From: Spirosoma fluviale
GTDB taxonomy: Bacteria > Bacteroidota > Bacteroidia > Cytophagales > Spirosomataceae
Assembly (NCBI GenBank): GCA_945885545.1
Contig: CAMCYZ010000004.1
Coordinates: 1 to 47,997, forward strand
DNA length: 47,997 nt
Reading direction: 5' to 3'
Shown here in pieces: positions 1 through 47,997 of the stretch. Numbering within the stretch: position 1 is the first letter of the stretch; the number at the start of each line of letters is the position of its first letter. Made by a program: the position numbers and the translations under genes. The notes under the pieces were generated by a model. It had not been told where the DNA came from, ran no database searches, and saw only the letters and a program-made list of their open reading frames with translations.

Positions 1-518
1 ATCACCACATCGGTAGAAATATTATTTTTAGATAAAGCTTGGTGAATGAGACTTACCAAAAAATGGTTGGAAAATTGTGCTTCTTTTCCACCTTTCAATA
101 CACAGGCATTTCCGGACATGATGCACAAAGATGCCACGTCGATAGTTACGTTTGGCCTTGACTCAAAGATGGTACCTATTACACCCATTGGGACAGCAAT
201 TTTCTGCATTTTGATGCCGTTGTCAAAAGTTCGCTCCAACAGAATTTGTCCACTTGGGTCATTTAAATTGGCCACTTGTCCTAGGGCGTCAGCTATTCCG
301 GTTATCCGATTTTCATTCAGCAAAAGTCTGTCATACTTGGCATCTTTGGGGTCCATCAAGTCCAAATCCTTCTTGTTTTCGACAATAATTTGAGGCAAAT
401 TCCCCAAAAGAATATCAGCCAAATCTGTAATTATTTTAGCTTTCTGGCTCTTATTTAGTCGCCTAACTTGCGAAGCCGACTTGTGTGTATTTTTTAAAAG
501 ATGCTCAATGCTTATCAT
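1..518 (-). CDS. proA: Gamma-glutamyl phosphate reductase (glutamate-5-semialdehyde dehydrogenase), 5' part only
   Basis: The enzyme reduces gamma-glutamyl phosphate to glutamate-5-semialdehyde with NADPH, the second step of proline synthesis in the cytosol. The visible 172 residues begin MISIEHLLKNTHKSASQVRR and include the family stretch PMGVIGTIFESRPNVTIDVA followed by LCIMSGNACVLKGGKEA, which is the N-terminal nucleotide-binding part of ProA. The gene runs off the left edge, so the catalytic-cysteine half is not seen. The start is the ATG whose complement lies at 516-518. No proB lies upstream; the next 700 bp are non-coding. Assignment is firm from the conserved motif; the plus-strand reading frame over 46-393 is only its shadow. 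Confidence 0.95.
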   Translation of the reverse strand, partial: MISIEHLLKNTHKSASQVRRLNKSQKAKIITDLADILLGNLPQIIVENKKDLDLMDPKDAKYDRLLLNENRITGIADALGQVANLNDPSGQILLERTFDNGIKMQKIAVPMGVIGTIFESRPNVTIDVASLCIMSGNACVLKGGKEAQFSNHFLVSLIHQALSKNNISTDVV

Positions 519-1198
519 TTCGAAGGTATATTTTCAAGGTCAAAGTTCGGGATTTTTTTTGGAAAAGTAGCTAGAAGAGCAGTTTTGAGATAAATGGAAA
601 ATGGAGCCAGTTGAATTAGTGAATGTTAAAATAGGAAAACATGCCTTGGTATAATAGAAAACCTCAAGCCTCTGAATGAATAACTAAAGTTTCGGGTTTA
701 AAACTGCATAAATTATATACTTTGTGTGTCTTGTCAGACTTCACTAGGCGTGCCCGCTGACTTTTTGCGAGACATCGCACCGCCTGGCTGCCAGGCCAGT
801 TGAAAAAAAGCTGAAAGGTCGGTTCCAAACAAAAAAACTGTTTTTTTTGCCACTAAGGCGTTCGAAATGATCCTGAAAGCCGACCGACTGTAAATTTCGC
901 TAACAACGTTTTGGGCTATAAAAAAATCCTTTGGAAGCGAAATTTTACAACGGACTACAAAAAATATATAAGGGACAATTAGTATTTAATTTGAAAATTA
1001 TAACTAACTAATAATCAAAAACAACATCATTTTTTTTGCAAGTGTTTAATTATTAGTTTTTTATTTTCTCCGAAACTTTAGTTAATTTGATATTTATTAG
1101 CACATTCTTTCTGATTCAAAACGCATATTCCTTGAGTTTGGCAAGCAACTCACTAACTCTGGAAAACTTGTGTACGCCAAGAATCTAGGGTTTGTTTG
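519..1198. other. Long intergenic region with an imperfect inverted repeat
   Basis: About 700 bp between the proA start and the terminator of the amidase gene contain no convincing reading frame. The centre (about 735-960) looks less AT-rich than its flanks. It holds a short hairpin CCTGG-CTG-CCAGG at 783-795 and an inverted repeat whose arms are 889-901 and 936-949 (TGTAAATTTCGCT and AGCGAAATTTTACA, one base different in length). The loop carries TAACAACGTTTTGGGCT. This could be a remnant of a mobile or repeated element. No RNA gene fold was recognised. Confidence 0.4.
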
Positions 1199-1232
1199 AA
1201 AAAAAAATACCGGAAACCTTCACGGCTTTCGG
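1199..1232 (-). terminator. Intrinsic terminator of the amidase gene
   Basis: Read on the minus strand, the arms CCGAAAGCC and GGTTTCCGG enclose a 5-nt loop (one A-C mismatch, one G-U pair) and are followed by TA and a run of eight T. It lies about 27 bp beyond the amidase stop codon. Confidence 0.75.
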
Positions 1233-1258
1233 CATTCCTTGTATGTAATAAGATATCC

Positions 1259-2083
1259 CTAGTTATTCATGAGTCCTTGTGCAAACCAGTTGGCTATGGC
1301 TTGTCTATTGTCTGCTAAAAGCAGGCGTTTTCTGTCAAATTCGTTGGTGATGTTTCCTAGTTCTATATAAACTATCGGTGGCTTTGATTCCTTTATCATC
1401 CAGAGGTCACGGGATTTAACTACTCCAGTGTAGCCACGGCCTTTTTGTTTAGCGTTGTATTTCTGTTGCACAGTGTTGTATAAGCCCTCGGCCAATTCCT
1501 TGCTTTCGGGCTTTCGGTCGTTGTAATAGAAGAAAATATCAACTTTGTGGTCAGTATAACGCGAGTCCACATGGGTTTCTATAACCCTCTGAATTTCGTA
1601 CCCTTTGCGACTATTTTCGGAATAGAGCTCATTGATTATTCTTGTTCTCTGGCGAAGCCTCGCAGATTGATTCAAAGGGATTTTTTCTCCACCCCAAACT
1701 ACTTCGTCGGTGTCTATTTCTAGGTATTCGTGGTCTCTGATACCATCGTTTTCGTCTCTTACAATCATATATACTTTTGCACCGTGCATAAGTAGGTTTT
1801 TGGCCAACCTTAAGCTTACATCGTAGGCGTATTCGTCTTCGGCTACGATTTTTCCATTTACTTTGGTGTTCGCACCTGGGTCTGGACCGCCATGTCCGCT
1901 AACGATATAATACACATGGTCGGATAGCTCGTTGTTGAGTATAGGAGTAGAGGCGTGATTTTCTCCAAATATTTCAAAATCGAGTACTTTAGGTGAACCT
2001 TTTGTGTTTGTATCATAGTCTTTAAACGAACTTAGTCCAACCAACAAAATAGCCGTGGCTAAATAGAATAATTGATTTTTCAT
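1259..2083 (-). CDS. N-acetylmuramoyl-L-alanine amidase (Amidase_3 family)
   Basis: Predicted zinc amidase that cleaves the bond between N-acetylmuramic acid and L-alanine in peptidoglycan. After a hydrophobic N-terminus (MKNQLFYLATAILLVGLSS, signal peptide or anchor) the domain starts with VSGHGGPDPGA, giving the first zinc histidine at about residue 64. The family glutamate lies in EDEYAYDVSLRLAKNL, the second histidine in ETHVDSR and the catalytic glutamate in IELGNITNEFD. The ATG at 2083 is chosen over a longer frame beginning at 2152, because only this start puts the hydrophobic segment at the N-terminus and a TAnnTTTG-like element (minus strand, 2150-2157) overlaps the longer start. The gene stands alone and has its own terminator. 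Confidence 0.9.
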   Translation of the reverse strand: MKNQLFYLATAILLVGLSSFKDYDTNTKGSPKVLDFEIFGENHASTPILNNELSDHVYYIVSGHGGPDPGANTKVNGKIVAEDEYAYDVSLRLAKNLLMHGAKVYMIVRDENDGIRDHEYLEIDTDEVVWGGEKIPLNQSARLRQRTRIINELYSENSRKGYEIQRVIETHVDSRYTDHKVDIFFYYNDRKPESKELAEGLYNTVQQKYNAKQKGRGYTGVVKSRDLWMIKESKPPIVYIELGNITNEFDRKRLLLADNRQAIANWFAQGLMNN

Positions 2084-2411
2084 GGCAAGAATTTTAGAAA
2101 AGCAAAAACTTATTTTAGTAATATAATTGACAAGTTTCAAATTTTGTGCCAAAAATAGTTCATTGCCATTTTTGTATTGGAAATGTTTTGAAATTATTCG
2201 TTGAATTTACCTTTTTCTAATATCGAAATAATTGAGTGGCTCTTTTTTTGTAAAAAAACTTAAAATGCCAAAAGTTAATTCATGTTTTGAAGTCACAATT
2301 TAAGGTTATGATTTTAAAAAAGCAAATAATTTTAAATTTTCTGTCGCTACAAAACCAAAATGTGCTACTTATCTTTAAGTTTGTATAACCTAAAAATCTC
2401 CTTACCGAATA

Positions 2412-3917
2412 ATGAAAAAAGTCGCCTTTTTATTTTTAATACTTCCTAGTGTTTTGGCTCAGAAAACCAATTTTGATTCTCTCGCAAATCATTTTGGTTC
2501 CAAAAACTTTCCGCTGTTCTTAGAATACCTCTCTATACCGTGTGATGCCAATTATAAGGACGACATCCTGAAAAACGTGGTGTGGGTGGAGAATCAGTTT
2601 GTTAAAAGGGGTTTTGAATCTAGGCGACTTGAAACTAGCACAATTCCAGTATTGTTGTTGGAGAAGAAATCGCAGAATCCGAAAGCCAAAACTATCCTAT
2701 ACTATTATCACTCTGATGGGCAGCCTGTTATCCCGTCCGAATGGCTGCAAGAGGACCCTTTTAAGCCTGTCTTGAAACAGAAAAATGTAGTGAATGGTAA
2801 CTGGGAAATCATTCCGATAGAAAATCTTCAAAAAAAGATTGACCCCGAATGGCGAATTTTTGGTAGGGCATCCTCCGATGACAAAGGTCCTGGGGTAATG
2901 TTGCTGTCTGCTTTAGATGCATTAGAATCCCAAAATATTAAAACACAGTATAGTCTTAAGATATTGGTGGATTTTGAGGAAGAAAAGGGTTCGGTTAATC
3001 TTCCGGGAATAATTGATAACTATAAGGCTGCTTTGTCTTCGGATCTACTTCTGATTTTTGATGGCCCAGGCCATGTGTCTAACTTGCCCACCATTACTTT
3101 TGGAGCTAGAGGTATAGCTACTTTGACCTTGACCACTTATGGTGCTTACACAGCTCAACACAGCGGACACTATGGGAATTACCTGCCAAATCCGGCTCTG
3201 AGGATGGCTCAGTTATTGGCATCTATGAAATCTGAGGATGGTAAAGTACTCATTCCTGGATTTTATGATGGCGTGAAATTAGACGCCAAAGCCAAACAGA
3301 AACTAAAAGAAATTCCAGATGATTTGTTTCTGGTAAATACTAAATTAGGAATAAAAACACCCGACAAAGTGGGCGATAGCTACCAAGAGGCATTGGTTTA
3401 TCCTTCATTAAATATCAGAGGGCTAAAGGCCGGTGAAGTTGGAGCTTTAGCAGCCACTATCATTCCCGACAAAGCAGTTGCCGAAATTGACATCCGAACT
3501 GTGGCAGCCACCAAACCTGAGAAACTACTGAAAAATGTAAAGGATTTCATTGCTTCCAAAGGCTATTATATAACTGAAAAAGACCCCACACCTGATGAAA
3601 GAGCCAAGTATGAGAAGATAATTAAAGTAGGTTCAAGGCCAGCTTATGGTGCATTTACTACCGATACAAACGGAGCTATTGGCATTTGGCTAGAAAACGC
3701 ACTTACAAAAACTACGGATAAAAAAATTATCAAATTGCCTACGATGGGAGGTTCAGTGCCGATTTCTCCTTTTGTGACCAAACTTGGAGTAACGGCAGTA
3801 ATAATCCCGACCGTAAACGCAGACAACAATCAGCACAGTGCAAACGAAAACTTGCGACTGGGTAATTATTTTGAAGGTATAAAAACCATGATGGGGCTTC
3901 TGAGTAGTGATTTTTGA
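2412..3917 (+). CDS. M20 family metallopeptidase (dipeptidase/carboxypeptidase type), secreted
   Basis: Predicted di-zinc exopeptidase of the ArgE/DapE/CPG2 group. A signal peptide (MKKVAFLFLILPSVLAQ) suggests export to the periplasm. Metal and catalytic motifs are in order: YYYHSDGQPV (H100, D102), GRASSDDKGPG with the bridging aspartate, VDFEEEKGS with the general-base glutamate pair, a later aspartate in FDGPG, and the C-terminal histidine in HSANENLRLG. The dimerisation domain (from about ITFGARGIATLTL) is present, so at 501 aa it looks complete. trpA follows 58 bp downstream with its own promoter, so shared function is unlikely. The peptide substrate cannot be read from the sequence. Confidence 0.9.
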   Translation: MKKVAFLFLILPSVLAQKTNFDSLANHFGSKNFPLFLEYLSIPCDANYKDDILKNVVWVENQFVKRGFESRRLETSTIPVLLLEKKSQNPKAKTILYYYHSDGQPVIPSEWLQEDPFKPVLKQKNVVNGNWEIIPIENLQKKIDPEWRIFGRASSDDKGPGVMLLSALDALESQNIKTQYSLKILVDFEEEKGSVNLPGIIDNYKAALSSDLLLIFDGPGHVSNLPTITFGARGIATLTLTTYGAYTAQHSGHYGNYLPNPALRMAQLLASMKSEDGKVLIPGFYDGVKLDAKAKQKLKEIPDDLFLVNTKLGIKTPDKVGDSYQEALVYPSLNIRGLKAGEVGALAATIIPDKAVAEIDIRTVAATKPEKLLKNVKDFIASKGYYITEKDPTPDERAKYEKIIKVGSRPAYGAFTTDTNGAIGIWLENALTKTTDKKIIKLPTMGGSVPISPFVTKLGVTAVIIPTVNADNNQHSANENLRLGNYFEGIKTMMGLLSSDF

Positions 3918-3927
3918 GAAATGTCAA

Positions 3928-3956
3928 TTGTGTGGTGGAAATATTGTCTAATTTTG
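3928..3956 (+). promoter_or_regulatory. Bacteroidota-type promoter of trpA
   Basis: TTG at 3928-3930 and TAATTTTG at 3949-3956 (consensus TAnnTTTG), 18 bp apart, end 19 bp before the trpA ATG. It lies just after the stop of the M20 peptidase gene, so trpA can be transcribed separately. Confidence 0.65.
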
Positions 3957-3975
3957 CAACAAGATTAAATACTAG

Positions 3976-4749
3976 ATGAACAGAATTACAGCCTTATTTC
4001 AGAGTAAAAAACAAGAAGTACTTAACGTATATTTCACAGCTGGATTTCCGAATTTAGGTGATACCACCACGGTTTTGGAGGCATTGCAAGAGGGTGGAGC
4101 AGATATTGTGGAGATTGGAATGCCCTATTCTGATCCCGTGGCCGATGGTGAGACTATTCAAGAGTCCAATCAAAAAGCTCTTGAAAACGGGATGTCGCTA
4201 AAAGTTCTCTTTGAGCAATTGGATGGAATTAGAAACAAAGGCATTACGGTTCCGATTGTTTTGATGGGTTACCTCAACCCTGTCTATCAGTTTGGTATTG
4301 AGGCGTTTGCAAAACAGTGTCAGGAGAAAGGAATTGATGGGCTCATTCTTCCCGATTTGCCGGTTGATGAGTATTTTAGGGAATACAAAAAGATTTTTGA
4401 CCAATATGGATTATTGAATATTTTTCTCATAACTCCGCAAACATCAGAAGAAAGAATTCGAAAAATCGATGAAATTTCTGATGGGTTTATTTATATGGTT
4501 TCGTCGGCTAGTGTCACTGGGGCTACATCTGGAATTACACCCGAAATGGAGACCTACTTCAATAGAGTTAATGCCATGAACCTTCGTAATCCACGATTAA
4601 TTGGTTTTGGAATAAAAGATAAAGAGACTTTCCAGACGGCTTCAAAATATGCTTCAGGTGCCATCATCGGTAGTCAATTTGTAAGAATTATTGGTAGTGC
4701 TAAAGATTTGAAGGGCGATATAGTATCTTATTTGAAGTCATTGAGGTAG
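3976..4749 (+). CDS. trpA: Tryptophan synthase alpha subunit
   Basis: Cleaves indole-3-glycerol phosphate to indole and glyceraldehyde 3-phosphate; indole is passed to TrpB in the alpha2-beta2 complex. The TIM-barrel signature VEIGMPYSDPVADG carries the two catalytic acids, E46 and D57, equivalent to E49 and D60 of the Salmonella enzyme. The phosphate-binding region SASVTGATSG and IGFGIKDKETFQTA are also present. At 257 aa it is full length. No other trp gene lies in the window, so trpA is here separate from any trp operon. The last 12 codons plus stop are repeated just downstream in a tandem duplication (see 4711-4937). Assignment is firm. Confidence 0.97.
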   Translation: MNRITALFQSKKQEVLNVYFTAGFPNLGDTTTVLEALQEGGADIVEIGMPYSDPVADGETIQESNQKALENGMSLKVLFEQLDGIRNKGITVPIVLMGYLNPVYQFGIEAFAKQCQEKGIDGLILPDLPVDEYFREYKKIFDQYGLLNIFLITPQTSEERIRKIDEISDGFIYMVSSASVTGATSGITPEMETYFNRVNAMNLRNPRLIGFGIKDKETFQTASKYASGAIIGSQFVRIIGSAKDLKGDIVSYLKSLR

Positions 4750-4937
4750 TTTTTTTGTCACGATAAGGTATTCCCAAGTATTTTTTTAACGCTAAGACCT
4801 CAAAGTTTTTTCGCAAAGTTCGCAAAGTTAAATTTCTAGAAGGGTGATATTGTATCTTATTTGAAGTCATTGAGGTAATTTTTTGTTACTTTTTTTAAAC
4901 GCAAAGACCGCAAAGTTTTTTCGCAAAGCCCGCAAAA
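4711..4937 (+). repeat. Diverged tandem duplication of the trpA 3' end plus a CGCAAAG-rich element
   Basis: Copy A (4711-4839) and copy B (4840-4937) each start with the last 12 trpA codons and stop, encoding the same peptide KGDIVSYLKSLR, then a T-run, then an array of CGCAAAG-like words at 4781-4829 and 4891-4937. Copy B is about 19 bp shorter between the two parts. The coding parts differ at three positions, ggc/ggt, ata/att and tag/taa, all silent. Arrays of CGCAAAG words like this recur between genes in Bacteroidota (general knowledge, not checked here). Confidence 0.85.
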
Positions 4938-5145
4938 GATATTTTAAGCTGTTTTTTTAACGAACAGTTCGTAAATTTTTTTTCTAAGTTTCCACAGTAA
5001 GCTTCTTTTTGAATTGTTCTCTTCAAAGTATTAATTCTTAGTTTTCGATATGAACATTTCTTTTAAAGAACTTTCAGTGAAAACATGCTCGTTTCAAAGC
5101 AAGTTTTATCTATAAAACAATTAGAGGTTAAAATCAAACCACAAA
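4938..5145. other. Intergenic stretch without a recognisable gene
   Basis: AT-rich sequence between the trpA repeat and the shared terminator. The only structure seen is a short palindrome CGAAC-A-GTTCG at 4961-4971. The longest ATG frame, from 5050, is about 20 codons and looks random. Confidence 0.5.
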
Positions 5146-5173
5146 AAAAAGACCCCCAATAGGAGGTCTTTTT
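5146..5173. terminator. Bidirectional terminator between trpA and the TonB-receptor gene
   Basis: Arms AAAAAGACC (5146-5154) and GGTCTTTTT (5165-5173) around a 10-nt loop give an A-tract/T-tract hairpin that can act on both strands. It can end the minus-strand receptor gene, whose stop codon lies at 5236, and any readthrough from trpA. Confidence 0.75.
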
Positions 5174-5235
5174 CTAATAAACCAAAGAAAATTATGAAGT
5201 TTGACCGGAGTCATTTTTCAATAATTTTTGGTTTG

Positions 5236-8200
5236 TTATTTATTGAATAACTCATCAAAAGCTATTGAAACATAGTACATAGATCCAACATACGCACTAC
5301 CGAATGCTTGTACGTAAGGTTTGCCGCCTATGTTTGTACCACCAAGTTTAACAATTGATTTCAAAGAAGGCAATTTGTAGCTCACTTGAGCATCTACGTT
5401 GAATATTGCTGGAACTTCTGTATTGCCAAACAAAGGCACTGTGGTGGTTGTTGGAAACACAAAGCCTGATTCCCAAGTAAATGCATCTTGATAACGTGCG
5501 GAAACGTTAAATCCGATTTTATCACCGCTTCCAAGTTTTTTAGCAAAATTAATATTGAATCTATTTCTTGGAGAGTTAAAGCCAGCATATTGTTGCTCTG
5601 GCGAAGCAACAAAATTCACCAACCTATTCACTGCCCAGTTTGCTCCAAGACTGTATCCTTTGGGTAATGAATAGTTAAGTCCTAAAGCCCAACCATCAGC
5701 TTTTATTTTCTCGCTAGTGTTTGAAGGTCTAGAGTATCCTTTAATTTTTCCTACACCTATGCCCGACTGAAGCGGAAGTCCTGGGCCAGCAGCTTCTGTT
5801 GGTACCACTATAACAGTACCTCCAATGAAATTGCTATAGATACTATTGTAATAGTAAGTATCCAAAAATAGTTTTTTGCCGATTAAACCCTTATAACCAA
5901 TTTCCCAAGATTTAATTCTCTCTGGTTGCAAAGGAACTGGTGAATATTTTGGCAATGCACCCAATGCAAAAGCTGGAGTAACTCTTGTAGCTAGTGCATT
6001 AGCTTGGGTAGTAACATTGGCTGTTATTATATCTCTAACCGCTTGGCTTGACATTTGACTAGTTACCTGAGCTTGAATGGCAGCCGGAGCATTATCAGCT
6101 AGTAATTGCCCAGCAGCTACTAATCCTTGAACAGCAGCGGTTACTTGAGCAACAACTCCTGCTTGTACGGTTGAAACTACGGCTGATTGAATTGCTGGTA
6201 AATTTGATTGAACAAAAGCTCCAATATCAGTTGCTAGTTTTTGTTTTGCAGCTGCGTCTAAATATTTAGAGTTAGCTCCATTGATTTGAAAGTCCGACAA
6301 AATATGTCTTGGAATACCCGCTGTTAGATTATATCTGCCATTAAACTCATCCAAACCGCCAATAAGCGTTCCGTTAGGAGTGGTTAGGTCAATATACTGA
6401 TTTTGTGTAGTTGGAATTCTAAAACCTGTTTGGTAAGAAGCTCTAATATTATGATCCCCAAAAGTAGTTACAGCCGATACTCTTGGTGTAAATTGTCCAT
6501 CAAAGTTTTGATTTTTGTCATAACGAACAGAACCAATTAACTTTAAATGGTCACTAAATATACTTTTACTAGCTTGTGTAAAGGCTCCGTATTCGTTAAT
6601 AAGAATAACACCATTTCTACCTTCTTCTTTATCAGCAAATAGAGTTCCGTCTGATTTAAGTCTGTATTGTCTAACATTTGCTCCCGCTATTAACTCCATA
6701 AACTTTATTTGGTTTTTGAAGTTATAGAATCCTTCAGCGTGGAACATATCGGTTTTGTCTGTAAATGCACTTCCACCTTTGCTGATGGGTAGTTCACGAT
6801 ATTTATCTAAAAGCGTATTGAATGTGGCACTTCCTGGTTTAGGGAAGTTAACATCTGCTGCACTACGAGCGGTCAAATGTGCCTGAGCTTCTGCTTGTCC
6901 ACCTGCTCTAGCCTGTGCAAAAGCTCCCAAATAAGTCCCAAACCAGTTGGCATGAGGCGTTGCTTCGTTAAGCATATTTACAGCAGTGAGTCCTGCTAAA
7001 TAAGATTGACCCGAATTTTCTTGCGTTGTATATCCACGAAGTGAGAAATTATCTCCCTTGAGTTCAAGTTTTCCTTGTAAAAGATTGAAATTTCTCAATC
7101 CATAACGGCCAGTTCCAGTATACACTGTTGTACCATAGCCATAATTTAATTGACCTATCGCCTCAATTTTCTCAGAGAGTCTGTAATGTAAGGCCACATT
7201 GGTCTTGAAGCTCTTTGTATTGTAGTCCATAAGGTCTCTTTCGGCAAATCCTGTGCGGCTAACAATAGAGCCCAAAGGAAGAAGTCCGGCAGCGTTGGCT
7301 GCAGTGAGTTGATTTTTCAAAGCAGTTGGAACCAATGGGTTGGCTTGTAATCCCGTAAAAACAGTCTGAAGACTTGATTGAACTTCATCGCCATAAATAT
7401 TCAATCCATCATAATCTGTGGCTGAGCGATCACCTGCAACTCCTTGGCGAGCATTAAGGTTAGTTGTACTATTGGCTTCCCAATCTTTTGCGGCCAGATA
7501 AGAAAGATTCACTTTAAAAGCAAACTTGTTATTGAAGGCTTTAGCATATCGTAAAGAAACATCATAGAATGGAGTGGTTTGAACATCTCTATTAGATGCC
7601 GACATTACTCCCGTTTTAACATTGGCACTGACACCTTGATAAAGAAAAGGGCTTTTGGAATTCATTAAAATCAACCCGTTTAGTGCATTCGGGCCATACA
7701 ACGCCGATGCCGCACCCGTAATAAGCTCTACACTTTCAACATCGAGTTCAGGCATACCAACGATGTTGTCCACCGGGAAATTTAACCCAGGAGCTTGGTT
7801 GTCCATTCCGTCAATCATTTGAACAGTTCTTGGGTTACCAGTTGAGTTAAAACCTCTCATGTTTACCGTCTTAAACAGCAAACCTTGTGTTGTTAAATCG
7901 ACACCTTTCATGTTGCCTAGTGCATCATAGAAATTAGAGGATGTTGTTTCGCGGATGGCTCTCAAATCAAGTTTCTCAACTGATACAGGAGACCTTAATA
8001 CACTTTCCTCTACTTTCGAAGCAGATACCACTACCTCCTGTCCCATAACATCTTGGTCTTCAAGACTAATGTTGATACTTGCGTTTTCAGAATTTACGGC
8101 ATACTCTTGTGATTTGTAACCAACCGAAGAAATTACCAATTGAATCGGTAATGGGGTGGATGTAGTAAAGGAAAATTTACCTTTAATATCGGTAATCGTT

Positions 8201-8370
8201 CCAATCACTTTACCTTTGATCTGTACACTTATGCCCACCAAAGGTTCTTTGGTTTTGGCGTCAGAAATCATTCCTGAAATCACCGTTTGTCCGAATGTAA
8301 AACTTACATTAAAAAGACAAATAGCGATAAAGATGAATAACTTTTTTAGGTTTGGGTAAGTTTTACTCAT
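5236..8370 (-). CDS. TonB-dependent outer-membrane receptor with N-terminal carboxypeptidase-regulatory-like domain
   Basis: Predicted outer-membrane gated barrel that imports a ligand with energy from TonB. Order: signal peptide (about residues 1-27, ending FTFGQ), CarboxypepD_reg-like domain (about 28-110, SGMISDAKTKEPLVGISVQI), plug (about 120-240, with RGFNSTGNPRTVQMIDGMD and VELITGAASALYGPNALNG), then a 22-strand-type barrel to the C-terminus. No SusD gene adjoins it, so it is probably not a SusC glycan importer; ligand unknown. Odd feature: about 110 residues (roughly 693-803) rich in Ala, Gln and Val, without the aromatic alternation of barrel strands, sit just before the strand motif PERIKSWEIGYKG. 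Full length at 1044 aa. Confidence 0.92.
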   Translation of the reverse strand: MSKTYPNLKKLFIFIAICLFNVSFTFGQTVISGMISDAKTKEPLVGISVQIKGKVIGTITDIKGKFSFTTSTPLPIQLVISSVGYKSQEYAVNSENASINISLEDQDVMGQEVVVSASKVEESVLRSPVSVEKLDLRAIRETTSSNFYDALGNMKGVDLTTQGLLFKTVNMRGFNSTGNPRTVQMIDGMDNQAPGLNFPVDNIVGMPELDVESVELITGAASALYGPNALNGLILMNSKSPFLYQGVSANVKTGVMSASNRDVQTTPFYDVSLRYAKAFNNKFAFKVNLSYLAAKDWEANSTTNLNARQGVAGDRSATDYDGLNIYGDEVQSSLQTVFTGLQANPLVPTALKNQLTAANAAGLLPLGSIVSRTGFAERDLMDYNTKSFKTNVALHYRLSEKIEAIGQLNYGYGTTVYTGTGRYGLRNFNLLQGKLELKGDNFSLRGYTTQENSGQSYLAGLTAVNMLNEATPHANWFGTYLGAFAQARAGGQAEAQAHLTARSAADVNFPKPGSATFNTLLDKYRELPISKGGSAFTDKTDMFHAEGFYNFKNQIKFMELIAGANVRQYRLKSDGTLFADKEEGRNGVILINEYGAFTQASKSIFSDHLKLIGSVRYDKNQNFDGQFTPRVSAVTTFGDHNIRASYQTGFRIPTTQNQYIDLTTPNGTLIGGLDEFNGRYNLTAGIPRHILSDFQINGANSKYLDAAAKQKLATDIGAFVQSNLPAIQSAVVSTVQAGVVAQVTAAVQGLVAAGQLLADNAPAAIQAQVTSQMSSQAVRDIITANVTTQANALATRVTPAFALGALPKYSPVPLQPERIKSWEIGYKGLIGKKLFLDTYYYNSIYSNFIGGTVIVVPTEAAGPGLPLQSGIGVGKIKGYSRPSNTSEKIKADGWALGLNYSLPKGYSLGANWAVNRLVNFVASPEQQYAGFNSPRNRFNINFAKKLGSGDKIGFNVSARYQDAFTWESGFVFPTTTTVPLFGNTEVPAIFNVDAQVSYKLPSLKSIVKLGGTNIGGKPYVQAFGSAYVGSMYYVSIAFDELFNK

Positions 8371-8411
8371 AATTAGGCAGTATTATTTGGTTAATGAATG
8401 AAAATAAAGAC

Positions 8412-8443
8412 CAAAAATAAGCATTAAAATTATTTCAATACAA
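8412..8443 (-). promoter_or_regulatory. Promoter of the TonB-receptor gene
   Basis: On the minus strand TATTTTTG (8419-8412) matches TAnnTTTG and lies about 41 bp before the receptor ATG. A TTG (8443-8441) lies 21 bp upstream of it. Confidence 0.55.
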
Positions 8444-8466
8444 TAAAATCAAAAAATAATCATAGT

Positions 8467-9510
8467 ATGATTAGAATAATTTTTAAAAAAATATTCTTCG
8501 TAATCTCCTTTGCAGTATCCCTCAAGGCTAATGCTCAGAGTAAAGTGCTTATTATCAATGACTTCGAGTCTGGGCCAATACCAAAAGTCCCGAATTTTGA
8601 GGATAAAACCAATTGGGCCGCTTTGCCAACTTTGAGAGACATGGCAGACCAAATTCCCCAATCAAAGATTAATCTGAGCGACAACCAAGCCAATGCCGCC
8701 GCTGATGTTTTTTATATCTATCCTACCATTTACACTGAGCTACCAGAAAATGAATATACTTGGAATGCTTCGGTAGAGGATAAAAAACTGAATAGTAAAA
8801 TAGATAACTCGGCCATTAAAAACCAAGCATCGGTTTTTAACGGAAGCTGTAAAGTGTATGCTCCTCGATACCGTCAGGCACATTATTCTGTTTTTTTAAC
8901 CAAGGACTTGATTTCGGCTAAAAAAGCATTAGACTTGGCCTATTCTGATGTTAAATCTGCTTTTGAATATTATCTTAGCCACTTCAATCAAAACAGACCT
9001 ATAGTGATAGCGGCTCACAGTCAAGGTACGCTGCATGCTATTAGACTATTACAAGAGTTTTTCGACGATAAACCACTACAGAATCGACTGGTGACGGCCT
9101 ATTTAGTGGGTATGCCTGTAAACGATAGCTTGTTTAAAAGCATAAAGCTCACTGCAAAATCTGATGAAGTAGGCAAATATGTAAGTTGGAATACTTTTGC
9201 AAATGGATATATTCCGGATTATTATAAAAATGGACTGCATAAGGCACAACTCGTGAATCCAATAAATTGGACCAATGATACTGCTTTTACGGACTATAGC
9301 CTTCACAGAGGAACAGTAGGTTTGAAATTCAAAATCTCGCCCAAAATAGTTTCTGCTAGAACTTCGGGGGGGTTATTATGGATCAAAAAACCAAAGGTTT
9401 TTGGTAAGGCGATGATAAAAACAAAAATATGGCATTTTGCCGATTATAATCTTTTTTGGATGGACATCAGAGAAAACGTAGCTTTGCGGGTGAAAAACTT
9501 TATTGACTAA
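8467..9510 (+). CDS. DUF3089 family alpha/beta-hydrolase-like protein, secreted
   Basis: Recognised as DUF3089 from AADVFYIYPTIYT near the start and the nucleophile elbow AHSQGT, whose serine is S185. The fold is that of lipases and esterases, but the natural substrate is not known. A signal peptide (up to about KANAQ) suggests a periplasmic or envelope location. The C-terminal half carries the family's IPDYYKNG-like and GTVGLKFKI parts, so the 347-aa protein looks complete. The stop codon is two bases before the manC ATG, so both are almost certainly cotranscribed. The pairing could mean work on a mannose-containing envelope glycan, but this is inference from position only. Confidence 0.8.
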   Translation: MIRIIFKKIFFVISFAVSLKANAQSKVLIINDFESGPIPKVPNFEDKTNWAALPTLRDMADQIPQSKINLSDNQANAAADVFYIYPTIYTELPENEYTWNASVEDKKLNSKIDNSAIKNQASVFNGSCKVYAPRYRQAHYSVFLTKDLISAKKALDLAYSDVKSAFEYYLSHFNQNRPIVIAAHSQGTLHAIRLLQEFFDDKPLQNRLVTAYLVGMPVNDSLFKSIKLTAKSDEVGKYVSWNTFANGYIPDYYKNGLHKAQLVNPINWTNDTAFTDYSLHRGTVGLKFKISPKIVSARTSGGLLWIKKPKVFGKAMIKTKIWHFADYNLFWMDIRENVALRVKNFID

Positions 9511-9512
9511 AC

Positions 9513-10586
9513 ATGACCTCAAATAATTTCTTAATCATAATGGCTGGTGGAGTAGGGACAAGATTTTGGCCTTTCAGCCGTCAAACGTTTCCAAAACAAT
9601 TCCACGACATACTTGGAACTGGCCGCACGCTCATTCAGCAGACTGCCGACAGGTTTGTGGGTATTTGTCCCAACGAAAATATATATGTTGTAACCTCTCC
9701 GGAATATTTCGAAATCACGAAGGCTCAGTTGCCTTTTCTGACTGATGATCAAATATTATTGGAGCCAAGTCGCAGAAATACAGCACCTTGTATAGCCTAT
9801 GCCTCATACAAAATAGCAAAGCAAAATGCTAATGCTCAGATAATTGTTGCTCCGTCTGATCATATTATTTTGAAGGAGGAGGAGTTTAGAAACAGGATAA
9901 ATGTTGCTTTGGATTATTCTGCAAAAAATGATGTATTGGTTACATTGGGTATAAAACCAACTCGGCCTGACACGGGTTACGGCTACATTCAGTTTGATGA
10001 TACCGACTCTAATGAGGTAAAAAAAGTGCGTACTTTCACTGAAAAGCCAAACTTAGAACTCGCCGAAATGTTTCTTGCGAGTGGCGATTATGTATGGAAT
10101 GGAGGCATATTTGTGTGGAGTTTAACATCTATAACTGCGGCTTTTGATCAGCACTTGCCCGAAGTGGCCGATGCTTTCAGAATTGCCCAAAAACACTTTT
10201 TCACCGAAAAAGAAAAGGATGCCTTGGATACCGCCTATCCGAGATGCCGCTCCATATCTATAGACAACGGCGTGATGGAAAAGGCAGAAAACGTTTACGT
10301 AGTATTATCTGACATTGGTTGGTCAGACCTTGGGACTTGGAAATCTGTTTATGAAAACTCTGAAAAAGACGAGGTAAATAATGTGATAGATGGTAAAGCA
10401 ATGCTATTCAACGTGGAGGACTGCATTATAAAAACCCCTAAAGACAAGCTGGTAGTTATCAATGACTTAAAGGGTTATATTGTGGCCGAGTTTGACGGGG
10501 TTTTGATGATTTGCAAAAAAGATGACGAGCAAAAAGTAAAAGAATTTGTATCAAAAGCCGAGGCTTATGGTAAGCAGTTTGTGTGA
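9513..10586 (+). CDS. manC: Mannose-1-phosphate guanylyltransferase
   Basis: Makes GDP-mannose from mannose 1-phosphate and GTP in the cytosol, supplying mannose and fucose residues for surface polysaccharides. The nucleotidyltransferase signature GGVGTRFWPFSR (residues 12-23) with PKQF at 27-30 is intact. Further family motifs are EPSRRNTAPC, APSDHII, RPDTGYGYIQ and FTEKP, then GDYVWNGGIFVW. At 357 aa it has the transferase domain only; the C-terminal phosphomannose isomerase part of bifunctional ManC/AlgA enzymes is absent. It starts two bases after the DUF3089 stop and is followed by a terminator. The symbol follows the common name for this activity; manC1 or cpsB are alternatives. Confidence 0.93.
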   Translation: MTSNNFLIIMAGGVGTRFWPFSRQTFPKQFHDILGTGRTLIQQTADRFVGICPNENIYVVTSPEYFEITKAQLPFLTDDQILLEPSRRNTAPCIAYASYKIAKQNANAQIIVAPSDHIILKEEEFRNRINVALDYSAKNDVLVTLGIKPTRPDTGYGYIQFDDTDSNEVKKVRTFTEKPNLELAEMFLASGDYVWNGGIFVWSLTSITAAFDQHLPEVADAFRIAQKHFFTEKEKDALDTAYPRCRSISIDNGVMEKAENVYVVLSDIGWSDLGTWKSVYENSEKDEVNNVIDGKAMLFNVEDCIIKTPKDKLVVINDLKGYIVAEFDGVLMICKKDDEQKVKEFVSKAEAYGKQFV

Positions 10587-10615
10587 TTATGCTACTTTGA
10601 AAGATATACTAGGAG

Positions 10616-10647
10616 AGCTTGCAATAGAAATATTGTGGGCTTTTTTT
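10616..10647 (+). terminator. Intrinsic terminator after manC
   Basis: Arms AGCTTGCAATA (10616-10626) and TATTGTGGGCT (10631-10641) pair over 11 bp with three G-U pairs around a GAAA loop, followed by seven T. Confidence 0.8.
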
Positions 10648-10727
10648 GTGAAAATATTTTAGAAATTAGAATCAAAAGAAAAAGTTAGGTCTAATAATTC
10701 GGTGCATAATGTGTATTTCGAATTCCA

Positions 10728-11387
10728 TCAAACCACTCCCTTCCTCCACTTCCTCGTCCATTCCACTGCACCAAAAACCGCAATAATGCAGAATGCAAAA
10801 TAGAGAAGTGAATATAGTTTTACATCTTTCACAAAATACATATATGTACTGATTATGTCTATGGCGAGCCACATCCACCAAGCTTCTAATTTCTTTTTCA
10901 TAAGCATAAACGTGGCCACAATACTCATAACGGTAGTAAAACTATCCAAATAGGGAAATGCACTAGGCTGACTAAATAGATTTGGGAATATTTCGTGAAG
11001 GTTGTTGGAGAAAGTACCCATCAAAGAGGTGGCTATTAACCCAGCAGCAATGAGTATTGCGGAAGTTTTTGGCTCCAATTTTGTGATTTTTAGTTCGTTT
11101 TTTTGATTGGCGTTTTCAACTTTCGGGAATTTCCACAGCCAAAAACCGATGATGTTGGTAATAAAGAAGAAGCCTTGTAGAAACATATCAGGGTAAAGCT
11201 GAATTTGGTAAAACATAACACAAGCCAAACATACATTTACCAAACCCAAAATCCAAGACCAAACATTCTCCTTCACCGAAAGCCAAACCGCCAAAGCACC
11301 GGAAATAGTTGCCCAGAACTCCAAATGGCTCATTTCATAGCCCCAAATGGAGAAGAAGATATTTTTTATATCGAAAAAACTAGGCAA
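10728..11387 (-). CDS. pnuC: Nicotinamide riboside transporter PnuC
   Basis: Seven-helix inner-membrane protein that admits nicotinamide riboside for NAD synthesis by facilitated diffusion. Family features: an N-terminal amphipathic piece (FFDIKNIFFSIWGYEMSHLEF), WSWILGLVNV, QLYPDMFLQGFFFITNIIGFW, and the C-terminal set EAWWMWLAIDIISTYMYFVK with KLYSLLYF and a final W. At 219 aa it is typical. The first ATG is kept because E. coli PnuC has a matching N-terminal piece; a later ATG at 11333 would remove it. The start overlaps the end of the DUF2480 gene by 8 bp, so both lie in the same minus-strand operon. No NadR-type kinase gene is nearby. Confidence 0.92.
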   Translation of the reverse strand: MPSFFDIKNIFFSIWGYEMSHLEFWATISGALAVWLSVKENVWSWILGLVNVCLACVMFYQIQLYPDMFLQGFFFITNIIGFWLWKFPKVENANQKNELKITKLEPKTSAILIAAGLIATSLMGTFSNNLHEIFPNLFSQPSAFPYLDSFTTVMSIVATFMLMKKKLEAWWMWLAIDIISTYMYFVKDVKLYSLLYFAFCIIAVFGAVEWTRKWRKGVV

Positions 11388-11895
11388 CTACTTTTGATTT
11401 AAATAATGGAACCGTACTACAAGGCTCGCCAAACATCAAGCTTTTTACAATTGGTTTGAGTCGGCGAGTAAGTTCTACATAAACATAAGTCGGAATCTGA
11501 GCATTGCTGCATCCTTTTACTACTATTCTTTGGTCTTTAAATTGGGCTAAATCTAGGTCATTCAGTGCTTTTTCATAGAGTTTTTTCTCCAAATCTTCCA
11601 AACTTCCAAAAACCACCATATTGGCAAAAGGCTCTAGTTGAATAGCCAAAAGCATATATGCCCATGTGGGCACAATGGCATCTTCCGAGCAGATAATGGC
11701 CACATTCTTACCAGTGTATTCTGTCCAGTCTTTTGCTTTCAAAAACTCTCGAAAATCTTTTTCTTTAAGAATCAATCCCATAAAAAGATTCTCCTTGATA
11801 TCGTAAACCACACGCTCGCCTTGGTGGAAATATTCCTCTAAATCAAACGAGATTAAGCCACTATTGGCCACTTTATTTATTATTTCTGCCTCCAT
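11380..11895 (-). CDS. DUF2480 family protein
   Basis: Small cytosolic protein of a family known mainly from Bacteroidota and without known function. Recognised by VANSGLISFDLEEYFHQGER near the start, CSEDAIVPTWAYMLLAIQLEPFA in the middle, and a second related half VKGCSNAQIPTYVYVELTRRLKP ending SLMFGEPCSTVPLFK. The two halves (IVPTWAYMLL and QIPTYVYVEL, each after a C-S pair) look like an internal repeat. At 171 aa it is full length. It starts 6 bp after the upstream membrane-protein gene and overlaps pnuC by 8 bp. Confidence 0.85.
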   Translation of the reverse strand: MEAEIINKVANSGLISFDLEEYFHQGERVVYDIKENLFMGLILKEKDFREFLKAKDWTEYTGKNVAIICSEDAIVPTWAYMLLAIQLEPFANMVVFGSLEDLEKKLYEKALNDLDLAQFKDQRIVVKGCSNAQIPTYVYVELTRRLKPIVKSLMFGEPCSTVPLFKSKVVA

Positions 11896-11901
11896 TTTTT
11901 T

Positions 11902-12795
11902 TCAGTTTTCTTCTTCGGTTTCAGCAACCAAAATTACTTTTTCTAACTCAACTGGTCTTGCTTCAAAATAGTTTTTTGCAGCTACTTGTGTACTTATTTT
12001 TAGAAATGTTCGGCCAAAAACAAAAATTTGTTGAACCAAAAACATCACAAAAATTGTAGTTCCCGAGTGCATTCCTATCAAACTATCTATGCCCAAATAA
12101 ACCACAGAGAGTATAATACCTAGAACAATAATCAACCAAAAAAGTGCGATAGCTGTTGGCCTTTTAAAAATATAGCTAAAGGCTTTCCAAAATGCACCAA
12201 AAGGGGAAAGTGTTGTTGATTTGAACAACATCACCCTGCCATAATCGCCCATAATGACCACAAAGCCAACAAAATATGCAAGAATAAGCACGGGCGGAAT
12301 CATCCACAAAATATAGTCTTTCTCACTACCACCCTCGGCTATTGCCGCAAAAATGAAGAAAAACATACCAGCCAAAGACACCAAAACCATCAAAAAGATG
12401 AAAAGAAATATCAAAAGCATAGCAAAGCGGCCAAAATACTGTGCCGAGGCTTCAAAAAAACGAGGAAACTTGAATTTGTATTGATTGGTTGCATCTAAAA
12501 TACCACCTGCAAAGAAGGTATTGAGCAACAGATACACCATGCCCAAAGTAAAAATTAATGGCAAAAACGGTCTAAAAGCATTCTGACTTTGGTGGAAAAA
12601 GTCTGTGAAAATCATAAAATCAAAGTCGGCAGCGAGCTTATCCAATGCCACCGAGGTGTTGGCTTCATTCAGAAATGTCACATAAAAAGGCCTAGCCACC
12701 ACCATAGACAGCACAAAACCTACGGCGTACAAGAAAAACACCAAGCGTGGTTTTTGTGCTATTTCATTAAATGTTTTTGTTAATATTCTTGTCAT
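11902..12795 (-). CDS. Hypothetical six-helix integral membrane protein
   Basis: Not recognised as a named family. Six strongly hydrophobic segments are visible, near residues 17-38, 77-102, 122-150, 163-188, 211-236 and 245-265. A soluble stretch with TSVALDKLAADFDFMIFTDF follows helix 1, and a short acidic tail (VETEEEN) ends the protein. The layout resembles DUF-type membrane proteins with a repeated two-helix unit, which often have no known role. It lies 3 bp after the stop of the broken DUF1016 gene and 6 bp before the DUF2480 start, so it is cotranscribed with them. Confidence 0.7.
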   Translation of the reverse strand: MTRILTKTFNEIAQKPRLVFFLYAVGFVLSMVVARPFYVTFLNEANTSVALDKLAADFDFMIFTDFFHQSQNAFRPFLPLIFTLGMVYLLLNTFFAGGILDATNQYKFKFPRFFEASAQYFGRFAMLLIFLFIFLMVLVSLAGMFFFIFAAIAEGGSEKDYILWMIPPVLILAYFVGFVVIMGDYGRVMLFKSTTLSPFGAFWKAFSYIFKRPTAIALFWLIIVLGIILSVVYLGIDSLIGMHSGTTIFVMFLVQQIFVFGRTFLKISTQVAAKNYFEARPVELEKVILVAETEEEN

Positions 12796-12798
12796 CTT

Positions 12799-13795
12799 TT
12801 ATAATTCTAATTTTCTAAGTTCTTTGGTGAGTTCATCCAACAATTGTTTTTCGGTTGGAAGATACATTTGGTATTTACTGGCAAAAATACTAGTATTATT
12901 TTCAGGTAAAGTAATTTTAACTACGTCATCGTTTTTATCGGCACACAGCAATATTCCAATGGTCTTGTTTTTAAAGTCTTGCTTTTCTATCCTGTCAAAA
13001 TAGTTTACATACATTTGCAGTTGTCCAATATCCTGATGCGTGAGCTTTTCAGTTTTAATCTCAATAATTACAAAACATTGCAACAAACGATTGTAGAAAA
13101 CCAAATCCACAAAGAAATCGTCACCCTCCAAATGAATTCGCTTTTGTCTGGCCACAAACGAAAATCCATTACCTAGCTCTAATAAGAACTCTTGTAGGTT
13201 TGTAATAATTGCCTGCTCAAAATCCTTTTCATAATAGGCGGTTTCTTTTTCAATCCCAAAAACTCTAAAGCCATTGGGTTTTTTATGTTTTTTTTCACTT
13301 CCGAAGGTCTTTTTTCATTTCTTGGCACCTCTATCACTGACTTTACATCATTGCTAGTTTCAGTGTCTCAAACAGCTGACTGTTAATTTGTCTTTCCAGT
13401 TGCCTCGCCGTCCAGTTGTTTTTCTCAGATTCCGCCAAATAAAATTCTCTTTTGTCCTCACTTTCGATTCTGATGAAGTTGCGATAACGAGTCCAACTGA
13501 ATTTTGAACGCAGTGCGTTCAAAATTGGAAAGACCCTAAAAAACTGTCTAAACAAATTCAATTGCCGGAAAGAAAAACCGGACCCAAAAAGAGGCTCCAA
13601 TTCTTCTGATAGCGATTTTATAAGAAAAGTCCCATGAGCAGCTCTTTCTTTTCCCGATTGTTCCTCTTCAAAAATAACCTTACCAATTTGCCAGTACATC
13701 AACACACGTTCAAAATCGACAGACCTTATCGCTCTGTCCTGAGCGTTAGCGATAATAGATTTTATTTGAAATATTAAATCTCTCCGTAATTCCAT
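12799..13795 (-). pseudogene. DUF1016 (YhcG-type) PDDEXK nuclease gene broken by two frameshifts
   Basis: The N-terminal DUF1016 helical domain is encoded at 13795-13343 (RSVDFERVLMYWQIGKVIFE through WTARQLERQI). A middle segment in a second frame reads NDVKSVIEVPRNE, then KNIKNPMALEFLGL. The C-terminal nuclease domain in a third frame reads EKDFEQAIITNLQEFLLELG and then FFVDLVFYNRLLQCF with the D...E-I-K motif of PDDEXK enzymes. Each change of frame equals the loss of one base: near 13353, after ETLKLA, and in an A5 tract near 13246-13250. Restoring both would give one frame of about 332 aa, the usual length for the family. Such proteins are linked to restriction or phage defence. Sequencing error is the alternative to real decay. 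Confidence 0.88.
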
Positions 13796-13814
13796 AAAAT
13801 TCGTCTCAGTTTAT

Positions 13815-14141
13815 TCACCCCAGCTTTGGATTATTCTTGTGTCTGTCAAAATCCCGCTTGGTTTTTTTCTCCAGATTTTTCACAAGAGCATCGTTTAAAT
13901 CTATGCCCGTTTGATTGGCCAAGCAGATCAGCACAAACAACACATCGGCCATTTCATCGCCCAAATCCTTGTTTTTGTCCGATTCTTTTTCGGACTGCTC
14001 ACCATATCTGCGGGCCATTATTCGGGCCACTTCGCCCACTTCTTCCATCAGTATAGCCGTGTTTGTGAGTTCATTGAAATACCTCACCCCAACGGTTTTA
14101 ATCCATTCATCTACAATGTTTTGTGCTTCTTTTATCTGCAT
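13815..14141 (-). CDS. MazG-like nucleotide pyrophosphohydrolase
   Basis: Predicted to hydrolyse (d)NTPs to the monophosphate and pyrophosphate. The single MazG domain shows both metal-binding motifs: EEVGE (E33, E34, E37) and DEMADVLFVL (E63, D66), separated by a basic stretch (MARRYGEQSEKESDKNKDLG). At 108 aa it is a one-domain form, closer to the short MazG/dCTPase group than to E. coli MazG with two domains. It follows the upstream secreted protein gene by 3 bp and precedes the broken nuclease gene by 19 bp, in one minus-strand cluster. The nucleotide preferred cannot be told from the sequence. Confidence 0.88.
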   Translation of the reverse strand: MQIKEAQNIVDEWIKTVGVRYFNELTNTAILMEEVGEVARIMARRYGEQSEKESDKNKDLGDEMADVLFVLICLANQTGIDLNDALVKNLEKKTKRDFDRHKNNPKLG

Positions 14142-14144
14142 GGT

Positions 14145-14702
14145 TTACTTTTTGGCAGGTGGCGAAATCATGATATGTGCCCTATGCGTACCCGGATCCA
14201 TAATCCATGGAGCTCCGGGCACCACTTCCTTTAGCGGCAGGCCTGTAGATGCCGCCGTTGCCCAAGGAATATACACCACATAGCGATAGTTGGCCTTTTC
14301 TAAACTTTCACCGCTCAAAATATGTAGCGTAGATGGATTCTTGGGCATTTTCAATTTACCCTTTTTGGCCTCGGCCTCACGTATGTCAAAAACCTCTTGA
14401 AACGACTTGTTCTCTTTTTGCAACACACGGCCCCGAGCCATAAAAGGCTCCAAATCTTGGTGATAGCACGACACACTGAAACCCTTTTTGTTGGGGTCGT
14501 CAGCCAAACAAATATATCCGCTACCTCCTTTTTGTAGCACTAGCATTTCGCCTTCCGCATTGTATCCCCAAATTTTGGCGTTCGTTCTATCAGCTTCTGG
14601 CAAAGCCATAGTTGCCTCTTTTATTTGCTGCTCATTGGGTAAAACCTGAGCAAAAACACCAGTTGAAAACAGAAAACCGCAACAAAACATCAACTTTTTC
14701 AT
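14145..14702 (-). CDS. Secreted protein of unknown function
   Basis: Not recognised. A clear signal peptide (MKKLMFCCGFLFSTGVFAQ) begins at the ATG at 14702, so the frame extending to 14768 is not used. The mature part is about 165 residues. It contains a charged helix-like stretch (FQEVFDIREAEAKKGKLKMP) and a C-terminal segment with the run YVVYIPWATAASTGLPLK and then PGAPWIMDPGTHRAHIMI, dense in Gly, Pro, His and Trp and likely the conserved core. Two cysteines (CLADD and SCYHQD) could pair in the periplasm. It is the first gene of a six-gene minus-strand cluster that ends with pnuC. Confidence 0.65.
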   Translation of the reverse strand: MKKLMFCCGFLFSTGVFAQVLPNEQQIKEATMALPEADRTNAKIWGYNAEGEMLVLQKGGSGYICLADDPNKKGFSVSCYHQDLEPFMARGRVLQKENKSFQEVFDIREAEAKKGKLKMPKNPSTLHILSGESLEKANYRYVVYIPWATAASTGLPLKEVVPGAPWIMDPGTHRAHIMISPPAKK

Positions 14703-14861
14703 ACCATTAAAATTTAAATTTGTAAAAAAATAAGGGCGAATACCTTGTTCTGATGGCATCAAATCCAAGGGTAGGGGTTTTGGCCTTTACTCCACCACGC
14801 CTCCTGAGGGGGGTAAGGGTTATATCATTTTCGCAGTATAACAAACCGCAAAGAACAAAGA

Positions 14862-14963
14862 TAACAAGTAAAGCGATTTTTCAAATCGCTTGTGAAATAG
14901 TTTTCAACTTGAAGTACCTTTCCTTTTGTTTAACCAAGTAAAGCGATTATCCAAATCGTTGAA
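14862..14963. repeat. Two related hairpins with AAGCGATTT core
   Basis: 14871-14891 is a perfect 9-bp hairpin (AAGCGATTT-TTC-AAATCGCTT). 14941-14960 is a degenerate copy (AAGCGATTA-TCC-AAATCGTT, with a bulged G). Both are preceded by CAAGTA, so about 30 bp repeats directly with a 70-bp period. A third relative lies at 16054-16079 on the other side of the next gene. The rest of the 14703-15075 gap holds a G-rich patch near 14805-14819 and no gene. Confidence 0.75.
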
Positions 14964-15035
14964 AAAAAACACTATCCGACTTTTCCGACTTTTGTTATGA
15001 AAAATCGAAATGCACTTATAAACCCATTTTTTTCG

Positions 15036-15043
15036 TAATTTTG
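15036..15043 (+). promoter_or_regulatory. Promoter core (TAnnTTTG) of the S1/P1-type gene
   Basis: TAATTTTG matches the Bacteroidota -7 element and lies 32 bp before the ATG at 15076. No TTG at the right distance upstream was found. Confidence 0.4.
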
Positions 15044-15075
15044 ATTCTTTAAACCATTCTAAAATTAAACATTCC

Positions 15076-16053
15076 ATGAAGCGAATAGGCTTAGTATCGG
15101 TAGCAACTCTTTTCATAGTATTTTTAAGTTCGTGGGGCATGTGGGGGCATTATGCCATCAATCAATCGGCCATATTCTCGCTTCCTCAGCCAATGGCATC
15201 GTTTTTCTATCGTCATATCGATTTTATCTCTGAGGGAGGCAACCTTCCAGATGTTCGAAAATATAGTCACCTAAAAGACAAAGCCGAAAATCCTCGTCAT
15301 TTTATCGATATTGAAGACTTTGGCAAAATACCTTTTGACAGTATTCGTACCCGTAAATGGGATGAAAAAAGTCTCCAAAAGTGGGGTAATTTACCTTGGT
15401 TCATGAGTGATACCTACAAAAGTCTTGTAAATTCCATGAAAAATGGTCGTCGCACAGAAACTTTGTTTTCGGCCGCCGAACTGGGGCATTACTTGGCTGA
15501 TGCCCACATGCCGCTCCATACGTCATCTAACCACGACGGCCAACTGACCAACCAAAGAGGCATTCATGCACACTGGGAAGCCCTTTTGGTAGAACGATAC
15601 GGCAAAGGCTACAACCTCAAAGTTGAGCCGGCAACATACATCAGCAACGTGGATTCTGAAATCTGGAATATCATCAAAGATACCCACAGCCTCGTGGATA
15701 CACTTTTAGCAATAGACCGAAAACTAAGAAGTGAATTTCCAGTCGACCAACTTTATGAAAAAGACAAAGACGGCAAAGTGGTAAAGAATAAATTTGGGCA
15801 GTGGGTATTTACCAAAGAATACTCGGCGTTGTTGCACAAGTCGCTGAACGGCATGGTAGAAAAACAAATGCGGAAATCCATTCAGCAAGTGAGCAATTTT
15901 TGGTACACTGCTTGGGTAGATGCAGGAAAGCCCGATTTATCAGCCATGGAACAACCTGAATTGTTGAAAAGAATCAACAAACAGTACAAGAAAGATGTTA
16001 AGATTTGGCAAGGTGGCCAATTGCCTTATCAATATATGGAGAAAGAATATTAG
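15076..16053 (+). CDS. S1/P1 nuclease or zinc-dependent phospholipase C family protein, secreted
   Basis: Predicted tri-zinc phosphodiesterase acting outside the cytoplasm. In this superfamily the mature N-terminus is a zinc-binding Trp followed by a His a few residues later; here the signal peptide should end before W20 (SSWGMWGH), with H25 next. Other ligand motifs are ENPRHFIDIED, HYLADAHMPLHTSSNHDGQ and GIHAHWE, giving the His/Asp/Glu set. At 325 aa it fits the family. It may cut nucleic acid (3'-nucleotidase/nuclease) or phospholipid; these cannot be separated by eye. The gene stands alone, bracketed by related hairpins at 14871-14891 and 16054-16079. Confidence 0.82.
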   Translation: MKRIGLVSVATLFIVFLSSWGMWGHYAINQSAIFSLPQPMASFFYRHIDFISEGGNLPDVRKYSHLKDKAENPRHFIDIEDFGKIPFDSIRTRKWDEKSLQKWGNLPWFMSDTYKSLVNSMKNGRRTETLFSAAELGHYLADAHMPLHTSSNHDGQLTNQRGIHAHWEALLVERYGKGYNLKVEPATYISNVDSEIWNIIKDTHSLVDTLLAIDRKLRSEFPVDQLYEKDKDGKVVKNKFGQWVFTKEYSALLHKSLNGMVEKQMRKSIQQVSNFWYTAWVDAGKPDLSAMEQPELLKRINKQYKKDVKIWQGGQLPYQYMEKEY

Positions 16054-16079
16054 TAGAGCGATTTTTCTAAATCGCTCTA
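16054..16079 (+). repeat. Perfect hairpin directly after the S1/P1-type gene
   Basis: Arms TAGAGCGATTT (16054-16064) and AAATCGCTCTA (16069-16079) with a 4-nt loop begin right after the stop codon. The core matches the hairpins upstream of the gene. No T-run follows, so termination may be weak. Confidence 0.75.
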
Positions 16080-16129
16080 TTCTGCTTGAAATTATATCTA
16101 TCAGCACTTTCAAATACGGCTTAAATGTC

Positions 16130-16246
16130 GCCAACATTGTTCGACCCTTTCAGTGTCGTTTCAGCTTCTATAAATGCTTTTCACCCCGAGCGAGGTGTCG
16201 CCCCAGTTTTATTCGGGGCTATTCATATTTGACCCTTTAAGGGTCA
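16130..16246. repeat. Cluster of short intergenic hairpins
   Basis: In the 280-bp gap after the S1/P1-type gene several short inverted repeats follow each other: GAC-CCTTTCAGT-GTC near 16143-16157, CACC...GGTG near 16182-16197, GCCCC...GGGGC near 16200-16219, and GACCCTT-T-AAGGGTC at 16231-16245. No coding potential was seen. It looks like REP-type repeat material. Confidence 0.5.
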
Positions 16247-16360
16247 TGGTGGCAGCAATTTGAAAAATTCCTGTGAGATAAATAAATTCTATTTTTGACC
16301 CTTACATTTTTGGTTTTCAAAATAGAATAATAGTTTTTTTAGCTATTCAAAAAATCGTTG

Positions 16361-17353
16361 CTATTTCAATTCCTTGCGTCTTTTTCCCACCTCTCTCCAA
16401 GTGGTCAAAATAATTTTATTGTCTGCCAAATATTTCTTAAAAACGGGGTCCATCATAGACATGGTATCACTTTTTCTGACAATTCCCGAGTCAGAAATGT
16501 ACTTAAATATCTCCGAAGGCCATGTGCAATGCATAATTACCATCGTCAGGCCGGGCTTTAGACTTTCTATGGTTTCTATATATTTCTTGGTTTTTGAGGC
16601 AAGAAGTTCAGCATCGGAGCAGTCTTTTTTGCCCGCTGGACATCCCCATCCGTAAGATACATTGTGCAAATCATCAATCACGGGTAGGCCAGCAGCCCAC
16701 AATTGTTTGCCCACGGCTGTCGTCATTTCTATGGTTAATCCTGCATCTTTTTCGGTTTGTAAAATCATCGAGTTGTGTCCGCCTGGAAACATCACGGGTA
16801 TTTTTTCTTCCATTGCCACTTTAAGGTATCTTTCCAAGAAGTCTTTTCTAGCAAAAACTGTCCCCATGTGTGTATCGAGGTGCGTAGGTTCCCAGCCCAT
16901 TGTACGTGAGCGGTCTATTTGGGCTCTAATTTCTTTTTCTATTTCGTCAGGTGTGGCATTGGTGGCTGTGGCCCTTACACTCGGCCACATAGCTCCTTGT
17001 TTGTCCACCAGTCCAGGTACGGCAGGTTTACCCATCAAAGGCCCCCAGCGGTAACCTTTCCACTCAGAAGTGAGAGTCAGATGCAATCCAGCATCAGTTT
17101 GTGGATGGGTTTCTAGATATTTAAAAAAATCTGGAATCCACGGGCAAGGCATCATCATGCTCAGCGAATTTGCTACGCCTTCTTCCATGGCTTTTATGGC
17201 TCCGAGGTTTGAATCATAAGACATTCCTACATCATCTATATGCAAAATAAGAACCTTGGAGCCTTTTGGATAACCTAGTTTTTCGGCATAGGTGGTTTCT
17301 TGGGCTAAAATATTTTGAGATAACAAAACTAGAATAAGGAGTATTTTTTTCAT
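16361..17353 (-). CDS. YdjC/ChbG-family polysaccharide deacetylase-like protein, secreted
   Basis: Belongs to the YdjC/ChbG carbohydrate deacetylase group, whose studied members remove acetyl groups from chito-oligosaccharides. The metal motif is visible: HIDDVGMS (D40, D41), GLHLTLTSEW with two histidines, and THLDTHMGT further on, followed by FPGGHNSM. A signal peptide (MKKILLILVLLSQNILAQ) from the ATG at 17353 directs it out of the cytosol, unlike the cytosolic enterobacterial ChbG; the longer frame to 17422 is not used. A C-terminal insert with CPAGKKDCS and the block LKPGLTMVIMHCTWPSE are present. Length 330 aa. It stands alone. Substrate unknown. Confidence 0.82.
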   Translation of the reverse strand: MKKILLILVLLSQNILAQETTYAEKLGYPKGSKVLILHIDDVGMSYDSNLGAIKAMEEGVANSLSMMMPCPWIPDFFKYLETHPQTDAGLHLTLTSEWKGYRWGPLMGKPAVPGLVDKQGAMWPSVRATATNATPDEIEKEIRAQIDRSRTMGWEPTHLDTHMGTVFARKDFLERYLKVAMEEKIPVMFPGGHNSMILQTEKDAGLTIEMTTAVGKQLWAAGLPVIDDLHNVSYGWGCPAGKKDCSDAELLASKTKKYIETIESLKPGLTMVIMHCTWPSEIFKYISDSGIVRKSDTMSMMDPVFKKYLADNKIILTTWREVGKRRKELK

Positions 17354-17534
17354 AGAAGGTTGATTTTTGAGTTGAATATTTTTTTGAATTTTAAAGGTAA
17401 GGAAAATTTGTTTTTGTAGCAAAAATTGGCTGATAGGTTAGATGAAGTTTGTGGGTGATACAAACTTGGTCGGGTGGTGTGACGTTCTAAGAATACAAAT
17501 TTGAGATGTATTTTTAGTTCTAAAATTCCTTTAC

Positions 17535-17879
17535 AATGCAGCCAATCCTATTAAGCCAAGTCTTACAGCTTCTCTATTCAAAGAAGAATTTGAATTTCAA
17601 AAGTCAATGCAATCAGCCATCCATGTGAAGGAAAGAGTTGATACTGAAAACTTGGGTGACAGAAATATAAATCAATAAGCCTGAAAAAACCATTGCACTA
17701 TTTGAAAACAAGAAATTTGAAAACTCCGATACTTCTCATGGAGATTATAGAGAATGGTATCTGGCCTTGGCGTATCTAAAAACCGACAAAAGAGAACGAG
17801 CAAAAGAGATTTTAACTAAAATTTCCAAAACTGGAAATCACTAAAATAACAAGCCTTGAGGCTATTAGACGAACTTTAG
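17535..17879 (+). pseudogene. Decayed anti-sigma-factor/TPR-like gene remnant
   Basis: Fragments of one protein lie in changing frames. The first reads KPSLTASLFKEEFEFQKSMQ, then SAIHVKERVDTENLGDRNIN, to a stop at 17676-17678. It resembles the N-terminal part of Bacteroidota anti-sigma-like proteins. The second, in another frame, reads KPEKTIALFENKKF, then YREWYLALAYLKTDKRERAK and EILTKISKTGNH, to a stop after 17840. It looks like the C-terminal TPR part of the same kind of protein. A third frame shift gives LRLLDEL and a stop at 17877-17879. The middle, where a membrane helix would be expected, is missing. Family naming is by motif memory only. Confidence 0.6.
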
Positions 17880-17965
17880 GTATTGTTAATATTTTGACAA
17901 TACAGCAGAAAGATACTCGCTTTGTGTTAATTTTGACATAAAAATTTTCATATAAGTATTTTTCT

Positions 17966-18703
17966 GTGGATTTTATCAAAAAAACTGGAAGTGTTTTAGG
18001 AGTTATTTTAATTATCCCTTTTACTGTTTTTTCACAAACCCATGTCGCCCGTCAAAACTTGTTTTGGATGCGAGCAATGGTACAGTCTAATTTGAATAAA
18101 AAACTATTTTTGGTTACCGAAATAGACAACCGCAGGTTTTATGAGGGTAATACGCAGCACCATACCATACAACACAATCATTTGCATTTAAGGATAAACT
18201 CGAGTGTTGATGTGGCTATAGGACAGACCTTTTCGTGGCAAGATTCACAGTTTCCTGATGCCGCGATAAAACTTACAGTCCCTGAGATACGCCCTTTTCA
18301 AGAAGTGAATGCGGTACAAAAAATCAACAAAAAAGTTGTTTTTTCCACCAGAGTGAGAATTGACGAGCGATTTATTCGGAAAAATGATGGCGTCCAACTT
18401 TTGGAAGGTTATAACTTTAACATGCGTTACCGCCTTCGGCTACAATACCAATTTTTTCTTTGGAAAAAACAAAACGCCAACCTCAAAATATCCGATGAGT
18501 TAATGGTGAATTCTGGTAAAAATGTCAATTTCTTTGACCAAAATCGAGTTTACATCGCTTATGAACATAATTTCACGAACAAATTCTCTGCCGAATTGGG
18601 CTATTTGAGATGGTATCAACAACGGGCTCAGTTTGATACTTATTTTCAAAGAGATATTGTGCGTTTGACTTTATTTAAGAAGATAAATTTTACCAATAAT
18701 TAG
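17966..18703 (+). CDS. DUF2490 outer-membrane protein
   Basis: Recognised as DUF2490 by its beta-barrel-like pattern: alternating hydrophobic strands ending in aromatic residues (VDVAIGQTFSWQDS, RYRLRLQYQFFLWKKQ, FSAELGYLRWYQQR), and a final strand IVRLTLFKKINF. A signal peptide (MDFIKKTGSVLGVILIIPF to FSQ) is encoded from a GTG start; no ATG gives a signal peptide, so GTG is preferred. Length 245 aa. The function of the family is unknown; an outer-membrane barrel is likely. It is followed 42 bp on by an OmpR-type response regulator, and the neighbourhood suggests an envelope-stress or envelope-sensing locus. Confidence 0.8.
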   Translation: MDFIKKTGSVLGVILIIPFTVFSQTHVARQNLFWMRAMVQSNLNKKLFLVTEIDNRRFYEGNTQHHTIQHNHLHLRINSSVDVAIGQTFSWQDSQFPDAAIKLTVPEIRPFQEVNAVQKINKKVVFSTRVRIDERFIRKNDGVQLLEGYNFNMRYRLRLQYQFFLWKKQNANLKISDELMVNSGKNVNFFDQNRVYIAYEHNFTNKFSAELGYLRWYQQRAQFDTYFQRDIVRLTLFKKINFTNN

Positions 18704-18745
18704 ATTTATCATCGTTTTTTGATGAAATAGCAAAAAAGATTGAGC

Positions 18746-19420
18746 ATGAAAATTTTACTTGTTGAAGACGAAGCCAAAACTTTGCAGCTCATAAAGCAGG
18801 GCTTGGAACAACATAATATGGAGGTAGATATAGCATACGATGGCTTGATGGGACTTACTTTGGCTCAAAGAAATCCTTATGATTTATTGATAACCGACAT
18901 TATTCTTCCAGAGATAAACGGGCTTAATCTTTGTCGAAAACTTCGTGAAAGTGGTTTTGAAACGCCCATTTTGCTCTTAACGGCTCTCAGTACCACGGCT
19001 GACATTATTACGGGTTTGGATGCTGGGGCTGACGATTATCTCGGAAAACCTTTCGAGTTCAGTGAATTAATGGCTAGAGTCAGGGCCTTGACCCGCCGAA
19101 ACAAAGCTTTAGCAGCTCCTTCTAATGTATTACGGGTGTCTGATTTAGAGCTAAATCAAGACACCAAGCTGGTAAAACGTGCCGGTAGGGAAATACTCTT
19201 GACGGCCAAGGAGTTCAACCTTCTGGAGTTGTTGATGCGGCATCCTGGTCGGGTGATTTCGAAGGTAGAACTAGCCGAGAAAATTTGGGACGTAACCTTT
19301 GATACGGGTACCAATGTCATAGAAGTGTATGTGAATTTTCTTAGAAAGAAAGTGGACAAAGATTTTGATAGAAAGTTGATTCATACACAAATAGGTATGG
19401 GTTACGTTATAAAGGATTGA
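18746..19420 (+). CDS. OmpR-family response regulator
   Basis: Cytosolic DNA-binding regulator, partner of the kinase gene that follows 7 bp downstream. The receiver domain (1-120) has the acidic pocket ED at residues 7-8, phospho-acceptor D51 in LLITDIILPEING, the switch threonine in LLTALS and the lysine in DDYLGKPF. The C-terminal winged helix (about 130-224) shows LTAKEFNLLELLMRHPGRVI and GTNVIEVYVNFLRKKVD, ending IGMGYVIKD. The ATG at 18746 is preferred to an in-frame TTG six bases before it. OmpR-type regulators bind direct repeats spaced about 11 bp; such an array lies at 20862-20899, just after the kinase gene. Confidence 0.94.
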   Translation: MKILLVEDEAKTLQLIKQGLEQHNMEVDIAYDGLMGLTLAQRNPYDLLITDIILPEINGLNLCRKLRESGFETPILLLTALSTTADIITGLDAGADDYLGKPFEFSELMARVRALTRRNKALAAPSNVLRVSDLELNQDTKLVKRAGREILLTAKEFNLLELLMRHPGRVISKVELAEKIWDVTFDTGTNVIEVYVNFLRKKVDKDFDRKLIHTQIGMGYVIKD

Positions 19421-19427
19421 TTAGGAA

Positions 19428-20888
19428 TTGAAAAAAAATCAGGTGAAGTCCATATTAGAAAACATAAATTTTAAACTCAATATTCGAGGTCAGCTTACCT
19501 TACAGGTTTTACTGTTAGTTGGGTTTCTTTTTATGTTTTTTTCGGTCAGTATTTATTTTTTCAGTAAACTTTATTTGGAAAAACGCTTTTTCAAAAAACT
19601 ACAAGACAAAGCTTTAACGACTTCCTCCCTTTTTTTTGATTTCCAGGCCAATAATATTGAGATTCAGAAAATTGTTGAAAACACCGAAGGAGAATACCTC
19701 AACGAAGAGGTGATTTCAATAATAGACATTAAAAGAAACCTCTTTGTATTTTCCAATAATCTAAAAAAAGAAGAGTTTCACCGACTTTTTATGTTTAGAA
19801 TTGACACAAACAGCCCGGTTGGAAATGCAAGTTTGGGAGCATATAAGATGGCCTATCTTAAGATCAAGGACAATTCTGGAGAATACTGGGTAATGGTTAG
19901 TGCCGTTGATAAAATAGGCGAAAGAGCCTTGGCTGATTTGAAGAATATCCTTGTTATCATGTCTTTTGTGGCCTTGCTTTTTATTGGTTTTTTGGGTTGG
20001 TATTTGGCAAATAAGGCCTTGGCTCCGATATCAGACATTATAAAGCAGTTGGATAAGATTTTTCCCAAGAACATATCCAAACGAATCATATACACTAACT
20101 TTGGCGATGAAATAGGGCAAATGGCCGAAACCATAAATAAACTTTTGCAGCGGGCCGAAAACGCTGTTTTTACCCAGAAGATGTTCGTGGCCAACATATC
20201 ACACGAGCTTAAGAATCCCCTTACAAAAATCTTCACCCAGATAGAACTGTTGGAGATGAAATACAAAAACTACCCAGAGTTTCACGATCAGATAGTTTCG
20301 CTTAGAGAAGATACCCTAAAGCTCAACCACCTCACGCATTCGCTTTTACAATTGGCCAATATATTTTCGAATGAAAACGCATTGCCGCTCACTGAAATCA
20401 GGTTAGACGAGGTGGTATTTGATGCCGTTTCGGAGTTTAAAAAATGGAATGCTAACAAGAATATCGAGATAGACCTCGAGAGTTTTCCTGAAGACGAAAA
20501 ATTCCTTATCGTTAAAGGTAGCGAGGAGGCTTTGAAGGTAGTTTTCAAAAACTTGATTGACAACGCCTGTAAGTTTTCGGTCAATCAGACTGCTCTTTTG
20601 AATATTTCGGTCAAGCGTAATCAGGTGAAAGTTGAAATCAAAAATGATGGAATCCCGATTCCTAAAAACGAAATCACCCAAATATTCCAACCTTTTTATA
20701 GGTCAGATTCCACATCAAGAGGCAAAACTGGACACGGGGTAGGTTTGGCCATTGTGAAGCAAATTGTAGAACTGCACCACGGCAAAATTGGCGTTTTCCC
20801 GCAAGAAGACGGTAATCTTTTTCAAGTCACCCTTCCCAACCTTTTTTACTGGCAGTCAAATTTTAAGCTAAATTTAATTTCCATTTAA
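19428..20888 (+). CDS. Sensor histidine kinase
   Basis: Inner-membrane kinase expected to phosphorylate the upstream response regulator. Order: short cytosolic start, membrane helix (about 27-50), periplasmic sensor region (about 51-178), second helix (about 179-200), HAMP (about 200-253), then the dimerisation domain with H259 in FVANISHELKNPL. The ATPase domain carries an N box in NLIDNACKFS, a G1 box as IKNDGIPIP, and a G2 box in GKTGHGVGLAIV. The G1 box has N-D-G in place of the usual D-x-G-x-G, but the aspartate is kept. The start is TTG: the first ATG lies inside helix 1 and would destroy it. Seven bp after the regulator gene. Ligand unknown. Confidence 0.92.
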   Translation: MKKNQVKSILENINFKLNIRGQLTLQVLLLVGFLFMFFSVSIYFFSKLYLEKRFFKKLQDKALTTSSLFFDFQANNIEIQKIVENTEGEYLNEEVISIIDIKRNLFVFSNNLKKEEFHRLFMFRIDTNSPVGNASLGAYKMAYLKIKDNSGEYWVMVSAVDKIGERALADLKNILVIMSFVALLFIGFLGWYLANKALAPISDIIKQLDKIFPKNISKRIIYTNFGDEIGQMAETINKLLQRAENAVFTQKMFVANISHELKNPLTKIFTQIELLEMKYKNYPEFHDQIVSLREDTLKLNHLTHSLLQLANIFSNENALPLTEIRLDEVVFDAVSEFKKWNANKNIEIDLESFPEDEKFLIVKGSEEALKVVFKNLIDNACKFSVNQTALLNISVKRNQVKVEIKNDGIPIPKNEITQIFQPFYRSDSTSRGKTGHGVGLAIVKQIVELHHGKIGVFPQEDGNLFQVTLPNLFYWQSNFKLNLISI

Positions 20889-20899
20889 CTCCTGTTTAA
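20862..20899 (+). promoter_or_regulatory. Four TTTAA motifs with exact 11-bp spacing: probable OmpR-family operator
   Basis: TTTAA occurs at 20862-20866, 20873-20877, 20884-20888 and 20895-20899, each 11 bp after the last. The array overlaps the 3' end and stop codon of the kinase gene, lies 55 bp before the ATG of the coiled-coil gene, and ends 12 bp before a -7-like element TAGTTTG (20912-20918). An 11-bp direct-repeat period is the known binding geometry of OmpR/PhoB-type regulators, and such a regulator is encoded two genes upstream. The regulatory link is inferred. Confidence 0.65.
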
Positions 20900-20954
20900 G
20901 GTCGGTCTGTTTAGTTTGTTCCATAATCAAAACTTAAATATTTTAACATTGGAA

Positions 20955-21899
20955 ATGGAACAACACTCATCGAGCAATTCAAACACGCTTAAAATTGGTT
21001 TAATTGTACTTTTGGGAGCTTTAGGACTTCTTGGATACTTGTATTATGGTTCACAAAACGAAAACGCTGATTTACAAAAGCTTTTAACTGGCAAAGTAGA
21101 TGAGTTGTCTACTACTAAAGTTAAGTTGGATTCGATATCACAATCGCTCGATGCGAAAATAGCTGAGGTAGCTTCCTTGGGTGGTAGCGTAGAAGAACTA
21201 GAGAAAATAAAGGCTCAGCTGGAGCAGGACAAGAAAAGGCTTAAGTCCGATTCTAACTTTTCTGCCAAGAAGTATGAAGGTAAAATAGCTGAATATGAAG
21301 CTTTTTTAACTCAAAAAGACGAAGAAATTCTGAAATTGAAAGAAGAAAATGGGCTACTAAACTCACAGAATTTAACCCTTAAAACTGAGAAAGAGCAAGT
21401 TATAAGCCAAAACAAATCATTGAGCTATGCCAAAGATTCTCTAAACTCAAAGGTAAGTGAGGTGAGTTCTCAAAATGAGGATTTACGTAAGAAAGTAAAC
21501 GTAGGTTCGGCTCTTAAGGCTGTAAATGTGCAAGTAGTAGGATTAACAAGTCGAGGTAAGGAAAGAGATGGAGAATTGAAAAATCGCAAAGTAGATCAGT
21601 TAAAAATTTCTTTCATACTACCGTCAAATCCGCTCACCGAAAGAAACAACAAAGAGGTTTATATGAGGGTCTTGGATCCAAATGGAGCCGTGCTTAATGA
21701 CATGTCAAGAGGTGGTATTTTGAATTTTGCCAACCAGGAAATCGGTTACAGCTTAAAACAAAATGTGGCTTACACTAACGATGATCAGAAAGTTGAAATG
21801 TTCTACAAAAAAGAAGTAGTTTTTAAATCGGGTAAATACGTAATTGAGATTTATTCAGAAGGATTCAAAATCGGAACAGGAAGCTTTTTGGTAAAATAA
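20955..21899 (+). CDS. Membrane-anchored coiled-coil protein with C-terminal beta-rich domain
   Basis: No known function. After 10 polar residues there is one membrane helix (TLKIGLIVLLGALGLLGYLYY, about 10-30). A long heptad-like coiled coil follows (about 35-195, KLDSISQSLDAKIAEVASLG, LKEENGLLNSQNLTLKTEKE). The last 110 residues look beta-rich (VDQLKISFILPSNPLTERNN, VYMRVLDPNGAVLND, KYVIEIYSEGFKIGTGSF). The predicted topology puts coiled coil and tail in the periplasm. The ATG at 20955 is used; a TTG at 20916 in frame is not. A paralogue starts at 47201. The gene lies downstream of a two-component pair with a putative operator in between, so it is a likely target of that system. Confidence 0.75.
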   Translation: MEQHSSSNSNTLKIGLIVLLGALGLLGYLYYGSQNENADLQKLLTGKVDELSTTKVKLDSISQSLDAKIAEVASLGGSVEELEKIKAQLEQDKKRLKSDSNFSAKKYEGKIAEYEAFLTQKDEEILKLKEENGLLNSQNLTLKTEKEQVISQNKSLSYAKDSLNSKVSEVSSQNEDLRKKVNVGSALKAVNVQVVGLTSRGKERDGELKNRKVDQLKISFILPSNPLTERNNKEVYMRVLDPNGAVLNDMSRGGILNFANQEIGYSLKQNVAYTNDDQKVEMFYKKEVVFKSGKYVIEIYSEGFKIGTGSFLVK

Positions 21900-21942
21900 A
21901 TAAAGAATATATCCATAATGGTTTATAGGGTTCTATCAGATT

Positions 21943-21965
21943 CCTGCATCGATTTTCGATGCAGG
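21943..21965 (+). terminator. Hairpin terminator after the coiled-coil gene
   Basis: Perfect 10-bp stem, CCTGCATCGA and TCGATGCAGG, with a TTT loop, followed by AATTTTCATTTT. Confidence 0.8.
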
Positions 21966-21990
21966 AATTTTCATTTTAAGTAAAAATGAA

Positions 21991-22009
21991 AAAGGGCTTT
22001 TCAGCCCTT
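21991..22009 (-). terminator. Intrinsic terminator of the esterase gene
   Basis: On the minus strand AAGGGC-TGAAAA-GCCCTT is followed at once by T residues. It begins a few bases after the stop codon at 22013. Confidence 0.8.
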
Positions 22010-22012
22010 ATA

Positions 22013-23707
22013 TTATTTCAATTCTACCATTCCTGAGTTTTTCAAAATCCTTTTATCTTTTTCATTTAGGCTCCAGTTTTTATCGAAAATTCCGTAGCCA
22101 ATTACGTTGTTGATGTTTTTGTCGTATAGCACCCAGTCGCCATATCCTGAAAGTATACTTGCTTTACCAGCTGAACGTAATCTCGCAAAAGGGCTGTTGT
22201 CGGCATTGGGCAATTCCCAAAACGGTAGACCAGAATTAACTAAAACATAACGATTGCCATTTGGGAAAATAAAACTCAAACTGCCATTTTCTTTGGCCGA
22301 AGACTTAAGTGAAATTGGCAAATATGCAGCGTATCTTTCAATTATTTCGTTGTTCTCGGCATCGCCAAAAAGTATTAGATTTGATCTTTCGATATCATTT
22401 GGCCTTACTTCTTTGTCAGACAAAACCCTTGGAAAAACCATCACTCTACCCATAAAATCGCCACGATACACACTCCAATTTGCAGCTTCCTCAGCAATTT
22501 TACGTCTTTGTTCTAGTTGCTCTTTGGTCGGATTTCCTTTGGTGCCATACACATAAATATGCCTGTCACCGATAGCTTCCGCCATTGGACCTTCCAAAGT
22601 TGCATTTTTTGTTTTTGTGTTCTCAGGTCTTTTGCCCACTGTCCACTTGCCATCATTTTTTACCAAAACTTGGAAATTACTTAGTCCAAACACCGATAGG
22701 TTTTGTCCATCAATAGTAAGGCTTAAGCTCGTTTTTTTATTAAATTTGGGGTGGTTTAAAATATTTACAGTGAAGATATTAATGTTTTCGGTTTGCACAT
22801 CCAAAATATTTTTATTCTTGAAGGTAGCCTCTATTTTAGCCGCTTTTCCAACATTTTTGTCAATGATTTCGAGCCAATAGGCTTTATTGTATTTCATTTG
22901 GCTAGTTGTAAATTTGACTTTGTCAGGAAATGGATTTCTTATGAATTTCGAAAACCATGAAAATATAAACTCGTCCTTGTAAGCATTAACCCAGCTATCG
23001 TGTTTTACACCCGGATATTCTTGGTAGGTCACTTTTGCTCCTGCGGCTTTGAAGTCCTCTACCCATTTTCTGGTGTTTTCTACTTTCACGGTAGGGTCTT
23101 GGTCGCCTTGGAAAAAGTGTACTGGTAAATTGTAAACGTTGTCTAAATATTTAATTGTTTCTGCTGGTGGTGCAGGACAAACAGGTGCTATAGCTGCCCA
23201 AACATCCGGACGAGTAAGTCCCACCCACATAGTGCCGCCGCCACCCATCGATAGTCCAGTAAGATACATTCGATTTTCGTCAATATTGAAGCGTTTTTTA
23301 GCATCTGCTATCATGTCCCATACATCTTTTTCAGCTATTCCTTGATATCCCATCGTTCCCCGAACATTAGGCGAAATCACGATATAATTTACATCTTCCC
23401 ATTTAGGAAATTTTAAGCTGGCTTCCACGTCGTTTTCACCTTCAGCATTGCTTTTACCAAAAACTCTACGCAAGGCCAAGCGGTGATTTGATCCCGCCCC
23501 GTGCAGCATAACTACCAATGGGTAAGACTTTTTCTGATTGTAATCTTTCGGAATATAACAACCATAGGGTTGTTCTGTGTCATCAACATCCGAATGAAAA
23601 GTCAGAATTTGTGGGCCTGATGCTAGTTTTTGAGCGAAAGAACTAAATTGGGTTAAGAGTAAAAAGGAAATTGAAACTATCCATTTTTTAGCGTAAACAA
23701 GACTCAT
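22013..23707 (-). CDS. Secreted alpha/beta-hydrolase, esterase/depolymerase type
   Basis: The signal peptide ends near SSFAQ. The first 260 residues are an alpha/beta hydrolase of the feruloyl-esterase/PHB-depolymerase/prolyl-oligopeptidase-like group: oxyanion part VVMLHGAGSN, nucleophile elbow GLSMGGGG (S153), acid in FFQGDQDPTV and histidine in GVKHDSW. After it comes a beta-rich region (about 265-370, KVKFTTSQMKYNKAYWLEI) and a long C-terminal part with RHIYVYGTKGNPTKEQLEQR and RSNLILFGDAENNEIIERYA, resembling a second, non-catalytic hydrolase-like half. Length 564 aa. The two-part build is known for carbohydrate-ester and peptidase-like hydrolases of Bacteroidota. Substrate unknown. Confidence 0.82.
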   Translation of the reverse strand: MSLVYAKKWIVSISFLLLTQFSSFAQKLASGPQILTFHSDVDDTEQPYGCYIPKDYNQKKSYPLVVMLHGAGSNHRLALRRVFGKSNAEGENDVEASLKFPKWEDVNYIVISPNVRGTMGYQGIAEKDVWDMIADAKKRFNIDENRMYLTGLSMGGGGTMWVGLTRPDVWAAIAPVCPAPPAETIKYLDNVYNLPVHFFQGDQDPTVKVENTRKWVEDFKAAGAKVTYQEYPGVKHDSWVNAYKDEFIFSWFSKFIRNPFPDKVKFTTSQMKYNKAYWLEIIDKNVGKAAKIEATFKNKNILDVQTENINIFTVNILNHPKFNKKTSLSLTIDGQNLSVFGLSNFQVLVKNDGKWTVGKRPENTKTKNATLEGPMAEAIGDRHIYVYGTKGNPTKEQLEQRRKIAEEAANWSVYRGDFMGRVMVFPRVLSDKEVRPNDIERSNLILFGDAENNEIIERYAAYLPISLKSSAKENGSLSFIFPNGNRYVLVNSGLPFWELPNADNSPFARLRSAGKASILSGYGDWVLYDKNINNVIGYGIFDKNWSLNEKDKRILKNSGMVELK

Positions 23708-23923
23708 TTTGTGTAAGGTTTAACAGAGAAACATAATTATTATTTGTCAAAATTTTAAATTTTCCTTCATATTTCAAATTAAAACAGCCAAAATGCATGA
23801 TTTTGAAGACAAGATCTACCCAGTGTTTTGAAGTTTTTCAAGAACTATCATTTTTTATAGAAAAAATATAACCAACTAAAAGTATAATTCATTATTTTGC
23901 ACCAAATATTCAACAGAAGCAAA

Positions 23924-24967
23924 ATGTATTTAGACAGAAGAAATTTCCTGAAAATCGTTGGAGTAAGCTCAGGCTTGCAAATGATGCCCGGCTTAGGTTT
24001 TGGGCAAAAAGATGAAGTTATCATTGGCCATAACACCCACAAATACAAAGTGGTGGTTGGTTGGGGCATGTTAGACGCTCAAAAAACGCCTGTAAATGAT
24101 TGCCATGAAATGGTAGAAGATGCCGCAGGACGGCTGATTATGTGTACCAACGAAACCAAAAACAACATCCTCATTTATGACAAATCAGGAAAATTGCTCG
24201 AAACTTGGGGAAATTCTTATCCCGGAGCTCATGGTCTGACCATATTCAACGAAGGCGAAAAACAATATCTTTTGATATGTGACAATAGCCGAAATCAAGT
24301 CATAAAAACAGACTTGAAGGGCAAAGAAATCTTTAAAATAGAGTATCCGAAAGAAACAGGTGAATATCTATATCCAAGTCAGTTTGTACCAACCGAAACG
24401 GCTGTAAATCCTTTGAATGGAGACATTTATGTGGTAGATGGTTATGGCAAAAACTTTGTGGTACAGTATGATTCTAAAGGCAAATATATCAGGCATTGGG
24501 GCGGAAACGGCTTGGAAGAAGGTAAATTTAAATGTAACCATGGTGTGGTTGTAGATACCAGAAATCCTTCAAAACCAACCTTGATTATCACATCGAGGCA
24601 ACAAACCTGCTGGAAGCGTTTCACGCTTGACGGTAAGTATATTTCTACAATTCATTTGCCGGGCTCGTTTATTTGTCGTCCAGTGCTCAAAGGCGAAAAC
24701 CTCTATGGGGCGGTGTATCGTTCTACCTCTGAGGAATATCCCAACTCAGGTTATATTCAGATTCTCGATAAAAACGACAAAGTGGTTTCTTCACCAGGAG
24801 CCTCTGAACCCATTTATCAGAACGGCCAACTGCTCGAACAAAGGAAATCAGACCCCGCCAAGGTGTTTATGCACCCCCACGATGTTTGTATAGATGGTGA
24901 CGGAAGCATCTACATACCACAATGGGCATCCAAAAAGACTTATCCGGTTAAGTTGGAGCGGGTGTAG
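23924..24967 (+). CDS. Twin-arginine exported six-bladed beta-propeller (NHL-like) protein
   Basis: The N-terminus MYLDRRNFLKIVGVSSGLQM has the twin-arginine motif D-R-R-N-F-L-K, so export in folded form by the Tat pathway is likely. Repeated blades follow: NILIYDKSGKLLETWGN, QVIKTDLKGKEIFKIEYP, NGDIYVVDGYGKNFVVQYDS, CWKRFTLDGKYIST, and a last blade HPHDVCIDGDGSIYIPQWAS. The blades carry the DxxG.I.V.D pattern of NHL/SMP-30-like propellers. ATG at 23924 is used; an in-frame TTG at 23897 would add nine residues before the Tat signal. Length 347 aa. It could bind sugars or proteins, but no enzyme activity can be claimed. It stands alone. Confidence 0.82.
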   Translation: MYLDRRNFLKIVGVSSGLQMMPGLGFGQKDEVIIGHNTHKYKVVVGWGMLDAQKTPVNDCHEMVEDAAGRLIMCTNETKNNILIYDKSGKLLETWGNSYPGAHGLTIFNEGEKQYLLICDNSRNQVIKTDLKGKEIFKIEYPKETGEYLYPSQFVPTETAVNPLNGDIYVVDGYGKNFVVQYDSKGKYIRHWGGNGLEEGKFKCNHGVVVDTRNPSKPTLIITSRQQTCWKRFTLDGKYISTIHLPGSFICRPVLKGENLYGAVYRSTSEEYPNSGYIQILDKNDKVVSSPGASEPIYQNGQLLEQRKSDPAKVFMHPHDVCIDGDGSIYIPQWASKKTYPVKLERV

Positions 24968-25168
24968 CTGAGGTTCGTAACATCTGAAATATGCGGTACA
25001 AAATACAAATATTGAAATAATTCTGATTTCAAGTAAAGGCTGTGTAAATCTGTGTTACGTGCATTCGTTTCATCTATGTTCCATTTTTATTACGATTTGA
25101 CACTGAGGAAGAATTCTTGATTGTAATATTGATTTGAATAGTTTGTTTTGACCTAAAAAACCTCCTCA

Positions 25169-25200
25169 TTTTGTTCCCACCCCTTCAATACCTATTTTTG
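25169..25200 (+). promoter_or_regulatory. Bacteroidota-type promoter of purD
   Basis: TTTTG at 25169-25173 and TATTTTTG at 25193-25200 are 19 bp apart; the ATG follows 18 bp later. Both elements match the consensus. Confidence 0.7.
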
Positions 25201-25218
25201 TGTTTTTAAATACAGAAA

Positions 25219-26505
25219 ATGAATATTCTTATAATAGGTTCGGGTGGGAGAGAGCATGCTTTTGCATGGAAAATGGCTCAAAGCAAAAAATGTGATAAAC
25301 TTTTTGTAGCTCCTGGCAATGCCGGTACTGGCCAAATCGCCACCAATGTTGATATCAAAGTAGATGATTTTGATGGTATAAAAAAACTGGTACTCGCTGA
25401 AAGTATTGTTTTGGTAATTGTTGGACCCGAAGATCCATTGGTGAAAGGAATCGTAGATTTTTTCAAAGCAGATAAACAACTCAAAAAGGTAAAAATAATT
25501 GGCCCAGATGCCTCTGGTGCAAGACTTGAAGGCAGTAAGGACTTCTCTAAGGCCTTCATGCAAAAACACGGCGTGCCTACTGCATTTTCTGAAACCTTTA
25601 CAAAAGAAACTTTAGCAACTGGATTGGCTTATCTTGACAAACAAGCTGGTCCCTATGTGCTTAAAGCCGACGGTTTGGCTGCTGGAAAAGGTGTAATTAT
25701 AACTGAAAGCAAAGAAGAAGCCAAAGCGAGTTTAAAAGAAATGCTAACCGAAGGGAAATTCGGAGAAGCGGGAGATAAAGTGCTGGTAGAACAATTTTTG
25801 AAAGGCATAGAATTGTCAGTTTTCGTTCTTTCCGACGGCAAAAATTATGTGATTTTGCCTGAGGCCAAAGATTATAAAAGAATAGGAGAGGGCGATACCG
25901 GCCTCAACACAGGTGGTATGGGAGCTGTTTCTCCAGTGCCGTTTGCAGACGCCGCATTTATGCAAAAAGTGGAGGATTTGGTGGTAAAACCTACTTTAGC
26001 TGGACTTCAGGCGGAAGGTATTCACTACGTTGGCTTTATTTTTATTGGCCTCATGAATGACGAAGGAAACCCGATGGTGATAGAGTACAACGCCCGCATG
26101 GGGGACCCCGAAACCGAAGTGGTTTTGCCAAGAATTAAAACTGATTTAGTGAAATTGATGGTGGCGGCAGCAGATGGTAAATTAGACAAAATCAAATTGA
26201 GTATTAATCCAAAATCTGCAGTAACGACCATGGTAGTTGCGGGCGGATATCCTGAAGAATACAAAAAGGGCGACCTAATGGAAATACCCGAAGCGGATAA
26301 AGATACGGTGGTTTTTCATGCAGGCACAAAATCTACTGAAGTAGGAGTGGTGACCAATGGCGGAAGAGTGATAGCTCTCACTGGCTTGGGCAGAACAATG
26401 ACTGCCGCTGTGAAGAAATCACAAAAAATGGCCAAAAAAATCAAGTTTAAGAAGAAATATTTCAGGAAAGATATTGGCTTAGATTTAATGAAATATTTGG
26501 ATTAA
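25219..26505 (+). CDS. purD: Phosphoribosylamine-glycine ligase
   Basis: Joins glycine to 5-phosphoribosylamine with ATP to give GAR, the second step of purine synthesis in the cytosol. Family features: N-terminal MNILIIGSGGREHAFAWKM, VGPEDPLVKGIVD, the ATP-grasp motifs VLKADGLAAGKGVII and LNTGGMGAVSP, and the metal site EYNARMGDPETEVVLPR. The C-terminal domain VAGGYPEEYKKGD to FRKDIGLD is intact. At 428 aa it is full length. No other pur gene is adjacent. It has its own consensus promoter, and ricT begins 95 bp downstream. Confidence 0.98.
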   Translation: MNILIIGSGGREHAFAWKMAQSKKCDKLFVAPGNAGTGQIATNVDIKVDDFDGIKKLVLAESIVLVIVGPEDPLVKGIVDFFKADKQLKKVKIIGPDASGARLEGSKDFSKAFMQKHGVPTAFSETFTKETLATGLAYLDKQAGPYVLKADGLAAGKGVIITESKEEAKASLKEMLTEGKFGEAGDKVLVEQFLKGIELSVFVLSDGKNYVILPEAKDYKRIGEGDTGLNTGGMGAVSPVPFADAAFMQKVEDLVVKPTLAGLQAEGIHYVGFIFIGLMNDEGNPMVIEYNARMGDPETEVVLPRIKTDLVKLMVAAADGKLDKIKLSINPKSAVTTMVVAGGYPEEYKKGDLMEIPEADKDTVVFHAGTKSTEVGVVTNGGRVIALTGLGRTMTAAVKKSQKMAKKIKFKKKYFRKDIGLDLMKYLD

Positions 26506-26600
26506 TGGTTAGTTTTGTTCTTAGAAAATAATTAGAAAATCCTTCCGCATTGATTTTTGTCTTAAAAAGGCCATTCAATCGGATAAAAATATATATTCTT

Positions 26601-28127
26601 ATGGCGTGTGGACAGTGCTCATCCGGTGGATGTGGCAATATAAAAAACGTAGCAGAAGAAAAATCCAATCACAAAACTACGGCAGGATGTAGTTCGGGAG
26701 GCTGCTCAACTGGAGGTTGTAACAAAATGAATTCTTTCGACTGGCTCTCTAATATGGAATCGCCCAAGAGCAGTAGGTTTGGTATCATAGAAATCAAATT
26801 TAAAGGTGGTCGGAAGGAGTATTTCAAAAATAAAAGCAATCTTGATTTATACACGGGTGATTTCGTGGTCTGCGAAATGCCAACGGGGTATCACATTGGT
26901 TCGGTTTCTTTGCAGGGCGAATTGGTGCGATTGCAGATGATCAAAAAAGGTATCAAAGAGTCAGATGAGCTTGCTGTTATTCATCGTTTGGCTACTGAAA
27001 AGGACCTTGAAAAACATAGCCAAGCCATCAATAGAGACTTGCCTACCATGTATCGAACCAGAGAAATCTGTAAAGAACTTAAGCTCAATCTGAAACTTTC
27101 GGAGGTTGAATTTCAGTCGGATAATTCAAAAGCTACTTTTTTCTATTCTGCTGACGACCGTGTGGACTTTAGAGAGCTCATAAAAATGTTGGCTGGGGAG
27201 TTTAAGGTACGCATAGAAATGCGTCAAATCAGTCTTCGTCAAGAAGCTGGAAGATTAGGAGGTATTGGCTCATGTGGTAGAGAACTTTGTTGCTCCACTT
27301 GGCTTTCTGACTTTAAAACGATCCCGACTGCCGCGGCAAGGTATCAGAATTTATCATTGAATCCAGCCAAACTTTCAGGACAATGCGGAAGGTTGAAGTG
27401 TTGCTTGAATTATGAGCTGGAGACTTATATAGATGCCATAAGGGATATTCCTGTGGTGGATAGGTCTCTAAAAACCGAAAAAGGTGACGCAACGCTGCAG
27501 AAAACTGATATTTTTAGAAGAATCATGTGGTTTAGTTATCCAAACGAAACCAATTGGTATCCGATAAACTGTGTTCAAGTGGCCGAAATTCAGAAAATGA
27601 ACGCTGCTGGCAAAAAGCCAGTTGGATTGGAAAATTTGGTGGAAATTTCAGAGTTTGTGTCTGCCAAACCGACCAGTATCAACAATGATTTGGAGCGTTT
27701 GGATAAAAAATATCACCAAAATAAAAAGAAATCAGGCCCTAAAAGAGCGAATAATCCCAATACTCGCCCTGAAGGAAATGGTGGAACAAGGCCAAATAAC
27801 CCTCAGTCACAACAGCAGCAAGCACGGCCAAATCAGCCTAATAACAATCCGAATGCGAGAAATGATGCAAACGAAGCAAAGCCAGCTAACCTACAGGGGC
27901 AGCAACAAAGGCCAAATCAGCCACGTCCATCTCAGCCTCAAAATAGGCCAAATCCTCCAAGACCACCACAGCCAAAGGTAGAGGGAAGCACACCTCATAC
28001 GCCACCTCAAGTTTCAACCGGAGGAAATCCTGCTGGAGCTGAAGGAAATTTGGAGAATAGAAACAAAAACAAGAAAAGGAAGAAAAATAGAAACAACAAT
28101 AACCGACCAGATAAACCGGAGTTATGA
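26601..28127 (+). CDS. ricT: RicT/PSP1-family regulatory iron-sulfur protein with disordered tail
   Basis: Homologue of B. subtilis RicT (YaaT), part of an Fe-S-containing complex that affects RNA maturation and development there; role here unknown. The start MACGQCSSGGCG is used, as the longer TTG frame at 26550 adds an unlikely leader. Residues 1-42 hold six cysteines in C-x2-C-x4-C and C-x4-C-x4-C spacing. The PSP1 domain follows (about 55-280), ending in the cysteine pairs GSCGRELCCSTW and SGQCGRLKCCLNYE. From about residue 375 to the end the protein is a low-complexity Asn/Pro/Gln/Arg tail, probably disordered. The stop overlaps the gldH ATG by 4 bp; ricT-gldH is a typical Bacteroidota pair. 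Confidence 0.9.
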   Translation: MACGQCSSGGCGNIKNVAEEKSNHKTTAGCSSGGCSTGGCNKMNSFDWLSNMESPKSSRFGIIEIKFKGGRKEYFKNKSNLDLYTGDFVVCEMPTGYHIGSVSLQGELVRLQMIKKGIKESDELAVIHRLATEKDLEKHSQAINRDLPTMYRTREICKELKLNLKLSEVEFQSDNSKATFFYSADDRVDFRELIKMLAGEFKVRIEMRQISLRQEAGRLGGIGSCGRELCCSTWLSDFKTIPTAAARYQNLSLNPAKLSGQCGRLKCCLNYELETYIDAIRDIPVVDRSLKTEKGDATLQKTDIFRRIMWFSYPNETNWYPINCVQVAEIQKMNAAGKKPVGLENLVEISEFVSAKPTSINNDLERLDKKYHQNKKKSGPKRANNPNTRPEGNGGTRPNNPQSQQQQARPNQPNNNPNARNDANEAKPANLQGQQQRPNQPRPSQPQNRPNPPRPPQPKVEGSTPHTPPQVSTGGNPAGAEGNLENRNKNKKRKKNRNNNNRPDKPEL

Positions 28128-28594
28128 GAGGTAAAATAGCGATAGTGGTATTTTTTAGCCTGATTTTGGCCTGTAAGGGAAGTTCTGATTTGAAAGAAAT
28201 AAGAGAGTTTAAAGGCTCTGAGTGGTTCATTGCAAAGAAACAGACCTTCGAGTTTGAGGTAAAAGATATTCAGAAAATATATGATTTTAATTATTTGGTA
28301 AGAAATACAATTTCATATCCGTATTATAATTTGTATTTAAGCCAAACCTTGACGGACGATAAAGGTAAGGTGTTATTAACATCCATGGACGAAGTGATAC
28401 TTTTCAATCAAAAGACGGGGAAACCTTATGGAGATGGTCTTGGAGATATTTTTGACAATAGAATAGCTGCTCCAAAACTTCAAAAATATCAGTTTACTAG
28501 GCCTGGGAAATACAAGTGGACACTTGGCCACAACATGCGTCCTGACCCACTCCAAGGTATGATGTCTATCGGTGCAGAGGTTTTAGGTAAGTAG
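28124..28594 (+). CDS. gldH: Gliding motility lipoprotein GldH
   Basis: Lipoprotein of the gliding machinery; in Flavobacterium johnsoniae loss of GldH stops gliding and makes the cells chitin-negative. A lipobox with C17 (LILACKGSS) ends the signal peptide. Characteristic segments are FEFEVKDIQKIYDFNYLVRN, YYNLYLSQTLTDDKGKV, PYGDGLGDIFDNRI and the C-terminal YKWTLGHNMRPDPLQGMMSI. Length 156 aa, full. ATG overlaps the ricT stop (ATGA), so translation is probably coupled. No other gld gene lies in the window, so gliding cannot be claimed from this alone, but the gene points to that capacity or ancestry. Confidence 0.92.
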   Translation: MRGKIAIVVFFSLILACKGSSDLKEIREFKGSEWFIAKKQTFEFEVKDIQKIYDFNYLVRNTISYPYYNLYLSQTLTDDKGKVLLTSMDEVILFNQKTGKPYGDGLGDIFDNRIAAPKLQKYQFTRPGKYKWTLGHNMRPDPLQGMMSIGAEVLGK

Positions 28595-28898
28595 TGCAAT
28601 TTTCCTAAATTGAGTTTTGCAGAGAATATCGAATTTAGTTTTCTTGCCGAAAAAATTTCCAAAATCTATTTAGGAAGCTCGATTGGGTAACCTGTCAAAT
28701 ACAATACATATAAGTTTTAAAATAGCCTATCAATTTTTGTCAAATTGCAGTTGAAAAACACAAAAAATACACTTCTTTATGGTTAAGGACGGCATTGTTA
28801 AATGAATGTAAAGATGGCATAATAAGCAACAGGATAAGAGAGTTATGCTTTATACAATGGTTCATAAAAAGTTTTCTTTTACTCAATTCCTTTTTAAC
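28595..28898. other. Intergenic stretch without a recognisable gene
   Basis: Region between gldH and the terminator of the second TonB-type receptor gene. AT-rich, with no frame of convincing protein character and no clear hairpin. Confidence 0.5.
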
Positions 28899-28928
28899 AA
28901 AAAGAAACTTGCCAAATCTTGACAAGTT
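28899..28928 (-). terminator. Intrinsic terminator of the outer-membrane receptor gene
   Basis: On the minus strand AACTTG (28928-28923) and CAAGTT (28911-28906) form a hairpin with an 11-nt loop, followed by TCTTTTTG. Confidence 0.6.
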
Positions 28929-28966
28929 CTTCCATTATTAACCTAAAACCTACATTAAGTACTTTC

Positions 28967-31480
28967 TTAGTTACGACCTGCCGGAGCACCACCACCTTGT
29001 TGGCCTGTAGTTTCACCGCCTCCGTCTTTAACGTCGTCGTTTTTCACACCTTTAGCTCTCTTCTTCGGCATCATGGCATTTGCACCCATTTTACCCAATT
29101 TATAAGAGAGGTTAAGGCTTATGCCTCTATTAAACATGTAGTTTACACTTTTTTGGGTAAATAGTGGTGACTCCATGGTAGTTTTTATTTTCATGGCATT
29201 TTGAAAGAAGTTTTGTGTAGATAATCCTATACTTCCTTTCTTATTCTTGAATTCTTTTCTGGTGCCGAGCGAATAAAATCCAAATCCACCCTGACGACCC
29301 ATTGGTAATACCCTGCTTCCTCTTACAAAACTAAATGCCTGTACCTGCCAGCCTTTTTTGAGTGTTATGAAGCTCATTAAACGTCCGTTGTGGTTCCAAC
29401 CTTGTCCAGATACCGGGATAACAACACCACTCGCAGAAGTCGTCTGACCAGTTATGTAGTTATAGAATGACTCTATTCCTGCATTTACCATCCACTTTGA
29501 GGTAAGGCTCAGGTTTCCTGAGAAGTTTACGCCGTATGCTTTGTCATTCCCGACATTTTGAAAAGTCGTGATTACCACACCGTTTTCGGTACCCGAGGGT
29601 GTAGCAACCTGAGTAATGGCGTTACCAGTTAATCTTGTGAAAACAGACATATTCAGGTATATCTTTTTGATACTTGCACTCACACTTGCTTCTATGTTGT
29701 CTGTCAATTCGGGTCTCAACTCTGGATTTCCTTGGTTAATATTTTGCGGATTTACCAAATTTACGTTCGGATTTAACTGTTGTAAACCAGGGCGTTGAAT
29801 TCTTCTGTTATAGCCTGTTTTTACAGTATATTTTCCGCCAAAGGTTTTAGATATATTCACATTGGGTACCAAAATATTGTACGGCTCAATCTCAATATTG
29901 GTGTTGTTGTTTTGAGTGGCATAAATATCGGTTATTTCATATCTTGTACCTGCTTTAAAGGTATACTTACTTTTTGTTGTGTAGGTGTATGCCAAATAGG
30001 CAGCTCCGATATTTTGATTGTAGTCCAAAGACCCATTAGGTCTTTTTGGGTCGTTTATTAAATTGCCACCAATCAAATAGCTAAAGTCACTGTTCACCTC
30101 TCTGAAGATTCCCTTTGCACCAAATTCTACCAATTGATTCTTTTTGATGGGTGTTTGATAATCAACTTGAAGGGTGTACTCTTGGTTAGTATTATCATTT
30201 CGGTTAGTTAGGGCTAATCTTTCTAATTCGGGATTACCCAAGGGTGTATTTGTAAAGTCGGAGTTTGCACTGCTTCTACTGTAAAGCGTAGATATACTCA
30301 ACTCTTTCTGTGGTTTAATGATGTGCAAGTAATCAAGGTTAAAGTCCCAGCTATTTGATGGATTTTCAGATATAATTCTTTGATTTGTATTACTCAACTG
30401 ACTAAGATTTTCGAAACGTTCGATGGTCAAATCTTGATTTCTATTGAAACTCCTGGTGCCGAATCTCGCCCCAGCCGACAATGATTTAGTTTTTGAAATA
30501 TCGTAATCCGCACCCAAAGTATATCTACCGAACACCATTTCATCTTTGGCATTTCCTCTTTGGCTTGTTCTGAAGCTTGATCCTTCTTTAATGGAAGGCT
30601 TGGTCAATTGCTCAAATGTAGTTTCGGAAGGGTTGAAATTGGCTCTTCCGAATCCGCCCAAGGTCATGCCAAATTTTCCAGTCCTCAAACTTCCGTTTAG
30701 TCCCAAATTAGCACCTCTATTTCCACCAGCTATGTCTGTATTTAGACTGTAGCCCTCTAAATTGTTCTTTTTGAGTATGATATTTATAATGCCTGAAGAA
30801 CCCTCAGCGTCGTATTTGGCCGATGGTGAAGTGATTACCTCAACAGTTTTTATTTGGTCTGCCGGAATTTGCTTCAAAGCATCCGCAACACTTGCCGCCA
30901 TGATGGTAGATGGTTTATTATTGATCAAAACTCTTATATTTGAGCTACCTCTTAGCGATACGTTTCCGTCGAGGTCTACAGACAATAATGGTACTTTTCT
31001 TAGAATATCTGCAGCGTCGCCACCTTTGGCGGTAATGTCTTTGTCAGCGTTATAAACTAGCCTATCTACCTTCTCTTCTATAACGGCACCCTGACCAGTT
31101 ACCACCACTTCGTTGAGTAGCTTGGCATCAGTGCTCATAAAAATATCTTTGAGAGTTATGGATTTGTTCTTGGCAGTAATTTCTTCTAAAAATACAATTT
31201 TGTCCTTAAATCCTATAGAGGAAAATTTGATGGCAAATTTGCCGTTCGGTACATTTTTAAGTATGAATTTTCCTTTATCATCTGTAAGAGTTCCATCTAT
31301 CGGTTTTACAAGATCAGTGGTTTTGTACAAAGACAAGGTCGCAAATTCTACGGCTGTTCTGTCTAGGCTGTCTATTATAGTACCCGTTATTTTTCCATCG
31401 CCTCCCTGTGAGGCTGCCGGTATTTGAGCAAATACCAAAGAGCTAATTAAAAATAAAATAGAAGTGAAATATTTTGTCAT
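28967..31480 (-). CDS. TonB-dependent-receptor-like outer-membrane beta-barrel protein
   Basis: Outer-membrane barrel of the 'outer membrane beta-barrel family' common in Bacteroidota. Order: signal peptide (ending LVFAQ), CarboxypepD_reg-like domain (about 25-115, GTIIDSLDRTAVEFATLSLY), plug (about 120-230, with VVTGQGAVIEEKVDRLVYNA, LRKVPLLSVDLDGNVSLRGS and IKTVEVITSPSAKYDAEGSS), then the barrel. The C-terminus ends in a short Gly-rich tail (GGETTGQQGGGAPAGRN) after the last strand. Length 837 aa. It has no SusD partner. The ligand is unknown; it is also possible that the protein has a structural role. Confidence 0.9.
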   Translation of the reverse strand: MTKYFTSILFLISSLVFAQIPAASQGGDGKITGTIIDSLDRTAVEFATLSLYKTTDLVKPIDGTLTDDKGKFILKNVPNGKFAIKFSSIGFKDKIVFLEEITAKNKSITLKDIFMSTDAKLLNEVVVTGQGAVIEEKVDRLVYNADKDITAKGGDAADILRKVPLLSVDLDGNVSLRGSSNIRVLINNKPSTIMAASVADALKQIPADQIKTVEVITSPSAKYDAEGSSGIINIILKKNNLEGYSLNTDIAGGNRGANLGLNGSLRTGKFGMTLGGFGRANFNPSETTFEQLTKPSIKEGSSFRTSQRGNAKDEMVFGRYTLGADYDISKTKSLSAGARFGTRSFNRNQDLTIERFENLSQLSNTNQRIISENPSNSWDFNLDYLHIIKPQKELSISTLYSRSSANSDFTNTPLGNPELERLALTNRNDNTNQEYTLQVDYQTPIKKNQLVEFGAKGIFREVNSDFSYLIGGNLINDPKRPNGSLDYNQNIGAAYLAYTYTTKSKYTFKAGTRYEITDIYATQNNNTNIEIEPYNILVPNVNISKTFGGKYTVKTGYNRRIQRPGLQQLNPNVNLVNPQNINQGNPELRPELTDNIEASVSASIKKIYLNMSVFTRLTGNAITQVATPSGTENGVVITTFQNVGNDKAYGVNFSGNLSLTSKWMVNAGIESFYNYITGQTTSASGVVIPVSGQGWNHNGRLMSFITLKKGWQVQAFSFVRGSRVLPMGRQGGFGFYSLGTRKEFKNKKGSIGLSTQNFFQNAMKIKTTMESPLFTQKSVNYMFNRGISLNLSYKLGKMGANAMMPKKRAKGVKNDDVKDGGGETTGQQGGGAPAGRN

Positions 31481-31508
31481 ACAATAGTTTATGATAGTAA
31501 ATCGTAAA

Positions 31509-31541
31509 CAAAATTAAGGTTAAAAAGTTTCACGTTTCCAA
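31509..31541 (-). promoter_or_regulatory. Promoter of the second outer-membrane receptor gene
   Basis: On the minus strand TAATTTTG (31516-31509) lies 28 bp before the ATG, and TTG (31541-31539) lies 22 bp upstream of it. Confidence 0.55.
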
Positions 31542-31701
31542 GAATTAGATAAATGAAACTTTAATGAGGATAAAATGCTGATAATCGATGATTTTGAGCT
31601 TATACCATAAAAATAAATCTTAAATCTATTCAAATACAATTTTGGTCTTGTTTTTGAATTTTATTTGAAAAAAAATGTGAAATTGCATTCATACAAAATC
31701 T

Positions 31702-32745
31702 ATGAAGGTGCTGATTACGAATAAAAAAATATCTAGCGATTTACTTTTTCGCATATTGTTTCATATTATTTTTTGGTTTTTCTGGTTGGTTTTGCCCATC
31801 CTTAATTCGATTATGGACGATGACAAGAGCCGTCTCGAATGGCTAATGCTCACCTTGCCATTGGGTTTTTTCTCAATGCCCTTCTTTTACTTCAATTCTG
31901 AGTTTTTGATTCGGAAATTTCTACACAAAGGTCAGTTGACTAGTTATATCATGAGTTTACTTGTGATGTTTTCCATTTACCTATTTGCGTATTATTTATT
32001 AAAAGATTATCTAGTTAATAAATACCCCATTCGTATTTATGATTCCCGCACATTGTTTCCTGTCTTGTTCATTATTTCAATGAGTACGCTCTATGGTTTT
32101 GTAATATTTATGACCGGACAGTCTAAAAAGAATCAGGAGGAACAGGCGGAAAGATTGAAATCAGAACTTTCGTTCCTTCGTTCTCAAATTAGTCCCCATT
32201 TTATATTCAATGTTTTAAATAGTATAGTATATTTGATAAGAACGAAATCTAAAGAAGCTGAAAGTGTAACACTTGAGCTTTCTAATTTGATACGATACAT
32301 GCTATATGAGTCTGAAAATAAGCAGGTTTTGGTCGAAAAGGAAATTGGATATCTTGAAAACTATGTTAAACTTCAGAACGTCAGATTTGGAGAAGATGTC
32401 AAGATTGACTTAAAGTTGGAAGGCAATCCTGGTTCTATGATGATAGAGCCAATGCTGCTGATCCCTTTTGTTGAAAATGCCTTTAAGCATGGAATAGGAT
32501 TTGTGAATGCCCCCAAAATCGAAATTGTTATAAAAGCCAAGGAAGGAGAGAAGTTCGAGTTTTCGGTTAAAAATCTCGTGAGCAACGAAAGAAGTGAAAC
32601 TAAGGATCCTAACTCGGGAATTGGAATTAAAAATGTAACGCGAAGGATAGATTTGCTATATCCCGAAGCATACAAACTCTTGATGAAACAAGAAAACGGT
32701 TTTTTTGAAGTATATTTAGAATTGGATTTAAAAAACAAAACCTAA
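31702..32745 (+). CDS. LytS/YehU-type sensor histidine kinase
   Basis: Inner-membrane kinase of the His_kinase (PF06580) type. Four membrane helices are seen in the first 137 residues (near 15-38, 47-70, 81-100, 112-134). After a linker helix comes the phospho-acceptor block RSQISPHFIFNVLNSIVYLI with H166, then EIGYLENYVKLQNVRFG, and the ATPase N box IPFVENAFKHGI with the G box NSGIGIKNVTRRI. The LytTR regulator gene begins 3 bp after the stop, and an S10 peptidase gene 3 bp after that. Length 347 aa. No separate sensor domain is present, so the signal is probably felt in the membrane. Confidence 0.93.
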   Translation: MKVLITNKKISSDLLFRILFHIIFWFFWLVLPILNSIMDDDKSRLEWLMLTLPLGFFSMPFFYFNSEFLIRKFLHKGQLTSYIMSLLVMFSIYLFAYYLLKDYLVNKYPIRIYDSRTLFPVLFIISMSTLYGFVIFMTGQSKKNQEEQAERLKSELSFLRSQISPHFIFNVLNSIVYLIRTKSKEAESVTLELSNLIRYMLYESENKQVLVEKEIGYLENYVKLQNVRFGEDVKIDLKLEGNPGSMMIEPMLLIPFVENAFKHGIGFVNAPKIEIVIKAKEGEKFEFSVKNLVSNERSETKDPNSGIGIKNVTRRIDLLYPEAYKLLMKQENGFFEVYLELDLKNKT

Positions 32746-32748
32746 GAT

Positions 32749-33462
32749 ATGAACGCCAAAATTAGATGCATAGCAGTTGACGACGAACTTTTAGGTCGAA
32801 AACTGCTAGAAGAAAATATTAGTCAATTACCTTTTTTGGAGCTTGTAGGTACGTGTAAAAATGCTTTTGAGGCGATCGAAGTGATTGAAAATGAGAAAAT
32901 CGATTTGGTTTTTCTAGACATACAAATGCCAGGAATGGCTGGAACAAAATTGCTAGAAAGTATGGTCAATAAGCCCATGGTTATATTTGTAACCGCTTAC
33001 GAGCAATATGCTGTGGAGAGTTACGATCTTCAAGTTGTAGATTACTTGATGAAGCCAGTAAGTTTTGAACGATTTACTAAGGCTGCCATGAAGGCACGGG
33101 AGCTTTACAGACTGGCTAATAACGAAGGTACCAACGAAGAACAGACCTACATGTTTGTAAATGTGGAATACTCCTTGGTGAAAATCAACTTTGACCAAAT
33201 TACCCACATTGAAGGATTGAAAGACTATATCAAAATATATGTTACCAACGCAGTGCATCCAATTTTGACCAAATCGACACTGAAAGGAATTGAAGAAAAA
33301 CTGCCATCCAAAAAATTCTTGCGTGTTCAGAAATCCTTCATCGTTAATCTCGAAAAGATAGAATCTATTAGAAACCATAGGATTACTATTGGAAAATATG
33401 AAATTCCAGTGAGCGATAGCAACATGGAAAACCTCCTAGAAGCAATCAACTATAACAAATAA
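32749..33462 (+). CDS. LytTR-family response regulator
   Basis: Cytosolic response regulator paired with the kinase 3 bp upstream. Receiver domain (1-120): DDE at 11-13, phospho-acceptor D57 in LVFLDIQMPGM, FVTAYEQYAVESYDL and YLMKPVSFERF with the conserved lysine. A LytTR DNA-binding domain (about 135-235) follows: ITHIEGLKDYIKIYV, TKSTLKGIEEKLPSKKFLRV, QKSFIVNLEKIESIRNHRIT and PVSDSNMENLLEAI. Length 237 aa, complete. The next gene starts 3 bp on and is therefore cotranscribed. Confidence 0.95.
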   Translation: MNAKIRCIAVDDELLGRKLLEENISQLPFLELVGTCKNAFEAIEVIENEKIDLVFLDIQMPGMAGTKLLESMVNKPMVIFVTAYEQYAVESYDLQVVDYLMKPVSFERFTKAAMKARELYRLANNEGTNEEQTYMFVNVEYSLVKINFDQITHIEGLKDYIKIYVTNAVHPILTKSTLKGIEEKLPSKKFLRVQKSFIVNLEKIESIRNHRITIGKYEIPVSDSNMENLLEAINYNK

Positions 33463-33465
33463 AAA

Positions 33466-35010
33466 ATGAAGAAAAATGTACTATTGAGTCTCTGCTTTGG
33501 ATTAACCCTTCTAGTAAATGCTCAGCAAAAAAAGGTAGAAACTGCTCCTGCAACGGTAACTCCAAAAGTAGAAGAGAAGCCTCAGGTTTCAAATTCGAGA
33601 ATACTCAATCCTGACATGAGTGTAGTTACCAACGGTGAGGTAACTATCAAAGGCCAAAAAGTGCCCTATAAAACTACCACAGGTACCATACCTGTTTGGG
33701 ACGAGGCCGGCAAAATTATCGCCTCTTGCTTTTATACATACTACGAACGCAATGATGTAAAAGACAAGGCCACACGACCAATTATTTTTTCTTTCAACGG
33801 CGGGCCTGGCTCAGCCTCGGTATGGATGCACATTGCTTATACAGGCCCAAAAGTACTAAACATCGACGATGAAGGTTATCCAGTACAGCCTTATGGTTAT
33901 AAAGACAATCCTTATTCCATATTAGACGTAGCGGATATTATTTTCATTGACCCTGTCAATACCGGTTTTTCAAGAATTATAAATCCTGAAACTCCAAAAT
34001 CTACATTTTTTGGTGTAAAAGCTGATATCAAATATCTTTCAGAATGGTTAAATACTTTTGTAAGTCGGGTAAACCGATGGTCTTCACCGAAGTATTTGAT
34101 AGGTGAAAGTTATGGTACCAATCGTGTTTCAGGCATGGCTTTAGAGTTACAGAGCAGCCACTGGATGTACCTGAATGGCGTTGTGTTAGTTTCTCCAACA
34201 GATTTGGGTATCAAACGTGACGAAACCATGGGCGATGCCTTGCGTTTGCCTTATTTTGCTGCTGTGGCTTGGTATCATAAAGCCTTGGAGACATCGTTTC
34301 AAAGTAAAGATTTAACGGCTTTTTTACCAGAAGTAGAGGATTTTACGGTGAATCTATTGATTCCGGCCTTGGCTAAAGGCGGATATCTGCCAGAAAACGA
34401 AAAGAAAGCTTTAGCAGCTAAGATGTCAAAATATTCTGGCTTATCAGAGGACGTTTTGATGAAGAACAACTTGAAGATTTCACTTAATTATTTTTGGAAA
34501 GAGTTACTTCGTGATAGGGGTTACACGGTTGGAAGATTGGATTCTAGATATTTAGGAATTGACTCAAAAGATGGAGGCGAAAAACCAGAGTTCAATGCAG
34601 AGCTGAGTTCTTGGTTGCATTCGTTTACTCCGCCTATCAACATGTATTTGCGTGAAGAATTGAAGTTTAAGACTGATCTGAAATATAATATGTTTGGTCC
34701 AGTTAACCCGTGGGAGCGTGACGATGTCAATCTGGGTGAGAATTTGAGAGCGGCTATGGCTGCCAATCCTTATTTGCATGTACTTACGCAGTCGGGTTAT
34801 TACGATGGTGCTTGCGATTATTTTAATGCCAAGTATAACATGTGGCAAATGGATCCAAGCGGTAAAACCAAAGAAAGATTAAGTTGGAAGGGCTACCGTT
34901 CGGGCCACATGATGTATCTTCGTAGGCAAGACTTACAACAGGCTAACGAAGATCTTAGAGATTTTATAAAATTAAGTACACCAGCTCCAGGAAAAGCAGC
35001 TAAGTACTAA
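33466..35010 (+). CDS. S10 family serine carboxypeptidase-like protein, secreted
   Basis: Predicted serine exopeptidase (carboxypeptidase Y fold) exported by a signal peptide (MKKNVLLSLCFGLTLLVNAQ). The oxyanion/substrate motif FSFNGGPGSASVWMH, the nucleophile elbow LIGESYGTNR, the region SGYYDGACDYFNAKYN with the likely catalytic aspartate, and SGHMMYLRRQDL with the histidine are all present. Also VDPVNTGFS-type sequence IDPVNTGFSRI, standard for S10. Length 514 aa. It follows the LytTR gene by 3 bp in a three-gene operon, which is an unusual partner for LytS/LytTR. A terminator follows 21 bp after the stop. Confidence 0.92.
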   Translation: MKKNVLLSLCFGLTLLVNAQQKKVETAPATVTPKVEEKPQVSNSRILNPDMSVVTNGEVTIKGQKVPYKTTTGTIPVWDEAGKIIASCFYTYYERNDVKDKATRPIIFSFNGGPGSASVWMHIAYTGPKVLNIDDEGYPVQPYGYKDNPYSILDVADIIFIDPVNTGFSRIINPETPKSTFFGVKADIKYLSEWLNTFVSRVNRWSSPKYLIGESYGTNRVSGMALELQSSHWMYLNGVVLVSPTDLGIKRDETMGDALRLPYFAAVAWYHKALETSFQSKDLTAFLPEVEDFTVNLLIPALAKGGYLPENEKKALAAKMSKYSGLSEDVLMKNNLKISLNYFWKELLRDRGYTVGRLDSRYLGIDSKDGGEKPEFNAELSSWLHSFTPPINMYLREELKFKTDLKYNMFGPVNPWERDDVNLGENLRAAMAANPYLHVLTQSGYYDGACDYFNAKYNMWQMDPSGKTKERLSWKGYRSGHMMYLRRQDLQQANEDLRDFIKLSTPAPGKAAKY

Positions 35011-35031
35011 TTTGTAACTTTTTATGAGAAT

Positions 35032-35064
35032 ATAAGCGATGCTCCAGTGTCGCTTATTTTTTTT
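35032..35064 (+). terminator. Intrinsic terminator of the LytS-LytTR-S10 operon
   Basis: Arms ATAAGCGA (35032-35039) and TCGCTTAT (35050-35057) around a 10-nt loop, followed by eight T. Confidence 0.85.
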
Positions 35065-35479
35065 AATTTCCAGAACTCTATGCGTCTAGCTCTGGTATTA
35101 CCATTGTCATAATCATATTCTTCAGTTCCGCTTGTCTAAGTTCTGGTAGTTTCAGCTATATCTAGGTAGTCAACTAAGGATTCTCCCATGTCTTCATTTT
35201 GTTGGTTTATAAGGCCTTTTACCTCATATTTCTTCAATGTTTCTAAAAACAAGTCCGCAACCCTGTTTTTTTGAAAAGTATTTAGGTTTTCGAGTTCCTT
35301 TCTTCATACAATTCTTCAGAAAAGTACTTTCTGATACCCAATATAGCCTGCATTCTTTGAAATTCGTATGGAATCATAAGGGTAGAAGTTACCTCATAGC
35401 TTGCTTGTAATTCCCCTTTTTGAAAAGCCTCAAAGGCGGTCTGGGAGTCTCTAAAAGGAATCACCATTAGAAAGAGCAA
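35065..35479 (-). pseudogene. Decayed gene of unknown family
   Basis: On the minus strand one frame reads VIPFRDSQTAFEAFQKGELQ and further MIPYEFQRMQAILGIRKYFS to EELYEERNSKT and a stop. Shifting frame at this point continues as ELENLNTFQKNRVADLFLET, then KYEVKGLINQQNEDMGESLV, to a stop after DIAETTRT. Both pieces have normal protein composition, so a single frameshifted gene is more likely than two small genes. No family was recognised, and the upstream part of the frame is lost where the VapC-like fragment begins. Confidence 0.5.
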
Positions 35480-35591
35480 CGATTTCCAGATTGCTCAAAT
35501 TACAATAGAGAATAATGCGTTATTAGTTCATATCGATTCTGATTTTGTACTAATAGCTTCAGGTTCGGAACTAAAAACCTTCAGATGCTAG
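35460..35591 (+). pseudogene. Remnant of a VapC-like PIN-domain toxin gene (C-terminal tail)
   Basis: The plus-strand frame ending at the TAG of 35589-35591 reads DFQIAQITIENNALLVHIDS, then DFVLIASGSELKTF. This is the typical end of VapC/PIN ribonucleases: an aspartate before the helix I-A-x-I-x-x-x-N-N-A, then a D-x-D-F segment, then L-K-T/V. Only about 40 residues remain; the N-terminal part and any VapB antitoxin are missing. It borders another decayed frame on the opposite strand. Identification is from motif similarity only. Confidence 0.6.
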
Positions 35592-35675
35592 TCTTTTGTG
35601 AACAAAGACAAGGTTTTTAAAGAGAAAAACACCTATAATTTTTCTAAGTGACGATGTAATAATTTTTCTGAATGC

Positions 35676-37121
35676 TTAAAACAGAACCTTTCTAACCCAT
35701 TCTGTGCCGAAGTCGGGGTACAAGAAGAAAATCACTAAAGAAATGCTGAAGTAGGTGAGGACTAGCGTAAGAAAGAAATCGTTGTTGTACTTAGGTTGAT
35801 TGTAACTCTTTTTGATAAGCATAAAATACGGTACTTTGAGGTAGTAATAGATAGATATGGCCGCATTCAAAAGTCCGAATATCAAAAGTCCGTAGTAAAC
35901 CGAGCTGTGCATGGCTTCTCCAAGATTGACGATGGAGGAAAATACCATCAACTTGGCCATAAAACCAACAGTAGGTGGGAGACCAACTAATGCCATCATA
36001 ATGATAACTGCATTTAGGCCCAGAAATATATTCTGTTGGCCTAAACCCTTAAAGTCTTCCATTTCATCGCTACCCGAAAGGTTTTTTAGTAAATCAGCCA
36101 AGAGAAACGCACCCATAGTGATTGGCAAGTAGGTGAGGATATAAAAAAATGCACCATAGAAATCTGTTTGAGGACTTTTTAATACGCCAATCAATATGAA
36201 TCCTGCTTGTGCTATTCCCGAATAGCCCAGCATTCTTTTCAAGTTGGTTTGCCACAAAGCTGCTAAGTTTCCTATAATCAAAGACAAGAAAATAATGAGT
36301 AAAAGTACTGCATTTAGGTCAGCAAAGTTGGATTGTACCACTCTTGCAACCACCAATACACCTACGGCTTTGGGTGCAAATGATAAGAAGGAGTTTATGG
36401 GTGTAGAAGTGACTTCGTAAACATCAGGAACCCAACTATGAAACGGAGCTGCGGCAATTTTGAATAATAGTCCGGCTAAAAACAAAAATGAGATTATTTG
36501 AATAATGAGTGGTGTATTGGCTGCAATAGCTTGAATAAAAGCAGGTTCTGCAAAGTTTAGCGTATGACCCATGCCGTAAAACAAAGAGATGCCATAAAGC
36601 ATAATGGCACTGCTCGTTGCCCCAAAAATGAGGTATTTTATGGCTGCTTCAAAATTCATTTTTTCGTTTTTGGTTGCTACCAATACATAAGACGATATAG
36701 AAACCAATTCGAGTGCAACATAAATGACCAAAAAATGGGTGGTCATCGATAAAAAGCTCAAGCCTAGTAATATACAAAGCATGAGAAAATATATTTCACC
36801 ATCAAATTTGTAATCAAATAATCTACTATGAATTAGGAAAACAATAGTTGAAATGGCTACTAACTGTTTAAAAAACAAGCTGGTTTGGTCTACCAAAAGC
36901 AAACCTCCGTATAGCTTTAACCCTCCCGCTGGCAAGTTTTCATAAAAGTATGTAGCCGAAAAAGTATAGATAAGAACCAACAAAAATGAAAATCTGTACG
37001 GCCATTTGGAGTCTTTTTTCTGAAAAGAAACTATGATGACAATGAGCAATATTCCCAGTAAAAGAATCCATTCGGGTAGAATATGCTGCGAGCTGCTGAG
37101 TATTTCTTGTAATTCCTTCAT
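35676..37121 (-). CDS. nuoN: NADH-quinone oxidoreductase subunit N
   Basis: Antiporter-like membrane subunit of respiratory Complex I, part of the proton-pumping arm. About 14 hydrophobic helices are present. Conserved parts: FLVIYVALELVSISSYVLVA with the key glutamate, KYLIFGATSSAIMLYGISLF with the lysine, APFHSWVPDVYEVTSTPIN and KRMLGYSGIAQAGFILIG. The start codon overlaps the stop of nuoM (ATGA). Length 481 aa. It is the last gene of an L-M-N cluster; no other nuo gene follows, and the next 600 bp on that side are decayed sequence. Confidence 0.96.
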   Translation of the reverse strand: MKELQEILSSSQHILPEWILLLGILLIVIIVSFQKKDSKWPYRFSFLLVLIYTFSATYFYENLPAGGLKLYGGLLLVDQTSLFFKQLVAISTIVFLIHSRLFDYKFDGEIYFLMLCILLGLSFLSMTTHFLVIYVALELVSISSYVLVATKNEKMNFEAAIKYLIFGATSSAIMLYGISLFYGMGHTLNFAEPAFIQAIAANTPLIIQIISFLFLAGLLFKIAAAPFHSWVPDVYEVTSTPINSFLSFAPKAVGVLVVARVVQSNFADLNAVLLLIIFLSLIIGNLAALWQTNLKRMLGYSGIAQAGFILIGVLKSPQTDFYGAFFYILTYLPITMGAFLLADLLKNLSGSDEMEDFKGLGQQNIFLGLNAVIIMMALVGLPPTVGFMAKLMVFSSIVNLGEAMHSSVYYGLLIFGLLNAAISIYYYLKVPYFMLIKKSYNQPKYNNDFFLTLVLTYFSISLVIFFLYPDFGTEWVRKVLF

Positions 37122-38689
37122 CCAAAAAGTTGAATTACTGTAGGATTAATGACGTCAAAAAGGATGTTTGGGAAAATTCCGAAAAGTAAGGTCAATATGC
37201 CCAAAATACCCAACATTAATATTTCCTTTTGGTTTAGATCCGTTAAATTGTTTTGGAATTCATCCTTCGTCCAAAACTCTCCGAAGAACATTTTCTGGAA
37301 AGTCCAAAGTAAATAAATAGCAGATAAAACTATACCCAAAACACCCAATATTGGAATAACCTTTGGGACAGTATTGGCTTGAAAACTGCCAAACAAGGTG
37401 AAAAATTCACCAATAAAGCCAGAAAGTGAAGGTAAACCCAGCGAGCCAAAAAATGCGACGGTTACTAAAACCGTGAATATCGGCATAATTTTGGCCAAAC
37501 CTTTAAAGTTATCAATCTCTCGGTTCTTGGTTCTATCATACAAAACACCTGCTATAAGAAATAGCATGGATGATAGGAGTCCATGGCTAAACATCTGGAA
37601 AATAGCCCCATTGAAGCCCTCAATGTTAAATGCACCAAAGCCAAGTAACACAAAACCCATGTGTGAGATGGATGAATATGCTATAAGTTTTTTCAAATCC
37701 TTTTGTGCTAGGGCATTGAAACCACCATAAAGAATTGAAATTAGACCTATTATACTTATCAAAAGACCGTAATGAATTGCAACATCTGGGAAAAAATCAT
37801 AGGCTATCCTGATGAGTCCATAACCGCCAATTTTGAGTAAAACTCCTGCTAAAACTACTGAAATGGGCGTTGGAGCTTCTACGTGTGCATCGGGCAACCA
37901 TGTGTGGAAAGGCACCATCGGAAGTTTTATGCCAAAACCAATAAATAGCAGGATAAACATAAAGTCCCTGGCATTTACACCAAAGATTTTAATGGGGGTT
38001 TCAATATTGAGCAACGATCCTTTCAGCAAATTGGCTTGATCGCTGAGGATTCTGAAATCGAAGCTAAAAACCGTTCTTTTGTATTCACTAGTAAAAAACT
38101 CGTCGACATTAGACATAGCCAAAGCTATCATAACCACCAAAATCATCACCGAGCCAACAAGCGTATAAATGATAAATTTAAGTGAAGCATAAGCCTTATT
38201 TGGTCCGCCCCAAATACCGATTAGGAAGTACATAGGAAGGAGCATGAACTCGAAGAATATAAAGAATAAAAAGAAATCGACGGCTATGAAACATCCTATA
38301 ACAGTCGCCGTAAGAAGCAAAAATAAACTGTAATAAGCTTTTTCTTTCTTGTTTATAGAAAACGATGAAATGTTGGCAATGAAGAAAATAATCACAGAAA
38401 GTGCGACCATTGATAGGCTTAGTCCGTCAATACCCACTATGTAATCTATTGATAATATGGATGTTTTGCCGAGTGTTAGCCTGATCCACTCAAAATGCTC
38501 CAAAAATTGATAACCCGAGTGGTTCGGTTCAAAAGCACCAATCAAGGTGCCTAAATCTATCAAAAGTAGGACTTGTACAATTAGTGAAATCCACCTATAC
38601 GACCCTTTGTAACTTTCGGGAAGCAACAAAATGACCATTGAAGCAATCAGAGGTAATATTATGAGAGAACTTAATAAGCCAGATTGCAT
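37118..38689 (-). CDS. nuoM: NADH-quinone oxidoreductase subunit M
   Basis: Antiporter-like proton-channel subunit of Complex I. Signature parts: FFIFFEFMLLPMYFLIGIWG with the conserved glutamate, KFIIYTLVGSVMI, KLPMVPFHTWLPDAHVEAPT, KIGGYGLIRI and KKLIAYSSISHMGFVLLGF. About 14 membrane helices. Length 523 aa, complete. It starts 1 bp after the nuoL stop and overlaps nuoN by 4 bp, so the three are one operon. Subunits L, M and N form the distal end of the membrane arm. Confidence 0.97.
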   Translation of the reverse strand: MQSGLLSSLIILPLIASMVILLLPESYKGSYRWISLIVQVLLLIDLGTLIGAFEPNHSGYQFLEHFEWIRLTLGKTSILSIDYIVGIDGLSLSMVALSVIIFFIANISSFSINKKEKAYYSLFLLLTATVIGCFIAVDFFLFFIFFEFMLLPMYFLIGIWGGPNKAYASLKFIIYTLVGSVMILVVMIALAMSNVDEFFTSEYKRTVFSFDFRILSDQANLLKGSLLNIETPIKIFGVNARDFMFILLFIGFGIKLPMVPFHTWLPDAHVEAPTPISVVLAGVLLKIGGYGLIRIAYDFFPDVAIHYGLLISIIGLISILYGGFNALAQKDLKKLIAYSSISHMGFVLLGFGAFNIEGFNGAIFQMFSHGLLSSMLFLIAGVLYDRTKNREIDNFKGLAKIMPIFTVLVTVAFFGSLGLPSLSGFIGEFFTLFGSFQANTVPKVIPILGVLGIVLSAIYLLWTFQKMFFGEFWTKDEFQNNLTDLNQKEILMLGILGILTLLFGIFPNILFDVINPTVIQLFG

Positions 38690-38690
38690 T

Positions 38691-40832
38691 TTAGAAAATT
38701 ATGATTTTGATAAAAACAATGCATAAAATGATAACCACCATACCCAAAATGTACAATTGAATTTGCCCAGATTGTGATTTTCTTATTTTGTCTCCTAAGT
38801 TTTTGAGGCCAAACGAAATCCCTAGAACTGAACCATCTAATATTTTATCGTCAATTTTTGAGCTATAATTGGACAAAGATAAAACTAATGAACTGATTTT
38901 TGTTATCAATCTATCCACAATATTAGTTTCTATCAGTTGAAAATAGGGGGCAATTTCAAACTTTCGAGTTTTCAAACCTTTATCGCTTAAACCAGCAGTC
39001 ATGGGCATATTTGTCGTTTCACCACTTTTTACAAACATAAAAAACAGTCTTTTATAAATTCGGTCGATGTAAAAGTGATTTTTTGCTAGAAGATAGAATC
39101 TTCTTTGATTTCCAGTTTTATATTCTCCTAAGTAATACCTTCTCAGTTCTTCATAAGTAGTGTTGTAGCTTATAAGTAAGGCCAAAATAAATAGCATTCC
39201 TACCGCCAGCGGTATCCAAGAAAAGTGCGTTTCTTCACTTTGGAAAACCTCAAGAAACCATACTTCTTCAAACGAAAACGGATTTGAGCTAAATAAAAAC
39301 CATGTAGAACAAACGGTAAGTCCTATAATGGATACTTCAAACATGCCCAAGTTTCTCACAAAATTTGTTAGTCTATCTTCACCCAAAGATTCATTTTCGG
39401 CATTTAGAATTTTTTGGAACGATTTTATTACTCCGTCAAACGTTCTTTTGGTTGAGCTTATGATTTTATCGACCGGACTTTCTTGTCTCTGAAAAAACAC
39501 CATAATCAACTGCCGAATCATATAGAAAGAGGTAAGAAATGAAGTAATGCCCATCATTACTGGCACGAGCAGCTTTATTTCTTTGAGTCCGTTTTTTGTC
39601 CCAAAAGCCACTGCGGCATTTAATAGTGAGTCTTTGGATAAAAAACCTGAAGTAAATGGAAGTCCCATTAAAGAGGCTGCACAGATGACATAGGCATAAA
39701 AAACTACAGGAAGTTTAAGAATCAGATTGCCCATTTTTCGCATATCCTGCTCGTGATGCATGTAGTTAATGACCGCTCCAGCACACAAAAACAACCCGGC
39801 TTTAAAAAACGCATGTGTAGCAAGATGAAAAAAGGAAGCACCAACGGCTCCCATACCCATTCCCGCCACCATAAAGCCAAGCTGCGAAATGGTAGAATAG
39901 GCCAATACTTTCTTGATATCATATTGAAAAACAGCGGAAATGGCTGCCAAAACACTTGTTAACGCACCAGTCAATGCTATTACTAAGCCAGCATCGGGTG
40001 TGATGATGGGCGAAATTCTGCCCAATAAAAATATGCCAGCAACGACCATGGTGGCCGCGTGAATCAGAGCGGAAGCAGGAGTAGGGCCTTCCATGGCATC
40101 GGGAAGCCAAATCTGCAGAGGCAATTGAGCAGATTTTGCAGTTACTCCACCAAAAATCATCAATACTGCCAAAGTTTGGAGACCCTGAGAACTTAAAAAT
40201 GGAAAGCCGAATGCATTTTTATTTATATTTTGGGGTATTAAGGCGTCAAAATCAAGATTTCCGTAAATTAAAAACAAAAGAAATATACCCACCATCAGAA
40301 AAGCATCTCCCATTCGGTTGATTAGAAACGCCTTTATGGCCGCTGAATTCGCAGCTTTTTTAGTATACCAAAATCCAATAAGCAGGTAAGAACAAAAACC
40401 TATTAGCTCCCAGAAAAGATACATTTGAAGTAGGTTACCTGCCAGAACCAGCCCAAGCATAGAGAATACAAACAGATTTAAAAACGCAAAATAACGATTG
40501 ATACCGTCGTCATGCTCTAGATACTTAGTAGAGAAAAGCTTCACACAAAAAGCAATAACTTGCACCAAGATGTACATAAAGTAGGTTTGGTTGTCTATCA
40601 GTATGGTGAAGTTTATACGGGTCTCGCCCAAGTGCAGCCAATTGTAAGATATGTTGAAATTTTCGGTTGATGGCCCTTGTAAACTTGAAGAAAAAATAAT
40701 GCCAAGCACACTAATTACTATCGAAATCCAGCCCGAAAGCTGCTTAAACATGGATTTGTTCAGACTGAGTAGCAATACAAAGCCGAACAAATAAATGAAT
40801 AAATTATAGAAAATTATTGACTCTGGATTCAT
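38691..40832 (-). CDS. nuoL: NADH-quinone oxidoreductase subunit L
   Basis: Largest antiporter-like subunit of Complex I, at the tip of the membrane arm. Key parts: YLFWELIGFCSYLLIGFWYT, KSAQLPLQIWLPDAMEGPTP, SALIHAATMVVAGIFLLGRI, KKVLAYSTISQLGFMVAGMG and ATHAFFKAGLFLCAGAVI. After the antiporter core the C-terminal half has the lateral helix and anchor (about 570-713). At 713 aa it is longer than the E. coli subunit (613 aa), with an extra stretch around residues 440-480 and in the tail. A TAGTTTTG element on the minus strand (40865-40858) lies 25 bp before the ATG and is a likely promoter. Confidence 0.96.
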   Translation of the reverse strand: MNPESIIFYNLFIYLFGFVLLLSLNKSMFKQLSGWISIVISVLGIIFSSSLQGPSTENFNISYNWLHLGETRINFTILIDNQTYFMYILVQVIAFCVKLFSTKYLEHDDGINRYFAFLNLFVFSMLGLVLAGNLLQMYLFWELIGFCSYLLIGFWYTKKAANSAAIKAFLINRMGDAFLMVGIFLLFLIYGNLDFDALIPQNINKNAFGFPFLSSQGLQTLAVLMIFGGVTAKSAQLPLQIWLPDAMEGPTPASALIHAATMVVAGIFLLGRISPIITPDAGLVIALTGALTSVLAAISAVFQYDIKKVLAYSTISQLGFMVAGMGMGAVGASFFHLATHAFFKAGLFLCAGAVINYMHHEQDMRKMGNLILKLPVVFYAYVICAASLMGLPFTSGFLSKDSLLNAAVAFGTKNGLKEIKLLVPVMMGITSFLTSFYMIRQLIMVFFQRQESPVDKIISSTKRTFDGVIKSFQKILNAENESLGEDRLTNFVRNLGMFEVSIIGLTVCSTWFLFSSNPFSFEEVWFLEVFQSEETHFSWIPLAVGMLFILALLISYNTTYEELRRYYLGEYKTGNQRRFYLLAKNHFYIDRIYKRLFFMFVKSGETTNMPMTAGLSDKGLKTRKFEIAPYFQLIETNIVDRLITKISSLVLSLSNYSSKIDDKILDGSVLGISFGLKNLGDKIRKSQSGQIQLYILGMVVIILCIVFIKIIIF

Positions 40833-40916
40833 GTAATTTCAGAGAGCTTTAAAAAGGCAAAACTAAATATTATAATTCAGAAATATGGAATAATAAAAAT
40901 TTAAAAGGTAATTTCT

Positions 40917-42119
40917 TTAATTCAGACGTTTTAAGGCCATTTCAGCGACGGTTTTACCAATAGATAGAGACGAAGTGGCTGCCGGAGAAGGGGCATTCAA
41001 AACATTGATGGCTTGTCTATTTTCTATGATAGCAAAATCATCGAGTAGTCCGCCGTCGTAATCACAGGCTTGAGCTCGCACTCCAGCACCGCCTGGCACT
41101 AGGTCGTCCTCTTTGATTTCTGGAATTAACGCTTGGAGTGCTTTTGTAAATGCCGATTTCGAGAATGAGCGGTAATACTCACCTATTCCAGTTTTCCAAT
41201 ATTTAGCGGCTACTTTTCTGAATCCTGGCCATGCCAGTGTTTCTCCAAATTCTGAAAAATCAACTGAAAGTTTTTTGTACCCCTCTCTTCTAAATGCTAA
41301 TACTGCATTTGGTCCGGCTTCAACGCCACCATCTACCATTCGCGTAAAATGCACACCTAAAAAAGGAAAGTTTGGATCAGGAACAGGATAAATGAGGTGT
41401 TTTACCAAATATTGTTTCTCGGGTTTTATTTCATAATACTCTCCTCTGAAAGGAATTATTCGCACCTTAACTTTCTCTTTTTCAGTAAACTGAGCTACTT
41501 TGTCGGAATAAAGCCCAGCACAGTTTATAACTAATGTTGTATCATAACTTCCTTTATTAGTAACCACTGTCGAAACGTTGTTTATTTCAGAAATAGAACT
41601 TACTTTTTCTCCTAAACGAATTTCTCCTCCTAGATTTTTAATATTTTCGGCATATTTTTCTGAAACCGTGGTGTAGTTGATAATACCCGTTTGCGGTACT
41701 TTTATTCCTGCTATGCCAGCCACATGAGGTTCTATGGCTCGCATTTGTTCCTTGTTTAGCATTTCTAAGCCTTTCAGTCCATTTTGTATTCCTCTTTCGA
41801 ATAACGTTTCAAGGCTTGGTATTTGATCCTCTCTGGTGGCCACAACTATTTTACCGCAGAGTTCATATTTTATGTTGTTCTCATTACAAAAGTCTATCAA
41901 CATGTGGTAACCCTCTATGCAGTTTTTGGCTTTCAAACTACCTGGTTTATAGTATAGTCCTGAGTGAATAACGCCACTGTTGTGGCCCGTTTGGTGAGCA
42001 GCAAGGCTGTTTTCTTTCTCAATCAATAATAATCTCAAACTTGGCCTGGCTTTTTTCAGATTAAGAGCTGTAGCGAGCCCAACAATTCCTCCACCAATTA
42101 CTACCACGTCATAATGCAT
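40917..42119 (-). CDS. lhgO: L-2-hydroxyglutarate oxidase/dehydrogenase
   Basis: FAD enzyme that oxidises L-2-hydroxyglutarate to 2-oxoglutarate, returning a side product of central metabolism; electrons probably pass to the quinone pool. The FAD-binding start is VVVIGGGIVGLATALNL (G9, G11, G14) with LLIEKE. LhgO-specific parts: HQTGHNSGVIHSGLYYKPGS, EPHVAGIAGIKVPQTGIINY, LVINCAGLYSDKVAQ, and the C-terminal GAGVRAQACDYDGGLLDDF with GIGEYYRSFSKSAF. Length 400 aa, complete. It stands alone, upstream of nuoL on the same strand (84 bp), so they may be transcribed together, though nuoL has its own promoter core. Confidence 0.93.
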   Translation of the reverse strand: MHYDVVVIGGGIVGLATALNLKKARPSLRLLLIEKENSLAAHQTGHNSGVIHSGLYYKPGSLKAKNCIEGYHMLIDFCNENNIKYELCGKIVVATREDQIPSLETLFERGIQNGLKGLEMLNKEQMRAIEPHVAGIAGIKVPQTGIINYTTVSEKYAENIKNLGGEIRLGEKVSSISEINNVSTVVTNKGSYDTTLVINCAGLYSDKVAQFTEKEKVKVRIIPFRGEYYEIKPEKQYLVKHLIYPVPDPNFPFLGVHFTRMVDGGVEAGPNAVLAFRREGYKKLSVDFSEFGETLAWPGFRKVAAKYWKTGIGEYYRSFSKSAFTKALQALIPEIKEDDLVPGGAGVRAQACDYDGGLLDDFAIIENRQAINVLNAPSPAATSSLSIGKTVAEMALKRLN

Positions 42120-42186
42120 ATAAAAACAGCTTTAAAACCCTCAATGCGGGCAATTAGAAAATATGAACCGAATAATTAAAATAAAC

Positions 42187-42218
42187 TTTGGCTTTTTGGA
42201 TTGCTCATTTTAAATTTG
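42187..42218 (+). promoter_or_regulatory. Promoter of the small lipoprotein gene
   Basis: TTTG (42187-42190) and TAAATTTG (42211-42218) lie 20 bp apart, 28 bp before the ATG. The second element is part of the perfect palindrome TAAATTTG-TG-CAAATTTA (42211-42228), which puts the same core on the minus strand facing lhgO. Confidence 0.65.
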
Positions 42219-42246
42219 TGCAAATTTAAATGATATAAGTTTCATA

Positions 42247-42537
42247 ATGAAAAAGAACATAGTATTCATTTTCTGTTTAGTGGCTTTGGCCTCTTGTGGA
42301 TATCAGAAAAACAACCGAATTGAGCAGGATGATGTAAATGAGGGCAACGAATACGTTTATGGCGTTCACCCAGATTCAGTAGCTAGGCAATTAAATGTAA
42401 CCTATACAGCTAAGCCAGAGTTAGAAGCCCGCACTGCGGCTATCCGTGAAAAACTTTACGGCCCATCTACTCCAGCTTCAACCTCAGAAACTACCGCAGC
42501 TGCTCCAGCAGCAGACAGTACTAAGGTCGGTGCTTAA
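42247..42537 (+). CDS. Small lipoprotein of unknown function
   Basis: 96 aa with a clear lipobox (LVALASCGYQ, C17), so likely anchored to a membrane facing the periplasm or beyond. The mature part has an acidic, Asn-rich start (RIEQDDVNEGNEYVYG), a short segment HPDSVARQLNVTYTAKPELE and ends in a Ser/Thr/Ala/Pro-rich tail (PSTPASTSETTAAAPAADST), probably unstructured. No named family was recognised. It has its own consensus promoter and terminator, so it is a single-gene unit. Confidence 0.8.
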   Translation: MKKNIVFIFCLVALASCGYQKNNRIEQDDVNEGNEYVYGVHPDSVARQLNVTYTAKPELEARTAAIREKLYGPSTPASTSETTAAAPAADSTKVGA

Positions 42538-42554
42538 TAGACGATATTTTTCTT

Positions 42555-42606
42555 AAAGTGATTTTACAGGAATTCTACATTGTTTTTTTGTGAAATCACT
42601 TTTTGT
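42555..42606 (+). terminator. Intrinsic terminator after the small lipoprotein gene
   Basis: Perfect 10-bp arms AAAGTGATTT (42555-42564) and AAATCACTTT (42593-42602) around a 28-nt loop, followed by TTG and more T. Confidence 0.65.
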
Positions 42607-42759
42607 TTTTTGTCAAGTCTAGTTTTTTTTACATTTTGGCTTGGGTTTTGTCGTTATTTGAGGAAGTAACTGTCTTCTAATTGTATATGCGGCTCCGGGA
42701 GTTTTGTATGGTCAAAATTATTGGACATTTGATATGCTATAAATCTGAATTTTGAAAAT

Positions 42760-44835
42760 ATGCAGTTTTTGTTTCCAAGTGTTTTGTGGGGATTGTTGGC
42801 CTTGAGTATTCCGCTCATTGTGCATCTTTTCAATTTTCGAAGAACCAAAAAAGTTTTTTTCTCCAATGTTGCTCTTCTGAAGACGGTTGAAACCAAATCT
42901 TCGGCTTTCAGAAAATTCAAGCAGCTGCTCATAATGGCCGCCCGAATGTTGTTTTTGGCGTTTTTAATTTTTGCTTTTGCTCAGCCTGTATTTTTCAAAA
43001 ACAAAGGGAATTTCATTGCAAAGCCAATGGGAATTAATGGTATTTATCTCGACAATTCGTTGAGTATGCAAAATAATACTGAAAGCAAACGATTTTTAGA
43101 TTTGGCCATTATCAAAGTCGACGAGTTGCTTTCGATTTTCAACAGGTCTTCTAATATTCAAATGACCACCAATGATTTCGATGGGCAAGATCAGTTCGTT
43201 ACAAATGCCTCCAAAGTAAAGGATAGACTTACCACAACGGATTTTTCTGAAATTCCACGCACATTGGAACAAGTATATAAAAGACAACGTTCCATTGCTG
43301 AAAAACACAATCCTTCTGCCCAAAATCATTTTTTTTGGTTTTCTGATTTTCAAAAATCTACTGTTGGTAAGTTAGAAAATGTTAAAATAGATTCTAATGA
43401 CAAGGTGCATTTGATACCCGTAACCGGTAAAGCTTCGCAGAACGTTTTTGTGGATTCTGTATGGCTGAGTTTGCCTGTGGTTAGAGAAATGCAGAATAAT
43501 GTGCTGAATGTAAAGGTCTATAATTCAGGAAGTAGAGGCGTTGAGAAATTGCCACTGAAGTTGTTTATAGACAATATACAGGCCTCTACTTCATCCGTAA
43601 ATATTGCTCCAAACGGTTCGTCTGCGGCCACCTTTAACTTTACGGTTAAGGAACGAGGCGTACACCGCGGTAAAATATTATTTGATGATCAGCCCATTAC
43701 TTTCGACAACGACTTTTATTTTGTCCTAAATGCTTCGCCAACCATTCGAGTTTTGCATCTCTTTGGGCAACGTAGTCCGCAGAACTATCTTTCGAAGATG
43801 TACGCCAACGATAGTTTGTTTAAATACACCTCTTTTTCGGTTGATAACTTTGATCCTGGTCAAGTGCAAAACGCTGATATCGTAATTTTGGAAGGCGTTT
43901 CTACGATAGACGGGGAAGCCAATTTGGCTCTCGAAAATTTCCTAGCTTCGGGCGGAAGTGTAGTCATTAGCCCTTCTGAAAATCCTGTGGCTGTGAGTTA
44001 CCTTGGTTTCTTGGGTAAATATGGTTTTCAGAATATTGAAGTTGTGAATGAAGTGCCAAGTCCTGAAAATTATGTGGATATAAACGAACCTGATAAGACG
44101 TCTCCTTTTTACGCCGATGTTTTTGAGCGAAGTTCTTTCAATAGCTTGGTAAGTTTGCCTAAATCTACTCCAAAGTTGCAATGGGGAGGTGCTGCCGAGA
44201 AACTATTGAGCTTCAGAAACGGGAAGGTTTTTCTAACTAGAACGAAAGTTGGCGACGGCCTTATTTATTTGTTGGCTAGTCCGCTAAATGCCAAATTTGG
44301 AAATTTTGCAGAACATGCTTTTTTTGTGCCTACGTTTTATAAAATGGCCTATTTGAGTAGTAAATCCGATAGGTTGTCGTATAATTTCAGCGAGTCTTCA
44401 ATTAGTTTTTTTATGCCCAATGCACCAAAAAATGCAAGCTATAAACTCAAAAACGACAAATTGGAGATTATTCCTGTGCAAAGGTTGTTGGGCAAAACAC
44501 TTAATCTGACGCTTCCGAAATCTTCTGAACTGAGCGAAGGTCAGCTGTTTGGTTCTGGTTTTTATGATTTGGTCATAAACGGAAAAGTGGGAAAAACATT
44601 GGCACTAAACCACGATCATTTAGAGTCAAAACTTGACAGTTACAGCTCTGAAAACCTTCGAGATGTTTTTGAAAATCAAAAGAATGTTGAAGTTTATGAC
44701 GATATTTTCGATGGTAGTTTCATTGAAGCCTTCAGAGACACTTCACTAGGTAAACCGCTATGGAAATATTTTGTCGTAGCCGCATTATTTTTCTTATTAG
44801 TCGAAATACTGTTGATTCGTTTTTTGAAGTCTTAA
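42760..44835 (+). CDS. BatA-domain (aerotolerance-type) membrane protein
   Basis: The first 80 residues match the N-terminal BatA domain (PF07584): MQFLFPSVLWGLLALSIPLI, VHLFNFRRTKKVFFSNVALL, then a second helix MAARMLFLAFLIFAFAQPVF. A von Willebrand-like region follows (about 90-240, IYLDNSLSMQN with D-x-S-x-S), then beta-rich repeats and a DUF4159-like or glutamine-amidotransferase-like part (about 330-480, VQNADIVILEG, ASGGSVVISPSENPVAVSY). A single C-terminal helix (about 668-688) ends the protein. Length 691 aa. The usual Bat operon partners are absent. It ends 3 bp into the end of the opposing kinase-fold gene. Confidence 0.82.
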   Translation: MQFLFPSVLWGLLALSIPLIVHLFNFRRTKKVFFSNVALLKTVETKSSAFRKFKQLLIMAARMLFLAFLIFAFAQPVFFKNKGNFIAKPMGINGIYLDNSLSMQNNTESKRFLDLAIIKVDELLSIFNRSSNIQMTTNDFDGQDQFVTNASKVKDRLTTTDFSEIPRTLEQVYKRQRSIAEKHNPSAQNHFFWFSDFQKSTVGKLENVKIDSNDKVHLIPVTGKASQNVFVDSVWLSLPVVREMQNNVLNVKVYNSGSRGVEKLPLKLFIDNIQASTSSVNIAPNGSSAATFNFTVKERGVHRGKILFDDQPITFDNDFYFVLNASPTIRVLHLFGQRSPQNYLSKMYANDSLFKYTSFSVDNFDPGQVQNADIVILEGVSTIDGEANLALENFLASGGSVVISPSENPVAVSYLGFLGKYGFQNIEVVNEVPSPENYVDINEPDKTSPFYADVFERSSFNSLVSLPKSTPKLQWGGAAEKLLSFRNGKVFLTRTKVGDGLIYLLASPLNAKFGNFAEHAFFVPTFYKMAYLSSKSDRLSYNFSESSISFFMPNAPKNASYKLKNDKLEIIPVQRLLGKTLNLTLPKSSELSEGQLFGSGFYDLVINGKVGKTLALNHDHLESKLDSYSSENLRDVFENQKNVEVYDDIFDGSFIEAFRDTSLGKPLWKYFVVAALFFLLVEILLIRFLKS

Positions 44836-45854
44836 AAGGCTGTGACCATTTTAAGGCTCAGCTCTACCGCCTCACCCATCGACTCACAGGCCAAAAAGGC
44901 TTTGTTTTTATAATGTGTCGATAGTTCCTTTCTCAATTGTACCAAATTAGCATCTAGGTGTATTTTATCTGTTTTCATGCAATTTAGTAGTTCTTGAAGT
45001 TTTACTTTTTCATCTTTCATACGGTGGGCTATCAACGACCGCTCTTCTGTTTGGTATTGCTTCACTGATTCCGAGGTCATGTATTTCATACCCAAATCTA
45101 TAATGGCGTTGTTTTGTTTAAAGTATTGTGGCATATATACTGACTTGGAAGCTTCGTAAGATTGTTGGTCAAAATCTATGGCTCTGATTCTATAGTGAAA
45201 ATCCTCAAAATCTGGTGTTACAATTATTACAAAATTTGAAGAATGCATATCGCCCAAAAGCCTAACAAAACAACGTTCATTAAATTTTATGAACTCTTTA
45301 GTAAGCCTGATAGGGTTTAGGTTGATGTCATTCAAATGGTTTTGCATGAATAGGTCACCCGTAATGCCTGCAATGTGTTCTTCTATTAATGTATCTTCGG
45401 AAGTAAAATATGACATTACGTTGGGTGACAAAAGGTGTTCTAACTCAAGTCCGTAGATTCTGGAGGCATCGGCTTTTTTGATATAAAAATAATCGTAGTT
45501 GTCGTTTACTTTGTTGCTGATACGCACCCTAAACGGCAAAGTATTGGCGTAAGTACAAATATCTACTCTATCCACCACTAAGTGCTTTATTACGGATTCG
45601 TCACCATCGGTTTTAAGGTCTGCATATATATTTTTGAGGTTTTCATAAATTTCCACGAGGTCAGTTTGGGAGTAAAACACCGTTTCCCAGAGCGTATCGT
45701 TGCCGTTTTTGTCATATAGCGTTATTTTGTTGTCATATCTTAAAAGATCGCTGTATTTAAGCGGCGAATCTATCTCACGACTAGTTTCACGCAGGTAGTT
45801 ACGCAGGAGAGGCGATATTTTGAAAGGTATTTTTTTCTTTGAAATCAGTGCCAT
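44832..45854 (-). CDS. Kinase-fold (APH/choline-kinase or DUF2252-like) protein
   Basis: Not a named family with certainty. The catalytic pattern of aminoglycoside-phosphotransferase-type kinases is visible: LLGDMHSSNFVIIV (D202, H204, N207), then IRAIDFDQQ with metal-binding D227 and D229. The N-lobe has no clear glycine-rich loop; VRISNKVNDNYDYFYIKK may supply the lysine. The ATG at 45854 is chosen because a longer frame would run 120 bp into the MFS gene. The gene follows that transporter by 4 bp, so they are cotranscribed. It could phosphorylate a small molecule or protein; length 340 aa. Confidence 0.6.
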   Translation of the reverse strand: MALISKKKIPFKISPLLRNYLRETSREIDSPLKYSDLLRYDNKITLYDKNGNDTLWETVFYSQTDLVEIYENLKNIYADLKTDGDESVIKHLVVDRVDICTYANTLPFRVRISNKVNDNYDYFYIKKADASRIYGLELEHLLSPNVMSYFTSEDTLIEEHIAGITGDLFMQNHLNDINLNPIRLTKEFIKFNERCFVRLLGDMHSSNFVIIVTPDFEDFHYRIRAIDFDQQSYEASKSVYMPQYFKQNNAIIDLGMKYMTSESVKQYQTEERSLIAHRMKDEKVKLQELLNCMKTDKIHLDANLVQLRKELSTHYKNKAFLACESMGEAVELSLKMVTAF

Positions 45855-45858
45855 TTTT

Positions 45859-47085
45859 TTATTCGGTGTAATCGAGGTCTTTTGAAAAGGTATCTCGTAT
45901 GAAATAAGTTGAAACAAATGCCACTGCGAAACAGAATATACCCGTATATAAGGCAGATTTTGATATATTACCATTGTTTTTGGTCAAAATCCACTGATAT
46001 AAAAAGCTTATGGGCACTACTGCACCTCGTGCAAAATTGGGTATGGTGGTAGCTACTGTTGCTCTTATATTTGTTCCAAATTGTTCTGCAGCCAAAGTAA
46101 GTAAATTTACCCAATAACCAGCACCAAAACCTAGCAGTACGTAAGAAAGATATAGTAACTGTAGGTTTATGCGGTCATTGACCAGGTGAAAGACTGTGAT
46201 TCCAGCACCAAGAATAAGAAATCCCCTAATGGTAGAGATTCTATTTTTTAAAAATTGACTGATGAGTCCTGAACTTAGGTCTCCAATCGAAAGTCCGAGA
46301 TAGACCAAAGTAACGGCTGTTCCTGCCTTGATTTCTTCCGAAATGCCCATGGTTTTGGCCAATTCTGGAGCCAACTGCATAAGTATGGTGATTGTAAAGA
46401 AAATGGGTAAACTAATTAATATACTCGACAGGTATCTTTTTCGTCGTGAATTACTTGTAAACAAAGAAAGAAAATTTCCTTTGGTGATGTTTGTATTTTG
46501 AGTTTTCTCAAACATGGCCGATTCGAATGTATTGAACCTTAAAAAAAGTAATACCAATCCCATTGTTCCACCTATTATATATGATATCCGCCAAGGTGTC
46601 ATGTCGCCCACAATACCCGCAAAAAATGCTCCAGATGCACCCGCGGCAGCTACAATGGCGGTTCCATAACCACGTTTTTTTTGAGGCATGGTTTCTGAAA
46701 CAAGTGTAATCCCGGCCCCAAGCTCCCCAGCTAGACCAAAGCCAGCCACAAATCGCAGAACGTAGTATTGCCAAAGACTATCAACGGCCGCATTGAGCAA
46801 GTTGGCCAATGAATAAACCAGTATAGAACCAAATAAAACCGATAAACGGCCGCGTTTATCGCCCATTATACCGAAGAAAATTCCACCTACGAAAGTTCCG
46901 ATCATCTGAATATTAAATAGTGATAAGCCCACAGAACTCAAATCATTCTCTGGAACACCTATTGAAATCAAGCTGGCTTTTCGGATTACTACAAACAGTA
47001 TCAAATCGTAGGCATCTACAAAGTAACCTAAAGCGGCAATGGCCACAATAAGATATGGGCTGTTTTTGATTTTGAATTGATTCAA
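45859..47085 (-). CDS. MFS transporter (metabolite:H+ symporter type)
   Basis: Twelve-helix inner-membrane transporter. Family features: AYDLILFVVIRKASL in helix 1, the loop 2-3 motif GIMGDKRGRLSVLFGSIL (G-x-x-x-D-x-x-G-R), ARFVAGFGLAGELGAGITLV-like sequence in helix 4-5 (as VLRFVAGFGLAGELGAGITL), then SETMPQKKRGYGTAIVAAAG. The second half repeats a weaker motif (GDLSSGLISQFLKNRIS). It resembles sugar- or organic-acid:proton symporters such as the KgtP/ShiA type, but substrate cannot be assigned. Length 408 aa. The kinase-fold gene starts 4 bp after the stop. The promoter region is shared with the divergent coiled-coil gene. Confidence 0.9.
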   Translation of the reverse strand: MNQFKIKNSPYLIVAIAALGYFVDAYDLILFVVIRKASLISIGVPENDLSSVGLSLFNIQMIGTFVGGIFFGIMGDKRGRLSVLFGSILVYSLANLLNAAVDSLWQYYVLRFVAGFGLAGELGAGITLVSETMPQKKRGYGTAIVAAAGASGAFFAGIVGDMTPWRISYIIGGTMGLVLLFLRFNTFESAMFEKTQNTNITKGNFLSLFTSNSRRKRYLSSILISLPIFFTITILMQLAPELAKTMGISEEIKAGTAVTLVYLGLSIGDLSSGLISQFLKNRISTIRGFLILGAGITVFHLVNDRINLQLLYLSYVLLGFGAGYWVNLLTLAAEQFGTNIRATVATTIPNFARGAVVPISFLYQWILTKNNGNISKSALYTGIFCFAVAFVSTYFIRDTFSKDLDYTE

Positions 47086-47142
47086 ATGTTAGAAATTTAT
47101 AGGGTTTTACTTTATTCCAGCTGAATTTTAACAAAATATAGC

Positions 47143-47173
47143 TTTGATTACAAAAATAAAAATTTATTTTTGT
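47143..47173. promoter_or_regulatory. Divergent promoter region with palindromic -7 elements
   Basis: For the plus-strand coiled-coil gene: TTTG at 47143-47146 and TATTTTTG at 47165-47172, 18 bp apart, 28 bp before the ATG. For the minus-strand MFS gene: TATTTTTG on the minus strand (47158-47151). Together they form an inverted repeat, 47150-47173, of two perfect 11-bp arms around AA. No TTG at the expected distance was seen for the minus direction. Confidence 0.6.
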
Positions 47174-47200
47174 CATATTAATAAACTCTAAACTAATATT

Positions 47201-47997
47201 ATGGAAGAATCAAATAACAGTAGCAACTCGATTATTAAGGCTGGATTAGTATTGGCTTTGGTTATCGCTGCTATTTTTGGGTATTTGTACTTTAGTGAGA
47301 AGCAAGAAAATTCTCAGAACAACGTTTCTATAACCGAAAAAACCAACGAACTATTAAGAACCAATACTAAGTTAGATTCCATATCGGTTCAATTGGATGC
47401 CAAAATAGCCGAAATAGCAGCCTTAGGTGGACAGATAGATGAGTTAGAAGCATTGAAAGCGGAGTTACAGAAAGACAAAAGGAACTTGATGTCCTCAAAA
47501 AGTTTCGATGTAAAGGCATACCAAATTAAAATAAAAGATTACGAGGCTTTGTTGCTGGAAAAAGATGTCGAAATAGCTAAACTTAGAGAAGAAAATGCTG
47601 TTTTGAACAATCAAAATCAGGTTTTGAACTCTGAAAACACTGGTTTGAAAACTACTAACTCAGACCTTAGAACAGCAAAAGAGGCATTGGCGGACTCGGT
47701 TTATAAAACTACCGTTCAAAATCGTGAATTGTCAGAAAAAGTCACCTTGGCCTCAGCAATGAGACCAATGAATTACGCGGTTTCTGCCATTAACTCAAGA
47801 GGGAAAGAGAGAGAGGGGGAGGAGTTTAAAGCCCGCAGGGTAGATAGAGTAAAGGTTTCGTTTAAATTGGCCGAAAATCCATTGACCAAAAAAGAAAACA
47901 AAACTATCTATATGCGAATGATAGATCCAACTGGGAATGTAGTCTCAGATATGGCTACCGGTTCGGGTGCGTTTAGTTTTGGAGGAAAGGAAACGAT
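47201..47997 (+). CDS. Membrane-anchored coiled-coil protein, paralogue of the one at 20955 (3' end cut by the window)
   Basis: The frame from ATG 47201 stays open to the window edge (265 residues). It begins with a polar Asn/Ser stretch and one membrane helix (IKAGLVLALVIAAIFGYLYF), then a coiled coil (KLDSISVQLDAKIAEIAALG, LREENAVLNNQNQVLNSEN) and the start of the C-terminal domain (RRVDRVKVSFKLAENPLTKK, IYMRMIDPTGNVVSDMA). The same order and several identical stretches occur in the protein at 20955, including KLDSIS, LDAKIAE, ALGG/SLGG, NSRGKERE/TSRGKERD and YMR+-DP-G. Function unknown. It has its own consensus promoter. Confidence 0.85.
   Translation, partial: MEESNNSSNSIIKAGLVLALVIAAIFGYLYFSEKQENSQNNVSITEKTNELLRTNTKLDSISVQLDAKIAEIAALGGQIDELEALKAELQKDKRNLMSSKSFDVKAYQIKIKDYEALLLEKDVEIAKLREENAVLNNQNQVLNSENTGLKTTNSDLRTAKEALADSVYKTTVQNRELSEKVTLASAMRPMNYAVSAINSRGKEREGEEFKARRVDRVKVSFKLAENPLTKKENKTIYMRMIDPTGNVVSDMATGSGAFSFGGKET

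Follow-up and report, generated by a model that had tools for sequence, protein, structure and literature searches.

A conserved, phased TTTAA array beside a two-component system of Spirosoma fluviale: a candidate operator for a coiled-coil protein gene

Introduction

The window analysed here, a stretch of 47,997 nucleotides from Spirosoma fluviale, carries four TTTAA words spaced at regular intervals between a sensor kinase gene and the gene for a coiled-coil protein. Response regulators of the OmpR/PhoB type are described as binding direct repeats head to tail (PMC4832192), and a first-pass annotation of the window had proposed that the words form the binding site of such a regulator. Did the array arise by chance, is it a by-product of the coding sequence that it overlaps, or is it an operator? 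And if it is an operator, which regulator reads it, and what does it control?

Results

The array and its locus

TTTAA had been reported at 20862, 20873, 20884 and 20895 with an exact 11-bp period, and all four positions were confirmed on the + strand. The reported overlap with the end of the kinase gene is real, as the third half-site covers the stop codon (ORF end 20888), and the 12-bp gap between the array end at 20899 and the TAGTTTG that begins at 20912 is likewise as claimed. The features of the locus are as follows.

18746–19420, + strand: OmpR-family response regulator, proposed reader of the array (Pfam Response_reg and Trans_reg_C)
19310–19354, + strand: stretch TNVIEVYVNFLRKKV of the regulator, which from family knowledge we take to be the recognition helix; it includes NFLRKK, kept among aligned array-linked regulators
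19428–20888, + strand: sensor histidine kinase (Pfam HAMP, HisKA and HATPase_c, with HAMP under its curated cut-off)
20862–20866, + strand: half-site 1, TTTAA, farthest from the gene (word position; TTAA columns kept in the 38-site alignment)
20873–20877, + strand: half-site 2, TTTAA (word position; 38-site alignment)
20884–20888, + strand: half-site 3, TTTAA, overlapping the kinase stop codon (word position, ORF end, alignment)
20895–20899, + strand: half-site 4, TTTAA, nearest the gene (word position; 38-site alignment)
20911–20918, + strand: −7-like box TTAGTTTG (TTTG 15 nt past half-site 4)
20923, + strand: predicted transcription start, from a box placed at −12 to −5 (PMC9723704)
20955–21899, + strand: target gene, 314 aa, with an N-terminal hydrophobic helix, a long coiled coil and a C-terminal beta-sandwich (AlphaFold2 models)

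The −7 box of flavobacterial sigma-A promoters is given in PMC9723704 as TAnnTTTG, set at −12 to −5. The box at the present locus matches it in 7/8 letters and deviates at the second base. If it is placed at −12 to −5, as PMC9723704 has it for flavobacteria, the array would span about −61 to −24 and lie over the −33 region. A scan of 20600–21100 for sigma-70-type promoters found none, and the sole terminator-like site from the same scan lies inside the kinase gene. No Rfam RNA reached the gathering score in the window.

Phasing and chance

TTTAA is a frequent word, with 259 occurrences on both strands of the window, and an array of four might in principle be fortuitous. Assuming independent occurrences, however, the expected number of four-copy arrays in 11-bp phase is about 5e-6 per window and 4e-4 for the window genome (3.92 Mb in 314 contigs, 92.9% complete), and none appeared in 400 Markov sequences with the same dinucleotide make-up. 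With the search widened to every 5-mer in four copies, at all periods between 7 and 30, the array was the sole case in the window, and there was none in 10 Markov sequences. The scan of the genome for TTTAA-N6 triples that the first-pass annotation had called for gave three matches, two of which are this array; the one other place is separated by 175 nt from a putative transporter ORF and is oriented away from it. Four TTAA at 11 bp occur at one place in the window genome, and three TTAA followed by N15-TTTG are found at this array and nowhere else. The earlier judgement that four words in perfect phase are unlikely by chance is thus borne out by the expected frequency and by the conservation of the array across genera, described below. 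On these two grounds a chance origin was rejected, its probability being negligible.

Conservation at orthologous loci

Conservation at orthologous loci had been set beforehand as a test of the proposal. Among the best 80 of 236 target-homolog loci, a kinase homolog lies upstream of the target in 37 (L064–L098, L100 and L110), accompanied by the regulator in 36 of them. The remaining locus, L068, has the kinase only, and its regulator is encoded about 40 kb from the array in the same genome (G047). The array was present at 37/37 of these loci with the two-component system and at 0/43 of those without it; the match to the TTTAA array was 17–20 of 20 letters in the former and 11–16 in the latter. 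The loci are kin by descent, and with 80% identity weighting their effective number is about 16.

In an alignment of 38 sites (the 37 loci and the window), the TTAA columns varied little or not at all, and the upstream flank was low in information. All 38 sites keep the four copies at exactly 11 bp, and in every one, the window included, TTTG follows exactly 15 nt after the last TTAA. The second base of the −7-like box departs from TAnnTTTG in the window, and that position is T in 35/38 rows (a count that includes one row, L081, offset by one repeat), making TTnnTTTG the usual form. The TTTG spacing stays fixed while the array lies anywhere from 30 to 144 nt before the homologous coding stretch, the start of which is in some rows a few codons inside the gene.

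A weight matrix made from the aligned sites recognized a single site per locus in the 37 with the two-component system, and no site in the 43 without it. Its matches at its own source sites arise by construction, and the informative part is the absence of further sites. Autoregulation through a like architecture was not seen: none of the 37 loci held a second site at the matrix threshold. In 35 loci, the 400 nt before the regulator were also compared with four TTAA, and the best match amounted to 9–14 of 16 letters.

Constraint from the kinase C-terminus was considered as an explanation for the conserved words and rejected, since the array persists near the target gene where the kinase-homologous stretch ends several hundred nucleotides upstream, as at L071, L076 and L078.

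The two-component system

The gene at 18746 had been called an OmpR/PhoB-type regulator, and both of its domains score above their Pfam cut-offs (Response_reg, 98.9 bits; Trans_reg_C, 81.2 bits). Its nearest NCBIfam model, TIGR01387, was not reached (241.8 bits against a cut-off of 279.2), nor were the cut-offs for PmrA (NF007928, 158 vs 330 bits) and for the Bacteroidota PhoB (NF053854, 159.7 vs 270 bits); the model nearest to the kinase, TIGR01386, likewise scored below its cut-off. Judged by these profiles, the regulator is a relative, rather than a member, of the CusR/CopR/CzcR heavy-metal group. Mycobacterial PhoP is among its nearest solved relatives.

Two features of the original proposal had to be revised. 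The system had been described as orphan-looking and is actually an adjacent kinase–regulator pair, kept across genera. A DUF2490 gene (17966–18703), which precedes the regulator, had been counted as part of the locus; such a gene stands beside only 4/37 ortholog systems and was rejected as a member of the module. The four loci that have it are from close Lacihabitans relatives.

The target gene

Homologs of the target are present in 121/121 sampled family genomes, mostly in two or more copies, and the closest named relative, Lacihabitans soyangensis, stands at 93% over the target protein. The full-length AlphaFold2 model had a mean pLDDT of 81 and a pTM of 0.43; the C-terminal domain modelled alone gave 92 and 0.86, respectively. 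This domain is an immunoglobulin-like sandwich (best Z 10.1 over 100 residues, 2.4 Å). Such sandwiches are common and the structural matches were mostly to unrelated enzymes or domains, and a function drawn from the fold was rejected; Foldseek matches of the full-length model were unspecific too. The product would be anchored in the membrane with its coiled coil in the periplasm.

Directly after the target, a homolog of the Exo_endo_phos family is found in at least 25/37 loci with the two-component system, a lower bound because some loci end soon after the target, and in 0/43 without it. The Pfam assignment of this homolog was made on L072 (6053–7204) alone. No such homolog was found in the window.

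The promoter pattern in the family

The pattern (TTAA-N7)x3-TTAA-N15-TTTG occurs in 87/121 family genomes, and its reversed control in 0/121, so phased arrays are not equally frequent at random, an outcome that the original proposal had named as counting against it. With the TTTG condition removed, four phased TTAA were found in 94/121 genomes and the reversed control in 17/121. Across the class, the spaced pattern was present in 13/295 genomes, at least three of them from Spirosomataceae, with a reversed control of 0/295. The preference for 15 nt also holds for arrays at other loci: of 37 distinct non-ortholog arrays found without requiring TTTG, 16 have TTTG at this distance, and the remaining distances between 5 and 30 account for 4 or fewer each.

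Sixty sampled regions around non-ortholog arrays were set against 20 comparison regions. Relatives of the regulator, at 43–58% identity, were encoded in 24/60 array regions vs 0/20 comparison regions at E <= 1e-30, and in 24/60 vs 1/20 at E <= 1e-10. The Fisher value of 2e-4 for this proximity is too small, as several of the 60 regions come from closely related species. The other 36/60 array regions had no related regulator.

Pfam was run on nine first ORFs after non-ortholog arrays. Eight matched, to DabA, Proton_antipo_M (DabB-like), Sulfate_transp, ACR_tran, HlyD_D23, OEP, DUF4382 and Cytochrom_C_asm/ResB, and one had no match. Like arrays thus precede genes for DabA, a DabB-like subunit, a SulP-type transporter and efflux components (L198, L207, L222, L203, L191 and L225), the last comprising an RND pump, a membrane-fusion protein and an outer-membrane efflux protein. 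Four genomes of the Lacihabitans group (L239, L240, L241 and L244) have a similar array before a lipoprotein-like gene, assigned to DUF4382 by Pfam on L239 alone, which is a possible second target in that group. At L218, L235 and L237, the first ORF, 286, 32 and 31 nt from the array, is itself a response-regulator gene, which suggests autoregulation in other class members.

In five Dyadobacter genomes (L190, L193, L195, L197 and L200), the promoter pattern sits at the stop codon of a related kinase, and the next gene is convergent. The box is TTAAATTGAGTTAGGTGAGTAGTAA in three of them and a variant in two, followed within about 300 nt by a GC-rich hairpin and a T-run. From its sequence, this element looks like a short regulatory RNA under two-component control.

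A shared recognition helix

Sixty array-linked regulators were aligned (35 orthologs, 24 others and that of the window). NFLRKK is present in 59/60, the exception being L074 with NFVRKK, and outside this kept stretch the proteins diverge to 43% identity. We also collected 32 OmpR-type effector domains from three genomes and scored an array as three or more phased TTAA within 1.5 kb. By this measure, 5/8 domains with NFLRKK had an array and 3/8 had none, compared with 0/24 without NFLRKK, six of which carry NYLR; these counts partly reuse cases known beforehand to have arrays. The window genome encodes a second NFLRKK regulator, L289 (G000:C280), with no array within 1.5 kb.

We put forward, at even odds, that the NFLRKK class shares one promoter grammar in Spirosomataceae: four TTAA at 11 bp and 15 nt to TTTG, with parallel systems differing mainly between the half-sites. 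Its targets would include the coiled-coil envelope protein, DabA/DabB-like and SulP-type transporters, efflux pumps, and the putative Dyadobacter short RNA encoded directly after the kinase gene.

Discussion

The array, its conservation, the fixed TTTG spacing and the ties to the two-component system and to one class of recognition helix are all legible in the genomes compared. Taken together, they make it probable that 20955–21899 is driven by an activator-dependent promoter whose operator is the array and whose activator is the adjacent regulator. We envisage that the kinase (19428–20888) detects a signal and phosphorylates the regulator (18746–19420), which would occupy all four half-sites in head-to-tail order; the bound form is probably a pair of tandem dimers that share one face of the helix. 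Bound in this position, the regulator would take the place of the −33 element and recruit RNA polymerase to the imperfect −7 box, with transcription starting near 20923. Expression would then yield a coiled-coil protein, anchored in the membrane and tipped by a beta-sandwich, and, in many relatives, a membrane-bound Exo_endo_phos-family protein encoded next on the same strand. Binding, its dependence on phosphorylation, activation over repression, the number of dimers, the start site and the membrane topology are what we infer from this arrangement.

Alternatively, the array could be an OmpR-family operator read chiefly by a different regulator that shares the recognition stretch, for instance L289, the adjacent pair being one of several inputs or incidental. 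The second NFLRKK regulator in the window genome would fit this, as would the distant regulator at L068; yet 37/37 loci with the adjacent system have the array and 43/43 without the system lack it, L289 has no array within 1.5 kb, and we regard another main reader as unlikely. About equally unlikely, in our view, is that the adjacent regulator binds and represses, with relief on signal, or that the sign switches with phosphorylation. The position of the array fits activation or repression alike, and a protein bound over the −33 region could block polymerase. However, the −7 box is imperfect, and four half-sites at a fixed 15 nt from TTTG constitute an activator-like placement, judged by comparison with the Pho box as PMC4415409 describes it.

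Less probable still, and by a clear step, is that the array was kept for promoter strength, as an AT-rich element of the promoter or a site for a nucleoid protein, and is read by no response regulator. The AT-richness of TTTAA and the place of the array, directly before the −7 box, would fit this; against it stand the strict 11-bp phase, the linkage to two-component genes and to one recognition-helix class, and the absence of the array from the promoters of paralogs.

The preferred reading, an activator operator read by the neighbouring regulator, provides a precise operator together with a named regulator and a conserved target, in a family for which few regulons have been mapped. If the family-wide rule is true, the targets of many two-component systems could be read from promoter sequence. 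No description of this operator was found among the open-licence papers searched, judged by titles and the openings of abstracts; direct repeats bound by OmpR/PhoB regulators are of a known kind, and the system, its target and the family-wide rule appear to be undescribed.

Among known systems, the PmrA box is the closest in sequence. This box, bound by an OmpR-family regulator, is reported as TTTAAG-N5-TTTAAG in Acinetobacter and as YTTAAK repeats in Salmonella (PMC10927774), so that the TTTAA core and the 11-bp direct-repeat period are common to both. It has two half-sites, whereas the array has four and a fixed 15 nt to a Bacteroidota −7 box; the target here is unrelated, and the regulator falls well short of the PmrA cut-off. 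The Pho box, in the account of PMC4415409, is built of direct repeats of 11 nt that are bound head to tail next to the promoter, like the array in period and location, but the half-site sequence differs and the regulator here is not PhoB by its score. Mycobacterial PhoP, a near solved relative of the regulator, offers a parallel for repeats in a row: PMC4832192 describes operators of tandem 7-bp motifs with a 4-bp spacer, bound more tightly when there are three and four motifs than two. Half-site sequence, phylum and targets are different. The CusR/CopR/CzcR group supplies the best NCBIfam models for regulator and kinase, although both score below cut-off and the target here is no efflux gene; some other arrays do precede RND, membrane-fusion and outer-membrane efflux genes. 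From the likeness to OmpR/PhoB, PhoP and PmrA sites, and from a regulator that meets no curated family cut-off, we read the site as the putative activator operator of a CusR-group relative, PhoB/PmrA-like in action and outside those families.
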